From the NCBI GenBank assembly GCA_913056235.1, contig CAJXMW010000001.1:930001-994000 (forward strand): 64,000 nt of DNA, given 5' to 3'. Numbering within the stretch: position 1 is the stretch's first letter; each line of letters opens with the position of its first letter. Position numbers and translations under genes: made by a program. Shown here piece after piece: positions 1-64,000 of the stretch. The notes under the pieces are model-generated. The model saw only the letters and a program-made list of their open reading frames with translations. It was not told the origin of the DNA and did no database searches. The DNA comes from an uncultured Fodinibius sp. Lineage in GTDB: Bacteria; Bacteroidota; Rhodothermia; Balneolales; Balneolaceae.

Positions 1-670
1 TTACTTCTGGAACCGTACTCATGCCCACAACATCAGCCCCAATCTGTCGCAGAAAGCGGTACTCGGCCTTGGTTTCCAGCATGGGGCCACTAAGGGCTAA
101 ATACACTCCCTGGTGCATTTTGATACCCTTGTCTAGCGCCACCTGTTCAGCTAGTTCGATAAATTCTTCAGTGTAGGGTTCGCTCATATCGGGGAAGCGT
201 GGTCCGAGCTCATCGTCGTTGGGACCGATCAGCGGATTATCACCCAGCATGTTGATGTGATCGTTGATCAGCATGATTTCGCCGCGCGAGTAATTGGGAT
301 TCATTCCGCCACATGCATTGCTGACCAAGAGTGTTTCAGTGCTGAGTGCATGTAGAACCCGCAACGGAAAAGCAATTTGCTGCATGCTGTATCCCTCGTA
401 GTAATGGAAACGTCCCTGCATGGCCACAACTTTTTTTCCGCTCAAGGTGCCGAACAGGAGGTGACCGGCATGACTTTCGACTGTGGAGACCGGAAAGTGC
501 GGAATGTCAGCGTAAGAGATACTGTCAATTACATCAATCTCGTCGGCCAGGTTGCCGAGACCGGTTCCAAGGATAACAAGGTAATGGGGGCGTTCATCAG
601 TATGTTCTTTGAGATAAGAGAGGGCTTCATCACGTTTTTTTCGAAACTCTTCGACGGATTCTCGCTGCAT
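1..670 (-). CDS. Purine nucleoside phosphorylase, C-terminus cut by window edge
   Basis: The enzyme cleaves purine (deoxy)nucleosides with phosphate to give free base and (deoxy)ribose-1-phosphate, in cytosolic purine salvage. About 223 codons are visible, starting from the ATG at 670; the frame is still open at base 1. Seen: the phosphate-loop motif VILGTGLG near residue 34, a conserved FPVSTVESHAGHL stretch, MQGRFHYYEGY, VSNACGGMNP, and LSGPMLETKAEYR followed by GADVVGMSTVPEV. These are hallmarks of the trimeric PNP (PNP-I) family. The gene lies 154 bp downstream of the DivIVA-domain gene on the same strand. Whether it prefers inosine/guanosine cannot be read because the last part is missing. 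The family call is confident. Confidence 0.93.
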   Translation of the reverse strand, partial: MQRESVEEFRKKRDEALSYLKEHTDERPHYLVILGTGLGNLADEIDVIDSISYADIPHFPVSTVESHAGHLLFGTLSGKKVVAMQGRFHYYEGYSMQQIAFPLRVLHALSTETLLVSNACGGMNPNYSRGEIMLINDHINMLGDNPLIGPNDDELGPRFPDMSEPYTEEFIELAEQVALDKGIKMHQGVYLALSGPMLETKAEYRFLRQIGADVVGMSTVPEV

Positions 671-824
671 TGGACAATAGTTGTTTTTTGATTAATTGAT
701 TTGGGAAAATAGGGAAAGCAGAGCACAAAATGTACTGTTGGGGAAAGGCAGCTATAGGGGAATATGGTATATGGTTACTGCTAGCCTTATAACTTATACC
801 CTATTTCTTTCTTATACCAAAATC

Positions 825-1451
825 TTAATCAAGGTCGTCGATGATATCGTCCATGTCTTCAGCACCGGGCGGAAGGGGTTGAGCCTCTTCTTCGAACTCC
901 TGTTCAGATTCATCGAAAAGAGCTTCGGTGCGCCGTTTGGCCTGCTCGTTAAGCTTCTCCGAAAAGGCCTCATCATCTTTGGGCAGATCAAACAAAGCCG
1001 CCTCGTCTTTGGAGAACTGCTCCAGGGACTCGTGAGCCAATTCAAGATACGAGCGAATGCCCCCGATGATTTCTTTGCGCCGGTCCAGCAGACGAATGAT
1101 ACTTTGACGTACCTGCTGTCGTTGCTGAGTGGCTTCGCGGATAATAGACTCAGCCTCCATTTCGGCCTTTTCAATCTTGTTGCGGGCATCTTTGCGTGCG
1201 CTGGTGAGCTTTTGCTCGGCCGATTCTTTGGCCGTTTGCAGGGTCTCGTGAAGGGCTTCCTCTACGCGTTCATAGTGCTTGAGCTTTTCTTCCAGATCCT
1301 CAATACGGTTTTCGAGCTCGCGGTTTTTGGCAACCAGGTGTTCCCACTCATTGGACATCAAATTCAGAAAAGCCTGAACTTCATCTTTGTCGTAACCGCG
1401 AAGTGACTTCTCAAATTCCTGTTGCTTGATTTCCAGTGCCGTTAATTTCAT
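825..1451 (-). CDS. DivIVA-domain coiled-coil protein
   Basis: A 208-aa protein with the short N-terminal DivIVA lipid-binding/dimerisation module (MKLTALEIKQQEFEKSLRGY, then YDKDEVQAFLN at about residues 20-30). A long charged coiled coil runs from about residue 40 to 120, and the tail is strongly acidic and ends DDIIDDLD. DivIVA-family proteins sense curved membrane and scaffold cell-division or polar proteins. In Gram-positives the gene lies near yggS/ylmE; here a YggS homologue is about 1.1 kb upstream, with three small membrane-protein genes between, so the neighbourhood fits a cell-envelope role. The function in this phylum is inferred, not known. No membrane span is visible. Confidence 0.88.
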   Translation of the reverse strand: MKLTALEIKQQEFEKSLRGYDKDEVQAFLNLMSNEWEHLVAKNRELENRIEDLEEKLKHYERVEEALHETLQTAKESAEQKLTSARKDARNKIEKAEMEAESIIREATQQRQQVRQSIIRLLDRRKEIIGGIRSYLELAHESLEQFSKDEAALFDLPKDDEAFSEKLNEQAKRRTEALFDESEQEFEEEAQPLPPGAEDMDDIIDDLD

Positions 1452-1496
1452 AGGTGTTGCCCTTTGCCTTCAGATAAGTTGTATAAATGTAACGTG

Positions 1497-1853
1497 CTAT
1501 TCCCGCAGCATGTTCCGTAGATTTTGGTCCCCGGATGATGACTTTTCCTCTTCGGTGTCGTGGTCATCTATTTCGATTTCCTCTTTTGGCGCTTCAATCT
1601 GTTTTGATCCGGATTTATTTTCACTCTCTTCTTCGGTAGCTATAGCTTCGAGATGCTGTAGCCTGCGCTCGGTGTTCTTTTTGTGCTCCATAAATGCCTT
1701 GGCCAGGCGGTTGAATTCCTCTTCCGGTATAGAGCTGTTATTGCGGTTGATCCACGCTTTGATTAGTCCAAATGTCTTTGCTGCGAGATAGCCGACCAAC
1801 GCAAATGCTCCGAGCGAGCCGACTAGTGCAACGACCATTTCTTCAAAACTCAT
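1497..1853 (-). CDS. Small PspB-like membrane/coiled-coil protein (copy 3 of 3)
   Basis: A 118-aa protein with one N-terminal membrane helix (about residues 7-30), then a basic WINRN turn, a predicted coil (EEEFNRLAKAFMEHKKNTERRLQHLEAI) and an acidic tail. The layout of one helix followed by a short amphipathic coil ending in a LEAI motif resembles phage-shock protein B, though the tail is longer. It overlaps the upstream paralogue by 4 bp (ATGA), so translation is probably coupled. It shares WINR, EEEFNRLAKAFM and LEAI with the next copy. PspB relatives act with PspC-type proteins in envelope stress, but none is present here, so the role is unknown. Confidence 0.7.
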   Translation of the reverse strand: MSFEEMVVALVGSLGAFALVGYLAAKTFGLIKAWINRNNSSIPEEEFNRLAKAFMEHKKNTERRLQHLEAIATEEESENKSGSKQIEAPKEEIEIDDHDTEEEKSSSGDQNLRNMLRE

Positions 1854-2155
1854 GATTGAACCTTATCCTTTTTTTGCAGATCGTTGGTTAAAGAGCCTTC
1901 ATTTTGTGAAGCCTCAATTTGCCAGAAACTATCCTTTTCGTCTTCATCTTTGTTTTCTTCGGCGATAATGGCTTCCAGATTTTCAACGCGTTTCTGCATT
2001 TCTTTTTTATGCTGCATAAACGCTTTAGCCAATCGGTTAAAGCTTTCCTCATCAACGCTTTGATTACTATTCTTATGCCGATTTATCCAAGATCTTATCA
2101 GTCCCGTGGCACAGGCAATAGCCACAATTGTTACGATAAAAACTTCACCTTCCAT
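1850..2155 (-). CDS. Small PspB-like membrane/coiled-coil protein (copy 2 of 3)
   Basis: A 101-aa protein: a membrane helix at about residues 4-20, then SWINRHKN, a coil (EESFNRLAKAFMQHKKEMQKRVENLEAI) and an acidic tail. The coil is nearly the same as in the copy downstream, so the two are paralogues. Its start codon overlaps the stop of the upstream copy by one base and its own stop overlaps the next start, which marks a tightly coupled three-gene unit. Resemblance to PspB is by layout and the short RVENLEAI segment; no function is known. Confidence 0.7.
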   Translation of the reverse strand: MEGEVFIVTIVAIACATGLIRSWINRHKNSNQSVDEESFNRLAKAFMQHKKEMQKRVENLEAIIAEENKDEDEKDSFWQIEASQNEGSLTNDLQKKDKVQS

Positions 2156-2478
2156 TATTCGGTCCTCCGTTTTTCTGCCAGATTAGAAACCTCTCGTTGA
2201 TTTTCTTCTTTCATTGAAGCATCGTCGATCTCAATTTCTTCCATGCCCTTGCCAGCGCCGGTAGAAAAATCATCTGGGTCGCCGGCTGCAATAGCTTCCA
2301 GGTTTTCAATGCGACCTTTTAGCGAATTGACCAGCTTGCGCAGGTCTTCGACTTCTTCTTCATTTTGTCGGCTTCGATTCATCATCGACATTTTATTCTT
2401 TTGATATTCAATGATGAACCCACCAATAATTGCGACCAGTGGAATGAGTACCCAAATCCAAGCTGCCATAACAGTCAA
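2155..2478 (-). CDS. Small PspB-like membrane/coiled-coil protein (copy 1 of 3)
   Basis: A 107-aa protein with an N-terminal membrane helix (AWIWVLIPLVAIIGGFII, about residues 6-23), a basic stretch, and a coil ending GRIENLEAIAAGDPDD. That coil end is the one most like the end of phage-shock protein B (RIQ-LE-IL---P). The tail holds EEIEIDD, also found in copy 3. Two in-frame ATGs are possible (2478 and 2469); the second leaves a cleaner membrane-helix start. It is the first gene of the three-gene coupled set and lies 70 bp downstream of yggS on the same strand. Confidence 0.7.
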   Translation of the reverse strand: MTVMAAWIWVLIPLVAIIGGFIIEYQKNKMSMMNRSRQNEEEVEDLRKLVNSLKGRIENLEAIAAGDPDDFSTGAGKGMEEIEIDDASMKEENQREVSNLAEKRRTE

Positions 2479-2548
2479 ATTGTTTAGTTATCGTATGTAA
2501 TGTACTAAATCTTAAAGAGATTGAAAGTACTTTTAACGATAATTCGGG

Positions 2549-3253
2549 CTAGTAGTTACGTTCCCCGAAGATAGCACGGCCCACGCGGACCATCGTAGCC
2601 CCTTCCTGGATGGCAATTTCCATGTCATTGGTCATTCCCATCGACAGTTCATCGAGCTGTACGTTGTCGCTTTCATATTCGCGGTGGGCGTCTCGGATTT
2701 CGCGAAGTTTCTGAAATTCTGGACGTACTTCTTCCACGTCTTCGGGATCCACAAAAGTTGCCATTCCCATGAGGCCGCGTACGCGAACGTGTTCAAGACC
2801 CTGGGCATGCTCCAAAATTTCCGGCAAATCTTGCGCCTGGCAGCCACTTTTTTGGTCTTCGCCACTGATGTTAATTTGTATCAGCGTGTTGATAACCCGG
2901 TCGATGCGTGAGGCCCGTTTTTCGATTTCCCTCAGGTATTTACTCTTTTCAATCGAATGTATCCAGTTTACCCGCTGTACCATATACTTGATTTTGTTGG
3001 TCTGCAGGTTGCCCACCATGTGCCATTGAATTTCATCATTCTGATATTCGTCCATTTTGTCCTGCAGTTCCTTGGCACGGTTTTCACCAAAATGGATTTG
3101 GCCGCATCCAAACGCTTCTTTGATATCCTCCAGTGGTTTCATCTTGCTGACGGCCACTAGTGTAATTTCATCAGGATCTCGTCCTGCATCTTCGCAGGCT
3201 GCTGTTATTCGTTGTTGTAGTTCCGTAAGGTTTTGGCAAATGTCTTCAGCCAT
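2549..3253 (-). CDS. YggS/PLPBP family PLP-binding protein
   Basis: A 234-aa homologue of YggS (PLPHP), a fold-type III barrel that binds pyridoxal 5'-phosphate without known enzymatic turnover and keeps B6 vitamers and branched-chain/2-ketoacid balance in order. Seen: [10 protein letters not shown] with the PLP lysine at K37, [24 protein letters not shown], and the C-terminal [22 protein letters not shown] that holds the phosphate. Length is normal. In many bacteria this gene sits with cell-division genes (ylmE locus), which fits the DivIVA gene on the same strand here. It is divergent from the Nif3 gene across about 260 bp. Confidence 0.95.
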
Positions 3254-3513
3254 GTAATATGCTTATTTATATATAAATATTTGGTTCAGTGGATATTAGC
3301 TCTGCAATTACTACTAATATCAGGTAACTAATGAGTTAAAAATAAGCTTTTAAGAAAGGTATTAAAATGGTATTTTGTGGGTCTGAAATAAAGAATCAAA
3401 TCTAAAGTGACCGTTCTGGCTCTGAGTATTTTTTACTTCGACGCTGATATATTTATCCATCGGCTCAGGTGCTGTTTAACTGGAATTCTAAAGCACGGAG
3501 GCCGATAGCCCAC

Positions 3514-4569
3514 ATGAATATACAGGTTCGGCATATTTCAACCTTTCTCCATCAATGGGCTCCGCCCAGCACAAAGCTCGACTACGATAATGTTGGATTA
3601 CTGGTCGGCGATCCCAACCAAGAAATTTCGCGAATCCTTACCTGTCTGGATGTTACGCTTGATATTGTCGAAGAAGCCATTCAGAACGATTGCGATCTTA
3701 TTGTCGCACATCATCCCCTGATTTTCAAAAGCATCGATCGCATAAATCCGACCAACGAACAGGGCAAAATTATTTTCAAGCTGATCAAGAACGACATTGC
3801 CCTCATTGCCGCTCACACTAATCTTGACGCAGCTCTGGACGGTGTGTCATTCGTGCTGGGGCAACAGCTGGGGCTCGAAAATCTCAAGTTTCTTGATAAC
3901 AGCTACAACATCAGCCGAAAAATTGTACTGACGACCAACCATTCTGACAGTGATTCGGTGCTCAAGCTGTTGAATTACTACTCGGCCGAGCAGGCCCATT
4001 ATTACAAGGTGGAGGGCAAGAAAGAAGATCAGTTTACCTATGAAGCCATTATTGATGAACACCACGTTTCGGATTTAGAGAAAGAGCTTGAAAAGAATGG
4101 CTTGCTTCATCAGGGTAATTTCCAGGTAATGGAGGTTGCTAGTCCCTCTAAGAATGTTGGGATGGGCGTCGTCGGATTTTACCGTGATCAGGGAATGACC
4201 CAGCAAGACTTTTTAGATCTTGTTGCCGATGCGCTGAATGTGAAGGCCGTACGCTATTCGGGCTCCGTCGATCGTATCAAGAAGGTGGCGGTCTGTGGCG
4301 GCGCGGGTGTTTCGCTGGCGCGTAATGCTATTGGCGAAGGGGCCCAGGCGTTTGTGACGTCCGACATTAAATACCACGATTATTTTACTGATACCGAAAA
4401 TTTTCTACTGGTCGATGTAGGCCACTACGAAAGTGAAGTGCCCATGGTGGCGGCACTTCAGCAAGAACTCTCCGAAGCATTTGAGCAACTTGAAGTTCTT
4501 GAAACCAATGTAGTCACCAACCCCATGCAGGTTCACATACCTGATGTTAACCAAAATCCGCAGGAATAA
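3514..4569 (+). CDS. Nif3-like dinuclear metal-centre protein (GTP cyclohydrolase I type 2 family)
   Basis: A Nif3/DUF34 family protein, 351 aa from the ATG at 3514. A longer frame opens at 3469, but the extra residues (MLFNWNSKARRP) do not look like the family start, and a GGAGG lies 12 bp before 3514. Metal-site residues are visible: LIVAHHPLIF (H66, H67), AAHTNLDAA (H101, D105) and the late VDVGHYESE. Between residues 115 and 220 is the inserted PII-like domain found in longer members. The family forms hexameric toroids with two metals per subunit; its cellular reaction is unsettled. The zinc-ribbon-like gene 18 bp downstream is its usual neighbour in Bacteroidota and is probably co-transcribed. 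Confidence 0.93.
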   Translation: MNIQVRHISTFLHQWAPPSTKLDYDNVGLLVGDPNQEISRILTCLDVTLDIVEEAIQNDCDLIVAHHPLIFKSIDRINPTNEQGKIIFKLIKNDIALIAAHTNLDAALDGVSFVLGQQLGLENLKFLDNSYNISRKIVLTTNHSDSDSVLKLLNYYSAEQAHYYKVEGKKEDQFTYEAIIDEHHVSDLEKELEKNGLLHQGNFQVMEVASPSKNVGMGVVGFYRDQGMTQQDFLDLVADALNVKAVRYSGSVDRIKKVAVCGGAGVSLARNAIGEGAQAFVTSDIKYHDYFTDTENFLLVDVGHYESEVPMVAALQQELSEAFEQLEVLETNVVTNPMQVHIPDVNQNPQE

Positions 4570-4587
4570 ACGACGATAACCTAATCT

Positions 4588-5322
4588 ATGGAAGAAGTAC
4601 TACAACAATTAGCTAATCTTCAATATATCGATAGCAGGATCGACGAGCTTAAACAGCTGCGGGGCGATCTGCCTGAAGAAATTCTCGATATTGAGACTGA
4701 TATCAATCGATACGAAGCCAGAATTGAGCGTCTCGAGGATGAAAAGAAAGAGCTAAAGGTTGAAAAAGACAACCTGGAGCTTGAGATCGAGGATGCGTAC
4801 AACAAGATCGAAAAGTACGAAGAACAGCAGATGTCGGTGCGCAACAACCGAGAGTATGATGCACTGACCAAAGAGATCGAGTCTCAAAAACAGATTGTTG
4901 AGAATGCCGAGTCGCGCATGGAAGAGATCGAAAAGCGACTGCAGGAAATCGATCCCGAGATGGAGAAGTATCAAGAACGGCTTGAAGATACCAAAGAGCT
5001 TCACGAAGAGAAGAAGGAAAACCTCGAAAAGGTTAAGAAGAATACCGAAGAAGAGGAAGAAATGCTGGAGGAGAAGCGTGAAGAAGTCGAAAAAGAAATT
5101 GACGAGCGTTACCTTAAAAGCTATAATCGTCTCCGTAACGGTTTGTCTAATGGCTTGGCAGTAGTGCCGATGGAGAGAGGCGCAGCACTTGGTATGGCTC
5201 TTCCTCCGCAAACCCAGGTAGAGGTGCGCCACAAGAACAAGATCATTATTGATGAAAACAGTGGTCGCATTGTAGTACATGAATCCTTTTTCGATAAAGC
5301 TGAAGAAGAGCTTTCGCTCTAA
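4588..5322 (+). CDS. Coiled-coil protein of the C4 zinc-ribbon family, cysteines lost
   Basis: A 244-aa protein: a long antiparallel-type coiled coil (residues 5 to about 180), then the C-terminal region that in relatives folds as a C4-type zinc ribbon. The framework is still recognisable (AVVPMERGAALGMALPPQ, then KIIIDENSGRIVV), where relatives read RGACGGC...PPQ and KIIVCENCGRIL. All four metal cysteines are gone; the whole protein has no cysteine at all, and the first knuckle is two residues shorter. The reading frame is intact. It lies 18 bp after the Nif3 gene, its common partner. It probably folds without zinc or by contact with a partner; function is unknown. Confidence 0.85.
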   Translation: MEEVLQQLANLQYIDSRIDELKQLRGDLPEEILDIETDINRYEARIERLEDEKKELKVEKDNLELEIEDAYNKIEKYEEQQMSVRNNREYDALTKEIESQKQIVENAESRMEEIEKRLQEIDPEMEKYQERLEDTKELHEEKKENLEKVKKNTEEEEEMLEEKREEVEKEIDERYLKSYNRLRNGLSNGLAVVPMERGAALGMALPPQTQVEVRHKNKIIIDENSGRIVVHESFFDKAEEELSL

Positions 5323-5350
5323 TACACTGCTTTAAAAAGCTTTCGTTTTG

Positions 5351-5390
5351 AAAGATGTACACGTTGATTATACGACGTTGTGCATCTTTT
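5351..5390 (+). terminator. Probable terminator after the Nif3 operon
   Basis: An imperfect inverted repeat, AAAGATGTACAC against GTTGTGCATCTTTT, lies 28 bp after the coiled-coil gene and ends in a short T run. It falls just before the rnpB promoter, so it would insulate the two transcripts. The loop is long and the arms have a mismatch, so the call is moderate. Confidence 0.5.
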
Positions 5391-5402
5391 ACGTTTTAAA
5401 GG

Positions 5403-5410
5403 TATCTTTG
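5403..5410 (+). promoter_or_regulatory. Bacteroidetes-type -7 box of rnpB
   Basis: TATCTTTG matches the TAnnTTTG -7 element used by the primary sigma factor of Bacteroidota. It ends 3 bp before the predicted first paired base of RNase P RNA, which is the right spacing for transcription to begin at the mature 5' end. A GTTG at 5377-5380 is a weak candidate for the -33 element. Confidence 0.55.
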
Positions 5411-5413
5411 TGT

Positions 5414-5767
5414 GGATGATCGGGCAATCGCCTGCTGCTTCCGCAGCGGGAGGAAAGTCCGAACACCAACGAGCACTGTGCTTCCTAACGGGAAGATTCG
5501 GGTAACCGGATAGATGAAAGTGCCACAGAAAACAAACCGCCTCCATTATGGAGGTAAGGGTGAAAAGGTGAAGTAAGAGCTCACCGCTCCGGTGGTGACA
5601 TTCGGAGGCACGGCAAACCTCACAGGATGCAAGCTCATGCAGGCAGTGCGCTGCTCGTCGCTATGCTGCCGGGTGGAGTGCTTGAGCCTCGGAGTAATCC
5701 GGGGACCAGATAAATGATTGCCATCCCGATTTGATCGGGATACAGAATTCGGCTTACAGATCATCCC
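5414..5767 (+). ncRNA. rnpB: RNase P RNA (bacterial class A)
   Basis: This is the catalytic RNA that trims 5' leaders from pre-tRNAs. Seen: the universal 5' core GAGGAAAGTCCGAACACC at about 5450, the internal AGAGCTCACCG segment, and the 3' core GATAAATGATTGCC ... ACAGAATTCGGCTTA. The ends pair to form helix P1: GGATGAT (5414-5420) with ATCATCC (5760-5766). Total length of about 354 nt is normal. It is followed 14 bp later by a strong hairpin terminator. Confidence 0.96.
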
Positions 5768-5780
5768 ATGAAACTACATG

Positions 5781-5809
5781 AAAAGGCCACCCGAACAGGG
5801 TGGCCTTTT
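5781..5809 (+). terminator. Rho-independent terminator of rnpB
   Basis: A perfect 12-bp stem (AAAAGGCCACCC / GGGTGGCCTTTT) with a 5-nt loop GAACA, ending in TTTTG. It lies directly after rnpB. Because both arms carry A/T runs it could also act on the opposite strand for the decayed gene that ends at 5817. Confidence 0.9.
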
Positions 5810-5816
5810 GTTCTGC

Positions 5817-6200
5817 TTAGCCGTAGTTCCACTGAGCATGCCATTTGAGTTTAATTTTCAACAGCATGTTGATGGTTTTCCATTCGCCTTTTCATTTGAT
5901 GAGATGCAGGCATTCGGTAAGAAGTTTGCTGTCCACTTTTACCGAGGCAATATCACTGTTTAGCGAGAGTACAGTAATATCTTTTTGGACCAGGCTGTCC
6001 GGTGCACTACTACCCACTCCTACTTCGGTTGCCTGAACTAGTTTTAGGGCGCTCATATCGTTGAGCTCAATGTCTTTTTCTGGTCTGATAATGGGACCGC
6101 ATTTGGCCAGCATGGGATGTACGATTTCTTCCATCTGTTTATCGTTGCTGCTGTACCATGCTTCAAAGTATTGTTGGGCTACACTTCTTACCGTGTTTTT
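5817..6200 (-). pseudogene. Decayed lumazine-binding-like (SnoaL/NTF2 fold) gene
   Basis: Reading from about 6200 leftward gives a good match to the small 'putative lumazine-binding' family: VRSVAQQYFEAWYSSNDKQM, EEIVHPMLAKC, then DITVLSLNSDIASVKVD and LLTECLHLIK. The frame then hits an in-frame TGA at 5894-5892, after which KGEWKTINMLLK continues the family's end (relatives read ...LIK-NGEWKIVN-LW). No start codon lies at the expected N-terminus, where the frame runs back into AT-rich DNA. An internal ATG at 6134 would make only an 80-aa fragment. I read it as a dead or dying gene. A sequencing error at the TGA is possible but would not restore the missing start. Confidence 0.65.
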
Positions 6201-6372
6201 TAGGTGCGTTATTGCGCATGCAGGATAGAAGTAAAAAAAGAATAAAAATTGAACAAATAATTATTGATGTTAAGCGTCGCATGATTTCTGTTTGTTATTT
6301 GATTTAACAGAATGATGCTACGAGAAAACGCATTGATTGTTATTTCATCCAAACGAAAATAAAAGCACTACT

Positions 6373-6879
6373 ATGGAAGCATCTGAACTGCGAGCATTAC
6401 AGGCACCACTGAAAGAGAAATACAAAAGCGATCCCAAGGAAGCGGAGTGGATTCTACACGCAGAAGGAAATCTCGGCGAAGACATTGCCTGTACGGTCGA
6501 AACCGATGCCGGAGAAGTTGAGGAGGGATTGCACCCGGCGACCGGTGGAGATGGTTCACATGCTTGTTCGGGTGATATGTTGCTCGAGGCGCTGGTGGCT
6601 TGTGCCGGGGTAACGCTCAAATCAGTGGCCACAGCAATGGGCATTGAAATAGAGAATGGTATCGTCAACGCCGAAGGGGTACTAGATTTTAAAGGCACAC
6701 TGGGCGTATCGCGCGATGCTCCCGTGGGTTTTAAAGAGATTCGTCTAAACTTTGACTTAGATACCAAAGCTGACTCTAAAAAAGTTGAAAAACTGATTGA
6801 GCTGACTGAGCGGTACTGTGTGATCTATCAGACACTCAAAAATAGCCCGGAGTTGAAATCATCGGTAAGCACAGGCTAA
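6373..6879 (+). CDS. OsmC/Ohr family protein
   Basis: A 168-aa OsmC-family protein counted from the ATG at 6373. The frame opens at 6337, but the extra 12 residues are not family-like. These proteins reduce organic hydroperoxides through a cysteine pair. Seen: SHACSGDMLLEALVACAGVT (C65, C77) and a later ELTERYCVIYQTL with the distal cysteine. This cysteine pattern fits the broad OsmC family rather than strict Ohr. It is a single gene, upstream of a decayed gene on one side and ending 3 bp from the convergent MFS gene on the other. Substrate is not readable from sequence. Confidence 0.88.
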   Translation: MEASELRALQAPLKEKYKSDPKEAEWILHAEGNLGEDIACTVETDAGEVEEGLHPATGGDGSHACSGDMLLEALVACAGVTLKSVATAMGIEIENGIVNAEGVLDFKGTLGVSRDAPVGFKEIRLNFDLDTKADSKKVEKLIELTERYCVIYQTLKNSPELKSSVSTG

Positions 6880-6882
6880 CAG

Positions 6883-8160
6883 TCATTCAGCTGATTGTCT
6901 GCTGTAGTTGAATATTGTGGAGTCGCTGTTTACAGTTTCGGGCATGTGCTGATAAACAATCCAGGCTCCGAACAAAGAAGCAATCCCAATCACCAAAAAG
7001 GGGAGCTCGAAGTAGAAAACGGCCAGCACCCCCGCAAGCATGGGGCCTACAGCAATTCCCAATCCAAAGCCCATGGTTACTACGCTCATCTGCCGGCCTT
7101 CGCCTCCTGTTTTGGATAAATCAGCAGCCAGGGCAAAAGCGGGAGCAGCGACGCCAGCGGCGGCAACGCCCTGTAGCAATCGTACGATAACAAGTTGGCT
7201 CATCGTCTGTACTTCACCTAAAACAATGGTGGTCAGGGCCATCAGCACCAGCCCACCCAGAATAAATGGTTTGCGCCCCCATTTGTCGGAAAAGTGACCG
7301 AGCGGTACCTGGAATATGAGTCGACCAACCATCAGCATGCTAAAAGCAATGCTAAAACCGATGGCAGTCATCTCTAATCGTGCATTGAATTCATTTTCGA
7401 GCGTAGTGACCATCGAGAAGCAGCAGGCCATGACAAAAGTAGCTAGGGCTGCAGTCAGAATTCCGGATCCGTACAACGAGAGATCAAACACTTTGAGTCG
7501 TTTCGTTACCTTTTCCGGCACGTCGATTTTGATTTCTTCTACCCATATCTGTACAAATAGCATGGATGCAAAGATGAGGCCCGCCCCCAGGTAGAAAGCG
7601 GCATCAAAGCTGTAGTGAACTTGCAGGTATCCGCCGATGACGGGACCGATGGCAAAGCCGATCATCCGGAAGGTGCTGAATACGCCCATTGATCCACCAC
7701 GCGTTTCTTTGGCAGTGATCGCAGTCATCAGTGAAAGGGAGGCGGGGATGGTCACGGCCACGCCGATACCTTGTAGCGTACGCAAAATAAGTAGATGTGT
7801 GAAGTTCTCGGCAAACATAAAAAAGAGGGTGCTGAGTCCGATAAGGCCGAGTCCCGCCTGGATGAGTACTTTACGCTTGTTCAGTTTGTCGCTTAGTGCG
7901 CCCATCAGTGGTTGAAAAATCGAGGTGATGAATCCGAATAGTGAAATCAGCAAACCTACAAGCACCGGTACGGCAAAGGCGAAGTGTTCTTTGGGCAATT
8001 TGGCCACATACAGCGGTATTAGGATGAACAATATGCTGTTCCCCATAGCATCGGCCATGCGTGCTATGGACAGGGCCATTACCCCTTTATTGATGCCCAG
8101 CTTTTTGATTAATGAATCTTTAATAGACAAACAGGATGTGATTATTTTTAGGATTTTCAT
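6883..8160 (-). CDS. Major facilitator superfamily transporter
   Basis: A 425-aa integral membrane protein with about 12 hydrophobic helices in two halves. Seen: the MFS loop 2-3 motif as GALSDKLNKRKVLI in the first half and its counterpart GHFSDKWGRKPFIL in the second, LRTLQGIGVAVTIPA at helix 4, and FRMIGFAIGPVIGG at helix 5 (the antiporter-type motif of drug/H+ exporters). It is likely a proton-driven exporter of small molecules in the inner membrane. The N-terminus before residue 28 is poorly conserved, so the true start may be M28. It is convergent with osmC (3-bp gap) and 68 bp downstream of mtfA. Confidence 0.88.
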   Translation of the reverse strand: MKILKIITSCLSIKDSLIKKLGINKGVMALSIARMADAMGNSILFILIPLYVAKLPKEHFAFAVPVLVGLLISLFGFITSIFQPLMGALSDKLNKRKVLIQAGLGLIGLSTLFFMFAENFTHLLILRTLQGIGVAVTIPASLSLMTAITAKETRGGSMGVFSTFRMIGFAIGPVIGGYLQVHYSFDAAFYLGAGLIFASMLFVQIWVEEIKIDVPEKVTKRLKVFDLSLYGSGILTAALATFVMACCFSMVTTLENEFNARLEMTAIGFSIAFSMLMVGRLIFQVPLGHFSDKWGRKPFILGGLVLMALTTIVLGEVQTMSQLVIVRLLQGVAAAGVAAPAFALAADLSKTGGEGRQMSVVTMGFGLGIAVGPMLAGVLAVFYFELPFLVIGIASLFGAWIVYQHMPETVNSDSTIFNYSRQSAE

Positions 8161-8228
8161 GCAACATGGGATGAACAGTATCCATAAATAAACGTTCCCT
8201 AAAGAGGGTCAAGTATACAGTTTTTATA

Positions 8229-9011
8229 TTAAGACTTGATGTATGCAGCAGGGTCTTGTTGGTAAAATTGTTTGAGTTGCTTGTATAGCTCGGGATGTTT
8301 GCGACGAAGAGCTCGTGGCCGCTCAAAAAAGTTTTCTGTGACAACGGCAAAAAACTCGGCCAGGTTGGTGGCTCCATATTCATCAATGAGGGTGTGCTGG
8401 TTCCGTCTAATTGCGTCCAGCAGCTTGTTGTACTCTTGGTTAATGATGGACCCCCAAGAACTCCATGACCAGAAGCCAGTATTCTCTCTGGACTCTACCT
8501 CTGCAGTAGCACCGTAATCGTAATCGATAAGATGCGCAAATTCATGGAAAACAAGATTTCGCCCATCATGCATATTAGCACCGTCCTTTTTAACTTCATC
8601 CCAGGCAAGCACGACGTGCCCGCGCGACCACGCCTCCCCATGACGCTGCTGAAATCCTTCTTCTACAAAGTAACCATTGCGGTGATTTTTAACTTTTGCC
8701 ACATAGCTTTCGGGATAGACGAGTACAGATCGCAATCCTTCGTAAAATGAAGATAAATCGTCGATGCCAAGTAGCAGTATACAAGCTTGAGCGGCGATGC
8801 TCACACGAATTTCGTCGTTGAGTTCAAGACCTGCGCAGCCTTCAAACCGTTTTTCATGTAAGAAGATTTTCGTTAAACCCTGCAGCTTGGTCTGTAGCTC
8901 GGAGGGGAGGTTTCTAAAGTAGGGTACGCTTTTTTGCAGGATCACCGCCCACTCTTCCGGCAGGTCCTGTTGCATTTGACGCTTGCGACGCCATTTCTTA
9001 AAGCCAAACAT
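8229..9011 (-). CDS. mtfA: MtfA-type zinc peptidase (DgsA anti-repressor family)
   Basis: A 260-aa cytosolic metallopeptidase of the MtfA family. Seen: basic N-terminus FGFKKWRRKRQ, SIAAQACILLLG, the block WSRGHVVLAWDEVKKDG, and the zinc motif LVFHEFAHLID (H156, E157, H160), with the later ATNLAEFFAVVTENFFE that supplies the third ligand. In enterobacteria MtfA binds the Mlc repressor and so affects glucose PTS genes; no Mlc or PTS gene is seen here, so only the peptidase activity can be carried over. Length is normal for the family. Confidence 0.9.
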   Translation of the reverse strand: MFGFKKWRRKRQMQQDLPEEWAVILQKSVPYFRNLPSELQTKLQGLTKIFLHEKRFEGCAGLELNDEIRVSIAAQACILLLGIDDLSSFYEGLRSVLVYPESYVAKVKNHRNGYFVEEGFQQRHGEAWSRGHVVLAWDEVKKDGANMHDGRNLVFHEFAHLIDYDYGATAEVESRENTGFWSWSSWGSIINQEYNKLLDAIRRNQHTLIDEYGATNLAEFFAVVTENFFERPRALRRKHPELYKQLKQFYQQDPAAYIKS

Positions 9012-9058
9012 GGTTTTTCCGTTTTATACCTTTGAAAGGCTCGGGTATTCCCGAATTT

Positions 9059-9134
9059 ATTTCAGGATCTAATGGCATTAGCTTTGAAACCAAGAAAACT
9101 CTTTCCTAAACAGATGCTGAAACAAGTTCAGCAT
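9059..9134. repeat. Dispersed intergenic repeat with hairpin
   Basis: Between smpB and mtfA lie TTTCAGGATCTAATG (about 9059) and a perfect hairpin ATGCTGAA-ACAAG-TTCAGCAT (9114-9134). The reverse complement of the latter contains TGAACTTGTTTCAGCAT, closely matching GAACTTGTTTCAGAATCTAATG at about 37131-37152. The two sites therefore belong to one non-coding repeat family of the kind scattered in Bacteroidota intergenic DNA. Confidence 0.55.
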
Positions 9135-9148
9135 GGCATTAAAATATA

Positions 9149-9610
9149 TTACATGTCAATTTTATAAGTGCCCTTGTACTGGCGTTCTAAGTCGCGTTTT
9201 TGGTCGCGTTCTTTGATATCCTCTCGCTTATCGTGCTGTTTCTTACCTTTGGCAAGTCCCATCAGCACTTTGGCATATCCTTTTTTGAAGTAAAGCTTTA
9301 GAGGCACAAGCGTATAGCCCTTTTGGTTGATCGACTGATCAATCTCACGAATTTCGCGCTTGCTAAGCAACAGTTTGCGCTCCCGCCGATCATTGTGATT
9401 AGAATACGAGGCATGTTCGTACGGCTTTATGTACATATCGCGCAGCCAAACTTCTCCATCTTTCATATAGGCGAAAGCTTCTTTGAGGCTCGCTTTGCCC
9501 TGACGCAGTGATTTTACTTCAGTGCCGCGAAGCACCAGGCCGGCCTCATAAGTTTCCTCGACATCGAATTCGTGCCGCGCCTTACGATTTTTTATTGTGG
9601 GAGTGGACAT
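9149..9610 (-). CDS. smpB: SsrA-binding protein SmpB
   Basis: A 153-aa protein that delivers tmRNA to stalled ribosomes for trans-translation. Seen: the OB-fold start IKNRKARHEFDVEETYEAG, VLRGTEVKSLRQGKASL, the IKPYEHASYSNH segment, the LLSKREI stretch, and the basic tail KGKKQHDKREDIKERDQKRDLER that enters the mRNA channel. Length and order are normal. tmRNA (ssrA) itself is not in this window. No operon partner; an intergenic repeat follows it. Confidence 0.97.
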   Translation of the reverse strand: MSTPTIKNRKARHEFDVEETYEAGLVLRGTEVKSLRQGKASLKEAFAYMKDGEVWLRDMYIKPYEHASYSNHNDRRERKLLLSKREIREIDQSINQKGYTLVPLKLYFKKGYAKVLMGLAKGKKQHDKREDIKERDQKRDLERQYKGTYKIDM

Positions 9611-9744
9611 GGATATTACTTTTTGTGATGACTTGCTCCAATTATATTAATATAAGCTTTTCTCAGGCTAGTGTCATTACTAGTGAAAAGTGAGGGGGCA
9701 GAGGTGGGGTTCGTTTGCCATTTCACGTCTGACCTCTCACATCT

Positions 9745-10176
9745 TTAATAGTCAAACCCCAGTTCCCTTAGATCGGCCATAATTTCTTCCCCGGGAGACT
9801 TGTCCGGCATGGTGCTGTACACGCCCATAATACGCTTAATTTCAGATCGGGCTTTCTGGTTATTCGGATTTATTTGCAGTACTTCCACAAAATGCTCCAG
9901 GGCAGAGGTCATTCGGTCGCGCATGTTGCTGCCTTCCGGGCCCCGTAACTCAAGATAGAGTCCATAATTCAGATGTGTCTTTTCTCTGAGCTTTGCCAGA
10001 TCAGCCTTGGTTTCCTCGGGGTTGGCATCGTTGATTAGGGTAAGGGCCTGCTCGTAATTATCTTCGCCAATAAGCTCATCAACCCGCTTTGGGAGGTTCT
10101 CGGGCGTATTACTGGAGCAGCTAATGAAAAGTAAAGCAACAAGAAATAAAGAGAGATAGCGCATGGGAAAAGTCAT
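9745..10176 (-). CDS. Small lipoprotein with helical-repeat-like body
   Basis: A 143-aa protein with signal peptide and lipobox (LLFISCSS). Either M1 or M5 (10164) could be the start; M5 gives a tidier signal peptide. The mature part is helical and resembles a TPR-like pair: LIGEDNYEQALTLINDA and later ALEHFVEVLQINPNNQKARSEI, which has the TPR spacing. It is probably anchored in the outer or inner membrane facing the periplasm. It lies 51 bp downstream of the M50 peptidase gene on the same strand. No named family is recognised. Confidence 0.72.
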   Translation of the reverse strand: MTFPMRYLSLFLVALLFISCSSNTPENLPKRVDELIGEDNYEQALTLINDANPEETKADLAKLREKTHLNYGLYLELRGPEGSNMRDRMTSALEHFVEVLQINPNNQKARSEIKRIMGVYSTMPDKSPGEEIMADLRELGFDY

Positions 10177-10227
10177 TTAATATGTAATTTCAAAAGTTTA
10201 GCTAAAGATAAACAAAAGTATCCTGTT

Positions 10228-11457
10228 TTAAATAACGTAGAGCGGATTGGGGCTGATGCAGAGCACAAAGATTGCCATACTGAGCCAGCCCAGAAATTTC
10301 CGGGTTGGGTCCAGCTCGCGTTCGCGCATTGCCGGTGGATGTTCAACGCCGACAAAGTAAGCGATAAAGAACGACCAGACGATCCAGATCAGAGAACCAG
10401 AAGTGGTGATATTACCAACGATTCCATAGAGGTAAATGGCTGAGAGTCCAAGGGTGGCTGCCAGCGTAGGTAATATCCATTGTAAGTTACTATGGAAAGC
10501 TTTTTGCAAGAGTGAGTACAAGAGGCCCGCCCAGACAATCCAGCTTAGTATGCCATAGGCATTATCCCAATCGCCGAGCGACAAATGGATGAAAGGTATC
10601 GCCTCGATGGTGCCGAGTGTGACCAAGATGCCGAAAAAGATACGGGCAACGGTGCGATGTTTTTTGAATCCGAGCAGTGAGTACAGAATGTGTCCACCGT
10701 CCAGCTGACCAATGGGTGTCAGATTCAGGGCTGTAAAGAACAGGCCAAGCCATCCCGCAAACAAAAAGGGATAATGGTACATTTCCCACATGGGCGGTAC
10801 GTTTTGGAAGAAGGAGGCCAGGAAGCTGTACAGCAAAGTATTTCCAACAATCAGCAGATTGCCGTTGGTTTCCTGAAGTGGGCTACTTGGATAGGCGCCG
10901 TGCTGGGCTACATAGTCTTTTATTGCTTCGTGACCAGCAAAATTCTGAATAAACGACGGGTCGGGCAGCGTTGAAAATCCATATAATAATACGCCTATCG
11001 CAACGACAAACCCGGCCAGGGGACCTGCGGCTCCAACATCAAACATCTTGTAGGTGTCGTTGATCTTTTGCTTGATGCGGATCACGGCGCCAACTGTTCC
11101 AATTCCCAGCGGAATGGGAATAAAGTAGGGTAGCGTTACGCGGACGTGGTGGTATAGGGCAGCAAAGTAATGTCCAAATTCGTGGATGCCCAGAAATCCC
11201 AGCAGCAGTCCGGCAAATAACAGGCCCCGGTAAAAGTCAGGGAGGTTGGGCAGGGCCAGTGGAAATGGTACGGGATTAAATCCCACAAAGCCAGTCCCAG
11301 CCAGCGAAACGGTGAGCACGGTTAGCAGGAAAAGTCCCAGGTGTTTGAGTATCGTTTTGGGATCCAGATGTTGCTGCATTTCATCCGTTATAGAGGGTTC
11401 GGCAGCAACACGATCAACTTGAAAACTTGTGGTCTCGGGCGTAGTTCTGTTATCCAA
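10228..11457 (-). CDS. M50 family (site-2-protease-like) membrane metallopeptidase
   Basis: A 409-aa polytopic membrane protein. Zinc motif GIHEFGHYFAAL (H92, E93, H96) lies in one helix, and the second ligand motif QLDGGHILYSLLG at about residue 250 in another, as in S2P/M50 intramembrane proteases. There is no PDZ domain. The N-terminal 30 residues are cytosolic and polar. Such enzymes cleave membrane-spanning substrates; short members without PDZ are common in Bacteroidota and have no known substrate. It is 15 bp downstream of the arginine deiminase gene and likely co-transcribed with it and the small lipoprotein. Confidence 0.9.
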   Translation of the reverse strand: MDNRTTPETTSFQVDRVAAEPSITDEMQQHLDPKTILKHLGLFLLTVLTVSLAGTGFVGFNPVPFPLALPNLPDFYRGLLFAGLLLGFLGIHEFGHYFAALYHHVRVTLPYFIPIPLGIGTVGAVIRIKQKINDTYKMFDVGAAGPLAGFVVAIGVLLYGFSTLPDPSFIQNFAGHEAIKDYVAQHGAYPSSPLQETNGNLLIVGNTLLYSFLASFFQNVPPMWEMYHYPFLFAGWLGLFFTALNLTPIGQLDGGHILYSLLGFKKHRTVARIFFGILVTLGTIEAIPFIHLSLGDWDNAYGILSWIVWAGLLYSLLQKAFHSNLQWILPTLAATLGLSAIYLYGIVGNITTSGSLIWIVWSFFIAYFVGVEHPPAMRERELDPTRKFLGWLSMAIFVLCISPNPLYVI

Positions 11458-11472
11458 AAGTGATAATAATTT

Positions 11473-12696
11473 TTATGATTCGCGGGCTATAGGCATGGTC
11501 ATGCAGCGGGCTCCACCGCGTCCACGGCAAAGTTCATGGCCCATAAAGCTAATCGCAATTTTTTTGTCAGCGGGATTGAAGGAAGTGTCTTTAAACTCTT
11601 CAATAAATTCATACTGATTCATCAATGTATATCCATGTTCCTTCAACTCGTGGAATGTGTTTGTGTTTCGTTCATATCCGACAATGACGCCGGGTGCCAG
11701 TGCAAAAACGTTTGCGCCGTCGGTCCATTGTTCACGAAATTGATTGGTTCTCGTTTCGCCTCCGCATTTTATAAACATAAAGTCGCGCCCCAATAGTTCT
11801 TCGAGCGCAAATTTGAGGCTTGGCATCGATTCGGCTTTAACCGATCCGTTTTGGGATTTGAGTGCTACTACATTGTTGGTCCGCTCAGTAATGGACGGGG
11901 GGAAGACGATGCATTCATTTTCGCTGGCAAAGGTAAAGATGGTATCCAGATGCATGGACGAGCGCTGCTTGGGGATATCGACAGCCAGTACGTGCTCAAC
12001 GCCCTGCTTGAGTAATCCCTGGGTGGCTGTCATTAGTCCACTGAAAGAGGTGCGCTCGCTCATGCCGATAAGCACCAGCTCGTCGGAGGCTACCAGTACA
12101 TCGCCGCCTTCAATGGATTCCTGATCCCCAATCTTGATAGTATTGTCGCGAAGGTTCTCGAAGAGTGAGTGATACTTGATGAGTGTTTCCATCAGGATAG
12201 CCTCACGTAGCCGAGCTTTCTTGGCCGGTTGCGACAACAGGATACTGTTGTTGACCACAGCTGCCAGGTCGCGGGTAAATAGCATATTGGGGGTGGGATG
12301 CAGGGTAAAGTTGCGAATGGACGGGGTGATTCCATCAATCACAAACCGCATCAGATCATGGGAATTTAGCTCGTGTAATTCCCTTTCAATAGTATGTAGA
12401 TTTTGCTCTGAAAGCCTTTTGATAAGCTTTTCAATAAAAAAGGAGCGGGCTTCTTCACTTTGAAAGCATTCCTCGAAGAGGTCCGTGATTTCAAATATTT
12501 GACCATTCTCGGGCATGGCAGCTTTAAAAACTTTCAGCATGTCGAGGTGCTCCTGGCGTGCGTCCTCTTCAAAAATAATATCATCGAAGAGGAGCTCATC
12601 TTTGAGCTCGGGATTCACCAGCGATACTTCGTTGCCGGGAGTATGTACGATAACGCTTTTGAGCAGGCCGGTTTCTGAGGTGACGGATAAGTTCAT
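11473..12696 (-). CDS. arcA: Arginine deiminase
   Basis: A 407-aa enzyme hydrolysing L-arginine to citrulline and ammonia. Catalytic landmarks are all visible: MLFTRD (D143), SIEGGD (E196, D199), SSMHLDT (H249), and GGARCMTMP with the nucleophile C398. Length matches ArcA. No ornithine carbamoyltransferase, carbamate kinase or antiporter gene lies nearby, so here it is not part of a complete ADI operon in this window. It may serve arginine catabolism, pH control or citrulline supply. Frame is intact and the start at 12696 fits the family. Confidence 0.93.
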   Translation of the reverse strand: MNLSVTSETGLLKSVIVHTPGNEVSLVNPELKDELLFDDIIFEEDARQEHLDMLKVFKAAMPENGQIFEITDLFEECFQSEEARSFFIEKLIKRLSEQNLHTIERELHELNSHDLMRFVIDGITPSIRNFTLHPTPNMLFTRDLAAVVNNSILLSQPAKKARLREAILMETLIKYHSLFENLRDNTIKIGDQESIEGGDVLVASDELVLIGMSERTSFSGLMTATQGLLKQGVEHVLAVDIPKQRSSMHLDTIFTFASENECIVFPPSITERTNNVVALKSQNGSVKAESMPSLKFALEELLGRDFMFIKCGGETRTNQFREQWTDGANVFALAPGVIVGYERNTNTFHELKEHGYTLMNQYEFIEEFKDTSFNPADKKIAISFMGHELCRGRGGARCMTMPIARES

Positions 12697-12955
12697 GTTA
12701 ACGTTGTAAGTTTGATAAATTTCCAGTTAGCTGATAGCTGTAACTGCTATTTTTTGATCCTGTACTTTCTTGTGGCTTGCGTCTTGAATCTGATAACTTT
12801 TAATGTCCCAAATATACAATTTATAAATTGGGATTTAAGTGGAATTCAGTTGTATAAATTCTCTATCTTATTCGCACGATTTGCGTATAAAAGCTGTTGA
12901 TAAGCCCAAAGTCAGATAAGTGGGTAGAATTAATTTTGACGAGGATATTTTTTAA

Positions 12956-13813
12956 ATGGCAAAGAAAGAAGAAATAGAATCCCTAGTTTATTTGTTGGAT
13001 GATCCCGATCCGTATGTGCAGTCGGAGGTGCGGAGCCGCTTGTATGAGCTGGGCGAAAGTGCGGTGCCTCTGCTTGATCAGCAGAAAAGCCAGATGAAAG
13101 ACGAAGATACCAGCGAACTTATCAACGAGATCATCCAGTGGATCACCTACAGCAGCGTTGAAGAGGATTTTCTGGATGTGCTGGAGGGCGGCCTCAATAA
13201 TATGAAGCAGCTCGAGGATGCAGTGTTTATTCTTTCGCGGTTCGATAATCCCACCCTGCGCGAAAGTGAGTACAAGCAGAAGCTCGATCGCTTTGCAGAT
13301 CTGATCAGTGATGAAGTTCGCTATTCGCTGGATGAAAGCCAGAAAATGCATAAGGTGCTGCATTTTGTGTTTTCAGAGCTGGAGTTTAGCGGCTGTAATA
13401 CCGACTACTACAGTCCTGATAATTCCTATTTGAACAGGGTGATCGACCGACGCGAGGGGCTGCCAATTTCTCTTGGGTTGATTGTGCTGTTTATCGCACG
13501 ACGGCTAGAGTTACCCTTTCAGGGTATTAATATGCCGATCCACTTTATGCTGAAATACAAATCTAGCAAAGAAGAGATTTTGATTGATCCGTTCGATGGG
13601 GGCAAGATCGTATCCTACAACCAGTGCTACTATTTTCTCAAACAAAATGGTGTAGAGCCTAAGAGCGAACATTTCAAGGCGGCCACGGAGGCCTCGATCT
13701 TGGCTCGATGTATTCGAAATTTGATTAACAGCTATGAAAAACGGGATGAACTAGAGAAGGTAGAAGGGCTTAAGAAGTTATTGAATACGGTTGAGATGAT
13801 GGTGCAGCAGTGA
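12956..13813 (+). CDS. SirB1-type transglutaminase-like protein
   Basis: A 285-aa protein. The N-terminal part (residues 5-60, LLDDPDPYVQSEVRSRLYELG) looks like a HEAT-type repeat. The middle and C-terminal part matches the SirB1/transglutaminase-like core-2 family: NSYLNRVIDRREGLPISLGLIVLFIARRL, NMPIHFMLKY and ILIDPFDGGKIVS. The core keeps the His/Asp positions, but the usual transglutaminase cysteine is not evident, as is typical of this subfamily. Its biochemical role is unsettled. It is a single gene, followed by a hairpin terminator and a convergent glycosyltransferase. Confidence 0.85.
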   Translation: MAKKEEIESLVYLLDDPDPYVQSEVRSRLYELGESAVPLLDQQKSQMKDEDTSELINEIIQWITYSSVEEDFLDVLEGGLNNMKQLEDAVFILSRFDNPTLRESEYKQKLDRFADLISDEVRYSLDESQKMHKVLHFVFSELEFSGCNTDYYSPDNSYLNRVIDRREGLPISLGLIVLFIARRLELPFQGINMPIHFMLKYKSSKEEILIDPFDGGKIVSYNQCYYFLKQNGVEPKSEHFKAATEASILARCIRNLINSYEKRDELEKVEGLKKLLNTVEMMVQQ

Positions 13814-13911
13814 AATAAGTGGCAAATAAGTTGAGAATTATATTTTGAAAGTTCTGCAAAAATTGGCATTTTGTAGGGCGCCTTAACTGGCGTCTCTCTT
13901 GATGAATAGTG

Positions 13912-13946
13912 GAGGCCTCACCTTGATCGGTGGGGTCTTTCTTTTT
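13912..13946 (+). terminator. Hairpin terminator after the SirB1-type gene
   Basis: GGCCTCACC pairs with GGTGGGGTC through two G-U pairs around a 6-nt loop, followed by TTTCTTTTTT. It ends the rightward transcript and lies between two convergent genes. Confidence 0.8.
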
Positions 13947-14011
13947 TATGCCTCTCTTAGTTGTTGGCCAACACCGCTCGAGAAAAGCTTTTCCTAACTT
14001 TGGTTATACTC

Positions 14012-16330
14012 CTATAACTTAAATCCGAAAGCGTCTTTTTCTTCGTTGGAAAATTCAAACGGATTGATCTGTTCAGCCAGTTCATAGAAAGAATAGGCTT
14101 CTTCCTCGTTTCCGCTGAATTTGTGGATATCGCCCGCCAGCTTGTACAACATAGGATTGGCTGGGGCATGATTCATTAACTCTTTGAGCATTGGGATCGC
14201 CTCGTCGAGATCTTTGTTTTCTACTAGTATGGCCAGTCGATACAGGTCGGCGCGCAGGGTCTCGTTCTGCGGTTTTAGGCGGTTGAGATAGTGTGTGCAG
14301 CGAGAAAAAATATTGCGGTGATAGTAGAATCGAACCAGCTGATAGATGAGCGTAGCAGGAAGTTCAATATCACCAAGCCGGTCTTCCAGCTTCCGCATCA
14401 CCTCCCGCTCGTCCATTACCATAAAAAGATGCACCAGCTTGCAGAGCGTTTCAGCATCGTGCCGGGCTTTCATAATTTCGGTTTTGAGCTCATCGGTGAA
14501 GAGCTGCTCGAAGTAATCTTTGACTGGTTGTTCGGGATACAACGGATTGACGATGTCATCCAATGCGAGAAGCTGGTCGAAGGTACTTAGTGATTTGAGT
14601 TCTTCTTCGGAAAAAACCTCGATATTCCATTTTTCATTAAAGTAAGAGACGTTTTTCCAGTATTGCTCGCTTTCGGTATCTAGATCCAGTGAAAAGGTGG
14701 TGGTTCCAAAATGATGTTCCACTTCCACATGGGGCGCAATACCCACTTTATGTCCCTCTGACCGTGCCTGAAAGCAAAGATCGATATCTTCGAAAAAGGC
14801 CATTTGGTACTTTTCATCCATACGTAGCTCGGCATCCGTACGCAGCATCATGCAAAAACTGTCGAGATATTCGGCACGAATCAGTTGAGGGGCATCATCG
14901 GCAATAGTTCGACTAGCCTGGTCAGGATTCAGCGTTTTATTAGTGGCTGGTCCTATTATGGCGTAACCGGGATTGGCATCCATCAGATCTCGAAGTTTGG
15001 TCAGGGCCTCGTTGTTAAACTCAATATCATTGTGGATGATACAGGCATAGGTCCCGTCTGCTTTCTCCAGGCCCTGATTTATTGAGGCAGCAAAGCCCCT
15101 GTTCTGAGAGTTGGTGATCACACGGCAGTCAAGAAAGCCTTTCTCTTTGAGTTCATCCAGGTAATCATGGGTATCATCAAGGCTGGCATTGTCAATGACA
15201 ATGAGCTCCAGGGTAGAAGTATCGCAGTGCTCGGATATAGAAAGCAGGCAATGTTCGAGCGCGGGTTTGCCATAGGTGGTTGTGGGGATGATGAGGCTAA
15301 TATCGGTCTCCTCGGATTCGGTTGAGGAACTGTATTCCGGCTGTTCCTCTTCAAGTTTCTTTGGTTGTTCTTCTTGCTCTTTCTCTTGCTCCGTTTCTTC
15401 TTGTTGCAGTTTGTTGGTTTCGTGTTTGAGTTCGGATGCCTCAACAAACCGCCGTTTTTTCTCAAGGATTTCAATTTTGAGGTTTCGAGCCGCCGAGTGG
15501 TCGGGTTTCTCATCCAGTACCTCTTCGATAAGCTCCAGCGCAGAATTAAAACGCCCGTCCTGTTTCATCTGCACAGCGTCATTCAGTAGTTCGTTATCAA
15601 ATTCTTTGTTGGGTTGGGACGACATGCCCTGCAGTTCTTTAATAATGGAGTTGCGTGCCCGGCCTGATTTACTTGTCTCACGCAGAAGTGAAAACAGCAG
15701 TTCCTGCCGTTGTTGGGAGTCGGGTGCGGGAGCTTGCATAAAACTACTGGGAAGGTACCATGGCTCATCACTTTCGAGGTTCGACACATCTCCCAGTCGA
15801 ATGGCCAATTCCAATCCGTGATGCTGTGTCAAATAGGGATTGAAAAACCGGTTGTCGGCAGGCACTGCCGAAAGGTTCCACATGATCGCACCATCCAGCG
15901 GCCAGTTCTGTCGGTTGATATAGGATATCCATTTTTGCTGAGTGGTCGGCAGCTGTCGCTGCTGTAGCAAGAGGGGGGTACCTTTGGAACCGGTCAGCTG
16001 TTCCAGGTGTTTGCTGAGTTTTTTCTCGTGGATCTCTGAGATTGTTTCCGGTGCCCAGAAGACCGAACCATTGCATTGTACCAGCACTTCATTCAAGGAG
16101 TGGCCCCGCCCCGCGGAATCGTCATGCGAAAAGTAAAACGTCTGATCGTGCTGATAGTAGTCAACGACCGATTGAATAACTTCGTCGCTTCCGTCCGTGG
16201 AACCGTCATCAATAATAAAGAGCTCAAAGGGAACGGCTGAAAGTTCGTACAGAGACGTAAGAGTTGGCTCGACGACATCTCTGTGATTTTGAACAATAAT
16301 TGCAACCGAAAGCAGCGGTTTATGTGGCAT
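14012..16330 (-). CDS. Two-domain family-2 glycosyltransferase with helical-repeat tail
   Basis: A 772-aa protein. Domain 1 (residues 6 to about 200) is a GT-A fold with SVAIIVQNH and IIDDGSTDGS at 39-48, but where the DXD metal motif should follow it reads NGSVFWAPE, so this domain may be inactive. A short helical region (245-300) and a Glu/Lys/Gln-rich linker (300-340) follow. Domain 2 (342 to about 570) is a complete-looking GT2 domain: LIIPTTTYGKPALEHCL, ELIVIDNASLDD, NRGFAASINQG, IIHNDIEF (DXD-type) and AFFEDIDLCFQARSEG. The C-terminus has TPR-like helices. Such proteins usually glycosylate surface polymers or proteins. It stands alone, so the acceptor is unknown. Confidence 0.85.
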   Translation of the reverse strand: MPHKPLLSVAIIVQNHRDVVEPTLTSLYELSAVPFELFIIDDGSTDGSDEVIQSVVDYYQHDQTFYFSHDDSAGRGHSLNEVLVQCNGSVFWAPETISEIHEKKLSKHLEQLTGSKGTPLLLQQRQLPTTQQKWISYINRQNWPLDGAIMWNLSAVPADNRFFNPYLTQHHGLELAIRLGDVSNLESDEPWYLPSSFMQAPAPDSQQRQELLFSLLRETSKSGRARNSIIKELQGMSSQPNKEFDNELLNDAVQMKQDGRFNSALELIEEVLDEKPDHSAARNLKIEILEKKRRFVEASELKHETNKLQQEETEQEKEQEEQPKKLEEEQPEYSSSTESEETDISLIIPTTTYGKPALEHCLLSISEHCDTSTLELIVIDNASLDDTHDYLDELKEKGFLDCRVITNSQNRGFAASINQGLEKADGTYACIIHNDIEFNNEALTKLRDLMDANPGYAIIGPATNKTLNPDQASRTIADDAPQLIRAEYLDSFCMMLRTDAELRMDEKYQMAFFEDIDLCFQARSEGHKVGIAPHVEVEHHFGTTTFSLDLDTESEQYWKNVSYFNEKWNIEVFSEEELKSLSTFDQLLALDDIVNPLYPEQPVKDYFEQLFTDELKTEIMKARHDAETLCKLVHLFMVMDEREVMRKLEDRLGDIELPATLIYQLVRFYYHRNIFSRCTHYLNRLKPQNETLRADLYRLAILVENKDLDEAIPMLKELMNHAPANPMLYKLAGDIHKFSGNEEEAYSFYELAEQINPFEFSNEEKDAFGFKL

Positions 16331-16484
16331 AAATTCTCATCCCGAATGATCGATGGTTCACCGAAATATACGAGGTGAAACATAAAAGGCGAAAATTATT
16401 CAATACGACAAGTCCAAAATGCTAGTGCAGGAACTTCACATCGCACAAAGATGTGATTGTGTAATATGTATCAGGCGTTAGGTT

Positions 16485-16673
16485 ATGGTTAGCATCGAGA
16501 ATCCTGATTATAACTTCACCGTTCCCGACCATGAAAAAGCAGATTATCGGGAATTACTGTTCAAAATGTTAGCTCAGATAGAAAAGCAGCAACAAAAAAG
16601 ATGCGTTGTAAATTGCAATAAGAATGCTTTTTCCGGTCTGCAACATAGTTGTTGTACTCTTACACATTTGTAA
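16485..16673 (+). pseudogene. C-terminal stub of a third lipoprotein paralogue
   Basis: Translation from 16485 gives VSIENPDYNFTVPDH, EKADYRELLFKML, AQIEKQQQ and then unrelated sequence. The first 37 residues match the C-terminal ends of the two intact lipoproteins at 16765 and 20136, which read VNPEYHYTVPDYQKEDYQR and ITNPDYHYSVPEDSRTDYQR. A TAG lies two codons before the ATG, so nothing upstream is in frame and the signal peptide and body are missing. It is most simply the remnant of a third copy after deletion. The rest of the 410-bp gap (16331-16764) holds no other recognisable gene. Confidence 0.75.
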
Positions 16674-16764
16674 ATACATTCCAACAGCTTAATTACTATG
16701 TTTTCATCGATGACCAGACACATTTGATTTTATTAATATAATGCTTACTCAAAACGGTTGTATT

Positions 16765-17193
16765 ATGTATTCCAAAACATCATTTAAATATATTGTTCTC
16801 ATTGGCTTTGGAATTTTTATCTTCCAGGCTTGTGCTACCGTAGGTGGCGTCTCAGGCAGTACCAGAACGTATTCTGAAAGCTATGAAGCGGTCAAAGAGA
16901 TGGTGAACCAAGCTATTAATGAAACGAAGTTAACCATCGATGATATGGCTGAATTAAAGGATAAGCCAGTTACGGTGTACAAGATATCAGTCAACAAGGC
17001 GGTGGGTAAAACCCATATGACCCAAGAGGGCGGCAAAGTGATTGTTCGAAAACTGTCAAACGGTATTGTTGAAGTCGAGGTCGTAAACCCGGAGTATCAT
17101 TATACGGTGCCTGACTATCAGAAAGAGGATTACCAACGCATTTTGATGCCCGTGCTTGACAAACGAATGGAACCGCGCGAAGCTTCAAAGTAA
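16765..17193 (+). CDS. Lipoprotein of a locus-specific paralogous family (copy A)
   Basis: A 142-aa lipoprotein from the ATG at 16765; an earlier in-frame ATG at 16741 would only lengthen the signal peptide. Signal peptide, then lipobox IFQACATVGG. The mature part has an alpha helix (YSESYEAVKEMVNQAINETKL), then a beta-rich region ending VEVEVVNPEYHYTVPDYQKEDYQRI. The end matches copy B at 20136 and the stub at 16485. No known family is recognised. It converges on the histidine-kinase gene (23 bp gap). Position around the two-component pair suggests a link to envelope sensing, but this is inference. Confidence 0.75.
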   Translation: MYSKTSFKYIVLIGFGIFIFQACATVGGVSGSTRTYSESYEAVKEMVNQAINETKLTIDDMAELKDKPVTVYKISVNKAVGKTHMTQEGGKVIVRKLSNGIVEVEVVNPEYHYTVPDYQKEDYQRILMPVLDKRMEPREASK

Positions 17194-17216
17194 GCAGACA
17201 ACTAGCCTTCTGTTGC

Positions 17217-18581
17217 CTAGAACAGCATGGTAAATACGGTGCCCGACTTTTGATTAGATGAGACAGACAGGGCACCACGATGCTTGCGCATAATTTGGCG
17301 CGACAGGCTAAGGCCAATACCAGAACCACCACGTGATGTAGGTTGTTCGGTGGAATAAAAAGGGATGAAGATTTTCTGTTGGTTTTCGGGTTTAATCCCC
17401 GGTCCGTTGTCTTTTACCTGGATTATAACACGCCCCTCGTCGTTGAGTCGGCTTTGCAGTTTTATTGTGCCATTTTTCACTTCTTGCAGCGCCCGGAACG
17501 CATTTTTGGTCAGGTTGATAAGTACCTGCTCGATCAGGTGGGGATCGGCGGTTACTTCCAGCGTCTCGGGATCCACTGTTACCTCAATAGGGATTCCACG
17601 TTCTTCCGATTCTCCCTTGTTGAGATTTTTAACTCTCTGCAACAGTTTCTGAACGTTGAACACTTCGAAGCTGGGCTCGGGAATTTGCGTAAAATCTCGG
17701 TAGGAGTTCACAAACTGCATCAATCCATGGCTGCGGTTGTTGATGGTCTCCAGGGCTTCCTTCACATCTTGCAGCGATTCATCATCGATGATATGATGGC
17801 CGTTCTCGGATACCGCCTTGTGCTTTAGCACCATATGCACCGTATCTGACAGGGAGGCGATGGGTGTGATCGAGTTCATGATTTCGTGGGCCAGCACCTG
17901 CGTCAGATTTTGCCAGGCTTCCATCTCTTTTTCTTCCAGCTCGGAGTGGATGTTTTGAAAAGATACTAGTTTGTAGTGTTCTTCGTGCATGCGGAACTCG
18001 GTCGCATAAATAGCGAGCTGCATGGTTTCATTGTCGGTGGGAACGCGTACCAAGGTGCGATTTCCACCTTTCAGATTGGTGACAGCTTCAAAAAGAGATT
18101 CACTGATTTGTTTCAATGCGCCGATGGTGCGTAGAACGGGAACATCAAACAGTCGCTTGGCCGCTGTGTTGATGAGCTCAACTTTGCCGTCTTGATTAAA
18201 GGAGATGAGCCCAATGCCGATATGTTGTACCACGGTCTGCAGGTAGCGATAGCTCTCGTGTTTTTTAGCCCGTTCTTTTTTAAACTCTTCAATGACGCGG
18301 GAAAAAGCCTCGTTGAGTTCCGCAAATGAAGTGCCCAGCCCACGGTCGGTAAAGGCACGGGAAAAATCAGAGTAGCGAATGGAGTTTAGAAAGCGTGTTA
18401 GCTTCCGGTTGGTGCGCTCTACATATTTGATTAGTCGGTACACCTGAAAAACGATGACGAAAAAGAACAGCGAGATGGTTACATAGTATTGCGTCTGAAA
18501 AACCAGATATAGCCATAGAGCCAGCGTTACTGTCACGAATGTAACCCGGAAGATGACGCCGATTCGAAAGTTTTTGATCAT
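17217..18581 (-). CDS. NtrY-like sensor histidine kinase
   Basis: A 454-aa membrane histidine kinase counted from the ATG at 18581. An upstream ATG at 18653 exists but would overlap the regulator gene and lacks sense as a membrane start. Two close membrane helices (about residues 7-46) leave almost no periplasmic domain. Then a HAMP-like linker, a PAS domain (QTVVQHIGIGLISFNQDGKVELIN), the H box QVLAHEIMNSITPIASL with H232, the N box LINLTKNAFRAL, and G boxes DNGPGIKPE and GGSGIGLSLS. The order matches NtrY-type kinases paired with sigma-54 activators. It is 25 bp downstream of the response-regulator gene and co-transcribed. The signal is likely read in the membrane or cytosol. Confidence 0.92.
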   Translation of the reverse strand: MIKNFRIGVIFRVTFVTVTLALWLYLVFQTQYYVTISLFFFVIVFQVYRLIKYVERTNRKLTRFLNSIRYSDFSRAFTDRGLGTSFAELNEAFSRVIEEFKKERAKKHESYRYLQTVVQHIGIGLISFNQDGKVELINTAAKRLFDVPVLRTIGALKQISESLFEAVTNLKGGNRTLVRVPTDNETMQLAIYATEFRMHEEHYKLVSFQNIHSELEEKEMEAWQNLTQVLAHEIMNSITPIASLSDTVHMVLKHKAVSENGHHIIDDESLQDVKEALETINNRSHGLMQFVNSYRDFTQIPEPSFEVFNVQKLLQRVKNLNKGESEERGIPIEVTVDPETLEVTADPHLIEQVLINLTKNAFRALQEVKNGTIKLQSRLNDEGRVIIQVKDNGPGIKPENQQKIFIPFYSTEQPTSRGGSGIGLSLSRQIMRKHRGALSVSSNQKSGTVFTMLF

Positions 18582-18606
18582 TGCTGCTACATTTTGATAG
18601 AACCAG

Positions 18607-19992
18607 TTAGTTTTGCAGGCCGTATTTATCCATTCGCCGGTACAGCGATGCACGACTCAATCCCAGCTCATCGGCTGATTTTGAAATGTTGCCGTCGTGC
18701 TTCTCTAGGGCCTTCCGGATCACCGTTTTTTCTACTTCCTCCAGGTTGTAGTCGTCAAAAACCATGGTTGGCTCGTCGTCGCCCATAGAGGTTAGTAGAA
18801 AATCCTCGGGTTGCAGTATGCTATTATCGGTCATAATCACGGCGCGTTCGACAGCGTGTTGCAGCTCTCGCACGTTGCCGGGCCAGCGATATTTTTTCAG
18901 CTTGTTGAGGGCCGGCTCGGAAAGCGTTTGAATATTCTTTTCGTACTTGCGGGTGTAATCGTCCAGGAAGTGATCGGCTAGGAGCGGGATATCTTCGGTT
19001 CGCTCGCGAAGCGGCGGCAGCTGAATTTCAATTGTGTTGATGCGATACAGCAGATCCTGCCGAAACTCTTGATTTTGTACCATCTCCTGAATCGGTTCGT
19101 TGGTGGCGCAAATCAGCCGAATGTCAATTTCAATGGGCTTGTTGGAGCCGATGCGCATGATCTTGCGCGTCTCTATGGCCGACAAGAGTTTGGGCTGCAA
19201 CTGCAGGGGTAGGTTGCCGATTTCATCCAAAAATAGGGTACCGCCGGAGGCAATTTCGAACCGCCCGGCTCGCGATTCTTTGGCATCGGTAAAGGCGCCC
19301 TTGGTATGGCCAAATAGTTCGCTCTCAAACAGGTTTTCGGGGATAGCGCCCATGTCCACATTCATAAACACCTTGTCGCTGCGATCCGACCGGCGGTGCA
19401 GGGCGCGGGCGACCAGCTCCTTGCCGGTACCATTTTCACCGGTAATGAGCACATTGGCATCGGTCTTGGCCACCTTTTCGATGGTTTCAAACACTTTGTT
19501 CATGGCTGCACTGTGGCCGATGATATCCTGATAATGCTGGTCAATATCGGCGCTAAGTTGTTTTTGTTGTTTTTTTAGGACATCCACTTCGCGGCGCGAT
19601 TGCGTAAGGTTTAGTGCTGAATGCACGGTGGCAAGCAGCTTTTCGTTCTGCCAGGGTTTGAGCACAAAATCGGTAGCGCCCATTTTTATGGCTTTAACGG
19701 CTTTTTCCACATCCCCATAAGCCGTAATTAACACGACAGCCAGCGAGGGATCTATTTCGAGTATCTTGTTGAGCCAGTGAAATCCCTCCTTGCCACTGCT
19801 TACATCCTCGGTAAAATTCATATCCAGTAGCACCACATCGTAGTTATTGTTTTTGATGAGGTTGGGAATTGATTTTGGGCTTTTTTCGGTGTCAACTTTT
19901 GTGACATGCTGTTTCAGAAAAAGCTTGGCCGCCTGTAGCACATCATTATCATCATCGACCACCAGTATATGTCCTTTCTTAATTTCTGTCAT
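18607..19992 (-). CDS. NtrC-family sigma-54-dependent response regulator
   Basis: A 461-aa activator. Receiver: VVDDDNDV, phospho-acceptor D57 (LLDMNF), ITAYGD, K112. The AAA+ domain has Walker A GENGTGKE (185-192), Walker B GGTLFLDEIGNLP, and the sigma-54 contact loop written GAFTDA (232-237) instead of the classic GAFTGA. C-terminal Fis-type helix-turn-helix: ISKSADELGLSRASLYRRMDKYGL. It would remodel RNA polymerase-sigma-54 at -24/-12 promoters. A site close to that consensus lies 48 bp upstream of its own start, pointing to autoregulation. First gene of the pair with the kinase. Confidence 0.95.
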   Translation of the reverse strand: MTEIKKGHILVVDDDNDVLQAAKLFLKQHVTKVDTEKSPKSIPNLIKNNNYDVVLLDMNFTEDVSSGKEGFHWLNKILEIDPSLAVVLITAYGDVEKAVKAIKMGATDFVLKPWQNEKLLATVHSALNLTQSRREVDVLKKQQKQLSADIDQHYQDIIGHSAAMNKVFETIEKVAKTDANVLITGENGTGKELVARALHRRSDRSDKVFMNVDMGAIPENLFESELFGHTKGAFTDAKESRAGRFEIASGGTLFLDEIGNLPLQLQPKLLSAIETRKIMRIGSNKPIEIDIRLICATNEPIQEMVQNQEFRQDLLYRINTIEIQLPPLRERTEDIPLLADHFLDDYTRKYEKNIQTLSEPALNKLKKYRWPGNVRELQHAVERAVIMTDNSILQPEDFLLTSMGDDEPTMVFDDYNLEEVEKTVIRKALEKHDGNISKSADELGLSRASLYRRMDKYGLQN

Positions 19993-20039
19993 CCTCGATG
20001 GTTATCGAATTAAATATCATTAGCGTTAGGGTTCATGGT

Positions 20040-20055
20040 CACAATAGTTGTGCCA
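20040..20055 (-). promoter_or_regulatory. Sigma-54-like promoter of the response-regulator gene
   Basis: On the minus strand the sequence reads TGGCACAACTATTGTG. It has TGGCAC, a 5-nt spacer and TTGT; the consensus is TGGCAC-N5-TTGC. The GG of the -24 element and the G of the -12 element are exactly 10 bases apart. Transcription would start about 35 nt before the ATG at 19992. The last base of the -12 box is T instead of C. Because the gene encodes a sigma-54 activator, the site makes sense as autoregulation. Confidence 0.55.
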
Positions 20056-20135
20056 ACAATTTGATACTAGAAAACAATCAAAAAAATACTTAGTCTAAGT
20101 CAGTACTCACTTTAATTATTAAACATCATTTCACT

Positions 20136-20564
20136 ATGAAGTTAGTGTGGTCAAAAGTTCGGTTTGTGCTCGGTGCAGTGTTAATGCTTTTTGTACTTCA
20201 ATCGTGCGCCAGCAGTGGTAACAGTGTAAGTAATAAAGGCGAAAAAATTTATAATAAAGATTTCAATTCGATGGTTGAAACGGTTGAATCGGCGATCAGA
20301 AACAGTAAAATGTCGATCGAAACCTCTCAGCAATCGCAAAATCCCCAAACACTGACTATCATTGTAAGCGAAAGAGCCCAAATGAGAGGAAAGTCAGTGC
20401 AGCGCCGCCAAGGTGAGGTGCGTGTGATTAAGGTAGGTGAAAATAAAACCAAAGTGCGTATTACCAATCCTGACTACCATTATTCTGTACCGGAAGACAG
20501 CAGAACAGATTATCAACGAGTTATTTTAAATCGTATTGATTCGATGCTCAAGAAAAGGGGATAA
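20136..20564 (+). CDS. Lipoprotein of a locus-specific paralogous family (copy B)
   Basis: A 142-aa lipoprotein: signal peptide, lipobox VLQSCASSGN, an amphipathic helix (FNSMVETVESAIRNSKMSI), then a beta-rich part ending KVRITNPDYHYSVPEDSRTD and YQRVILNRIDSMLKKRG. It matches copy A at 16765 in layout, length and its C-terminal NP-Y-Y-VP...DYQR motif. The gene is divergent from the response regulator, with 143 bp between, and about 150 bp upstream of the adaptor gene. No known family recognised. A role in envelope surveillance or as a regulated target of the adjacent regulator is an inference from position only. Confidence 0.75.
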   Translation: MKLVWSKVRFVLGAVLMLFVLQSCASSGNSVSNKGEKIYNKDFNSMVETVESAIRNSKMSIETSQQSQNPQTLTIIVSERAQMRGKSVQRRQGEVRVIKVGENKTKVRITNPDYHYSVPEDSRTDYQRVILNRIDSMLKKRG

Positions 20565-20655
20565 GTGTTCGAAAACGGACATCTCCTGTTTGTATTTGTA
20601 CAGTCCTCTCTGTTAGCTACCCCGTTTGTTTTGGGCTGGGCACTGTTTTTGGGTT

Positions 20656-20671
20656 TGGCATAATGATTGAT
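20656..20671 (+). promoter_or_regulatory. Sigma-54-like promoter of the adaptor gene
   Basis: TGGCATAATGATTGAT matches TGGCAY-N5-TTG with correct 10-base spacing between the GG and the following G; only the final C of TTGC is A. A start about 30 nt before the adaptor ATG at 20712 is predicted. Together with the site upstream of the regulator gene it suggests that the NtrC-like protein drives this export locus. Confidence 0.5.
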
Positions 20672-20711
20672 TACTTCTTATTGAACAATTTTTAAAGATT
20701 CAGATCAGCTA

Positions 20712-22001
20712 ATGGCCGAACACAACGAAGATCGTATCTCCAGCTCTGGGATGGACAAGAAAATTGAGAAGAAAACCTGGACCCCAAAACGTATTGCCAT
20801 GATTGTTGGGGGTGTTGCCATCCTTGCGCTGTTTTTCTACAGCTTTGTATTTATGGATATGCGCTCCATGCTCAACGTGGACCGGGAAAAGTTGACCATT
20901 AGTACGGTACAGGAGGATTCGTTCCAGGAATTTATTCAGGTTACCGGTACGGTACAGCCTATTCAGACGATCTATCTTGATGCCATTGAGGGGGGCGTAG
21001 TCGAAAATATCTACCGCGAATCGGGCTCAATGGTTGAAAGAGGGGATACCATTTTGACCCTTTCCAACTCCGATCTGCGCCTGCAGGTGCTGCAACAGAG
21101 TTCGTCTATTTACGATCAGATCAACCAAACGAGAAACTCAAGACTCAATATTGAGCAGAACTCCCTGAGCTTGAAAGAGCGGCTGGCCCAGGCCGAAAAT
21201 CAGCTTGAGGTGGCGAAGTCTAATTTTAATCGGCAGAAAAAGCTGCATGAGCAGGATCTGATTGCCGAGCAGGATTTTCTGGAGACCAAAGAGAATTACC
21301 AGTATCAGAAAAAACGGTATAACCTGATTTATGAGTCGTTCAAGCAGGATTCCATAAAGTCGGAGCAGCAGCTCCAGCAGATCGACCAGTCGCTGGATCG
21401 CATGTGGCGGAGCCTGGAGGCCGTGCAGGGTATCTTGGATCGGTTGGTGGTAACGGCGCCTATATCGGGACAGCTTTCCACGATTGAGCTAAATCTGGGG
21501 CAGTCAATATCGTCCGGTGAACGTATCGGTCAGGTGGATATCCTGGATAACTACAAAATTCGTGTGGGCATTGATGAGTATCACTTGTCTCGCATTACAA
21601 AAGGTTTGCAGGGTTCATTTGAATTTAATGGCGAAGCGCATGAACTCAAGATCACCAAAGTGTATCCGGTGGTTGAGAACGGGCAGTTCCAGGTAGATAT
21701 GGAATTTGTTGATGAGGTGCCATCGGGCTTGACGCGTGGGCAAACGGTGCGCATACGCTTGGAGCTTAGCGATTCTTCACAAGCGCTGCTACTGGCGCGC
21801 GGTGGATTTTATCAGACGACTGGGGGAAACTGGGCTTACAAAATCAGCGAAGATGGAGAACAGGCCGTACGCACCAATATACAGCTCGGCCGCCAGAATC
21901 CAGATTATTTCGAGGTGCTGTCGGGACTAGAGCCCGGCGATAAGGTGATTACCTCCAGCTACGACACCTTTGGCGATAATGAGGTATTGAACTTGGAGTA
22001 G
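20712..22001 (+). CDS. HlyD/MacA-type periplasmic adaptor subunit
   Basis: A 429-aa membrane-fusion protein. A cytosolic N-terminus of about 30 residues, one membrane helix (MIVGGVAILALFFYSFVFM, about 30-48), then the biotinyl-lipoyl-like domain (VQPIQTIYLDAIEGGVVENIYRESGSMVERGDTIL), a long coiled-coil hairpin (about 130-240), VVTAPISGQLSTIELNLGQSI, a beta-barrel, and the membrane-proximal domain (VRTNIQLGRQNPDYFEVLSGLEPGDKVITS). It bridges an inner-membrane ABC transporter and an outer-membrane channel. The MacB-like ATPase and permeases downstream are the obvious partners; no TolC-like gene is in the window. Confidence 0.92.
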   Translation: MAEHNEDRISSSGMDKKIEKKTWTPKRIAMIVGGVAILALFFYSFVFMDMRSMLNVDREKLTISTVQEDSFQEFIQVTGTVQPIQTIYLDAIEGGVVENIYRESGSMVERGDTILTLSNSDLRLQVLQQSSSIYDQINQTRNSRLNIEQNSLSLKERLAQAENQLEVAKSNFNRQKKLHEQDLIAEQDFLETKENYQYQKKRYNLIYESFKQDSIKSEQQLQQIDQSLDRMWRSLEAVQGILDRLVVTAPISGQLSTIELNLGQSISSGERIGQVDILDNYKIRVGIDEYHLSRITKGLQGSFEFNGEAHELKITKVYPVVENGQFQVDMEFVDEVPSGLTRGQTVRIRLELSDSSQALLLARGGFYQTTGGNWAYKISEDGEQAVRTNIQLGRQNPDYFEVLSGLEPGDKVITSSYDTFGDNEVLNLE

Positions 22002-22040
22002 CAGCTTTCAGCAATTAGTTGTCAGCTGTCAGTTTTGACT
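22002..22040. repeat. Repeat copy at the left side of the four-helix-bundle gene
   Basis: GCAGCTTTCAGCAATTAGTTGTCAGCTGTCAGTTTTGAC contains GTCAGCTGTCAGTTTTGA, an inverted relative of the element at 22402-22429 and of the repeats before both permeases at 23197 and 25653. It starts right at the adaptor stop codon. Confidence 0.55.
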
Positions 22041-22381
22041 TTTTTAAGTAGTGAAAAGAGTATGCGTTTAATTTCTGTTACATTGTTATTTAGTTCTTTT
22101 GATTTATTGCTGGTAATGAATCCCAAATCTTGGGAAAGAATGATTTGGTACTCTAGCTCTGATGCTGATCCAAAGGCGATATTTAAGAATCTAGCAAATT
22201 GGGGTTGAGAGATTCTTCCACATCCTTCAGCAATATTTGAAGGGATGGAAGAGGCCGATCGTCGCATTTGACTGGTCAGTTCGTACCGTTCATCATTGGG
22301 AAATTGATCTGTCGATTGATAAATATTTAGGGTTAACTGATGTGCTTTTTCCCAAACGGAAAGTTTTTTAAAGTCTCTCAT
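22022..22381 (-). CDS. Four-helix-bundle protein (S23/IVP-type)
   Basis: A 119-aa protein of the four-helix-bundle family known from 23S rRNA intervening sequences: RDFKKLSVWEKAHQLTLNIY, TDQFPNDERYELTSQMRRSA, SSIPSNIAEGCGR and LNIAFGSASELEYQIIL are the hallmark blocks. Members are mobile-like hitchhikers in intergenic DNA and rRNA genes; related folds occur as accessory proteins of diversity-generating retroelements. Here it sits alone, on the opposite strand, splitting the adaptor from its ATPase gene, with related repeats on both sides. No reverse transcriptase is near. Molecular function is unknown; an RNA- or DNA-binding role is suspected for the family. Confidence 0.9.
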   Translation of the reverse strand: MRDFKKLSVWEKAHQLTLNIYQSTDQFPNDERYELTSQMRRSASSIPSNIAEGCGRISQPQFARFLNIAFGSASELEYQIILSQDLGFITSNKSKELNNNVTEIKRILFSLLKKVKTDS

Positions 22382-22401
22382 GACGAAAATGATTTTAATG
22401 T

Positions 22402-22429
22402 TGATTGCTGACAGCTGAAAACTGACTGC
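22402..22429. repeat. Repeat copy at the right side of the four-helix-bundle gene
   Basis: GATTGCTGACAGCTGAAAACTGACTGC is in the same orientation as the tail of the elements before the two permeases (CTGACTGCTGACAGCTGAAAACTGA at 23248 and onward) and opposite to the copy at 22002. The pair brackets the four-helix-bundle gene. Confidence 0.6.
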
Positions 22430-22505
22430 TTTTAATAATAAGACCGCTAAAATTGAGTGATCTTACAAAGTTTTTAAAAATTGACCATCAACAAATAGGA
22501 TAGCT

Positions 22506-23195
22506 ATGATTAAGACCAAAAACCTCAAGAAAGTTTACACCACCGAAGAGGTGGAAACGACGGCTCTCAATAATGTGAACCTGGAGATCAACGAAGGAGA
22601 GTTCTGCGCAATTATGGGACCCTCAGGGTGCGGAAAATCGACGCTGCTCAATATCATGGGTTTGCTCGATAATCCCACCGAGGGAGAGTACCACTTCTTG
22701 GATTATGAAGTGTCCAACAAATCCGAGCGCGAGCGGGCCAAGCTACGCAAAGGAAACATTGGCTTCGTCTTTCAGAGCTTTAACCTGATTGATGAGCTCA
22801 CCGTTTTTGAAAATGTGGAATTGCCGCTGTTGTATCTGGGAGCTTCCGCCGAGGAGCGCAAAGAAAAGGCCGAAGCCGCCTTGGAACGCATGAGTATGAT
22901 GCACCGCCGCAACCACTTCCCCCAGCAGCTTTCCGGTGGACAGCAGCAGCGCGTGGCCATTGCCCGAGCCGTGGTCGCCGATGCCAAGCTGATTCTGGCC
23001 GATGAGCCGACTGGTAATCTCGATTCCGATCATGGTGACGAAGTGATGAAGTTGCTGGCCGAGCTCAACGAGCAGGGTACCACTATTGTGATGGTAACCC
23101 ACTCTCCTCACGATGCCGATTACGCCCGACGCGTGATTCACCTGTTTGACGGACACGTAGTCACCGAAAATATGCAGGAAGGATTCCATGTTTAA
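22506..23195 (+). CDS. MacB/LolD-type ABC transporter ATPase
   Basis: A 229-aa ATPase. Walker [10 protein letters not shown] (38-46), Q-loop [13 protein letters not shown], signature [14 protein letters not shown] (LSGGQ at 142-146), Walker [14 protein letters not shown] (E166), and the H-loop [13 protein letters not shown]. The DEPTGNLDS form marks the LolD/MacB/FtsE branch that works with FtsX-like permeases. It drives mechanotransmission-type export or lipoprotein release rather than substrate import. It lies 504 bp after the adaptor gene, from which it is separated by the four-helix-bundle insertion, and 83 bp before the first large permease. Confidence 0.95.
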
Positions 23196-23196
23196 C

Positions 23197-23278
23197 GATA
23201 ATCAGCTGTCGGTTATCAGCTCTCAGATAAATACGAGTTGCTGATGAACTGACTGCTGACAGCTGAAAACTGAGAGCT
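23197..23278 (+). repeat. 82-bp repeat in front of permease 1
   Basis: The whole 82-bp gap between the ATPase stop and the permease ATG is a repeat. The copy at 25653-25734 has the same length and by my count 72 identical positions. It includes CTCAGATAAATACGAGT and GCTGATGAACTGACTGCTGACAG. The copies sit in the same place before two paralogous genes. Confidence 0.85.
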
Positions 23279-25654
23279 ATGCTCAAAAACTACATCAAGA
23301 TTGCGTGGAGAAATATTACGAGAAACAAGGGATATGCCCTGATTAACATCCTTGGATTGGCGGTGGGACTGGCCTGCTGTATTTTGATTGCCCAGTACGT
23401 TCAGGATGAGCTGAGCTATGACAACTTCCATAAAAAGTCGGTTTATTTTGTTGGCAAAGAGAGTTCTTTTGGGGGTAATTCCAGGAAAAGTATGTCCACA
23501 TCACTTCCGCTGGGACAAGCATTAGTGAACGAGATTCCCGAAGTAGAAAATTACGTACAGATGACGTGGCCGGGCAGTGGAAGCGTAAGTACGGACGGGG
23601 AAAACTTTACCGAAGAGGATCGTATCCTGAATGCCAGTTCTGCGTTTTTTGAGGTATTTAAGTTTTCGTTGAAAGTAGGGAATCCCGACAGAGTCTTGGA
23701 GCAGCCCAATTCGGTAGTGATTACCGAGGAGGTGGCCAGAAAATACTTCCCCGGTGAAAATCCGGTTGGTCAAACGCTCACTATTCAGAGATACGGTGAA
23801 AATGTGTATACGGTGACTGGAGTAGCTAAGAATGTAACTCAAAACAGTTACCTGGATTTTGATGTGGTTGGTACTCTTGGCTCTCTGCAAACCGTTAAGG
23901 ATAAAAAAGGCCAGGATGCCTGGGGTGCCAGTATGTTCCATACTTTTGCCTCGCTGAAAGAAGGGACCGATGCAGATTTTGTTGAATCAAAATTAGCTTC
24001 AGTGGCCGATAATCATTTCGATGAAGAGAGAAAAGTTTCTTTTTTCTTTGTCCCTGTTTCGGACTTATATATCTCAGATCTGGTATCCCGATCCGGTTTT
24101 AAGGGAGATATGAAATACATTTATATCTTTAGTGCTATTTCCCTGTTCATCCTGATTATTGCTTGTATCAACTACATGAACCTGGCTACGGCTCGGGCGG
24201 CGCAGCGTTCTCACGAGGTGGGTATTCGCAAGACCGTGGGCGCCGACCGCTGGCAGGTAGCGCGACAGTTTTTGGGAGAAGCAGTTATCATCAGCCTGTT
24301 TTCGTTTGTGATTGGTTTAGTGATTGCCGAACTGGCTCTGCCAATCTTTAATCAAATTTTTGACAAAGAACTTGAGCTGTTTTTCCAAGGGAATGTGGGT
24401 TTCCTGCTTTCTTTGTGTGGATTGGCCATTTTGGTGGGATTGATATCGGGCAGTTATCCTGCTTTTTATCTTTCCGGATTCCAGCCGCACCGTATTATCA
24501 GTGGGCAACTTTTTGGTCGCAAGCCCTCCGCCGGGCTCCGAAAAACGCTGGTCGTTTGTCAATATACGGTAACTGTGGCTCTGCTGATTGGTACTATCGT
24601 CGTTTTCAAGCAACTGCAATTTACACAGTCGAAAGATTTGGGATTTAATGAAGAGCAGGTGATTGTTGTTCCGATGCGGGGTGAGCTGACATCAAAACAC
24701 GATGTATTAAAGCAAGAGCTCCAGAAAAATCCGGATATTCTGAGTGTTACGGCTACTTCGGCAGTACCTTCGGAATACAATACGCGTTATGGACTGCCCT
24801 TCGATCCCAGTCAGCCTGATCGAGAAGTTAGTTTTTATGGGTTGTTTGCTGATCCGAATTACGTGGAAACGCTGGGTATGAAGATGGCCGCCGGACGCTT
24901 TTTTGAAGAAGCACGATCAAATGATAGTACTGTTGTAATAAATGAATCAGCAGTCGATAAACTGGGATGGGAGTCAGCGCAAAAAGCTGTAGGAAAACAA
25001 CTTACCCATGGTGAAGTAATAGGTGTTATTAAAGATTTTCATTTTTCTTCACTGAGGGAGAAGATTGACGGTATTTATATCAGGCCAGAACGTCCCGAAG
25101 ATTCACCTTTTGCATCGTATAATCAGATTGCGGCGCGGTTACATCCTGAAAAGATCGACCAGTCAATTGATTACATCAGGAGCAAATGGGAGTCGTTTGC
25201 CGGTGATCAAACGTTTAGCTATTCTTTTTTGGATCAAAAATTTGAGGAAATGTACCGCACTGAGCAGCGGTTAAGCCAGGTATTTATCACCTTTTCAGTT
25301 ATTGCGATTGTGATTGCTTGTCTTGGATTGCTTGGCTTGGCGGCCTATTCAGCTGAAAGGCGCACGAAAGAAATTGGTATCCGTAAAGTGATGGGTGCTA
25401 CCGTTACCAATATTGTGACGTTGTTAAGCAAAGATTTTGTAAAACTGGTGGTTTTGGGATTTGTGATTGCTGTTCCTATCGGCTGGTATGCAATGAATAA
25501 GTGGTTGCAGGATTTTGCCTACCGGATTGAGATAAATGCCGGCGTATTTCTGCTGGCCGGAGGTGTTGCTCTTTTAATTGCGTTGTTGACGGTAAGCTGG
25601 CAGGCGGCACGGGCAGCCTTGGCCAATCCGGTGAACAGTTTGCGAAGTGAATGA
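23279..25654 (+). CDS. FtsX/MacB-like ABC permease 1
   Basis: A 791-aa permease. N-terminal membrane helix after MLKNYIKIAWRNITRNKGY (INILGLAVGLACCILIA), a large periplasmic domain (about 50-280, ATPase-regulated MacB type), three helices around 285-400 with NYMNLATARAAQRSHEVGIRKTVGA, then a second half with helix, second periplasmic domain, and a final three-helix FtsX domain (RRTKEIGIRKVMGATVTNIV). Two FtsX domains make this the doubled 'ABC-type antimicrobial peptide transport' class frequent in Bacteroidota. It ends ARAALANPVNSLRSE. Partner is the preceding ATPase. The substrate is unknown. Confidence 0.92.
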   Translation: MLKNYIKIAWRNITRNKGYALINILGLAVGLACCILIAQYVQDELSYDNFHKKSVYFVGKESSFGGNSRKSMSTSLPLGQALVNEIPEVENYVQMTWPGSGSVSTDGENFTEEDRILNASSAFFEVFKFSLKVGNPDRVLEQPNSVVITEEVARKYFPGENPVGQTLTIQRYGENVYTVTGVAKNVTQNSYLDFDVVGTLGSLQTVKDKKGQDAWGASMFHTFASLKEGTDADFVESKLASVADNHFDEERKVSFFFVPVSDLYISDLVSRSGFKGDMKYIYIFSAISLFILIIACINYMNLATARAAQRSHEVGIRKTVGADRWQVARQFLGEAVIISLFSFVIGLVIAELALPIFNQIFDKELELFFQGNVGFLLSLCGLAILVGLISGSYPAFYLSGFQPHRIISGQLFGRKPSAGLRKTLVVCQYTVTVALLIGTIVVFKQLQFTQSKDLGFNEEQVIVVPMRGELTSKHDVLKQELQKNPDILSVTATSAVPSEYNTRYGLPFDPSQPDREVSFYGLFADPNYVETLGMKMAAGRFFEEARSNDSTVVINESAVDKLGWESAQKAVGKQLTHGEVIGVIKDFHFSSLREKIDGIYIRPERPEDSPFASYNQIAARLHPEKIDQSIDYIRSKWESFAGDQTFSYSFLDQKFEEMYRTEQRLSQVFITFSVIAIVIACLGLLGLAAYSAERRTKEIGIRKVMGATVTNIVTLLSKDFVKLVVLGFVIAVPIGWYAMNKWLQDFAYRIEINAGVFLLAGGVALLIALLTVSWQAARAALANPVNSLRSE

Positions 25655-25734
25655 TAATCAGCAACCAGCTGTCAGCTCTCAGATAAATACGAGTCGCTGA
25701 TGAACTGACTGCTGACAGTTGAAAATTGACAGCT
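25653..25734 (+). repeat. 82-bp repeat in front of permease 2
   Basis: Same length and near-identical sequence as 23197-23278, placed between the permease 1 stop and the permease 2 start. Differences cluster at positions 11-19 of the element. Suggests the upstream segment was duplicated together with the gene. Confidence 0.85.
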
Positions 25735-28125
25735 ATGCTCAAAAATTACATCAAGATTGCCTGGCGTAACTTAATTAGAAACAGAGCCTATTCGCTGATT
25801 AACGTACTTGGTTTGGCGGTTGGGATTGCCAGTTGCCTGCTAATTTTCCTATTTATCCAAGATGAGTTGAGCTACGATGAGTACCATAAAAACTCCGATC
25901 GTTTGTATCGGGTATATCGTAGTGCTGAATATCAGGGAGAGAAAGAGAAAACGCTAGCCACATCTAACTTACTGGGACCAACGCTGGAAAAAGAAATTCC
26001 AGAAGTATCTGGTTATATGCGTCTGAGTAATAGGTGGTTGAACGTGATGGTAGAGGAGGGCAAGCAAAAATACAAGGAGTATAAATTCTTTTTTGCTGAT
26101 TCATCCATCTTTGAAATGTTCAGTTTTAAATTATTAAAAGGGAATCCGGATACCGCCCTGGATCGGCCTTTTACCGTAGTGATTACCGAAAATATGGCCC
26201 ACAAATATTTTGGGGATGCCAATGCTATCGGCAAAACGCTGACCATTCGCGGCTCATGGGGAGCTGATGATTATGAAGTGACGGGTGTGATGGGCAATAT
26301 CAGGCACGATTCCCATTTTTCGTTCAACTTTTTAACCTCTATGCAGACGCTGCGTTCTAAAACACCGGATGGGAGTGATTTTGCCAGTTGGTATCACATC
26401 GGTAGCTACACCTATGTAATGCTGGAATCGGGTGTAAAATCTGCTAATCTAACCAATGATCTCAATAAGTTTGTCAAACGTCATTTTGACGGGAAACGAG
26501 CTTCTTTTATGCAGTATAAATTACAACCCATCACCGATATTCACCTATACTCTCATTTTGAGAGGGAAATCGAGCCAAACGGAGACGTTCGTTACCTGTA
26601 CATTTTCGGGAGTATAGCTCTTCTTATCCTGATTATTGCGGGAATCAACTACATGAATTTGGCTACGGCACGCAGCGCAGACCGGGCGATGGAGGTGGGT
26701 ATTCGCAAGACATTGGGCGTCGATCGGAAACGACTGATTGGCCAGTTCTTGAGTGAATCATTTGTGTTCTGTCTTATATCACTTGTATTGGGATTGCTGT
26801 TTGCAGAGATCATGCTACCCTATTTTAACAGTATTACGGGCAAGCCTTTGAGTCTTGACATACTCGATCCACAATTACTGCTGGCTATACTTGCTGTTCT
26901 TTTATTAGTGGGGATATTGGCAGGACTTTATCCAGCCTTCGTATTGTCTGGTTTTAATCCCAGTCAAGTGTTTAGCGGGGCCGTAGGAGGTCGGAAGAAA
27001 TCAAACCTCAGAAATGCGTTGGTGGTTTTTCAGTTTGCTATTTCTATTGTCCTGATTGCTGGAACTATTGTTATTAATAACCAACTGGACCATGTCCGCA
27101 ATAAACGCCTGGGTTTCAACCAGGAGCAAGTTCTTACCCTATCCACAGCGGCCGGCAGGGAGTTCAAGAAAAATTACAATGCTTTTAAAGACCGTTTACT
27201 CAGTTATCCCGATATCAAAAGTATAACTCATATAAATCTCCCGATACCCACCGAGCATGAGAATAAACTCGAACTGACCCCACAAGGCAAAAAGAAAAGC
27301 TTAGAGATTAGCAATTTTTCGGTTGGCAAAAATTTTGTCAAAACACTGCAGGTACCGCTGAAAAAAGGCATGAGTTTGTCTGATTTATCAGCCGATACAA
27401 TGTCCGATAATATCCCGGTACTAATTAACGAAGCGGCGGCTCAGGAATGGGGGTGGCAAGAGCCGTTGGGCAAAACTATAGACGGGTTTTCTCCAAAGTT
27501 TAAGGTAGCAGGCGTAGTAGGTAATTTTCACTACCGTTCTTTGAAAACAAAAATTGGTCCTTTGGTGCTTTGGCCAAACAGTTACTCAGTCAGAAATGTT
27601 ATGATCAGGATTGGCAAAGGGAAGATATCAGAAACGATGTCACGGATCGAAGAAGCTTGGGATGAGATGGGGCCTGGTACGCCAATGAATTACAGCTTTG
27701 CTGATGATCGGTTTGATGCGATGTACAAATCCGAAGACCGGCTGGCAATGATATTTGGCAGCTTCTCAATTTTGGGCATTGTTATCGCCTGCCTTGGATT
27801 GCTTGGCCTGGCGGCCTACACAGCCGAACGCCGTACCAAAGAAATTGGGGTCCGCAAGGTGATGGGAGCAACCGTCACCAATATTATCACGTTGCTGAGT
27901 AAGGATTTTATGAAATTAGTACTGCTGGGATTTGTGATTGCAGTGCCCGTTGCCTGGTATTCAATGCATCAGTGGTTAACCGACTTTGCCTATCGAATTG
28001 AGATAGGTGCGGGGGTATTTATAATAGCCGGAGGTGCTGCTTTTTTGATTGCGTTACTCACGGTAAGCTGGCAGGCGGCACGGGCAGCCCTGGCCAATCC
28101 TGTGGAAAGTTTGCGTACCGAATAG
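25735..28125 (+). CDS. FtsX/MacB-like ABC permease 2
   Basis: A 796-aa paralogue of permease 1 with the same start (MLKNYIKIAWRN) and end (ARAALANPVESLRTE). The ATG at 25735 is chosen over 25726 because it aligns with permease 1 and follows the shared repeat. Layout: helix, periplasmic domain, three helices (NYMNLATARSADRAMEVGIRKTLGV), helix, second periplasmic domain, three-helix FtsX domain (RRTKEIGVRKVMGATVTNIITLLSKDF). Periplasmic parts differ much from permease 1, while the FtsX parts are nearly the same, which points to different partners or cargo with one shared ATPase. Confidence 0.92.
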   Translation: MLKNYIKIAWRNLIRNRAYSLINVLGLAVGIASCLLIFLFIQDELSYDEYHKNSDRLYRVYRSAEYQGEKEKTLATSNLLGPTLEKEIPEVSGYMRLSNRWLNVMVEEGKQKYKEYKFFFADSSIFEMFSFKLLKGNPDTALDRPFTVVITENMAHKYFGDANAIGKTLTIRGSWGADDYEVTGVMGNIRHDSHFSFNFLTSMQTLRSKTPDGSDFASWYHIGSYTYVMLESGVKSANLTNDLNKFVKRHFDGKRASFMQYKLQPITDIHLYSHFEREIEPNGDVRYLYIFGSIALLILIIAGINYMNLATARSADRAMEVGIRKTLGVDRKRLIGQFLSESFVFCLISLVLGLLFAEIMLPYFNSITGKPLSLDILDPQLLLAILAVLLLVGILAGLYPAFVLSGFNPSQVFSGAVGGRKKSNLRNALVVFQFAISIVLIAGTIVINNQLDHVRNKRLGFNQEQVLTLSTAAGREFKKNYNAFKDRLLSYPDIKSITHINLPIPTEHENKLELTPQGKKKSLEISNFSVGKNFVKTLQVPLKKGMSLSDLSADTMSDNIPVLINEAAAQEWGWQEPLGKTIDGFSPKFKVAGVVGNFHYRSLKTKIGPLVLWPNSYSVRNVMIRIGKGKISETMSRIEEAWDEMGPGTPMNYSFADDRFDAMYKSEDRLAMIFGSFSILGIVIACLGLLGLAAYTAERRTKEIGVRKVMGATVTNIITLLSKDFMKLVLLGFVIAVPVAWYSMHQWLTDFAYRIEIGAGVFIIAGGAAFLIALLTVSWQAARAALANPVESLRTE

Positions 28126-28151
28126 AACGCCAACTGTTAAAAAATTGGGCT

Positions 28152-28631
28152 ATGCAAAAAAAGTTGTACCTAATTCTTATGGTCTTGCTTCTTATCAGTG
28201 TTGACTCCAAAGCACAATATGAAATTGGAGATATCACGGTTGAGTCCCTTAACGAGGTTTTCAAACCAGAAAATATCGATCTCTGGAAAGGTGCTAAAGA
28301 AAATAGAGGCTACGTATTTGATGATACTAAATCGGCTATTTGGCAGGCAACACCGTTATCGGGCTTGATTCTGCATGACGACCTTAAACGAGCAAATTTT
28401 ATTGCTCAGAAAAATCCCAAAGCGGTAATTAATAAGGTTCGTAGACAGCTCAATCAATATTTCGGAAAATTCGAGGAGGTAAAGATTGGCAATCCGGTAA
28501 CATTAGCCGGAGGTGGTAAAGTGAAAATGTCGAAATGGGTTCATCAAATTAATGACAATCTCTATGAGATCTTACTGGGGAAATTGAATAAGAAAACTGT
28601 GATTCTGATTATTAAGCAGAAGGAAAGTTGA
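28152..28631 (+). CDS. Secreted protein of unknown family
   Basis: A 159-aa protein with a clear signal peptide (LYLILMVLLLISVDSKAQ) and no lipobox. The mature part (YEIGDITVESLNEVF onward) is mixed alpha/beta with a basic C-terminal half; no catalytic motif or repeat is seen. It begins 26 bp after permease 2, so it is probably in the same transcript and could be a cargo, accessory or reporter protein of the exporter. I do not recognise the family. Confidence 0.6.
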   Translation: MQKKLYLILMVLLLISVDSKAQYEIGDITVESLNEVFKPENIDLWKGAKENRGYVFDDTKSAIWQATPLSGLILHDDLKRANFIAQKNPKAVINKVRRQLNQYFGKFEEVKIGNPVTLAGGGKVKMSKWVHQINDNLYEILLGKLNKKTVILIIKQKES

Positions 28632-28654
28632 GAAACTGACCCTAAAACTTGTCG

Positions 28655-28702
28655 GCAAGGGCTGCCCTGGCCAATCCGATGGATAGCCTGCGAAGTGAGT
28701 AG
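28655..28702 (+). pseudogene. C-terminal remnant of a further permease
   Basis: Fifteen codons and a stop read ARAALANPMDSLRSE, the exact type of ending shared by permeases 1 and 2 (ARAALANPVNSLRSE). Nothing upstream is in frame with a permease; the preceding 20 bp follow the stop of the unknown secreted gene. This is the tail end of a deleted gene copy. Confidence 0.75.
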
Positions 28703-28752
28703 CAGGCGTGAAACGTGGGACCTCAGACGTTTTAGGAACTTCGTTTCGCTTC

Positions 28753-29267
28753 TCACCCTTGCCGTTTCATCATATTGACCGTCTGCAAATTACGCGTAAA
28801 TTCATCCGGGCGGTATTCGCGTGGTGTTTTCATAGCCAATCGTTCAAAAAAGAAATATCCAAACTGTGTAGTACCATACGGTTCCAGGATTTCCCCAACC
28901 TTATCCACAGTAATGGGATGTTCATTGAGCTCTAGATAAGATGTTTGTACGCCAGCGTTTGTCCAGGTTGCCAACGAAGATCCCGGGCATCTCATAGACG
29001 ACAGGGTCAGCTCAAAATCTTAGGTTTGGTTTGCGTTGGGACCGACGATTATTTCAAGCATTTTTCGTTTGTACCCGATGATTGAGATCACAAGTCGGTG
29101 GCCGCCGCTGAGGATATTGTTAAGGCGGTAGCGTCCGTCGAGATTAGTGGCTTCTTAGTTTCCTCATTTGTAATTCTTCCGGTGATCGTGCCCTGAGCTC
29201 GCAGCTCTTCTGGCTTTCCCAAAAGTGAGAGGAATGCAAACAGCTGTATTGCTGAGATTCCGCACAT
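28753..29267 (-). pseudogene. Broken exported protein with carboxypeptidase-regulatory-like domain
   Basis: From the ATG at 29267: signal-like MCGISAIQLFAFLSLLG, then GTITGRITNEETKKPL, the usual start of a carboxypeptidase-regulatory-like domain as found at the front of TonB-dependent receptors. The frame then fails (stop after AATDL), while another frame continues the same domain: ATNLDGRYRLNNILSGGHRL, VISIIGYKRKMLEIIVG, then an in-frame TAA and DFELTLSS. Beyond this an 80-codon frame runs on to 28753 without a known match. At least one deletion/frameshift and one nonsense change are needed. The gap from 29268 to 29556 shows no gene. Confidence 0.65.
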
Positions 29268-29556
29268 GATTTTATGTAACGGTTGGCATCACTAACGACT
29301 AAAAAACAAGTTACAATAAGTTCCAAAAATAATCTACTTAAATTGTCAGCTGCTTTATTTTTGAACCTCTGTCCGATTTCGTACAGTGGCTGTTTCATAC
29401 CGTACAGCAGATTGTTTTAAATCCTTTTTTACACCGCCCAAAGCCACTCTTGGTAATTGGTATGATTGTTGGATGAATAACGTTGTAACGTATTTAGGTG
29501 TTAACGTGCGCAAACAGCAGACGATAACACTTTAATACATTAATACGATTTACTTT

Positions 29557-30234
29557 ATGATCGAACTTAGAGACATAGACAAATACATCGACAAACGGTT
29601 TCAGCGGACGTTTATCCTCAACGGTATCGACCTGGATGTTGAGGAAGGCGAATTTCTTACCGTAATGGGACCAAGCGGCGCGGGTAAATCCACCTTGCTG
29701 AACATCATTGGTTTTCTCGATGAGCCCTCGGAAGGGGAGTACCACTTTCTCGGGGAGGCCGTCCATGACTTGAGTGCCAAACGGAAATCCGAATATCACA
29801 AGTCGCACATTGGCTTTGTGTTTCAGGCCTACCATCTTATTGATGAGATGACCGTGTACGAAAACATTGAGATGCCGCTTTTGTACCGCAAGGTGAAGAG
29901 CAAGAAGCGTAAAGCGATGGTGGCCGACATGTTGGATCGCTTCAATATTGTGGCCAAGAAAGATCTGTTCCCGCCGCAGCTTTCTGGGGGCCAGCAGCAG
30001 GTGGTGGGCGTAGCTCGTGCGCTGATCGGCAGTCCCAAGTTAATTCTGGCCGATGAGCCAACGGGCAACCTGCACTCCGAGCAGAGCGAGCAGATCATGG
30101 AGCTGCTCACCAAGCTGAACGAGGAGGACAATGTGACGATTATCCAAGTTACGCATTCCGAAAAGATGGCCTCTTACAGCAACCGGATTATCAATCTCAA
30201 AGATGGCGTGATTGTGGACGACGATCCCTATTAG
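29557..30234 (+). CDS. MacB/LolD-type ABC transporter ATPase (second)
   Basis: A 225-aa ATPase with Walker [10 protein letters not shown] (38-46), Q-loop [13 protein letters not shown], signature [15 protein letters not shown], Walker [12 protein letters not shown] and the H-loop [14 protein letters not shown]. It differs from the first ATPase in the signature helix (VVGVARAL instead of RVAIARA) and in HSEQ after the Walker B. No permease gene follows directly; the nearest on the same strand begins 2.35 kb downstream at 32587, or it may serve the upstream permeases. A terminator hairpin follows immediately. Confidence 0.93.
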
Positions 30235-30237
30235 GGA

Positions 30238-30267
30238 AAGGGCATCACCAGTTACGATGATGCCCTT
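30238..30267. terminator. Hairpin between convergent ATPase and basic-protein genes
   Basis: Perfect 10-bp stem AAGGGCATCA / TGATGCCCTT with a 10-nt loop, 3 bp after the ATPase stop. The T run is short (TTC), so termination strength is uncertain; on the other strand the arm also ends in TT. Confidence 0.6.
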
Positions 30268-30291
30268 CGGGGATGGATGGGACAAGTGCTG

Positions 30292-31209
30292 TTAACCGTC
30301 ACGATCACGGTTTCCGCGTCGACTACGTTTTCGTTTTGAGTCGTCTGAATTGCGCTTTCGACCTCTGTCAACATTACCACGGTTGTGTTTCTGTTTCTGG
30401 TTGATGTTGCCGCGGCTACGGGTTTGGTTATCGCGGTTCTGTCTTACCCGCTTTTTACGGCTGTCCCGTTTTTTGATGGTTCTATCGCTGCGGTTTGTAG
30501 AGCGGTTTATCCAGGATTTTAACTGTGACTTGACGCCGCGCCTGATACGCTTAGATCGCTTTCGCTCGACTTTATTGGGATCGTGGGAGATCGATCTTCG
30601 ATTTCTTTTTTTAGCATCCTGCAGCTTGTGGCGGTACCCTTGAATACGCTTTTTAAATCGTCGTTCAACATTGCGGGAGCTGTAATAGTTGTCGTGCTCT
30701 CGGCGGTAAGAGCGTTGGTTTATCCACTTGCGATACTTCTTAACATGCACGTTGGCACGGTATTGCCATCGCGGAGGCAGGCGGTGTTCCGGCGCTTTCA
30801 GGAAGGCCAGCGACAACCCCTCCAGCCAAATTTGGACGGCCAGCGTAGGTGCATAGTAGTCGTCATAGCCAAACCGGTGATTCCGATACCAGCGATGGCC
30901 CCGCAGCCGAATGAGTAATTCGCGATCCCGAAAACCATCGCGATAACCCCTCCTGTAGGCATTAACGTTTCGGATGATATCAACAAGCGAAGGGCCATAG
31001 AAATACTCGTCGTTGACTCCATCCATGTAGCCTTGCAGGTAAACTGATTCGTAGGAGTCCGCATAAGGGCGGTAGGTATTCACATCCAGCTGAAAATGAA
31101 TGAACGGTCGGAAAGACTGGTAGCTTATTTCGATATGTGTGTTTTGGGCTACCAGCGGAGTATTCAGCAGCATTACAAATCCGAGTACAAGTAGTAGCTT
31201 TCGTAACAT
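30292..31209 (-). CDS. Exported, extremely basic protein with Arg/Lys-rich tail
   Basis: A 305-aa protein with a signal peptide (LLLVLGFVMLLNTPLVAQ). The first half of the mature chain is aromatic and folded-looking (YESVYLQGYMDGVNDEYFYG, YRRGYRDGFRDRELL, HRWYRNHRFGYDDYY). The second half, from about residue 155, is a low-complexity Arg/Lys/Asn tail of repeated RKR, RSKR, KKRDSRKKR and GNRDRDG type. The net charge is very high. It may bind nucleic acid, lipopolysaccharide or acidic polymer outside the cytoplasm, but no family is recognised. It is divergent from the serine-hydrolase gene and convergent with the second ATPase. Confidence 0.75.
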   Translation of the reverse strand: MLRKLLLVLGFVMLLNTPLVAQNTHIEISYQSFRPFIHFQLDVNTYRPYADSYESVYLQGYMDGVNDEYFYGPSLVDIIRNVNAYRRGYRDGFRDRELLIRLRGHRWYRNHRFGYDDYYAPTLAVQIWLEGLSLAFLKAPEHRLPPRWQYRANVHVKKYRKWINQRSYRREHDNYYSSRNVERRFKKRIQGYRHKLQDAKKRNRRSISHDPNKVERKRSKRIRRGVKSQLKSWINRSTNRSDRTIKKRDSRKKRVRQNRDNQTRSRGNINQKQKHNRGNVDRGRKRNSDDSKRKRSRRGNRDRDG

Positions 31210-31359
31210 GGGAACCTCCTGCGCTTTGTTATAAGGGACTACTTACTAAATATCGAATCGCGCGCAGGCTGCCAATAACATAAACATGTGTGGCATGATC
31301 ATGCGAGATAGATCCTCCGATAATCGAAAATTGCGACTGCAATTGGGAACTCTATTACA

Positions 31360-32466
31360 TTGGTATGCCTTCCAAAGGTACAATCCCGATTGCCTCAAAA
31401 CTCAAAAGCCACAACTGATTTCGTGCGGTCACGTATAACGACTACATTTCTCAGCGGTTTGTTGCTCGTTGCCGGTATGTTAGTGTCCCGTACTGTGCAG
31501 TCCAGGTCGCTGACTTTGGCTGACTCACTGTCACTTTCGGAGATCCAGCATCGCGCCTCGTCCATCAATTCACTTTCGAGCCTGCTAATCCAGCAGAAGG
31601 GTCAGCTCCTCAGCGCCAAATATTACAACGGTCTTTCCCAGGGGGAGACCACCAACCTCAAATCAGCTTCCAAAAGTATCATCTCGCTGCTTATTGGCAT
31701 TGCCATTGACAAGGGATACATCGAGAGTCTTGACCAGACGATCGAGCCGTACTTCAAAAACTATTTTGCCGCCCATCCCGACTCGGTAAAAGAAAATATC
31801 ACGCTTAAGGATTTGATCACCATGCGGTCGGGACTTGAGACCACAAGTTTTCACAATTACGGACGGTGGGTCACCAGTGATAACTGGGTACGGTTTGCAT
31901 TGGATCAACCCATGGAAGGACGTCCCGGTGGTGATATGGCCTATAGTACCGGCACGTCGCATTTGCTGTCGGTGATTCTGACAAAAGCCACCGGTATGAG
32001 TACCAAAGCTTTTGCTGAAAAGTACCTGTTTGAGCCGATGGATATTGAGGTCGGCGGCTGGGATCGTGATCCCCAGGGGTATTACATGGGCGGCAATAAT
32101 TTGGCCTTGTCGCCACGTGATATGTTAAAAATTGGCCAAATGATTCTTGACGACGGTATTTATCAGGGGCAACGTATTATTTCCAGTCAGTGGTTACAAG
32201 ACTCATTCCGAACTTACACCCGCAGCAATTACAACCCTTACAACTATGGGTATATGTGGTGGAAGAAGCCGGTGGGGCAGTATCAAGTGCACTTTGCTTG
32301 GGGCTATGGCGGGCAATATATTTTTATGATTCCTGCGCTTGACGCCGTCGTAGTGATGACGGGTTCGCTCAGGTACGCTTCTCAGTCTCGGTCCTATAGA
32401 GATCCCGTATTTTCGTTGCTTCGCAAAGATATCATTCCCATGCTCCAGGAAAGGTTGGACAATTAG
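31360..32466 (+). CDS. Class-C beta-lactamase-like serine hydrolase
   Basis: A 368-aa frame. The SxxK motif SASK (S102, K105), the Y-x-x motif at AYSTGTS (Y195) and the C-terminal FAWGYGGQY in place of the KTG/HxG box identify the penicillin-binding-protein-like beta-lactamase family (esterases, peptidases, carboxypeptidases). A signal-peptide-like segment (TTTFLSGLLLVAGMLVSRTVQ) begins after about residue 26. The ATG-started extension MVCLPKVQSRLPQ is odd, and a GTG at 31423 would give a normal signal peptide. Likely periplasmic. Real beta-lactamase activity is not implied. Confidence 0.88.
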   Translation: MVCLPKVQSRLPQNSKATTDFVRSRITTTFLSGLLLVAGMLVSRTVQSRSLTLADSLSLSEIQHRASSINSLSSLLIQQKGQLLSAKYYNGLSQGETTNLKSASKSIISLLIGIAIDKGYIESLDQTIEPYFKNYFAAHPDSVKENITLKDLITMRSGLETTSFHNYGRWVTSDNWVRFALDQPMEGRPGGDMAYSTGTSHLLSVILTKATGMSTKAFAEKYLFEPMDIEVGGWDRDPQGYYMGGNNLALSPRDMLKIGQMILDDGIYQGQRIISSQWLQDSFRTYTRSNYNPYNYGYMWWKKPVGQYQVHFAWGYGGQYIFMIPALDAVVVMTGSLRYASQSRSYRDPVFSLLRKDIIPMLQERLDN

Positions 32467-32586
32467 ATTAATTTTTTTTAATAAAGCCTTAAATATGTAA
32501 CAATCTGGGTTCCAACTACTCTTCTTTATTAATCATCAGAGAACAAAAATGTCTTTAGGGACACTGTGCAGTTTTACTGAAATGCT

Positions 32587-35040
32587 ATGCTTAGAAATTA
32601 TTTGAAGGTGGCTTTGCGCAATCTAAAAAAGCGCAAAGGATTTGCATTCATTAATGTATTGGGGTTGGCAATTGGTATCGCCTGTTGTCTGCTGATAGCG
32701 GTTTATGTGTTCCATGAGCTTAGCTACGATCAGTTTCATGAGCACGCTGACCGTATCTATCGCGTGACACAGACGACAGAGACCTCATCCAAAACAGAAA
32801 AAGGGGCTACCACGCCATTCCCAGTAGGCCCTACGCTGCAAAGTGATTTTCAAAGCCAAATTACCAAAACCGTACGGCTTTTCGATATGCAGGAAGAGGT
32901 GCGCACGATCCAGAATACCCAAACCGACGAGTCTTTTCGTGTGGATGATTTTTACGTGGCCGATTCCACCTTTTTTGACGTGTTTAGCGCCAAATTGCTT
33001 CAGGGTAATCCAGACGAAGTGCTCAATGACCCTCGCTCGGCAGTGATAACGAAAGAACAGTCCCGGCGTTTTTTTGGGGATGAAAATCCAATTGGAAAAC
33101 AGCTGACGTTCAAAGGATCCGAAGAATTTACCGTTACCGGGGTCATGGAAGCGCTGCCTGCCACCTCGCACTTTAGCGTGGATATGCTGGTTTCGTTTAA
33201 CAGCCTGCCCAAGATTTACGGCTCAGATGCATTTATGAAGCGCTGGTTCTGGAATCCCTGTTGGACCTATGTGTTGCTCGAGGAAGGCGTCGACGCGAAA
33301 GATCTTGAGCGACAACTACCCGGCTTTGTGGACAAGAACTATGCTAATCGTGAGGATGGGGAAACGGTATCACTCGGCCTGCAAAAGCTGACCGATATTC
33401 ATCTCTATTCCAATCTCGACCTCGAGATGGAAGCAAATGGATCCATTTTTTACGTCTACCTGTTTTCGGCCGTGGCCGTACTCATTCTGCTGGTTGCCTG
33501 CATTAACTTTATGAATTTGAGTACAGCGCGATCGGCTGAGCGTGCCCGGGAGGTAGGCATGCGCAAGGTGCTCGGTGCAGACCGCAGTCAGTTATTTGGG
33601 CAATTTATTGGTGAATCTTTTGTGATGACATTGCTGGGTTTTGTGCTGGCGATCGGCTTGGTCTATTTGGGCATGCCATGGTTTAGTGATTTTTTGGGCA
33701 AACAGCTGAGTATCAACTTCCTGGGAAGTATCGAGGTTGTAGCTGCGCTATTGGGTCTGTTTTTGCTGGTTGGGTTATTGTCAGGATTGTACCCGGCGCT
33801 GTATCTCTCGGGCTTTAGTCCCACTGCCATTATGCATGGAGGAAAAGGGACGAACAGCAGGAGCAGTGGTCGCTTCTTCCGGAAGGGGCTGGTCGTGTTT
33901 CAGTTTACGCTGTCTGTAATACTGATTATTGGTACTATCGTAGTTTACCTGCAGCTGCAGCACATGCGAAACAAAGATCTGGGATTTGACCAAGAGCGCA
34001 TCGTAGTGATGCCTATTACGCAAACTTTAATTGCCTGGGAGTTTGAGCAGTTCAAAAACAAGGCCCTGTCGAACTCGCATATACTTGAGGTGACGGGAAC
34101 CAGCAAAGTGCTGGGATCCGAAAGCCAGGTGTTTGCAAAGTATTCGCCAGCCAATCAGCCTGACGCACCTCCAACAAATATGACACTGGAAGTGACGCAT
34201 GACTTTATTGAAACCTACAATATTCAGCTATTGGCCGGCCGCGGCTTTAAGCCCGACCGTAAGACTGATCCGGACCAATCTATATTGATTAATAAGTCGA
34301 TGTTGCGGCAGATTGAGGCGGAAACCCCACGGCAGGCGCTGGGAAAACAGTTTTACTTTACGACTTCCGACGGCAAGCGCGAATCATATTCCGTAATTGG
34401 AGTGGTGGATAACTTCAACTACACGTCCATAAAAAAAGAGATTTCTCCGCTGGTGATAAAGCTTATACAGGGCGTGCGTCCTACAGTGCGCAATATCGAA
34501 TATGCGGCCGTTCGACTGGCGCCGGGCGGTGTCGAGCAGGGACTCAGTCATATAAAAAAAGTTTGGAATGAGGTAAATGATATCGACCCGTTTACCTACT
34601 CATTTTATGATGAGAAACTGCAAAAGATTTATGCCTCCGAGAAGAAAATGAGCAATGTGGCAGGATTGTTTTCGGTGCTCTGTATTTTTGTAGCGTGCCT
34701 GGGTCTTTTCGGGTTGGCCTCATTTACGGCCTCCAAACGCACGAAAGAAATCGGTATCCGGAAGACACTGGGAGCCACTGTCCCCAATATCCTGGCACTT
34801 CTTTCCAAGGATTACCTCAAGCTGGTGGTACTAGCCAACGTGATAGCCTGGCCGGTGATTTATTACTTGTCTGTGCAATGGCTGCAAAACTTCCCCTATC
34901 GCATTAGCCTGGGCTGGAACTTGGCAGGCATATTTTTGGCAGTGGGATTTGCGAGTCTGGTCATCTGCATTGTAACCGTTAGCTACCAGTCGCTTCGGGC
35001 CGCACTTATCAATCCTGTCGACAGTATCCAGCAGGAATAA
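32587..35040 (+). CDS. FtsX/MacB-like ABC permease 3
   Basis: An 817-aa permease of the same doubled type: MLRNYLKVALRNLKKRKGF, helix INVLGLAIGIACCLLIA, periplasmic domain, NFMNLSTARSAERAREVGMRKVLGADRSQL, GLLSGLYPALYLSGF, a second helix and periplasmic domain, and the end SKRTKEIGIRKTLGATVPNILALLSKDYLKL. It is more distant from permeases 1 and 2 and ends INPVDSIQQE. It stands alone behind the serine-hydrolase gene and has no 82-bp repeat upstream. The ATPase at 29557 is the likeliest partner. Confidence 0.92.
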   Translation: MLRNYLKVALRNLKKRKGFAFINVLGLAIGIACCLLIAVYVFHELSYDQFHEHADRIYRVTQTTETSSKTEKGATTPFPVGPTLQSDFQSQITKTVRLFDMQEEVRTIQNTQTDESFRVDDFYVADSTFFDVFSAKLLQGNPDEVLNDPRSAVITKEQSRRFFGDENPIGKQLTFKGSEEFTVTGVMEALPATSHFSVDMLVSFNSLPKIYGSDAFMKRWFWNPCWTYVLLEEGVDAKDLERQLPGFVDKNYANREDGETVSLGLQKLTDIHLYSNLDLEMEANGSIFYVYLFSAVAVLILLVACINFMNLSTARSAERAREVGMRKVLGADRSQLFGQFIGESFVMTLLGFVLAIGLVYLGMPWFSDFLGKQLSINFLGSIEVVAALLGLFLLVGLLSGLYPALYLSGFSPTAIMHGGKGTNSRSSGRFFRKGLVVFQFTLSVILIIGTIVVYLQLQHMRNKDLGFDQERIVVMPITQTLIAWEFEQFKNKALSNSHILEVTGTSKVLGSESQVFAKYSPANQPDAPPTNMTLEVTHDFIETYNIQLLAGRGFKPDRKTDPDQSILINKSMLRQIEAETPRQALGKQFYFTTSDGKRESYSVIGVVDNFNYTSIKKEISPLVIKLIQGVRPTVRNIEYAAVRLAPGGVEQGLSHIKKVWNEVNDIDPFTYSFYDEKLQKIYASEKKMSNVAGLFSVLCIFVACLGLFGLASFTASKRTKEIGIRKTLGATVPNILALLSKDYLKLVVLANVIAWPVIYYLSVQWLQNFPYRISLGWNLAGIFLAVGFASLVICIVTVSYQSLRAALINPVDSIQQE

Positions 35041-35206
35041 TTTCTAGACTTTTTAAATCCCCAGTGTTTTATAAAGGTTGTTAAATTTAATAGTTGTTAG
35101 CATTTGTGAAACCCTGGGGGTTTGTAAAAAACCACTGCTGAAATAATCCTAAAAAAATCTTATCTAAACCCATGCTTTATGATTATTAACAGATAAGGTT
35201 TTACCG

Positions 35207-37057
35207 ATGAAACGACTACTTGTTATTCTACTTGCGGCCATAATGTTTGTGGGATGTCAATCCGAATCACCGCAGACGCCCACTATAGAATATGATGTTC
35301 GATTCCCCGAAGCTAATCACAACGAGGCTGAAATCACGCTTACGCTTGAAAATCTGCTGCCGGGACCCACAAAGATTTCTATGAGCCGAACGTCGCCCGG
35401 TCGATACGCACTGCACGAGTTTGCCAAGAATGTGTACAACGTCTCTGCAGTAGATGGGAAAGGTGACACGCTGGAAATCTACCGTCCCAATCTGCACAAC
35501 TGGACCGTGCGTGGTCATGACGGGACTATCAAATTTAAGTACACGCTCTATGGCCGTCATGCTGATGGCACATACACCGGCATCAATGAGCAGCATGCAC
35601 ACCTGAACATGCCAGCTACTTTTGCTTGGGTACGAGATCTGCCCGATACTCCGGTCAAAGTACAGTTTCATCCACCGCAGGGAGCCGACTGGGATGTTGC
35701 TACCCAACTGCAACCAACGGATAATCCCTATACGTTTACCGCACCTGATTACTATTACTTTTTGGACAGTCCCACCGAGCTAAGCAACTTTATGATGACT
35801 AGCTGGGATGCGCCACAGGATACCACCGGTCTAACAATTAGGCTGGCTGTGCATCACAACGGGACGAAAGAGCAGGTTGAGCGCTACACCGATATGGCCC
35901 AACAAGTTGTAGCCGAGCAGGTTGCCGTATATGGTGAACCCGCTGACTATGATTACGATACCTACACCTTTATCGCTGATTATTTGCCTTATGTGTATGG
36001 CGATGGAATGGAACACCGCAACTCCACCATCCTTACCAGCCGAACGCCGCTCGAAGGCGATGGTGCTTTGCAGAATCTGGGGACTTTATCGCATGAATTT
36101 TTCCACAGCTGGAGTGTTGAGCGGTTGCGTCCCAAAGCGCTGGAGCCCTTCAACTTTATGGAAGCAAATGTAACAGGTACGCTCTGGTTCGCGGAGGGAT
36201 TCACCAGCTATTACGATGACCTGTTTATCCGGCGAACGGGACTCATTTCGAATGAAAAATATGCCAACGACTGGGCGGGTACGTTGAACTACGTGCTTAA
36301 TTCGCCGGGCAACCAGTATTACAATCCCATTGAGATGAGCATGCAGGCGCCTTTTGTGGATGCCGCTACCTCGGTGGACGAGCAGAACAAGTCCAACACC
36401 TTTATTTCGTACTACTCGTGGGGATCTGTGCTGGGCCTCAGTCTGGACTTGAAATTGCGATCTACCTTTGAGGATGTCACCCTTGATGACTACATGCGAA
36501 CGATGTGGCAAAAGTTCGGCAAGTCCGAAACGCCCTATACGCTCACTGATTTGGAAAATACCCTTGGCGAAGTGACGGACAGTACAAAATTCGCTACCCA
36601 ATTCTTTGACAAGCATATCCGTCAGGGCCAGCATATGGATCTGAAGCCATTACTAGCAAAGGCCGGTTTCTTGCTGCAGAAAGTTCATCCCGGTGAAGCA
36701 GTGCTCACCTATGGATCTACCAACATTAATTATGAGGATGGGGAAGCGGCGATATCAAGCAATACCACAGTTGGTAGTCCACTTTATGAAGCGGGCCTGG
36801 ATGTGGATGATGTTATTCTCTCTGTAGATGGAACTGATATCAATAATGCACGGGATATGCAGCGGTTATTGGCGGCTCATGATCCTGGCGATGAAGTGTC
36901 TATGCGCTATAGCTCGCTGGGCAAAGAGTATGAGACTACCGCAACGCTTGCAGAAAATCCCGAGCTGGAAGTACTGACTTACGAGCAGGCTGACAAAGAA
37001 GTGACCGAGCAAATGAAAACATTCCGCGAGAGCTGGCTTGGTAGCAAGGCACAGTAG
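35207..37057 (+). CDS. M61 family metallopeptidase with PDZ domain (lipoprotein)
   Basis: A 616-aa lipoprotein: signal peptide with lipobox MFVGCQS. The N-terminal beta domain has RTSPGRYALHEFAKNVY and the block GTYTGINEQHAHLNMPATFAW typical of glycyl-aminopeptidase-like M61 proteins. The zinc motif is LSHEFFHSWSVERLRP (H296, E297, H300), with TLWFAEGFTSYYDDL giving the third ligand. A PDZ domain occupies about 520-590 (SPLYEAGLDVDDVILSVDG). It acts in the periplasm or at the outer membrane on peptides, probably releasing N-terminal Gly/Ala. No close operon partner. Confidence 0.93.
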   Translation: MKRLLVILLAAIMFVGCQSESPQTPTIEYDVRFPEANHNEAEITLTLENLLPGPTKISMSRTSPGRYALHEFAKNVYNVSAVDGKGDTLEIYRPNLHNWTVRGHDGTIKFKYTLYGRHADGTYTGINEQHAHLNMPATFAWVRDLPDTPVKVQFHPPQGADWDVATQLQPTDNPYTFTAPDYYYFLDSPTELSNFMMTSWDAPQDTTGLTIRLAVHHNGTKEQVERYTDMAQQVVAEQVAVYGEPADYDYDTYTFIADYLPYVYGDGMEHRNSTILTSRTPLEGDGALQNLGTLSHEFFHSWSVERLRPKALEPFNFMEANVTGTLWFAEGFTSYYDDLFIRRTGLISNEKYANDWAGTLNYVLNSPGNQYYNPIEMSMQAPFVDAATSVDEQNKSNTFISYYSWGSVLGLSLDLKLRSTFEDVTLDDYMRTMWQKFGKSETPYTLTDLENTLGEVTDSTKFATQFFDKHIRQGQHMDLKPLLAKAGFLLQKVHPGEAVLTYGSTNINYEDGEAAISSNTTVGSPLYEAGLDVDDVILSVDGTDINNARDMQRLLAAHDPGDEVSMRYSSLGKEYETTATLAENPELEVLTYEQADKEVTEQMKTFRESWLGSKAQ

Positions 37058-37429
37058 TGAAATGTAAGAGGTAGGCGTGAGACGGCAGAGGTGAAAGGGC
37101 AGAAGTGAGAAGTTAATTTCCATGTCATCTCGAACTTGTTTCAGAATCTAATGTTGATTTCTAATTTTTGACATCTGCCTTTTTTGCTTTTCAAATTATC
37201 TATGGATTTTGCCCGGGGCTACCTGCGGGGTTTGAGAGCCAATTGTAAGCAGTGCCAAGGTGGTCGTGTCCAGAATGTCCAGTAGAAAAATAAGTGGGAC
37301 CACCTGTGTTTTGTTCGTGATGTTTCGCATTTGCTGGTTGTTGATGAACTATATTGCCGGAGTGACAGTAGAAGTGTTCAGCAAAGTCAAAAAATAACGC
37401 TTGACACTCATACGATAAATTGGCAGTCT
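37058..37429. other. Gene-free stretch with degenerate repeats
   Basis: No gene-like frame is seen. The left end (37060-37115) is G/A-rich with decayed heptamer-like units (GTGAGAC, GTGAAAG, GTGAGAA). At about 37123-37152 is GTCATCTCGAACTTGTTTCAG followed by AATCTAATG, a copy of the dispersed repeat also found at 9059-9134. The right end runs into the heptamer array. Confidence 0.5.
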
Positions 37430-37506
37430 GCTAACTGCTAACTGCTAACTGCTAACTGCTAACTGCTAACTGCTAACTGCTAACTGCTAACTGCTAACTG
37501 CTAACT
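37430..37506 (+). repeat. Heptamer tandem array, 11 perfect copies of GCTAACT
   Basis: Seventy-seven bases are exactly 11 copies of GCTAACT with no mismatch. The array ends two bases (AC) before the ATG of the DUF72 gene. A seven-base unit would change leader length by 7 per copy gained or lost, so the promoter, ribosome-site spacing or leader structure could vary between cells. No spacer sequence exists, so it is not a CRISPR array. Confidence 0.97.
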
Positions 37507-37508
37507 AC

Positions 37509-38375
37509 ATGGGCATACGAAAATATCATATCGGCTGTACGGGCTGGAGCCTGAAGGAGTGGGCAGGATACTTTTTTACCGATGATGCCAAGCAGAGCGA
37601 TTTTCTGAAGCAGTATGCTTCTGTGTTTAATGCAGTGGAAGGGAATACAACCTTTTATAATATCCCGAGCGAAGAAACGGTGTTAAAGTGGAAGAAGGCA
37701 ACGCCTGACGGTTTTAAATTCTGTTTCAAGTTTCATCGGTCGATTACACATGAGAAGCGACTTAACGACGTCGAAGATGATATCAAGGAGTTTCTGGAAA
37801 CGTTTGACCCCATAGCTGACCGATTAGGTCCTTTTCATCTGCAGCTGCCGGCCCAATTTTCGCCTGCAGATTTTGACAAGCTGGAGGAGGTATTAAACAT
37901 ACTGCCCAGTGCGTATCGCTATGCAGTAGAAGTTCGTCACGAAGATTTCTTTAATCACGGCCGGGAGGAGCATCGGTTGAACAGATTGCTAAAGAGCTAC
38001 AGCATTGACCGCGTTATTTTTGATACGCGCAAGCTGCACGCGATGAAATCAGACGAAAAGTCAGTGCTTAAAGCCAAGAAGAAAAAGCCCAAGGTGCCGG
38101 TACGGTTTGATAATACAGGTTCGCATCCCTTTGTTCGGTTTGTGGGATCCAACGATCCGGTGAGCAACGAGCCGTATCTCAAGGAGTGGGCTATCGTGAT
38201 CGCAGACTGGATCAAAGAGGGGTTGCATCCCTACATTTTCACGCATTCACCGGACAGGGTAAGCCAGCCCCCCATTGCCCGACGATTCCACCAGCTGCTC
38301 AGCGACCTCATCGAGATGGATCCGATGCCCAAGTGGCCTAACGAGCGCCAAAACAAGCAGATGAATTTGTTTTAG
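37509..38375 (+). CDS. DUF72 domain protein
   Basis: A 288-aa protein of the DUF72/YecE family, a TIM-barrel fold of unknown reaction. Seen: HIGCTGWSLKEWAGYFF, FNAVEGNTTFYNIPSEETVLKWK, GFKFCFKFHRSITHEKRL, LGPFHLQLPAQFSP, YAVEVRHEDFF, and the C-terminal HSPDRVSQPPIARRFHQLL. The ATG at 37509 is the only start that gives the conserved N-terminus and it directly follows the heptamer array. There is no room for a ribosome site outside the array, so initiation must use array sequence as its leader. The next gene is prfC, 114 bp on. Confidence 0.9.
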   Translation: MGIRKYHIGCTGWSLKEWAGYFFTDDAKQSDFLKQYASVFNAVEGNTTFYNIPSEETVLKWKKATPDGFKFCFKFHRSITHEKRLNDVEDDIKEFLETFDPIADRLGPFHLQLPAQFSPADFDKLEEVLNILPSAYRYAVEVRHEDFFNHGREEHRLNRLLKSYSIDRVIFDTRKLHAMKSDEKSVLKAKKKKPKVPVRFDNTGSHPFVRFVGSNDPVSNEPYLKEWAIVIADWIKEGLHPYIFTHSPDRVSQPPIARRFHQLLSDLIEMDPMPKWPNERQNKQMNLF

Positions 38376-38489
38376 CTTAGCAGCAGAACATGTATTTATC
38401 GGATGCTGCGTTCTATTTAAAGGGTGAAAAATCACCTGTAATTCCTTATCTTTACAGGCTTTTGAATCGTCAATTTTTGATATCTCTAT

Positions 38490-40106
38490 ATGTCCGAATC
38501 GGATACCGCCACGAAAACCAAGAACGAAATTATCGAAGAGGCCAAGCGTCGGCGCACGTTTGCGATTATCTCACACCCTGATGCCGGTAAGACGACCCTA
38601 ACCGAAAAGTTGTTGCTGTATGGAGGCGCCATTCACGAGGCGGGTTCGATCCGTCAGCGTAAAGCCAATCGTTATGCGGCCTCCGACTGGATGGCTATTG
38701 AAAAAGAGCGCGGTATTTCTGTGACATCTTCGGTGCTCCGGTTCGAGAAAGATAATATCAAGTTTAACCTGCTGGATACGCCGGGCCACAAAGACTTTTC
38801 CGAGGACACCTTGCGTACGCTGGTGGCGGCCGATACGGCGCTTATGGTAATTGACGTTGCCAAAGGGGTTGAGGAGCAGACCGAAAAGCTTTTTGAAGTC
38901 TGTAAGATGCGCGAAATTCCCATTATCACCTTTGTTAACAAGTGCGACCGGCCGGGACTTGAACCGCTGGAAGTGATTAGCAATATTGAAAACCAGCTGG
39001 GTATTGAAGCGATTCCAGCCTCATGGCCGCTGGGCTACGGCAAGGATTTTCAAGGCATTTACGATCTGATTGGTAAAAAACTGCATCTGCAGAAAAAAGA
39101 AGAGCACGGAGCTAAAAAAGCTGAAACGAAGTTGTACGATCTTGAAGAGGGGATCGAGAAGGCACACCTATCGGATTACGACAAAGAGAAGTTCCGGGAA
39201 GAGGTGCTGCTTACCGAAGATATGATGGATATGATGGATGAGGAAGCCTACCTGAACGGAAAGGCAACGCCGGTGTTCTTTGGGTCGGCGCTGAACAACT
39301 TCGGCCTAGATGTGTTTCTGGATTATTTTGCCGATTTGGCTAATCCGCCCCAGCCATACCAGGATGAAAATGACGAAGAGCGCGATATCGATCGTGGGTT
39401 TTCGGGCTTCGTCTTTAAGATGCAGGCCAATATGAATCCCGATCACCGCGACTGTGCGGCCTTTATCCGTATAACTTCCGGTAAGTTCGAGCGCGGAATT
39501 GAAGTAACCGAGAGCAATACGGATAAAAAAGTAAAAATGTCGACTCCTCACACGCTGATGGGCGATGAGCGCAATATACTGGAAGAAGCCTATCCGGGTG
39601 ATGTGGTATCGCTGTTTAATCCTGGCTCATTTCGCATTGGGACAACTATTTACAGCGATGATCCTGTGAAGTTTGATGTGATTCCGCTCTTTACTCCCGA
39701 GCACTTTATGAAGTGTTCGAGCAAAGACCCTTTTCAGCGCAAAGCGTTGCGCGAAGGACTCAAACAGCTGGCCGAAGAGGGGGTTGTGCATGTATTTGAA
39801 GTCCCCAATGGTGTGGGTAATGAGCTGCTGCTCGGTACCGTGGGCGCGCTCCAGTTTGATGTGGTAAAACACCGCATGTCAACGGAGTATAATACCGAGC
39901 TGCACATGAACTCGGTCTCCTATCACGCGGCGCGCTGGCTAGAGGATAACAAAGAAGTGATTGATAAGCTCGAAAGTAGTTATTCTACGCACGTAACGCA
40001 GGACATGGAAGGGCATCCTATTGTGCTGTTCGACAGTGGCTATGCACTCAATCAGGCCGAAGACAAGGTAGGCGCCGAAAATCTCTACAAGTTTAAGCAA
40101 AGCTAG
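38490..40106 (+). CDS. prfC: Peptide chain release factor 3
   Basis: A 538-aa translational GTPase that removes RF1/RF2 from the ribosome after termination. G1 SHPDAGKTTLTEKLL, switch I with KANRYAASDWMAIEKERGISV, G3 LLDTPGHKDFSEDT, G4 FVNKCDRPGLEP, then domains II and III, ending in the RF3 type (FQRKALREGLKQLAEEGVVHVFE). The KERGISVTSSV and DTLRTL segments separate it from EF-G. Length is normal. A 12-bp inverted repeat follows 3 bp after the stop. Confidence 0.96.
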   Translation: MSESDTATKTKNEIIEEAKRRRTFAIISHPDAGKTTLTEKLLLYGGAIHEAGSIRQRKANRYAASDWMAIEKERGISVTSSVLRFEKDNIKFNLLDTPGHKDFSEDTLRTLVAADTALMVIDVAKGVEEQTEKLFEVCKMREIPIITFVNKCDRPGLEPLEVISNIENQLGIEAIPASWPLGYGKDFQGIYDLIGKKLHLQKKEEHGAKKAETKLYDLEEGIEKAHLSDYDKEKFREEVLLTEDMMDMMDEEAYLNGKATPVFFGSALNNFGLDVFLDYFADLANPPQPYQDENDEERDIDRGFSGFVFKMQANMNPDHRDCAAFIRITSGKFERGIEVTESNTDKKVKMSTPHTLMGDERNILEEAYPGDVVSLFNPGSFRIGTTIYSDDPVKFDVIPLFTPEHFMKCSSKDPFQRKALREGLKQLAEEGVVHVFEVPNGVGNELLLGTVGALQFDVVKHRMSTEYNTELHMNSVSYHAARWLEDNKEVIDKLESSYSTHVTQDMEGHPIVLFDSGYALNQAEDKVGAENLYKFKQS

Positions 40107-40109
40107 TCT

Positions 40110-40157
40110 TGAGTCATGAGTGGAATAGTAAAGAGACTACTCACTACTCATGACTCA
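40110..40157. terminator. Inverted repeat between convergent genes
   Basis: TGAGTCATGAGT (40110-40121) and ACTCATGACTCA (40146-40157) are a perfect 12-bp inverted repeat with a 24-nt loop, 3 bp after prfC and 10 bp before the end of the convergent metalloprotease gene. No T tract follows, so it may act by pairing alone or be an intergenic repeat element. Confidence 0.55.
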
Positions 40158-40167
40158 GAATGCACGA

Positions 40168-40947
40168 CTATTTTCCGCCGTTTGCTTGCAAATCATTAAT
40201 GCAGAAGTCATCCAGTTCGGGTACAGAACCGCTGAAGTTTGAAAAGAAGTTAGTAGTTTCAACGGCCGGTTCCATCAGACAGCCGTCGGTCGTACAGTGA
40301 GCGCTACCCTCGGTTTTATGATCAGATGTCGTAGGAGTGCCGTTACCGACCAACCCCATATTATGACTAAACTCATGGCGGAAAACAGTGCTTTCTACTT
40401 TTTCTTCACTTGGTGCTGTGGGTGGAGTGCCGCTAACGCTTTCAATGGTTTGCCCAAAAAAGGCTACTGAAGTATTGTAATATGCAAAGCCCAATACGTT
40501 AGAGTTATTTTCATTTTCGCCATCTACATACAAAAAATATGCGTGGAGGGTGCTGCTGCCTGGTTCAGTGTAATTATCGCGGAAAACTTCTTCCATTGAC
40601 CGGATTTCTGATGCTGTGTATTGGCTGTCGTCTCCGGAAGGTTCAATTAAGGTTGGCTCTGACAGAGTAATTGACTGTTTGTTGAGGCGCGCTTCCAAGA
40701 ATGTTTGTAGGCTATTTAGGGCTTCCTGCGTGGGTTTGTGCCCCTCCATGTAATCAATTTCTACCTGCAGGTTGGTATACTGGTTACTCTTCAGGAATGA
40801 TTGTGCAGAGTCGCCCGGTGCGGCCTTGCTGTCGAATTCAGGAGCATCAGTATTTGTGTCAGCGCTGGTTGAGGAGTCGCTACAACCGTAGGCTAAAAAT
40901 GCCAGTGAGCATAGTATGAGTAAACTAAATCGTTTTAGGGAATACAT
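40168..40947 (-). CDS. Metalloprotease lipoprotein (twin 2)
   Basis: A 259-aa lipoprotein (lipobox AFLAYGC, C22). The zinc motif HEFSHNMGL begins at H191. The metzincin third ligand three residues after the Gly is absent (GLVGNG). Instead an HC...C pattern (SAHCTTDGCLMEP) follows 25-30 residues later and carries a candidate ligand and Met-turn, a pattern remembered from Bacteroidota membrane metalloproteases. Shares the layout YTNLQVEIDYMEGHKPTQEAL and VLGFAYYNTSVAFFG with twin 1. It is 45 bp downstream of twin 1, so they form an operon. Target is unknown. Confidence 0.82.
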   Translation of the reverse strand: MYSLKRFSLLILCSLAFLAYGCSDSSTSADTNTDAPEFDSKAAPGDSAQSFLKSNQYTNLQVEIDYMEGHKPTQEALNSLQTFLEARLNKQSITLSEPTLIEPSGDDSQYTASEIRSMEEVFRDNYTEPGSSTLHAYFLYVDGENENNSNVLGFAYYNTSVAFFGQTIESVSGTPPTAPSEEKVESTVFRHEFSHNMGLVGNGTPTTSDHKTEGSAHCTTDGCLMEPAVETTNFFSNFSGSVPELDDFCINDLQANGGK

Positions 40948-40992
40948 TGTTGTAATACTTTTTCAAAATTACGTGAATAAATGATAAGAAAA

Positions 40993-41778
40993 TTATCGCC
41001 CGTCATTTGCCTGCAGGTCGGCCTTACAGTTGGCATCCAGTGAAGGGATGTCGTCGCTGCCAATGGTATTTCCAATGAGATCAGTTGTTTCAGTAGCATA
41101 ATACATCAGGCAGCTGTCATTGTCGCAGTGGTTTCCGTGGTCGGGATCTTTATGAGGCTCTTGCATTTCCGTGCCTGAATTCGGTACCGCAACCAAGCCA
41201 AACAGGTGCCCAAATTCATGTCGAAAAGAGGTAGCTTCAATCTGATAACGGGAGGGCGCACCTACACCGTTGCTGGCTTCATCATAAGCCGGCCCAAAGA
41301 AGGCATTTGAGGTATTATAATAAGCAATGCCCAGCACGTTGCGCTGCTCGTACTTTCCATCAACGATGATGCAGTAGGCAGCTAGAGTGTCGCCCTTAGC
41401 AAATGTCGAGCGGTTGTCTTGTTCCAGGTTACGGACATCGTTTGCGCTATATTCATCTTGTTCGCCGGAGGCAATTTCGGTGGGTTCTTTAATCGTAACA
41501 GACGATTTGTGGAGCCGCTGCTGGAAGAAAGCTTTCAGGCTATCGAGGGCCCGTTCATTGGGGGCATATCCCGGCATGTAATCGATCTCTACAACCAGGT
41601 TTGTAAAGCTGGAGTCGGAAAGAAAATCATTTGCTGACCTGCCGGGGTTCAGGTTATGGGAGTATTCCGGTTCCGGAAGCTGACTGTCGGTACCGGTGGA
41701 GTCCAGGCACGACTGGAATACAAATGCCATCAAAAGCAAAGAGATAACACGAAGCAGATAGTAGCGAAGTGTTTTCAT
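40993..41778 (-). CDS. Metalloprotease lipoprotein (twin 1)
   Basis: A 261-aa lipoprotein (lipobox VFQSC, C24) with HEFGHLFGLVAVPN starting at H187 and the later NHCDNDSCLMYYATET. It shares with twin 2 the segments FTNLVVEIDYMPGYAPNERAL, SVTIKEPTEI, NVLGIAYYNTSNAFFG and the C-terminal CKADLQANDGR (CINDLQANGGK in twin 2). The two clearly arose by tandem duplication. Probably active on the outside of the cell envelope. It is divergent from the DUF985 cupin gene. Confidence 0.83.
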   Translation of the reverse strand: MKTLRYYLLRVISLLLMAFVFQSCLDSTGTDSQLPEPEYSHNLNPGRSANDFLSDSSFTNLVVEIDYMPGYAPNERALDSLKAFFQQRLHKSSVTIKEPTEIASGEQDEYSANDVRNLEQDNRSTFAKGDTLAAYCIIVDGKYEQRNVLGIAYYNTSNAFFGPAYDEASNGVGAPSRYQIEATSFRHEFGHLFGLVAVPNSGTEMQEPHKDPDHGNHCDNDSCLMYYATETTDLIGNTIGSDDIPSLDANCKADLQANDGR

Positions 41779-41868
41779 GCAGGAATAAAATATTTGTTTA
41801 GTTTAATGTGCATAACACAAACTGTGATAATGGAAAAATGTTTCATCTGGAATTGTAAGGACAAAAGT

Positions 41869-42345
41869 ATGGACTATCGCGAAATCGTTGAGGCGTTGGA
41901 TCTTTCCTCTCATCCCGAGGGCGGTTTTTACAAAGAGGTGTACCGCAGTGATACACAAGTGCGCAGTAAAAACAGAACACGAGTGGCTGGTACGGGTATC
42001 TATTTTTTGTTGCCCAAGGGCGTATGTACCAACTGGCACCGCGTATCCTCGGATGAGTGCTGGCACTTTTACAAAGGTAAGAAGCTCGTGCTCGAAATAA
42101 TTGATGAGCAGGGCAACTTCGACCAAATATTCCTCAGTAATGTATTGTCGGATGAGAGCCGTTTTCAGACAGTGGTCCCAAAAAACTGTTGGCAGCGGGC
42201 TTACAGTACAGGCAGCTATTCGTTGGTGGGATGCACCGTAGCACCCGGGTTTGAATTTGAGGATTTTGAGATGATTGAGCCACAAGCTTTGGCCGACCAA
42301 TATTCAGATATCGAGGCGAAAATTTTGAATGATCCATTCAGCTAA
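41869..42345 (+). CDS. DUF985 cupin-domain protein
   Basis: A 158-aa cupin. The ATG at 41869 gives MDYREIVEALDLSSHPEGGFYKEVYRS, the family start; a longer frame is open upstream to 41656 but is not conserved and overlaps the divergent gene. Cupin motifs: GTGIYFLLPKGVCTNWHRVSSDECWHFYKG with the metal-type His, and WQRAYSTGSYSLVGCTVAPGFEFEDFE. The family is called DUF985 or 'cupin_5'; reaction unknown. Stands alone with a 221-bp gap before lpd. Confidence 0.9.
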   Translation: MDYREIVEALDLSSHPEGGFYKEVYRSDTQVRSKNRTRVAGTGIYFLLPKGVCTNWHRVSSDECWHFYKGKKLVLEIIDEQGNFDQIFLSNVLSDESRFQTVVPKNCWQRAYSTGSYSLVGCTVAPGFEFEDFEMIEPQALADQYSDIEAKILNDPFS

Positions 42346-42566
42346 CGCCCGCCAGACAGAACCAAAGTAATAAAAGCTTTTAAATCAAGGATTTTCAAGG
42401 GTAGTTGCCTTATATCTCTCGTCTATAATTCTTAAATTAGAACCGCTTTTGAAATGGCTGAATGATTGATTTGATGTCTTGGTTATTTTTGCAAGGCAGT
42501 AATAGCTTTCAGTTCTGAAATCAATCATTCAACCATTTTTATTCAATCATTAAATCAAGAAATCTC

Positions 42567-43973
42567 ATGGCAAAAGAATTTGATGTCTGTGTGATCGGAT
42601 CCGGCCCGGGTGGGTATGTGGCTGCGATTCGTGCATCGCAACTCGGTTTTAATACAGCAATCGTTGAAAAGCGTCATCTCGGCGGAGTCTGCCTGAACAT
42701 TGGGTGTATTCCAACGAAGGCGCTGCTCCGTTCGGCAGAAGTATTTGAAAGTATTGAACATGCTGACGACTATGGCGTAAATGTAAATGGCTATTCCGCA
42801 GACTTTGGCGGCATGGTTGATCGCAGCCGCAATGTGGCCAACAAGATGAGCAAGGGCGTACAGTTCCTGATGAAGGCGAACAAGATCGACGTCTTTGAGG
42901 GTAAGGGCGTATTTGAGTCCAAGGATCAGATCAAGGTTGTAGATGACGAAGGTGAAACGCAGGAACAAATTACAGCGGATAACTTTATTGTTGCTACCGG
43001 TGCGCATCCTCGTGAACTGCCGAATATTCCCATCGACGGCGAAATGGTCATTGATTCTGAAAAAGCCATGCAGCTCGAAGAGCAGCCCGATAAAATGGTT
43101 GTGATTGGCGCCGGTGCGATCGGTGTTGAGTTTGCCTATTTTTATAATACTATTGGTACCGAAGTGATCCTGGTTGAGCTCCAGGATAGGTTGGTACCGG
43201 TTGAGGATAAAGACGTTGGCAAAGAGCTGGGTAAAATTTATAAAAAGAAAGGTATTGACGTTCGCACTGGAAGCACCGTTGAAAACGTCGAAGAAGACGG
43301 CGACGGTGTGAAGGTGACCATCAAAACCGGTGATGACGAGGAAACTGTCGAGGCAGATGTAGTGCTCTCGGCCGTTGGTGTTACCGGCAATGTAGAAGGT
43401 ATTGGGCTCGACGAAATTGGTGTTGAGTACGAGAAAGGACAAATTAACGTTGACAAGGATACTTACCAGACCAACGTTGAAGGTATTTATGCCATTGGCG
43501 ATGTGATTGGCGCGCCCTGGTTGGCACACAAGGCTTCACACGAAGGCATTTACTGTGTAGAGAAGCTAGCCGGCGAAGATCCACTGCCGATCAAGTATGA
43601 TAACATCCCCGGCTGTACTTATTGCGAACCACAAATTGCCTCGGTGGGATATACCGAAGAGGAGGCCAAGGAAGAAGGCTATGACATCAAAGTTGGTAAA
43701 TTCCCCTTCTCAGCCAGTGGTAAAGCTACCGGCCTGGGACACGAGGAAGGCTTCGTGAAAGTGATCTTTGATGATAAGTACGGCGAATGGCTGGGCTGCC
43801 ACATGATTGGCTCCCACGTCACGGAACTGATTGCCGAAGCGGTGGTAGCTCGTGATCTGGAGACGACCGGACACGAAATTATCAGCGCTGTGCATCCGCA
43901 CCCAACGATGTCAGAAGCTGTGATGGAAGCCGTTGCTGAAGCTTATGGCGAAGGGGTGCACCTGGGCTCATAA
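42567..43973 (+). CDS. lpdA: Dihydrolipoyl dehydrogenase
   Basis: A 468-aa FAD enzyme that reoxidises the lipoyl arm of 2-oxoacid dehydrogenases and the glycine-cleavage system with NAD+. FAD motif VIGSGPGGYVAA, redox disulfide GGVCLNIGCIPTKALL (C42, C47), NAD motif VVIGAGAIGVEFA, YAIGDVIGAPWLAHKA, and the C-terminal His-Glu pair in SAVHPHPTMSEAVMEAV. Length is normal. Two lipoate-assembly genes follow 240 bp later, so this is a small lipoyl neighbourhood, though two hairpins in between suggest separate transcripts. Confidence 0.96.
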   Translation: MAKEFDVCVIGSGPGGYVAAIRASQLGFNTAIVEKRHLGGVCLNIGCIPTKALLRSAEVFESIEHADDYGVNVNGYSADFGGMVDRSRNVANKMSKGVQFLMKANKIDVFEGKGVFESKDQIKVVDDEGETQEQITADNFIVATGAHPRELPNIPIDGEMVIDSEKAMQLEEQPDKMVVIGAGAIGVEFAYFYNTIGTEVILVELQDRLVPVEDKDVGKELGKIYKKKGIDVRTGSTVENVEEDGDGVKVTIKTGDDEETVEADVVLSAVGVTGNVEGIGLDEIGVEYEKGQINVDKDTYQTNVEGIYAIGDVIGAPWLAHKASHEGIYCVEKLAGEDPLPIKYDNIPGCTYCEPQIASVGYTEEEAKEEGYDIKVGKFPFSASGKATGLGHEEGFVKVIFDDKYGEWLGCHMIGSHVTELIAEAVVARDLETTGHEIISAVHPHPTMSEAVMEAVAEAYGEGVHLGS

Positions 43974-43999
43974 GCCATACTTTTATTGATTTAGATTAT

Positions 44000-44070
44000 A
44001 AACCCGCAAGGCTGCCGAGAGTATCAGCTAGTGTATAGCTGTTTGTCCGATACAAGCCTTGTGGGTTTTC
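44000..44070 (+). terminator. Long hairpin 1 after lpdA
   Basis: AAACCCGCAAGGCT (44000-44013) pairs with AGCCTTGTGGGTTT (44055-44068) around a 41-nt loop that contains a smaller GTATC...GATAC pairing, and TTTTC follows. A likely terminator of lpdA. Confidence 0.7.
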
Positions 44071-44087
44071 TTATTTGGATTCTGAAC

Positions 44088-44156
44088 AAACCCGCAGGGT
44101 TTTCAATAGGCAAGAGACCTAAACTCAATATAAGTCTTGCAAACCCTGCGGGTTTT
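44088..44156 (+). terminator. Long hairpin 2 before lipB
   Basis: AAACCCGCAGGGTTT (44088-44102) and AAACCCTGCGGGTTT (44141-44155) form a 15-bp inverted repeat around 38 nt, in tandem with hairpin 1. Its core ACCCGCAGGGTTT is of the kind repeated between genes in Bacteroidota. It may be a second terminator or an intergenic repeat. Confidence 0.6.
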
Positions 44157-44212
44157 ATTGTGGTTATAGGCATGTAGTGATTGCCGAAGACCTTTTGTAT
44201 TTTAATTAAGCT

Positions 44213-44977
44213 ATGAATACAGTAGAATTTTACGATTTAGGTCATGCTCCCTACCAGCCAGTCTGGGATCTTCAGAGCACCATCCAGCAGCGTTTGGTGG
44301 ATGAGAAACTTGCTCGGCGCAAAGAGCAGAAGCTCTATAAGCCCGGCGAACAGAGCAACGATGTGTTGCTATTTGTGGAACATCCCCATGTATATACGCT
44401 GGGCAAGAGCGGCGATAAAGCCAATATGCTTAAAGGTATGGCCGAGCTGTCCGAAATTGATGCTGAATTCATCGAAATAGACCGCGGCGGCGATATTACC
44501 TATCACGGACCAGGCCAGGTGGTGGGTTATCCCATTTTTGATATGGACCGCCACTTTACCGATATCCACAAGTATCTGCGGTATCTCGAAGAGGTGATCA
44601 TCAGAACCTGCGCCGAATACGACATCGAGGCAGGACGTATTGAGGGATTGACCGGCGTCTGGGTGGGTGAACAGAAGATATGCGCGATGGGTATTCGCTG
44701 CTCACGCTGGGTAACCATGCACGGCTTTGCCTTTAACGTGAATACCGATCTCAGCTATTTCAATCATATAGTACCTTGCGGTATCGTTGATAAAGAGGTG
44801 ACCAGTTTGCAAGATCTGTTGGGCCACGAAGTTGATCCCGGAGAAGTGAAAGAACATCTATGGACCCATTTTCAGGAGGTGTTTGATATCACCATAACAG
44901 AGGTTGATTCGTTGCCTGAACTGGACAATGAATTTTCGTATCTTAAGCGACCCGATAAACAAGCAGCATCCCATTAA
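44213..44977 (+). CDS. lipB: Octanoyltransferase LipB
   Basis: A 254-aa enzyme moving octanoate from acyl carrier protein to lipoyl domains. Seen: VEHPHVYTLGKSGDKANML, EIDRGGDITYHGPGQVVGYPIFD (the RGG-HGPGQ signature), the Lys in GEQKICAMGIRCSRWVTMHGF and the Cys in HIVPCGI. The tail past about residue 220 is a little longer than in E. coli. It lies 15 bp before lipA, so the two are one operon. Confidence 0.96.
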   Translation: MNTVEFYDLGHAPYQPVWDLQSTIQQRLVDEKLARRKEQKLYKPGEQSNDVLLFVEHPHVYTLGKSGDKANMLKGMAELSEIDAEFIEIDRGGDITYHGPGQVVGYPIFDMDRHFTDIHKYLRYLEEVIIRTCAEYDIEAGRIEGLTGVWVGEQKICAMGIRCSRWVTMHGFAFNVNTDLSYFNHIVPCGIVDKEVTSLQDLLGHEVDPGEVKEHLWTHFQEVFDITITEVDSLPELDNEFSYLKRPDKQAASH

Positions 44978-44992
44978 TTTGATTTTAGTTCC

Positions 44993-45871
44993 ATGATTAA
45001 AGAACTCAACGTTGTAGACCGAAACGAAACCACGCAGCGACGTCCCGAGTGGTTGCGGGTGAAACTGCCATCAGGAGAGAAGTTTAAAGAAGTTTCGGAG
45101 ACGGTTCAAAAGAATTCGTTGAATACCGTTTGCTCTGAGGCACGTTGCCCGAACATGGGTGAATGCTGGGGCAATGGCACGGCTACCTTTATGATTCTTG
45201 GGGATGTCTGCACGCGATCGTGCTCATTTTGCGCGGTCAAAACCGGTCGGCCGGTGCAAGGCCTCGATTGGGATGAGCCGCGGCGCGTAACCGAAGCCGC
45301 CAAGGAGATGGACCTTCAGCACGTTGTGCTTACTTCGGTTAACCGTGATGAGCGCGAAGACGGAGGAGCTCCTATTTTTGCCGAGACCCATCGCCAGCTG
45401 CGTGAAGCCATTGACGGAGTGACGATCGAATCACTTATTCCTGATTTTCGTGGCGTCTGGGATGCGCTTCAGATTGTGATAGATACGCCCCCGGATGTTC
45501 TTAGCCATAACCTGGAAACGGTTCCTGATTTATATCGCACTATTCGTCCGCAGGCCAAATACGAGCGTTCCCTTGAACTGCTGCAGCGCTGCAAGGATCA
45601 GGGACTTCGAACAAAAACCGGCATTATGGTAGGCTTCGGCGAAAAACGCGAGCAGGTTATTGAACTGATGCAGGATTGTGTTGACCATGACGTCGATGTA
45701 CTGACCATCGGCCAGTATATGCAGCCGACCAAGATGCACCAGCCGGTGGAGGAATGGGTCCATCCCGATCAGTTTGCTGAGTACAAGGAGATCGGTGAAG
45801 AGCTGGGACTGGAGCACGTTGAAAGTGGACCGCTGGTGCGTTCTTCCTATCATGCCGAAAAGCACGTATAG
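44993..45871 (+). CDS. lipA: Lipoyl synthase LipA
   Basis: A 292-aa radical-SAM enzyme that inserts two sulfurs into octanoyl chains. The auxiliary 4Fe-4S cluster cysteines are C47, C52 and C58 (CSEARCPNMGEC), and the radical-SAM CxxxCxxC cluster is C73, C77 and C80 (CTRSCSFC). The RSSYHAE ending supplies the conserved Ser ligand. All expected residues are present. Directly after lipB. Confidence 0.97.
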   Translation: MIKELNVVDRNETTQRRPEWLRVKLPSGEKFKEVSETVQKNSLNTVCSEARCPNMGECWGNGTATFMILGDVCTRSCSFCAVKTGRPVQGLDWDEPRRVTEAAKEMDLQHVVLTSVNRDEREDGGAPIFAETHRQLREAIDGVTIESLIPDFRGVWDALQIVIDTPPDVLSHNLETVPDLYRTIRPQAKYERSLELLQRCKDQGLRTKTGIMVGFGEKREQVIELMQDCVDHDVDVLTIGQYMQPTKMHQPVEEWVHPDQFAEYKEIGEELGLEHVESGPLVRSSYHAEKHV

Positions 45872-45964
45872 GTCTTTTTACGATCTTTAAGGGAATTACC
45901 CTCGAGATTTTGTTCTGATCTTTTATATTTCAGCAGGTCAGCATTTCTCATTTAAATAAAATAT

Positions 45965-46669
45965 ATGCTAGCACTAGGTGTCGTTATACTGTTAGGTTAT
46001 TTAGTAGGATCTATTCCGTCATCCATCTGGGTAGGTAAAGTGGTAAAGGGCGTGGATATCCGCGATCACGGGAGTGGCAATGCGGGCGCAACCAATACCT
46101 TTCGCCTGTTAGGATGGAAACCCGGCGTAGCCGTGCTGGCAATCGACTTTTTCAAAGGATATGCGAGTTCATTTTGGATTAGTCAACTGGCCTACCACAT
46201 TGGATCGGGTCCGGTAGCCCTTTTTGAGTTTTGGGACGTAGATCCTTTCCTGATGATTGTCTGCGGGATTGCTGCTATTGTAGGACACATGTTCCCCCTT
46301 TATGCCAACTTCGAGGGGGGCAAGGGCATGGCCACAGCCGCAGGTATGCTCTGTGGTATCGAACCGGTATCGGTAGGTATTGCAGCCATCGTATTTGCGA
46401 TTGTCATGTTTAGCAGTCGCTACGTGTCACTGGCCTCTCTTGTAACCGCTTTCGTCTATCCGTTGCTGCTTGTGATGTTGCGGTATGGCTTCGGCTGGGA
46501 TATTGATGGAAGTATTTTATTGCTGGGCGGCGTGGTTGGACTTGGTATTATCATAAAACACCGCGGTAACATACAGCGATTGTTGAATGGCACAGAAAAT
46601 AGGGTGAGTTCATTTGAACCGGCCGTGGGTTGGCTGAACAAGGAAGAGAAACCGCAATCCGGTAGTTAA
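45965..46669 (+). CDS. plsY: Glycerol-3-phosphate acyltransferase PlsY
   Basis: A 234-aa inner-membrane protein using acyl-phosphate to acylate glycerol-3-phosphate, the first step of phospholipid synthesis. Motifs: GSIPSSIWVGK, DIRDHGSGNAGATNTFRLLGW, GHMFPLYANFEGGKGMATAAG, and a final KHRGNIQRLLNGTENR. Several membrane helices between. It lies 4 bp before gpsA, which supplies its substrate. Confidence 0.95.
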   Translation: MLALGVVILLGYLVGSIPSSIWVGKVVKGVDIRDHGSGNAGATNTFRLLGWKPGVAVLAIDFFKGYASSFWISQLAYHIGSGPVALFEFWDVDPFLMIVCGIAAIVGHMFPLYANFEGGKGMATAAGMLCGIEPVSVGIAAIVFAIVMFSSRYVSLASLVTAFVYPLLLVMLRYGFGWDIDGSILLLGGVVGLGIIIKHRGNIQRLLNGTENRVSSFEPAVGWLNKEEKPQSGS

Positions 46670-46673
46670 TACA

Positions 46674-47684
46674 GTGAAGAAAATAACCATAATTGGAGCC
46701 GGTAGTTTTGGAACTGCGCTCTCTGTAGTATTGGCACGTGCAGGCAACAAGGTACAGCTTTGGGCACGGGAGTCAGAGGTGGCTTACGGCATCAACAAAC
46801 GGCACCGCAATCCCGCCTATATTTCGGATGTAACCCTGCCTGATTCCATCGAGTGTTCCACCGATCTGGAAGAGTGCTTCGACGATCCAGAGATGGTAGT
46901 GTTTGCCACGCCATCGCATGTGATGCGCGAAGTGGCCAAGCGTATGAAGCCCTATCTCAATGGCGATGAAATGGTTGTGAGCGTTGCCAAGGGTATTGAA
47001 AACGATACTTTCATGACGATGTCGCAGGTGCTCAGCGAAGTACTGAAGGGTAAAATTGTGGATGACCACATTGGCGTGCTATCGGGGCCCAGCCATGCTG
47101 AGGAGGTCAGTAAGTTCAAACCCACTACTGTGGTTGCCAGCGCCAACTCCAAGCGCACCACACAGATTATACAGGATACTTTTTTGACGCCCATGTTTAG
47201 GGTTTATCTGAACTATGATATTATCGGTGTAGAAATTGGCGGTGCAGTTAAAAACATTATGGCAATTGCCGCCGGCATTATTGATGGCGCTGATATGGGC
47301 GACAACGCCAAAGCGGCATTGATGACCCGCGGCCTGCACGAGATGAAACGTTTGGCCATGCAGCTGGGCGCCTCGCAAGATACATTTTCAGGGTTAGCCG
47401 GTATGGGCGACCTTATCGTCACATGTACCAGTGAACACAGCCGTAACCGTTTTGTGGGATATAATATCGGGCAGGGGAAGACGCTTGATGAGATTGTATC
47501 TAAAATGAATATGGTGGCCGAGGGTGTGAAAACGACCCGTTCGGTACGCGAATGGAGCAACAAACTGGGCGTTGAAATGCCTATTACTGACGCGGTTTAC
47601 AATGTGTTGTTTGAGGGCGAAGATCCCAAAGATATGGTGTACGACCTGATGACGCGGAATCCCAAAGAAGAGATTGTAATTTAA
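46674..47684 (+). CDS. gpsA: Glycerol-3-phosphate dehydrogenase [NAD(P)+]
   Basis: A 336-aa enzyme making sn-glycerol-3-phosphate from dihydroxyacetone phosphate. Motifs: ITIIGAGSFGTALSVVLAR (NAD(P) loop), VSVAKGIE, GPSHAEEVSKF, NIMAIAAGIIDGADMGDNAKAALMTRGLHEM and LAGMGDLIVTC. GTG at 46674 is the likely start (the base triplet reads gtg). The plsY-gpsA pair gives the two first steps of phospholipid assembly in one operon. Confidence 0.96.
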   Translation: MKKITIIGAGSFGTALSVVLARAGNKVQLWARESEVAYGINKRHRNPAYISDVTLPDSIECSTDLEECFDDPEMVVFATPSHVMREVAKRMKPYLNGDEMVVSVAKGIENDTFMTMSQVLSEVLKGKIVDDHIGVLSGPSHAEEVSKFKPTTVVASANSKRTTQIIQDTFLTPMFRVYLNYDIIGVEIGGAVKNIMAIAAGIIDGADMGDNAKAALMTRGLHEMKRLAMQLGASQDTFSGLAGMGDLIVTCTSEHSRNRFVGYNIGQGKTLDEIVSKMNMVAEGVKTTRSVREWSNKLGVEMPITDAVYNVLFEGEDPKDMVYDLMTRNPKEEIVI

Positions 47685-47810
47685 GTAACCTGTTCTCCTG
47701 CATCATGTCACTATTTAGGTTGATAAGGGGATAGTTTTGTTCAAATTGTTCATTTGAACTTAATATTTTGTTTGTACCTTCGTTACTTACTGAAAAAACA
47801 CCGAGTGGCC

Positions 47811-48494
47811 ATGTATTCTGACAACCACAGTACAGCCTCGCTTTCCCAGATGGATTATCTGGACGTAAAGAATCTTGCACAAACGGGCGAAGGAGCTTAC
47901 TTGGAGTTCAAGCGCACTATTCCATCCGCCTATAAAATAGCCCGCGAAATTGCGGCTTTTGCCAACACCAAGGGTGGTACGGTGCTTATTGGTGTGGACG
48001 ATGATAAGTCGCTGGTAGGTGTTTTGGGTTATCAGGAAGAGGAATTTTTGTTGACCAAGGCTGCCGAGGAATTGTGTCAGCCTGCGGTTGATATCACCAT
48101 TGAGATTGTTCACTTTGGCGACCGTGACCTGTTGGTTATTCGTGTGCCCGAAGCCACTAATAAACCCATTTATGTAAAGGATGACGATGGCACCACCGTG
48201 TTTATGCGCGAGAAGGATCAGAATAAGGTGGCCAGCAAAGAACTTATTGAAATTATCAAAAAGCGCAATTCGGGCGAAGGCGTAACGTTTGAGTATGGTC
48301 CAAATGAGCAAAAACTATTTCGTTATTTGAATGAATACGGCGAAATAACCGTTGATAAATTTGCTCAGTTAGTGGATGTGCCCAGGTCTACGGCCTCAAC
48401 CACCTTGGTAAACCTGGTAAGTGCTGATATCCTGAATCTTTTCAGGAAAGATGATGTCGACTATTTTACGTACTCACAAAAGTGTGAAACTTAA
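47811..48494 (+). CDS. AlbA_2 (Schlafen-like) protein with winged-helix tail
   Basis: A 227-aa protein from the ATG at 47811; a longer frame begins at 47754 but its first 19 residues are poorly formed. Residues from about 18 to 150 match the AlbA_2/Schlafen_AlbA family: GAYLEFKRTIPSAYKIAREIAAFANTKGGTVLIGVDDDKSLVGV and the distal RDLLVIRVPEATNKPIYVKDDDGTTVFMREKDQNKVAS. The C-terminal 70 residues (KLFRYLNEYGEITVDKFAQLV and on) look like a winged helix. Such proteins bind nucleic acids or act as ATP-binding regulators. It lies 22 bp before the Fe-S gene. Role unknown. Confidence 0.85.
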   Translation: MYSDNHSTASLSQMDYLDVKNLAQTGEGAYLEFKRTIPSAYKIAREIAAFANTKGGTVLIGVDDDKSLVGVLGYQEEEFLLTKAAEELCQPAVDITIEIVHFGDRDLLVIRVPEATNKPIYVKDDDGTTVFMREKDQNKVASKELIEIIKKRNSGEGVTFEYGPNEQKLFRYLNEYGEITVDKFAQLVDVPRSTASTTLVNLVSADILNLFRKDDVDYFTYSQKCET

Positions 48495-48515
48495 TTTTAA
48501 AAACGAGCTATCTTA

Positions 48516-48977
48516 ATGGCTGAACCGGAAGAAAATCTAGATGATGTCATATCGGACCTTGTTGATGATGATCAAGACGATGTTTCAGAGCAAGAAGCGA
48601 CATCGCCTCTTGAAGAAATGCAGGCACCCGATGATATCGAATTTAGCGGTCCGCCCGTACAGTTGACGGAACGAGCCGCTGAACAGGTGCGTAAAATCCG
48701 ATCCGATGAAAGCCTTGAGGACGATCTTTGCCTGCGCGTAGCCGTTGAAGGCGGCGGGTGTTCTGGACTTAGCTACAAGCTCGGCTTCGATTATCAGACC
48801 GAAGAGGACGAAGTGATCGTGAGTAAGGGGATCGAGATTATCGTTGATCCCAAGCACATGATGTATCTGAAAGGTATTTCGGTTGATTATCCTGATGGAC
48901 TCGATGCTCGCGGTTTCACCTTTGATAATCCCAACGCCAGCGAAACCTGTGGTTGCGGGTCTTCGTTTGCGACGTAG
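48516..48977 (+). CDS. A-type iron-sulfur carrier (IscA/ErpA family) with acidic N-tail
   Basis: A 153-aa protein. Residues about 48-153 are a full A-type domain: VQLTERAAEQVRKIRSDE, EGGGCSGLSYKLGFD (C82), FTFDNPNASETCGCGSSF (C145, C147), the three Fe-S cysteines. The first 45 residues are an added Asp/Glu-rich tail (DDVISDLVDDDQDDVSEQE) not typical of IscA/ErpA. It carries Fe-S clusters to target proteins such as LipA. It lies 21 bp after the AlbA_2 gene; a bidirectional terminator follows. Confidence 0.92.
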   Translation: MAEPEENLDDVISDLVDDDQDDVSEQEATSPLEEMQAPDDIEFSGPPVQLTERAAEQVRKIRSDESLEDDLCLRVAVEGGGCSGLSYKLGFDYQTEEDEVIVSKGIEIIVDPKHMMYLKGISVDYPDGLDARGFTFDNPNASETCGCGSSFAT

Positions 48978-49000
48978 ATAGTTAAGATATTTCCTCTTTC

Positions 49001-49040
49001 AACCCTGAAAGGGTTCCGAATCCTTTCAGGGTTTGTTTTT
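49001..49040. terminator. Bidirectional terminator
   Basis: AACCCTGAAAGG (49001-49012) and CCTTTCAGGGTT (49022-49033) make a perfect 12-bp stem with a 9-nt loop and TGTTTTT. It lies between the convergent Fe-S carrier and P1-peptidase genes. Confidence 0.9.
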
Positions 49041-49092
49041 ACTTGCAGGGATTTATACAGATATATAGTTAGGCCGTTTGTGTACTGAGTTC

Positions 49093-50229
49093 TTACCTTT
49101 TTCCTCTTCCATATTTATTCATGATTTTCAGCACCGAATCAACCGGCAGTTCTTTGATAGAGTGTCCGTCGCGACCAACCATCGTCTCGGCATGAAACAG
49201 CGAGTTGATGATCGCCTCTTCTGTTGCTTCATTGACCGCCATAAAAAGCGGTGACATCGCGCTATTACTAAGTATCTTTTGTTGTTGAGTAGAGTTCTCG
49301 GATCGATAGGGCACGCGAACCGATTCCGCCGTGGAGAAAGCAATCACATAATCGCCGCTACCGTTCGAGGCAATGCCGCCGGTTTTCGCCAATCCCAAAA
49401 TTGCTCGTTTGGCCAGACGCTCTAGGTTGCGGGAAGTGATGGGAGCATCGGTAGCTACCACGATCATACAAGAGCCGTCGGGGGTTTCATTGAGTTCATC
49501 GCTGAGATAGTATTTACCGAGCTCTTTGCCAATTGGCACGCCGGCCACCTGCAGCACGCCGCCAAAGTTGCTTTGCACCAGCACGCCCACGGTGTAGCCG
49601 CCTAAATTTTCCGGAAGCTTTCGTGATGAGGTTCCGATTCCGCCCTTGAATCCAAAAGCAATAGTGCCTGTACCTGCGCCAACATTACCCTGTTCCACGG
49701 GACCGCCTTCTGCATTCTCAATAGCTGCCAATACATCTTCTTTGGATACGTGTCGGCCACGGATGTCGTTGAGGTAGCCATCGTTGGTTTCGCCAACAAC
49801 CGGGTTTACCGAATGAACACTGCTGTTGGCTTCAGATCGAAAGGTGTAGTCGATGAGGGCATCGGCGGCGGTAGGTACGCTCAGTGTGTTGGTTAAAATA
49901 ATGGGCGTCTCCAGGTTGCCCAGCTCCCTGATCTGGGTGGATCCGGCCAGCTTGCCAAAGCCGTTGCCTACGTACACCGCGGCGGGCACTTTCTGTTGAA
50001 AAATATTTCCCTGATGAGGGATAATTGCTGTGGCACCGGTGCGGATACTGTCACCTTCAATAAGAGTTTGATGACCTACCTGTACGCCTTCTATGTCGGT
50101 GATGGCATTTAGCGATCCTGTTTCCATCACCCCGATATCGACGCCGTGCTGCCGCAGATTTTTATCTTGGGCGCTAAGGTTAAGAGCTGAAATAAAGAAC
50201 AGCAGTACAAGCAGTTTCAAGATTTTCAT
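49093..50229 (-). CDS. P1 (DmpA/aminopeptidase) family protein, exported
   Basis: A 378-aa protein with a signal peptide (LLVLLFFISALNLSAQ). The P1 family (DmpA/L-aminopeptidase D-Ala-esterase) is an N-terminal-nucleophile hydrolase that self-cleaves. Motifs: GVDIGVMETGSLNAITDIEGVQVGHQT, VYVGNGFGKLAGSTQIRELG, VVGETNDGYLNDIRG, and the Ser autocleavage site in GGIASNGSGDYVIAFS, where the GSG serine would be the new N-terminus. Periplasmic. It is downstream of the NADH dehydrogenase gene by 49 bp, same strand. Substrate not readable. Confidence 0.92.
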   Translation of the reverse strand: MKILKLLVLLFFISALNLSAQDKNLRQHGVDIGVMETGSLNAITDIEGVQVGHQTLIEGDSIRTGATAIIPHQGNIFQQKVPAAVYVGNGFGKLAGSTQIRELGNLETPIILTNTLSVPTAADALIDYTFRSEANSSVHSVNPVVGETNDGYLNDIRGRHVSKEDVLAAIENAEGGPVEQGNVGAGTGTIAFGFKGGIGTSSRKLPENLGGYTVGVLVQSNFGGVLQVAGVPIGKELGKYYLSDELNETPDGSCMIVVATDAPITSRNLERLAKRAILGLAKTGGIASNGSGDYVIAFSTAESVRVPYRSENSTQQQKILSNSAMSPLFMAVNEATEEAIINSLFHAETMVGRDGHSIKELPVDSVLKIMNKYGRGKR

Positions 50230-50278
50230 AGTGTATTGTATCTAACTAGTGAGATAATACCTCAACGCATCAGATTAA

Positions 50279-51544
50279 TTAATCTTCATCACTTTCCGTA
50301 AACCGATCGGTAATGAGCCGAACACCTCGTTTGAACGTGAAGTAATGCCACATCCATTCGACAAATACGCGAAAACGGTTGCGGAAGCCAATGAGGAAGA
50401 AGATGTGAACGATTGACCAGAGTATCCACGCAAAGAATCCGCTGAACTTGAATCCCCGAATGTCAGCTACGGCCTTGGCCCGACCAATGGTGGCCATTGT
50501 ACCTTTATCAACGTAGTGAAAGTCTTTCCGCTCTTTACCGGCGATTTCATTTTTGATGAGGTTGCCGATAAATTCGCCTTGCTGAATGGCTACCGGTGCC
50601 AAGGCGGGCAGGGGACTCCCTTCGTCATCGGTCTTGTAAGCGGCATCTCCAATCACAAAAATAGTATCATTTCCGGGGATGGAAAGATCACCTTCCACTT
50701 TCACGCGTCCGGTTCGGTCCTGTTCGGTATCGAGAGACGACAGCAGTGGAGAGGCAGCTACGCCGGCTGCCCAAATAATGTTGGGCGTTTCGATCGTGCC
50801 TTCAGAAAATGATACTTGTCCCTTGTCAATATCGGTGACCGGTGTATTTTGCAGCACGCGTACGCCCATATCCTCCAGCGTTTCTCGCGCTCGCTCAGAA
50901 AGCGAATTGGGATAGCCGTTAAGGATCTTGGGGCCGGCCTCGACGAGGAAAATGCGTGTCTCATTTTTGCTGAAGGTGTTGTAGTTGCGCATCATATTGC
51001 GTTTGACGATTTCACCAATAGCGCCAGCCATTTCAACGCCGGTGGGTCCGCCGCCGACAACGACATAAGTCAGGTAGGGTTCGCGCAGTTTGGGATCTTC
51101 AAGCTGCTCGGCTTTTTCTAGCGAAAGCAGGATGCGCTCACGTACCTGCAGGGCGTCGCCAATGGATTTGAGTCCTGGCGCGTGATCTTTCCAGCTATCA
51201 TTACCAAAGTAGTTGTATTGGGCTCCCGGAGCCATCACCAGGTAATCAAAATTGATTTGCCGGCCGCTTTTTAGTTCAACGTAGTTTTGCTGCTTGTTGA
51301 CATTGGTAACTTTGCCTAGCAATACTTTTAATCCCTTGCGTTCACCCAGGATGGCGCGAATGGGCACGGCTATATCGCCGGGTGATAGTGCAGCTGTAGC
51401 AACCTGATAAAGTAGCGGTTGAAAGAGATGATGGTTTGTTTTGTCGATTATGGTGATATCAACGTTGGCTTTTTTAAGCTTTTTGGCCGCCGAGATACCA
51501 CCAAATCCTCCGCCAACGATCACCACATGTTTGCGTTTTCCCAT
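50279..51544 (-). CDS. Type II NADH dehydrogenase-like FAD oxidoreductase
   Basis: A 421-aa flavoprotein. FAD loop KHVVIVGGGFGGISAAK, TNHHLFQPLLYQVATAALSPG (the NDH-2 signature), second nucleotide loop TYVVVGGGPTGVEMAG, FVIGDAA and APVAIQQGEFIGNLI, ending in a hydrophobic anchor (FFAWILWSIVHIFFLIGFRNRFRVFVEW) that would attach it to the membrane surface. It passes electrons from NADH to quinone without pumping protons. Length is normal. Probably in an operon with the P1-peptidase gene downstream. Confidence 0.93.
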   Translation of the reverse strand: MGKRKHVVIVGGGFGGISAAKKLKKANVDITIIDKTNHHLFQPLLYQVATAALSPGDIAVPIRAILGERKGLKVLLGKVTNVNKQQNYVELKSGRQINFDYLVMAPGAQYNYFGNDSWKDHAPGLKSIGDALQVRERILLSLEKAEQLEDPKLREPYLTYVVVGGGPTGVEMAGAIGEIVKRNMMRNYNTFSKNETRIFLVEAGPKILNGYPNSLSERARETLEDMGVRVLQNTPVTDIDKGQVSFSEGTIETPNIIWAAGVAASPLLSSLDTEQDRTGRVKVEGDLSIPGNDTIFVIGDAAYKTDDEGSPLPALAPVAIQQGEFIGNLIKNEIAGKERKDFHYVDKGTMATIGRAKAVADIRGFKFSGFFAWILWSIVHIFFLIGFRNRFRVFVEWMWHYFTFKRGVRLITDRFTESDED

Positions 51545-51820
51545 GACAAATAAATAATAAGAGTTATCAAATAAGTGGTAAGGTAGGGATGTGGAAACTG
51601 ATCGTAAAGTCCTTTATTGCTCATTTTGGGGATCCTCGGTTTGTAAAAGGTACATCACGATGGGCTACAGAAAGACTTGTGATAAGAGCAGGAATCAGTG
51701 ATGATTGTCCGGGGGCTATTCCCAGTATCACATCAATAAGCAGGAAGACGATGAAGTATGTTACGGCGCTTGCTGGCTACAGCAAGCGCCCTCTGTTTGC
51801 CAACAGATTCATGACCAAAT
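51545..51820. other. Gene-free gap with perfect hairpin at 51765-51790
   Basis: No gene-like frame with family features. A perfect 10-bp hairpin GGCGCTTGCT-GGCTAC-AGCAAGCGCC lies at 51765-51790, 31 bp after the end of the minus-strand Hsp33 gene. On that strand no T run follows it, so a terminator role is weak. An 81-codon plus-strand frame at 51589 lacks support. Confidence 0.5.
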
Positions 51821-52726
51821 TTAGTTCATTTTAGCTTTGGTCTGAACCAGCAGGTCTTCGATCTCTTCCTGGGTGACATTATAATGTTCGTTGCAGAAGT
51901 GACAGACCAGTTCTTGCCCTTCGTCGCTGATTTCTTTCAGATCTTCAACCCCCAGCATAGCTAGCGCATTGATGAATCTTTCACGAGTGCATCGGCAGAA
52001 AAAGTCTACCGGTTGCCGGTCCAGCTCTTTTACGTCCATTGGATCCATGGCTTTCTCCATGATGTCATCAATGTAGTGACCGTTGGCTAGCAGTTCGCTG
52101 ATATTATCAAACTGGAGCATCTTTTCCTGGAGCTCTTCAATAGTGCCTTCGGGTGCATTTGGCATACGTTGGATCATCAGGCCGCCTGCTTCGGTAATCT
52201 CTCCATTCTCGTTGATTCCCACATCGAGGAGCACGGCCGAAGGAATCTGCTCCGACTGCACCATGTAGTAGGCAAGATCATCGGTGATGTTGCCTTTGAC
52301 CAGTTCAATGCTGCTGTGACGTGGTTCGGCTTCGTTGTAAAGCGTTTTGGTCAGTGTCATTATACCTACCCCCAAGCCATCACTGAGGCTCACATCAGGT
52401 TGAGAATAATCGAGCTCGGCCTGTGGGTTTTGAACGTATCCGCGAACTTCGCCCACGCGATTGGCTTCGGTTACCAGCAGTGAAACAGGTCCTTTACCTT
52501 CGATTCGCATCTTGATGCGCTCTTCGCCCTTGAGTTCCGAGGCCATGAGCATGGTCCCCGTCAAGGCGCGACCAAGCAGTACCGTGTTAAGCAGCGATAA
52601 GTCATGCTTTTTTTGCGCTGCTTTGACTACATCGGTGGTTTTGACAACTGATATTTTGAGGTGACCGTCGTTGTTGATGCCTTTGATGAGGCGGTCTTTC
52701 TGGATAAAATCTTCTTTCGAAATCAT
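51821..52726 (-). CDS. hslO: Hsp33 redox-regulated chaperone
   Basis: A 301-aa cytosolic holdase switched on by oxidative unfolding. The zinc cysteines are present near the C-terminus: FFCRCTRERF (C244, C246) and ELVCHFCNEHY (C275, C278), in the CXC...CXXC order of the family. N-terminal domain landmarks: ALTGTMLMASELKGEERIKMRIEG and DGLGVGIMTLTKTLYNEAEP. Length is normal. It lies 86 bp downstream of the leucine-dehydrogenase-like gene, separated from it by a terminator. Confidence 0.96.
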   Translation of the reverse strand: MISKEDFIQKDRLIKGINNDGHLKISVVKTTDVVKAAQKKHDLSLLNTVLLGRALTGTMLMASELKGEERIKMRIEGKGPVSLLVTEANRVGEVRGYVQNPQAELDYSQPDVSLSDGLGVGIMTLTKTLYNEAEPRHSSIELVKGNITDDLAYYMVQSEQIPSAVLLDVGINENGEITEAGGLMIQRMPNAPEGTIEELQEKMLQFDNISELLANGHYIDDIMEKAMDPMDVKELDRQPVDFFCRCTRERFINALAMLGVEDLKEISDEGQELVCHFCNEHYNVTQEEIEDLLVQTKAKMN

Positions 52727-52761
52727 AAAGTAGTTTTTGTGCTAATTACCTGGTATATAAC

Positions 52762-52791
52762 AAAAAAGGCGGCCCAAACATTTGAGCCGCC
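52762..52791 (-). terminator. Terminator of the leucine-dehydrogenase-like gene
   Basis: On the minus strand GGCGGCTCAAA pairs with TTTGGGCCGCC (11 bp with one G-U) around TG, followed by TTTTTTG. It lies between the dehydrogenase stop and hslO. Confidence 0.9.
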
Positions 52792-52812
52792 ATAAAATAA
52801 TTGTGTAAACGG

Positions 52813-53985
52813 TTACAGGCTAGCGTTTTTATAAAGTTCGCCAATATGTCCTGAAAACTGGCTGTCGGAGGTATAAATTTGGTGGATTTGCCCCACGTTA
52901 TTGATACGCTTTTCGGCCAGGATGTTTGATGCCACAAAAGTGGGAGTATTGTTCTCCTCAGAATAATCAAGGATATCCAAAATGGTATCGTAAATTTTGG
53001 AGGCTTGATCGTGGGCACGTTCTTCGACATAGCCTTCCAGCTCACTGGCTACGTTGATGAGTCCGCCCGCGTTAATCACATAATCAGGAGCATACAAGAT
53101 GTTGTTATCGAGTAGCATCTGTCCGTGCTTATCCTCTTCTTCCAGCACGTTGTTGGCTGCACCGGCTATGATATCGCACTTGAAGTGCTCCATGGTATCG
53201 TCATTGACGACGCCGCCCAGAGCACAGGGACTAAAAATATCCACGTCCAGTCCATAGATGTCATCGGGATCAACAACTTCAGCTCCAACTTCATCTGCCA
53301 GTTCGTTTACCTTGTCTTCGTAAATGTCACAGACAAATAGCTCAGCATCTTCTTCGTTCAGAAAATGGCACAGATGTGAAGCCACATGTCCGGCGCCTTG
53401 AACGGCAATTCGCTTACCTTCCAGCGAGTCAGAACCGTAGGCTTTCTGGGCACAAGCCTTCATTCCCTGATACACACCGTAAGCGGTTACAGGTGAGGGA
53501 TCACCGCTGCCGCCGATGGCCTTTGGCAGTCCACTTACATACTTTGTTTCCATGCGAACCCACTCCATATTTTGTACATCAATGCCCACATCTTCAGCCG
53601 TTATATAGCGACCGCCGAGACTATCCACGTAACGACCAAAAGCGCGGAAAAGGGCCTCATTTTTTTCCTTGCGGGGATCGCCTATGATGACTGCTTTGCC
53701 GCCACCTAGATTTAATCCCGAAATAGCCGCTTTGTAGGTCATGCCGCGCGAAAGGCGAAGAACGTCGCGAATGGCTTCCTGCTCATTATTATATGGCCAC
53801 ATGCGAACGCCTCCCAGTGCGGGACCGAGGGTCGTATCGTGGATGGCAATAATGGCTTTTAGGCCAAGGTCGGGTTCTGAGCAAACCACAATTTGCTCGT
53901 GTTCATAACTTTGTAGCTTGCCGAATAGGGGAAAATCGTCGCTGATGTCGGCCTCTGTATTTTTTTCTATGGTAGATGATTGCAT
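52813..53985 (-). CDS. Leucine/Glu-Phe-Val dehydrogenase family enzyme
   Basis: A 390-aa NAD+-dependent amino acid dehydrogenase, closest in layout to leucine dehydrogenase. Motifs: ALGGVRMWPY, RLSRGMTYKAAISGLNLGGGKAVIIGDP (substrate-binding and catalytic Lys), YITAEDVGIDVQNMEWV, IAVQGAGHVASHLCHFL (NAD fold), FSPCALGGVVND, IIAGAANNVL and DYVINAGGLINVASE. It makes branched-chain 2-oxoacids and ammonium, or the reverse. Length is a bit over the usual 364 because of an N-terminal extension of about 25 residues. Confidence 0.92.
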   Translation of the reverse strand: MQSSTIEKNTEADISDDFPLFGKLQSYEHEQIVVCSEPDLGLKAIIAIHDTTLGPALGGVRMWPYNNEQEAIRDVLRLSRGMTYKAAISGLNLGGGKAVIIGDPRKEKNEALFRAFGRYVDSLGGRYITAEDVGIDVQNMEWVRMETKYVSGLPKAIGGSGDPSPVTAYGVYQGMKACAQKAYGSDSLEGKRIAVQGAGHVASHLCHFLNEEDAELFVCDIYEDKVNELADEVGAEVVDPDDIYGLDVDIFSPCALGGVVNDDTMEHFKCDIIAGAANNVLEEEDKHGQMLLDNNILYAPDYVINAGGLINVASELEGYVEERAHDQASKIYDTILDILDYSEENNTPTFVASNILAEKRINNVGQIHQIYTSDSQFSGHIGELYKNASL

Positions 53986-54388
53986 AGTAGCTGGATTAAT
54001 TCGTTAAAACTATCATTCTAAAACTTTTGCAGTCTGATCTTGGAGAGTAACTGCCAGTATTACGTCAGCTTGTGTTCTTATTGCAGGCGAAATCTGTAAT
54101 TTCTCTCTGTCTGTGATAGAAAGCGTAAAATAAATTCAAAAAGCAGTAGAGGAAAGTACAAAAAATAGGGCAAATTTAGTAGCTCTTCAGGTGCTTCAAA
54201 AGCAATGCCTTAAAGAAATTAATGAATAAGATGTCAGCAATAGTGATGAATTTTGTCACTGAAATTGTATTTTAATAAAACGTAAACAAGACACCGTCAC
54301 AGATTGTTAAGATGTGTGCTCTTTGTATAGCGGTCCGGCTTGACGGTCGGCTGACTATTTATGACAAAAAAGAAAAACAAATATAATT
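53986..54388. other. Divergent intergenic region
   Basis: About 400 bp, AT-rich, between the divergent dehydrogenase and recJ genes. No open gene, hairpin or repeat stands out. It must contain both promoters. TTTG at 54322 may be part of one for recJ, but no clear -7 box lies at the right distance. Confidence 0.4.
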
Positions 54389-56110
54389 ATGTCTTTTCGC
54401 TGGGTATATGCCACACCAGAAAACGAGGAAGCTGTACCTGCATTACAAGAGCAGCTGGGCGTTCCTGAAAAAATTGCCCGACTGCTTACGTTGCGAGGTA
54501 TTGATTCCTATGAAAAAGCCGAAGCTTACTTTCGTCCTGATCTAAGCCAGATTCATGATCCTTTTTTGATGAAAGATATGGACAAGGCCACCGAACGGCT
54601 GGCCAAGGCCATTCGCGGAAGGGAGCGGATCCTTATTTATGGTGATTACGATGTGGATGGCACTACCTCCACAGCGATCCTTTATATTTTTCTGAAAGAG
54701 TTTGGTGTTGAGGTGGATTTCTATATTCCGCACCGTTTTAAAGAAGGATACGGCATTAACGAAGAGGGCATTCAGCACGCCATCGATACCGAAACAGATC
54801 TTATTGTGTCGGTAGACTGTGGTATTACAGCGGTCGAGGAGACCGAAAAAGCCAAGGAGCACGGCATCGATATGATTATCTGTGATCACCACAACGTAGG
54901 TGATAGCATCCCCGATGCAGTGGCCGTGCTCGATCCCAAACGCGAAGATTGTGACTATCCCTTTAAGGGACTGTCGGGGGCTGGTGTGGGCTTTAAGCTG
55001 CTGCAGGGCACCATCAAAAAACTGGGACTGGGCGACCAGCTGGCCCACAAGCTGCTGGATTTGGTAGCCATTTCCATTGCATCTGATATAGTGCCCATTG
55101 AGGATGAGAACCGGATCCTGATGCGCGAAGGTCTCAAGCAGATTAACACTGAGCCGCGGGTGGGCGTCAAAGCGTTGCTGGATTTGATTAACCTGGATGT
55201 TGGGTCTATTACGACCTCAAATATTGTGTTTTCCATTGGTCCACGCATTAATGCTGCGGGACGTATGGGTGACGCCAGCAAGGCTGTACAGCTACTCATC
55301 TCGGATACGCCCGCCGAGGCCAAGTCGCGCGCTCATGAGCTAGAGAGCATCAACGTGGCGCGTCGCGACAAAGACTCCAAGACCATGGAAGAAGCCAAGG
55401 CGATGGTGGATGAAAACTATGATCTCGAAGACATTTCTTCGATGGTGCTGCACCATCCTGATTGGCACCTTGGGGTGATCGGCATCGTAGCCTCGCGCCT
55501 GGTAGATGCCTATGGGCGTCCGGCGGTGATGCTCAGCACGGTGGACGGCAAGATCAAGGGGTCAGCGCGCAGCATCGACGGATTCAATATTTACGAGGCT
55601 TTCAAGCAGTGCGAAGATCTACTCGAACAGTTTGGCGGCCATGAGTATGCGGCGGGATTGACCATCGCCAAGGAGAATCTAGATGAGTTTCGCCGGCGCA
55701 TAAATGAGATTGCCGCTGATAATTTGTCGGCTGAAGATTTTACGCCCGAGCTGAAGATCGACTGCGAGCTGGATCTCAGCAATGTGAATATGCGTTTCTG
55801 GAAGCTGTTGAGCCAGTTTGAGCCCTTTGGTCCCGGCAACCTACGTCCCATTTTTGTGAGCCGCGACGTGCGTGTGGTGGGGGTTCCAACCATTGTGGGC
55901 AAGGGACATCTGAAGATGAAGGTGGCGCAGAACGGTTCCGGCACGTTTGATGTGATTGGTTTTAACATGCACGAATACCTGCCGGTGATCCGCAACAGCG
56001 AGGACCAGAAGATGAATATCGCCTACTCGCTGGAGGAGAATGAGTGGAATGGCCGGCGCACGCTGCAGATTCGTCTGCGGGATGTGCAGATGCGGGACGA
56101 AGAGCAGTAA
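54389..56110 (+). CDS. recJ: Single-stranded-DNA exonuclease RecJ
   Basis: A 573-aa 5'-3' ssDNA exonuclease used in recombination and mismatch repair. DHH-family motifs: GDYDVDGTTS (85-94), SVDCGITAVEE, ICDHHN (D166, H167, H168), SIASDIVPIEDENR, GPRINAAGRMG, then the DHHA1 part WHLGVIGIVASRLVDAYGRPAVML with GSARSIDGFNIYEAF and FGGHEYAAGLTI, and an OB-fold end. All in the right order. Length is normal. Confidence 0.96.
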   Translation: MSFRWVYATPENEEAVPALQEQLGVPEKIARLLTLRGIDSYEKAEAYFRPDLSQIHDPFLMKDMDKATERLAKAIRGRERILIYGDYDVDGTTSTAILYIFLKEFGVEVDFYIPHRFKEGYGINEEGIQHAIDTETDLIVSVDCGITAVEETEKAKEHGIDMIICDHHNVGDSIPDAVAVLDPKREDCDYPFKGLSGAGVGFKLLQGTIKKLGLGDQLAHKLLDLVAISIASDIVPIEDENRILMREGLKQINTEPRVGVKALLDLINLDVGSITTSNIVFSIGPRINAAGRMGDASKAVQLLISDTPAEAKSRAHELESINVARRDKDSKTMEEAKAMVDENYDLEDISSMVLHHPDWHLGVIGIVASRLVDAYGRPAVMLSTVDGKIKGSARSIDGFNIYEAFKQCEDLLEQFGGHEYAAGLTIAKENLDEFRRRINEIAADNLSAEDFTPELKIDCELDLSNVNMRFWKLLSQFEPFGPGNLRPIFVSRDVRVVGVPTIVGKGHLKMKVAQNGSGTFDVIGFNMHEYLPVIRNSEDQKMNIAYSLEENEWNGRRTLQIRLRDVQMRDEEQ

Positions 56111-56127
56111 AAATCGGAGAATGTCTC

Positions 56128-56158
56128 TTTGTATAAAGCAGAAAAGATTTTATATTTG
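56128..56158 (+). promoter_or_regulatory. Bacteroidetes-type promoter of tRNA-Phe
   Basis: TTTG (56128-56131), a 19-bp spacer and TATATTTG (56151-56158) match the -33 TTTG and -7 TAnnTTTG boxes of the phylum's primary sigma. Transcription would start about 12 nt before the tRNA. Confidence 0.75.
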
Positions 56159-56176
56159 GCAACTCTTAAACGAGTT

Positions 56177-56249
56177 GGGACTGTAGCTCAGTAGGTAGAG
56201 CACGCGACTGAAAATCGCGGTGTCGGCGGTTCGATTCCGCCCGGTCCCA
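56177..56249 (+). tRNA. tRNA-Phe (anticodon GAA)
   Basis: A 73-nt cloverleaf: acceptor GGGACTG with CGGTCCC, D-arm with TAGCTCAGTAGGTAGAGCA, anticodon stem CGCGA/TCGCG around CTGAAAA (anticodon GAA), and TTCGATT in the T loop. The discriminator is A. CCA is not encoded. A hairpin terminator follows. Confidence 0.96.
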
Positions 56250-56258
56250 CGCTTTATT

Positions 56259-56292
56259 AGCCCTGTCCCGTTTTTCGGGATGGGGCTTTTTT
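56259..56292 (+). terminator. Terminator of tRNA-Phe
   Basis: AGCCCTGTCCCG pairs with CGGGATGGGGCT (12 bp, including G-U) around TTTTT, and a T run TTTTTTATTT follows. It lies 9 bp after the tRNA. Confidence 0.9.
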
Positions 56293-56383
56293 ATTTGGGG
56301 GATGCTTAACCTGATTCGACTTCGAAGAACGATTAGGTTTTGTTATGCTATATTTTTGATAATCAAATCTACCATTTAGGGCA

Positions 56384-57958
56384 ATGATGTATCATGTAAA
56401 CAAAATAGGCATTTTGGTTTTACTGGGGGCGATACTTTTATCAGCTATTCCACTGAAAGCCCAAACCGTGTTTACCATCGACCGGGATAACAAGGCCCAA
56501 AAAATTCATAGTGTAGGTGCATCAGCAGCGTGGTTTGCCGAGGGCATCGGGGAGCACTGGCCGGATCATAAAAAAGAAAAGATCACTCAGCTCTTGTTTA
56601 GTAAGCAAAAGAACAAGCAGGGAGACTTTGAAGGTATTGGTCTCTCTTCATTCAGGTTTAATATTGGTGCAGGCACCTCTGAACAGGGCGACAGCAGCGG
56701 GATTGCCAAACCTACCCATCGCGTGGAGTCATTTCTCAATCCGGATGGTACCTACGATTGGTCAAAACAAAGCGGGTATCAGTTTTTTCTGAGAAAGGCG
56801 AAAGAGTACGGTGTTGAGTCGTTGACAGCATTTTCGAATTCTCCGCCGGTTTATTTCACAGAAAACGGCTTAGGATTTAAAACAAAAAAGGATTTCAGCA
56901 CGAATCTGCTCCCCACATATTATGATGAGTATGCCGAGTTCTTGGCTACGGTGCTCAAGCATTTTGAGCAGGAAGGGATTCATTTTGAATTCATAAGTCC
57001 CGTGAATGAGCCCCAGTGGGACTGGACCGGCGAATATGGAGAGGCCAAACAGGAGGGGTCACCCTGGACAAACCGCCAGACCTTTAAGTTGGTAACGAAG
57101 TTGGATTCGGCATTAACCGCCAAGGATCTGGGAACTAAGATATTACTGCCGGAAGCGGCTATGCTCACATTTTTGATCGGAGGGGACAATCATGCCTCTA
57201 ACCAGATATCTACCTTTTTTGACCCAGATTCAGAGTTGTTTCTCGGAGATCTGGGTCATGTGCCTTCGCTGATCGCCGGACACAGTTATTTTACCGACAC
57301 ATCTGACAGCGTGATTGTAAATGTGAGAGAAGAGGTGGCAGCCAAGGCGGATAAATATGGCATTTCGTTTTTTCAGTCGGAATATTCTATGCTGGGTGAT
57401 GGGTTTCGAGAAGGGACCGACCGGAAGAGGACAGCTATGGAATGCGCGTTGTTTTTGGCCAAGATAATCAACAGGGATTTTACCATTGCCGATGCCAAGG
57501 CGTGGGAATTTTGGGATACGTTTGAGCCCGGGAGCCCTCAATATGATACCCGGTATTATTTAATTGCTCTCGATCCCAACGAGTCGTATACCGATGGTGA
57601 ATTTACGCCCACAAAAAATTTATGGGCGCTGGGACATTACAGTCAGTTCATTGAGCCGGGCATGCATCGTATTGAGACTTCAAGAAATGATGGGTTGAAT
57701 GTGATAGCAGCATCCGAAGATGTGATGATTTCAGCATTTGCCAACGAGCGGGAATTGGTGTTGGTCGTGATCAACTACACCGAAGAAGAAAGAGAGGTGC
57801 GGTTCGATCTGGAAAGCTTTGGTCAAATCAGTTCACTGGAACGGTATGTGACCACTGGGAAGGATTCAATGAATATGAAAATGAGTGGCCAAAAAGGCCT
57901 GCAAAGCTCATTGCCACCACGATCAATTCATACTTACCAAATAAGTTTCTCTAACTGA
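56384..57958 (+). CDS. Glycoside hydrolase family 30-like secreted enzyme
   Basis: A 524-aa protein with signal peptide (IGILVLLGAILLSAIPLKAQ). The TIM-barrel carries the two catalytic glutamates of clan GH-A: acid/base E209 in SPVNEPQWDW and nucleophile E333 in FFQSEYSMLG. Other GH30-like blocks: IHSVGASAAWFAEGIG, GIGLSSFRFNIGAGTSEQG, SLTAFSNSPPVYFTENG and SQFIEPGMHRIE. A beta domain follows (LVLVVINYTEEEREV). This fits the endo-beta-1,6-galactanase-like branch, though beta-1,6-glucanase or xylanase activity cannot be excluded. It stands alone; no polysaccharide-utilisation genes are beside it. Confidence 0.85.
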   Translation: MMYHVNKIGILVLLGAILLSAIPLKAQTVFTIDRDNKAQKIHSVGASAAWFAEGIGEHWPDHKKEKITQLLFSKQKNKQGDFEGIGLSSFRFNIGAGTSEQGDSSGIAKPTHRVESFLNPDGTYDWSKQSGYQFFLRKAKEYGVESLTAFSNSPPVYFTENGLGFKTKKDFSTNLLPTYYDEYAEFLATVLKHFEQEGIHFEFISPVNEPQWDWTGEYGEAKQEGSPWTNRQTFKLVTKLDSALTAKDLGTKILLPEAAMLTFLIGGDNHASNQISTFFDPDSELFLGDLGHVPSLIAGHSYFTDTSDSVIVNVREEVAAKADKYGISFFQSEYSMLGDGFREGTDRKRTAMECALFLAKIINRDFTIADAKAWEFWDTFEPGSPQYDTRYYLIALDPNESYTDGEFTPTKNLWALGHYSQFIEPGMHRIETSRNDGLNVIAASEDVMISAFANERELVLVVINYTEEEREVRFDLESFGQISSLERYVTTGKDSMNMKMSGQKGLQSSLPPRSIHTYQISFSN

Positions 57959-58162
57959 TTCTACCCGATTCTAATTTCTTGTAGCTATTTTGATAGAGAT
58001 GTTTATAAAAAATTCTCTCTCGTTGAGGAAGATCCTGAATCACTAACCATATCTACGTTAGATCAAGAAGGCGTCTTTCAAACCCCATATTCTCATTATA
58101 TTTATTAAAGCGTGCTTCATAGATATCGATTAAGCCATTGTATGTTATATTTTCATGTGTTT

Positions 58163-58174
58163 TTTCATATGAAA
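58163..58174. promoter_or_regulatory. Candidate LexA operator upstream of lexA
   Basis: TTTCATATGAAA is a perfect 12-bp palindrome 19 bp before the LexA start. A related TTTCATGTG half-site lies about 12 bp upstream, and TATAAT at 58180-58185 follows. LexA commonly represses its own gene, so a palindrome here is a natural operator candidate; the LexA box of this group is not known to me, so this stays a guess. Confidence 0.4.
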
Positions 58175-58193
58175 TATGTTATAATGGGCTCTT

Positions 58194-58841
58194 ATGAAAT
58201 CACTTACCGACAAACAGCGACAGCTTTGGGAGTTCATTCTATCCTTTTACGAGGACTACAGCCAATTCCCAACTTACGATGACATGCAGACCGAACTTGG
58301 CTACAGCTCTACCAACAGTATTTACCAACACTTAAAGGGGCTGACCAAGAAAAATTACCTCTCCAAGTTGGGACGTGGGCACTACGAAATCCATCCCAGC
58401 AAGCGAAATGAGTTATCCGGTTTTTATCCCGGTGTACCCGTGAAGGGACGTATTGCCGCGGGTGCTATGCACCAGGCGATCAGCGAAAACCTGGGGCACC
58501 TGCCGGTCGAGATTCATCCTGAAAAATCGGATCATTATTTTGCGCTGATCGTGGATGGGGATAGTATGATTGATGCCGATATCCAAGATGGCGACTATAT
58601 TATTATCGATCCTCGAGAGCCCAAAGACGGTGAAATTGGGGCAATCCGGTATCGTGGAGAGACCACCTTGAAGACCATTCGCAAACGGTCGGATGGCATC
58701 AGGCTGCAGCCCGAAAATCCATCCTACGACCCCATCGACATTACGCCGGATGAATGGGAGGAAGTCACTGTCTACGGAACCTATGTGGGCAAGGCCTGGA
58801 AAAAGGACGGGAACTGGGGCGTAATTTTTCGTTCTGATTAA
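58194..58841 (+). CDS. lexA: LexA-type SOS repressor
   Basis: A 215-aa repressor. N-terminal winged helix with TYDDMQTELGYSSTNSIYQHLKGLTKK, then the autoproteolysis domain: cleavage site IAAGAM (A89-G90), catalytic Ser S124 in VDGDSMIDADI and Lys K160 in GETTLKTI. All parts of the RecA-stimulated self-cleavage machine are present, so it is a genuine LexA rather than a degenerate relative. The C-terminal tail (TVYGTYVGKAWKKDGNWGVIF) runs slightly longer than in E. coli. The promoter region holds a palindrome. Confidence 0.93.
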   Translation: MKSLTDKQRQLWEFILSFYEDYSQFPTYDDMQTELGYSSTNSIYQHLKGLTKKNYLSKLGRGHYEIHPSKRNELSGFYPGVPVKGRIAAGAMHQAISENLGHLPVEIHPEKSDHYFALIVDGDSMIDADIQDGDYIIIDPREPKDGEIGAIRYRGETTLKTIRKRSDGIRLQPENPSYDPIDITPDEWEEVTVYGTYVGKAWKKDGNWGVIFRSD

Positions 58842-58997
58842 TTCCTTTCATTGCATTTCAGTAGTGATCTCTGTTCATTGAAGAACACTTTATTGTGGAC
58901 ATATAACCTTTGATCTGGGATGACTATAAAGCTCGTTTAATGCAAAAATTGTATCTGCAATCGCAGGCACTTAGTAACAACAAATTGGATTATTTAA

Positions 58998-59336
58998 ATG
59001 GATACAATTACATGGAGTGATTTTCAAAAAGTAGATATGCGGGTTGGAACCATCATTGAAGTGAAGGATTTCCCGGAAGCCCGTAATCCGGCTTATATTT
59101 TGAAAGTAAATTTCGGGGAAGAAATCGGGGTGAAAAAGTCCAGTGCACAGGTTACCGATCTGTATAGCAAAGACGATCTGCAGGGCAAGCAGGTTATTGG
59201 CATTGTCAACTTTCCGCCCAAACAAATAGGTCCTGTCATGTCGGAATGTTTGGTTACCGGATTCCATCGAGAGAATGACAATGTGGCGCTGGCCGTGCCG
59301 GATATGCAAGTACCCAACGGTACCAAACTGGCCTGA
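58998..59336 (+). CDS. csaA: CsaA-type tRNA-binding-domain protein
   Basis: A 112-aa single EMAP/tRNA-binding OB fold: ITWSDFQKVDMRVGTIIEVKDFPEARNPAY, LKVNFGEEIGVKKSSAQ, GKQVIGIVNFPPKQIGPVMSECLVTGF and the end VPNGTKLA are the CsaA type. In Bacillus CsaA was described as an export-related chaperone; members likely bind tRNA-like or structured RNA or small peptides. Length is normal (about 110 aa). A lone gene. Confidence 0.93.
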   Translation: MDTITWSDFQKVDMRVGTIIEVKDFPEARNPAYILKVNFGEEIGVKKSSAQVTDLYSKDDLQGKQVIGIVNFPPKQIGPVMSECLVTGFHRENDNVALAVPDMQVPNGTKLA

Positions 59337-59508
59337 ACCCAAATCTGTTAGCATACCCAAGATCTGACAGCTTTTATTTTATTTACTAACCAATTTTATA
59401 TGGTTTTAGTCCATTTACTTCAATATGTGACGTTGCTATCGTTTTGAAGTATATAACTACTTCCGTACAATTTAGTTAGTCAATTTTAGCATACAGACGC
59501 TCAATTTT

Positions 59509-60513
59509 ATGAAAAATTTGTCCTTGGTTTGTCTCCTGATGGCATCTGCTATTATTGGTGGATGTTCTCAACAGTCAACTACACCCACGCCAACCGTCGA
59601 TCACCATATGCATATTCGCAGCCAAAGTGCGGTTGATGTTTTAGCTCAGTTTCGGGGTCCCGATGCCGATACGCTCAGTCCAACCAACGGCGCCGATGCC
59701 ATTCGACTGCTCGATTCGGCCGGTGTTGAAAAGGGGTCCTTACTGTCGCTGGGCTACTTTTTCGGGATGCCCGATGTGAGCGTAGAAAACGAGTATGCCA
59801 AGGTGCGGGCCGAAAACAACTACGTTGCCAACGAAGCGGCCAAATATCCCGATCGGCTATATGCATTTTGCAGCGTGAATCCATTGGCGAAATATGCCAT
59901 CGAAGAGGTGCGCCGGTGTGCTAGTCACGGAGGGTTTACAGGTTTAAAGCTACATTTTGGCAACTCGGATGTGGATCTGCGTGATGATGGTCAGGTGCAG
60001 CGGGTTCGGCGAATCTTCCAGGAAGCTGATAAGTTGAATCTGCCAGTGGTATTGCACATGTGGACGCGCGACGAAAAATATGGTAAGAAAGACGCTGAGG
60101 TGTTCCTGAATGAGGTGCTTGCCACTGTTCCTGATTTAACCATTCAAATTGCTCACCTGGGTGGCGCTGGATTTTATAATGCTACCACCGATAGTGTGAT
60201 GGATGTTTTTGAATCAGCATTCAAGACCCATCCCAAAGTGATGGATGAAGATATCGTATTTGATATCGGGGCTGCAGCTGCCAATCCCAAGCTTGCGTTC
60301 GAGGCAGGCGATACCACCAAGGCGCAAGCTATTCAGAAAAGAAACCGGATGCTGGCCGAACGGATCAAGAAGATGGGTGCGAAGCACTTTGTCTTTGGAT
60401 CTGACTGGTGGGCTCGTAATCCAGCTGATTTTGTGGATGTGATTCGCTCTCTTCCGTTAAAGGAACAGCAGTTGCTTGTCCTTTTTGCCAACAGGGCGCC
60501 ATACGTGGAGTAG
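59509..60513 (+). CDS. Amidohydrolase-family lipoprotein
   Basis: A 334-aa protein with lipobox IIGGCSQQ (C19). The mature part is a metal-dependent hydrolase (amidohydrolase 2 type) with DHHMHIRSQS (H33, H35), LYAFCSVNPLAKYAIEEVRRC, FTGLKLHFGNSDVDL, LPVVLHMWTRDEKYG, IQIAHLGGAGFYN and FVFGSDWWARNP (Asp of the metal site). TIM-barrel decarboxylase/lactonase-type enzymes share this order; the reaction is not identifiable. The gene lies 14 bp before a DUF2235 gene and may be co-transcribed. Confidence 0.85.
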   Translation: MKNLSLVCLLMASAIIGGCSQQSTTPTPTVDHHMHIRSQSAVDVLAQFRGPDADTLSPTNGADAIRLLDSAGVEKGSLLSLGYFFGMPDVSVENEYAKVRAENNYVANEAAKYPDRLYAFCSVNPLAKYAIEEVRRCASHGGFTGLKLHFGNSDVDLRDDGQVQRVRRIFQEADKLNLPVVLHMWTRDEKYGKKDAEVFLNEVLATVPDLTIQIAHLGGAGFYNATTDSVMDVFESAFKTHPKVMDEDIVFDIGAAAANPKLAFEAGDTTKAQAIQKRNRMLAERIKKMGAKHFVFGSDWWARNPADFVDVIRSLPLKEQQLLVLFANRAPYVE

Positions 60514-60527
60514 TCTAACGGTAGCTG

Positions 60528-61613
60528 TTGCATAGCGTTGTAGCAATATGTATTCTGCTAAAAAGTGATAAAAAATCGAGAACCTTGCCGAAGAATATTG
60601 TCATACTTGCAGACGGGACCGGTCAAGAGGGTGGCGTTGGGTATAACACTAACGTCTATAAAATCTTTAACATCATTGAAGATCGTACTAAGCAACAAAT
60701 TGTTTATTACGATCCCGGCTTGGGCACCAGCGGACTGAAGTTAATCAAGCAGGCGACGGGATTGGGTATCTCAAAGAATATCAAGGATTGTTATGAGTTT
60801 TTGTTTGAACACTTTGAGTCCGGGGATGATATCTATCTGATTGGCTTCAGCCGTGGAGCGGCCACCGTACGGAGTCTATCCACCTTTATTCATCATTTTG
60901 GGATTCTGCCCAAATCGCGTCCCGACCTGATCCGGCAGGCCTACAAAATTTATCGTACCCGGAATACTGATAAGCTGGAAGCCATGGCCAAAGAATTTAT
61001 TGCCAAGCATCACACCATGTGGACCCGCATTAAATTTTTGGGCTGTTTTGATACCGTGGATGCACTTGGATTTCCAATTAAAAGCATTAGTGCTCTCTTA
61101 AATCGCATTCCTTGTTTTCGGCATCGGTTCCATGATTTTAAACTCAGCAAAAGTGTGGAGCATGCCTGCCATGCACTGGCGGTGGATGACAAGCGCAAGA
61201 CGTTCCACCCGGTACTTTGGCATCCGGATCTCAAAAAGTACCAAACCCTGGAGCAGGTCTGGTTTCCTGGCATGCATACCGATGTTGGCGGTGGATACAA
61301 GGAGCATCATCTTTCGGATTTGTCGCTAATCTGGATGTGCCGCAAGGCCATGGAGCAGGGGCTCCGGATATATGATCCCGGCAGGATATCGCTCGAGGCG
61401 GATCCTGGTGGTGTGATGCACGATTCGCGTGGTGAATGGTGGAAAAAAATATACCGAAAAAAGGTCCGCTGCTGGCCGCAGAAACGCTCCGATATCCCGG
61501 TCGTTCACGAGAGTGTGCTACAGCGGGCCGAATCGTGTGACTATCAGCCCTGGATTTTGGATGAGGACTACAAGGTAGAACATCGTGCAGAGGGTATCCC
61601 AAGGCAGCCGTAA
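60528..61613 (+). CDS. DUF2235 alpha/beta-hydrolase-like protein
   Basis: A 361-aa protein of the DUF2235 family, related to the catalytic part of Tle1 phospholipase effectors. Seen: NIVILADGTGQ, IVYYDPGLGTSG, IYLIGFSRGAATVRSLSTF with the GxSxG-like Ser, FLGCFDTVDALGFP, and WFPGMHTDVGGGY with the Asp/His pair. The first 19 residues are uncertain; a TTG at 60585 would give the more usual PKNIVIL start. No type VI secretion gene is nearby, so an effector role is not implied. Activity unproven. Confidence 0.85.
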   Translation: MHSVVAICILLKSDKKSRTLPKNIVILADGTGQEGGVGYNTNVYKIFNIIEDRTKQQIVYYDPGLGTSGLKLIKQATGLGISKNIKDCYEFLFEHFESGDDIYLIGFSRGAATVRSLSTFIHHFGILPKSRPDLIRQAYKIYRTRNTDKLEAMAKEFIAKHHTMWTRIKFLGCFDTVDALGFPIKSISALLNRIPCFRHRFHDFKLSKSVEHACHALAVDDKRKTFHPVLWHPDLKKYQTLEQVWFPGMHTDVGGGYKEHHLSDLSLIWMCRKAMEQGLRIYDPGRISLEADPGGVMHDSRGEWWKKIYRKKVRCWPQKRSDIPVVHESVLQRAESCDYQPWILDEDYKVEHRAEGIPRQP

Positions 61614-61769
61614 ATTTCATTTTCTAATATTACTGATTGCCAATTCTCAAAACTTGAGTGTAAGTTCTTATTGCTCATGTAGTTTGAATATTAATTTTTT
61701 TTAATTAAATTAAATTAAAGAATTTTAATATTCGGAAGGATTATTTTTTAGAACAACAATCGGGGCAGT

Positions 61770-62201
61770 ATGGAAATGGAAAGAAAAGGCAAGGTACTTA
61801 TTGTAGAAGATGACATGCTCCTATCGATGGTAGAAGAGCGGCTTATCAAGAAGTTAGGTTACGATGTTGTAGGTAAGGTAACGCAAGGTTCTGAGGCCGT
61901 TGATAAGGCCAGTGAATTAAATCCCGATATTATTGTGATGGATATTTCACTGAAGGGAGAGATGGATGGCATTGAGACGATGGAAGTGATCCGGAAGAAT
62001 TCAAGCGTGCCTGTTATTTACCTATCTGGCAGCGGCGACCGATATTCTTTTGAGAGGGCTAAGAAAACGGGCTTTACCGATTATTTAACGAAGCCGGTAA
62101 CGAGTGGTGATCTTGAAGAACCGCTGCATTCAGCTCTTCATCAGAATGGATCATCGGATACACAAACTTCTTCTTCGCGCAAATTTGACAAAACGGCTTA
62201 A
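61770..62201 (+). CDS. Stand-alone response-regulator receiver protein
   Basis: A 143-aa CheY-like receiver: LIVEDDMLLS, phospho-acceptor D58 (IIVMDISLKG), PVIYLSGSGD and K108 (LTKPV), then a polar tail. No output domain or kinase is adjacent, so it must take phosphate from a distant kinase or act in a phosphorelay. The MEME-type start could also be M3. The stop overlaps the end of the convergent oxidoreductase gene by 4 bp. Confidence 0.93.
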   Translation: MEMERKGKVLIVEDDMLLSMVEERLIKKLGYDVVGKVTQGSEAVDKASELNPDIIVMDISLKGEMDGIETMEVIRKNSSVPVIYLSGSGDRYSFERAKKTGFTDYLTKPVTSGDLEEPLHSALHQNGSSDTQTSSSRKFDKTA

Positions 62202-63196
62202 TCCCGGAGGCTAACGAGCACCCTTCCTACTTGCTTGCCGTCCAGTATTTGGTCAATCTCATTGTTGAGCTCTTGGAGACTGCATGTTTTGGCTAATTGC
62301 CCTAGATTATCAGGTTTCCAATCATCCGACAGTTTATTCCATAGTTCTTTTCGCAAGTCCATCAGGCAGTTGCCACTGTCCATGCCCGCCAAAGTAACGC
62401 CCCGAAGAATAAAGGGATAGACATTAGTGTTCAGTTCGTGTCCCAGTACGTTGCCGCAACAGGCCACGGTACCGTTGTGCTTCGTTTGCCGAATAGCTGT
62501 GTCCAACATAATGCCGCCCACAGTATCAATGACACCAGCCCACCGGCCGCTGAGCAGCGGTTTTGAAGATTTGTCTTGCACCTCATCGCGGTGAATTACA
62601 GAAGCAGCGCCCATCTGTTTTAGGAAGTCTGTCTGATCCATTTTGCCCGTGGCGGCAGTGACCTCATATCCTAACTTGTCAAGGATCGCTATCGCCAGCG
62701 ACCCCACACCGCCGGTGGCCCCGGTTACCAAGACGTTGCCGCTGTCCGGGTAAATTTCGTTGTGGCGAAGATGATGTACGCCGATGGCAGCAGTAAATCC
62801 GGCCGTGCCCAGGATCATGCTTTCGCGCATGCTAAGCTTTTCCGGTATAGGCACAATCCAGTCAGCGGGAACTCGTATGTACTCACCGAATCCGCCAAAC
62901 GTATTTTGGCCCAGGTCGTACCCGGTTACTAGTACGGAGTCCCCTTTATTAAATCGGTCATCATCACTGTTTGTTACTTTGCCAGCGGCATCAATACCGG
63001 GAATGTGGGGAAAATCCCTGGTAACGCCCTTGTTGCCGGTGGCTGAGAGCGCGTCTTTATAATTTAGCGAGGAGTAGTGGACTTCGATTAAAACATCGCC
63101 GTCAGGGAGATCATCGATAGACCAGTCCCGGACCGATCGATTAAATGTGCCATCTTCCTGTTCGGTAACCACAAGGGCTTTGAATGAATTGTTCAT
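62198..63196 (-). CDS. YhdH/AcuI-type quinone/acryloyl-CoA reductase-like enzyme
   Basis: A 332-aa zinc-free MDR-family oxidoreductase: MNNSFKALVVTEQEDG, SSLNYKDALSATGN, FPHIPGIDAAGKV, GGFGEYIRVPADWIVPIP, ILGTAGFTAAIGVHHL, NVLVTGATGGVGSLAIAILDKLGY (NADPH loop), SGRWAGVIDTVGG and VGRVLVSL. The ATG at 63196 overlaps the stop of the upstream gene as ATGA, which supports this start over the one at 63223. In other bacteria AcuI reduces acryloyl-CoA; specificity here is not clear. Translationally coupled to the aldehyde dehydrogenase gene. Confidence 0.92.
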   Translation of the reverse strand: MNNSFKALVVTEQEDGTFNRSVRDWSIDDLPDGDVLIEVHYSSLNYKDALSATGNKGVTRDFPHIPGIDAAGKVTNSDDDRFNKGDSVLVTGYDLGQNTFGGFGEYIRVPADWIVPIPEKLSMRESMILGTAGFTAAIGVHHLRHNEIYPDSGNVLVTGATGGVGSLAIAILDKLGYEVTAATGKMDQTDFLKQMGAASVIHRDEVQDKSSKPLLSGRWAGVIDTVGGIMLDTAIRQTKHNGTVACCGNVLGHELNTNVYPFILRGVTLAGMDSGNCLMDLRKELWNKLSDDWKPDNLGQLAKTCSLQELNNEIDQILDGKQVGRVLVSLRD

Positions 63197-64000
63197 AGGA
63201 ATTTCGTCAATCGTTTTAACCATTTGAGTTTACCGCTGTATGGCGGATATCGCATCGGGATATCCAGCCAGTTTGCTTTCTTCATTACGCTCTTTTGGTG
63301 AGAAAACGTATCAAAACTCTGTTTGCCGTGATAGCTGCCAAAACCACTTTGCCCCACGCCGCCGAACGGGAGGTCCATGTTGCCCAAATGGGTAACGGTA
63401 TCGTTGATGCATCCACCGCCAAACGGGATTTCTTTAATAATGCGCTCTTGTGTCGAGGAATCCGTTGAAAAAAGGTATAGGGCAAGCGGCTTTGGTTTGG
63501 AGCGGATGGTAGTAATGGCTTCATCCAACTTATCGTAGGTAAGAATAGGTAACACAGGCCCAAAAATTTCTTCCTGCATCACGGCGTCATCCCAGCTGAT
63601 ATCGGTCATCACCGTGGGAGCAATATATCGATCATCGGGATTAGTCTGTCCGCCGATGCGGACTTTCTCAGGATCAATAAGGTTTTGCAACCGCTCGAAG
63701 TGCTTGCGGTTGAGGATACGCGCGAAGTCGGGGCTTTTACTCGGATCATCGCCGTAAAATTCATTGATTTGTTGTGCCATCAATTCGCAAAATTGGTTTT
63801 CCAGCGACTCATGGAGGTACACGTAATCGGGACTAACGCATGTTTGTCCAGCATTGATAAATTTACCCCAGGCAATACGCTTAGCAGCTAACGGAAGGTC
63901 TGCCGTTTGGTCGATGATTGTTGGGGATTTGCCCCCCAGCTCCAACGTTACCGGCGTCAGTTGTTCGGCGGCCCCCTTCATGATAATCTTGCCAACGCGT
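63193..64000 (-). CDS. Aldehyde dehydrogenase, N-terminus cut by window edge
   Basis: The frame is open to base 64000; about 269 codons of the C-terminal part are visible. Seen: RVGKIIMKGAAEQLTPVTLELGGKSP (cofactor and Glu region), NAGQTCVSPDYVYL with the catalytic Cys, EEIFGPVLPILTY, GGGCINDTVTHLGNMDLPFGGVGQSGFGSYHGKQSFDTFSHQKS. The order matches the ALDH3-like class that uses NAD(P)+ to oxidise fatty and aromatic aldehydes. It ends in LKWLKRLTKFL. Downstream the reductase gene starts within its stop codon. Confidence 0.93.
   Translation of the reverse strand, partial: RVGKIIMKGAAEQLTPVTLELGGKSPTIIDQTADLPLAAKRIAWGKFINAGQTCVSPDYVYLHESLENQFCELMAQQINEFYGDDPSKSPDFARILNRKHFERLQNLIDPEKVRIGGQTNPDDRYIAPTVMTDISWDDAVMQEEIFGPVLPILTYDKLDEAITTIRSKPKPLALYLFSTDSSTQERIIKEIPFGGGCINDTVTHLGNMDLPFGGVGQSGFGSYHGKQSFDTFSHQKSVMKKANWLDIPMRYPPYSGKLKWLKRLTKFL

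Follow-up and report, generated by a model that had tools for sequence, protein, structure and literature searches.

The window analysed here, a stretch of 64,000 nucleotides from an uncultured Fodinibius sp. of the Balneolaceae, very probably carries a sigma-54 regulon built around an ABC exporter of the MacAB/DarBCD-like kind, in which a histidine kinase, a response regulator, enhancer pairs, and -24/-12 promoters would form one circuit. This reading draws on promoter motifs and enhancer pairs at a set spacing, their conservation in relatives, their co-occurrence with the regulator, and the presence of rpoN. Of three -24/-12-like sites, the two before the adaptor gene and before the second ATPase gene are strongly supported as sigma-54 promoters: each has a conserved enhancer pair at a fixed distance, and relatives show the same layout. 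The site before the regulator gene is a good match and a plausible sigma-54 promoter, but an enhancer is absent within 200 bp of it. The sequence-only reading of this DNA had claimed all three.

The adaptor site, TGGCATAATGATTGA, lies on the plus strand at 20656-20670, and the ATPase 2 site, TGGTATGATTGTTGG, on the same strand at 29458-29472. The regulator-side site, TGGCACAACTATTGT, is on the minus strand at 20041-20055. All three sequences named in the sequence-only reading were found in the window, and the coordinates of the 15-mers needed only one-base corrections. The strict 10-base spacing described there (GG-N10-G) is correct at each site; of the features of a sigma-54 promoter, GG, TTG, and spacing are present and the final C of the -12 box is absent, replaced by T (20041), A (20656), and G (29458), as had been noted. 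The distance of 30-40 nt to the start codon was an underestimate, the end of the 15-mer lying 48 nt (20041 site) and 41 nt (20656 site) from the ATG. For the 29458 site the distance is 84 nt, not 85, and this site, which had been called weaker, is nevertheless strongly supported by its enhancer pair. The predicted leaders are ~36, ~29, and ~72 nt for the 20041, 20656, and 29458 sites, respectively.

By itself, the motif is weak evidence for these sites, since TGGCAY-N5-TTGC with two or fewer mismatches has 136 matches in the window versus 120 expected. Genome-wide, the strict form TGGCAY-N5-TTGC occurs 27 times versus 8 for the reversed pattern, and TGGCAY-N5-TTG[A/G/T] 111 times versus 41. 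A search for rpoN, which had been proposed as a check, recovered a single intact gene (507 aa) with an RpoN box (ARRTVSKYRKK) and an intact DNA-binding domain, so an objection from a missing sigma factor does not arise.

Decisive for the promoter reading is an element absent from the earlier interpretation, a pair of tandem palindromes. Comparing the intergenic DNA between regulator and adaptor across 12 relatives defined it as TGTNCG-N4-CGNACA followed by a weaker copy 21 bp on. Before the adaptor gene the pair (20566-20602, period 21 bp) consists of TGTTCGAAAACGGACA (20566-20581) and TGTTTGTATTTGTACA (20587-20602) and starts 90 bp before the 20656 site; before ATPase 2 it consists of TGTCCGATTTCGTACA (29370-29385) and TGTTTCATACCGTACA (29391-29406), spans 29370-29406, and starts 88 bp before the 29458 site. 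The enhancer core is found at three places in the 4-Mb genome and the pair at exactly two, while controls gave none. Among the ~120 strict -24/-12 sites listed in this genome, the adaptor site is the only one with an upstream pair. A 22-bp period was also considered and has no match in the genome, 21 bp being the right value; aligning the DNA of three intergenic regions contributed little more. At 20565-20582 the enhancer copy can also be scored as a terminator-like hairpin, but it is conserved in loci that have no gene end at that position.

The same arrangement recurs in the family. In the window and in the 12 relatives that share its regulator (68-85% identical), scanned for distances of 80-96 bp, all 37 distinct cassettes of pair plus promoter have a distance of 88 (n=4), 89 (n=11), or 90 bp (n=22). 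The genes behind them encode duplicated MacB/FtsX (ADOP-like) permeases (19), the adaptor (12), the regulator (2), a beta-lactamase-fold hydrolase (2), and ATPase 2 (1), with one unassigned. TGGCAY-N5-TTGA stands at 88-90 bp in 12/12 orthologous adaptor loci, and the TGGTAY type seen at 29458 recurs at the same distance before permease genes of relatives, once letter for letter (L073). Seven further pair matches in this sample lack a promoter where one would be expected, and several of these are without enhancer-like half-sites.

These observations bear on two competing explanations. It is extremely improbable that the -24/-12 matches arose by chance and that the genes use ordinary sigma-A-type promoters: the near-expected number of loose matches and the sigma-70-like hexamers that can be found in the region would fit such an origin, but neither the constant 88-90 bp between promoter and a rare enhancer pair, seen in 37 cassettes, nor the co-occurrence of that pair with the regulator would. 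It is very unlikely, if a little less so, that the sigma-54 promoters are true and an activator other than the neighbouring regulator binds the palindromes. This genome has at least seven sigma-54 activator genes, and the regulator-side site resembles sites of an exopolysaccharide cluster; however, genomes that have this regulator carry the pair in 13/13 cases and those lacking the regulator in 5/45 (Fisher P 2.7e-9), and the five matches in regulator-less relatives look chance-like because the CG half-sites are missing, leaving practically none of the 45.

The association with the neighbouring regulator also holds over larger distances, since the same enhancer core surrounds it in other phyla. 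Regulators ~62-72% identical are found in many phyla, including Bacteroidota, Acidobacteriota, KSB1, Zixibacteria, and Latescibacteria, and the core occurs 49 times, with a control count of 0, in 1.23 Mb surrounding the regulators of other phyla. Promoter distances there cluster at 88-94 and 100-103 bp, approximately one helical turn apart. A stricter scan for the pair in other phyla returned three cases only, because the second copy is spaced differently there. In L138, L140, L148, and other Bacteroidia/Cytophagia loci, the enhancer-promoter distance is 100-103 bp (82 bp from the nearer copy) and not 88-94 bp.

The regulator gene (18607-19992, minus strand) encodes an NtrC-type response regulator with a receiver, an AAA+ sigma-54 activator domain, and a Fis-type HTH (PF00072, PF00158, and PF02954 at 76, 235, and 58 bits), which bears out the claim that the sites lie next to a sigma-54 activator. 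It scores under the NCBIfam cut-offs of AtoC, NtrC, ZraR, and the PEP-CTERM response regulator. With systems of the NtrC/ZraR/AtoC type it shares the three domains, palindromic enhancers ~90 bp upstream, and -24/-12 promoters with GG-N10; it differs in its GAFTDA loop, in the TTGA/TTGG -12 box of all Balneolaceae cassettes, and in having ABC exporter genes as putative targets. The loop reads GAFTDA rather than GAFTGA here and in 12/12 orthologues of relatives, and among the other activators of the genome, those whose loop was read show GAFTGA, GSFTGA, or GAYTGA. GAFTDA is among the variants listed as compatible with activity in Desulfovibrio vulgaris (PMC4641369), and it fails the exact GAFTGA filter of a promoter survey (PMC12316311).

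The adjacent histidine kinase gene (17217-18653, minus strand), whose likely start is an ATG near 18581, encodes a protein whose two hydrophobic helices are joined by ~6 residues, as in relatives with a readable start. Two helices joined by a very short loop are the typical layout of intramembrane-sensing kinases, and this layout is also that of the BceRS-BceAB-type detoxification modules of Firmicutes. Common to these modules and the present system are the two-helix kinase with almost no external loop and its location beside FtsX-type ABC transporter genes; the NtrC-type regulator and sigma-54 set the present system apart. On either side of the two-component genes lie two divergent members of a family of small lipoprotein-like genes (16741-17193 and 20136-20564), which have no Pfam match and, among the relatives searched, occur in the same genus only.

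Downstream of the first cassette, all on the plus strand, are genes for an HlyD/MacA-type periplasmic adaptor (20712-22001), ABC ATPase 1 (DarD/MacB/LolD-like, 22506-23195), a duplicated MacB/FtsX permease (ADOP-like, 23279-25654) in which the MacB_PCD and FtsX domains are each found twice, and a second permease of this kind (25726-28125), listed with a TTG start and having an ATG a few codons later. ABC ATPase 2 (29557-30234, plus strand) lies downstream of the second cassette. DarBCD and ADOP provide the best equivalog or subfamily models for the adaptor (DarC), ATPases, and permease, but every score is under the curated cut-off: the NCBIfam equivalogs of the darobactin exporter reach 247/450 (DarC), 271/375 (DarD), and 129/700 bits (DarB), and ADOP (TIGR03434) reaches 330 versus 622 bits with a full-length match.

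Several features interrupt or adjoin the exporter genes. A 23S_rRNA_IVP/bAvd-like four-helix gene (22022-22381, minus strand) lies antisense within the exporter operon and is flanked by 23-bp inverted repeats (22010-22032 and 22408-22430), with further copies near 23256 and 25706; bAvd-like genes are found at the same place in L070, L072, and L073. The flanking repeats, the shared place in relatives, and the further inserts that L069 and L073 seem to carry suggest that this gene is mobile. A remnant of a permease 3' end (28653-28707) lies after the operon and ahead of the second cassette. A permease may have been lost at this place, since the other cassettes of relatives usually drive permeases. 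Farther downstream, a beta-lactamase-fold serine hydrolase gene (PF00144, 31360-32466) could have a functional connection with the exporter, as its homologues in L258 and L262 follow enhancer cassettes of their own.

At the regulator-side site the evidence is divided. An enhancer was not found within 200 bp of it, a small lipoprotein-like gene (20136-20564, plus strand, with relatives only in the same genus) intervenes before the pair at 20566, and the 15-mer recurs letter for letter at two sites of the exopolysaccharide cluster in the same genome. These points would fit a sigma-54 promoter that answers to a different activator or works without a nearby enhancer, or an unused site with a constitutive regulator promoter elsewhere, a reading to which we give a slightly less than even chance. 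On the other side, 9/10 relatives without the inserted gene have a weaker divergent counterpart ([ATG]GGYAY-N5-TTGW) at 90-101 bp from the enhancer, and NtrC-kind activators are able to act over several hundred bases. The site in the window is a better match than these counterparts, and their position on the regulator side of the shared enhancer suggests ancestral autoregulation. The regulator's own promoter is probably of the sigma-54 type as well, with putative autoregulation. L069 and L073 seem to hold another insert between enhancer and regulator. A palindrome directly upstream of the regulator site (ACTTAGTCTAAGT) was considered as an enhancer and does not match it, and a common enhancer was sought among the exopolysaccharide sites and not found.

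The -12 box distinguishes the regulon from the rest of the genome. Its final base in the 37 Balneolaceae cassettes is A (28) or G (9) and never C or T, and among the strict matches listed for this genome, C or T is found in 24/34 sites upstream of genes versus 29/86 in coding DNA. Since the other sites of the genome are mostly TTGC/TTGT, TTGA/TTGG looks regulon-specific rather than a trait of the organism's sigma-54, and different regulons within one genome would thus favour different -12 bases. A coupling of GAFTDA to TTGA, to which the window and 12 relatives had pointed, was rejected; distant GAFTDA regulators accompany enhancer-linked C, T, A, and G, so this loop does not dictate the -12 base. 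The exopolysaccharide cluster (contig 4, 125000-196000; L080, L085-L087) has about nine sigma-54-like sites, mostly TGGCAC-N5-TTGT, which adjoin the gene of a GAFTGA activator too short for a receiver domain. More speculatively, and with the odds against it, one kinase and activator could run a plug-in export system, with cassettes before many scattered duplicated permeases sharing one adaptor and ATPase, and the unusual box could insulate this regulon from the TTGC/TTGT promoters of the genome.

In the mechanism that we favour, the kinase would sense a signal in the membrane, probably envelope or peptide stress, and phosphorylate its partner regulator. The active GAFTDA regulator would bind the two adjacent palindromes, which lie 21 bp apart on one face of the helix, assemble its AAA+ ring, and act from ~90 bp upstream on closed sigma-54 RNA polymerase at -24/-12, and the remodelled polymerase would then open the DNA at -12. 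In PspF, the GAFTGA loops engage sigma-54 and DNA downstream of -12 (PMC9770992). The cassette at 20566-20670 is predicted to drive the adaptor gene, and probably also the ATPase and permease genes behind it, and the cassette at 29370-29472 to drive ATPase 2. We infer binding of the regulator to the pair, activation of the polymerase, control by phosphorylation, the signal, the extent of the operon, and the exported substrate from the sequence. A single sensor may control a dispersed set of permeases, since relatives carry further cassettes before separate permease genes.

A link between such permeases and sigma-54 is already known. According to excerpts of PMC12316311 (2025), a promoter-matrix survey that kept only activators with exact GAFTGA, FtsX-type permeases (COG0577) are enriched under predicted sigma-54 promoters in Bacteroidia, Opitutia, and gamma-proteobacteria, which was called the first evidence. 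That survey and the present analysis both tie MacB/FtsX-type permeases to sigma-54; the excerpts do not name the activator, enhancer, or spacing for the permease genes, which are proposed here. We found nothing closer in the open-access literature, neither a paper naming this activator, enhancer, or spacing nor a described sigma-54 regulon of Balneolaceae, and the three appear to be undescribed there. Strict filters, whether for exact GAFTGA or for a TTGC -12 box, overlook a conserved sigma-54 regulon of this kind. If the reading is true, it would assign a specific activator, with its binding site and promoter, to a large family of MacB/FtsX exporters in several phyla whose regulation is mostly unknown, and would allow co-regulated permeases within a genome to be located by a simple rule.
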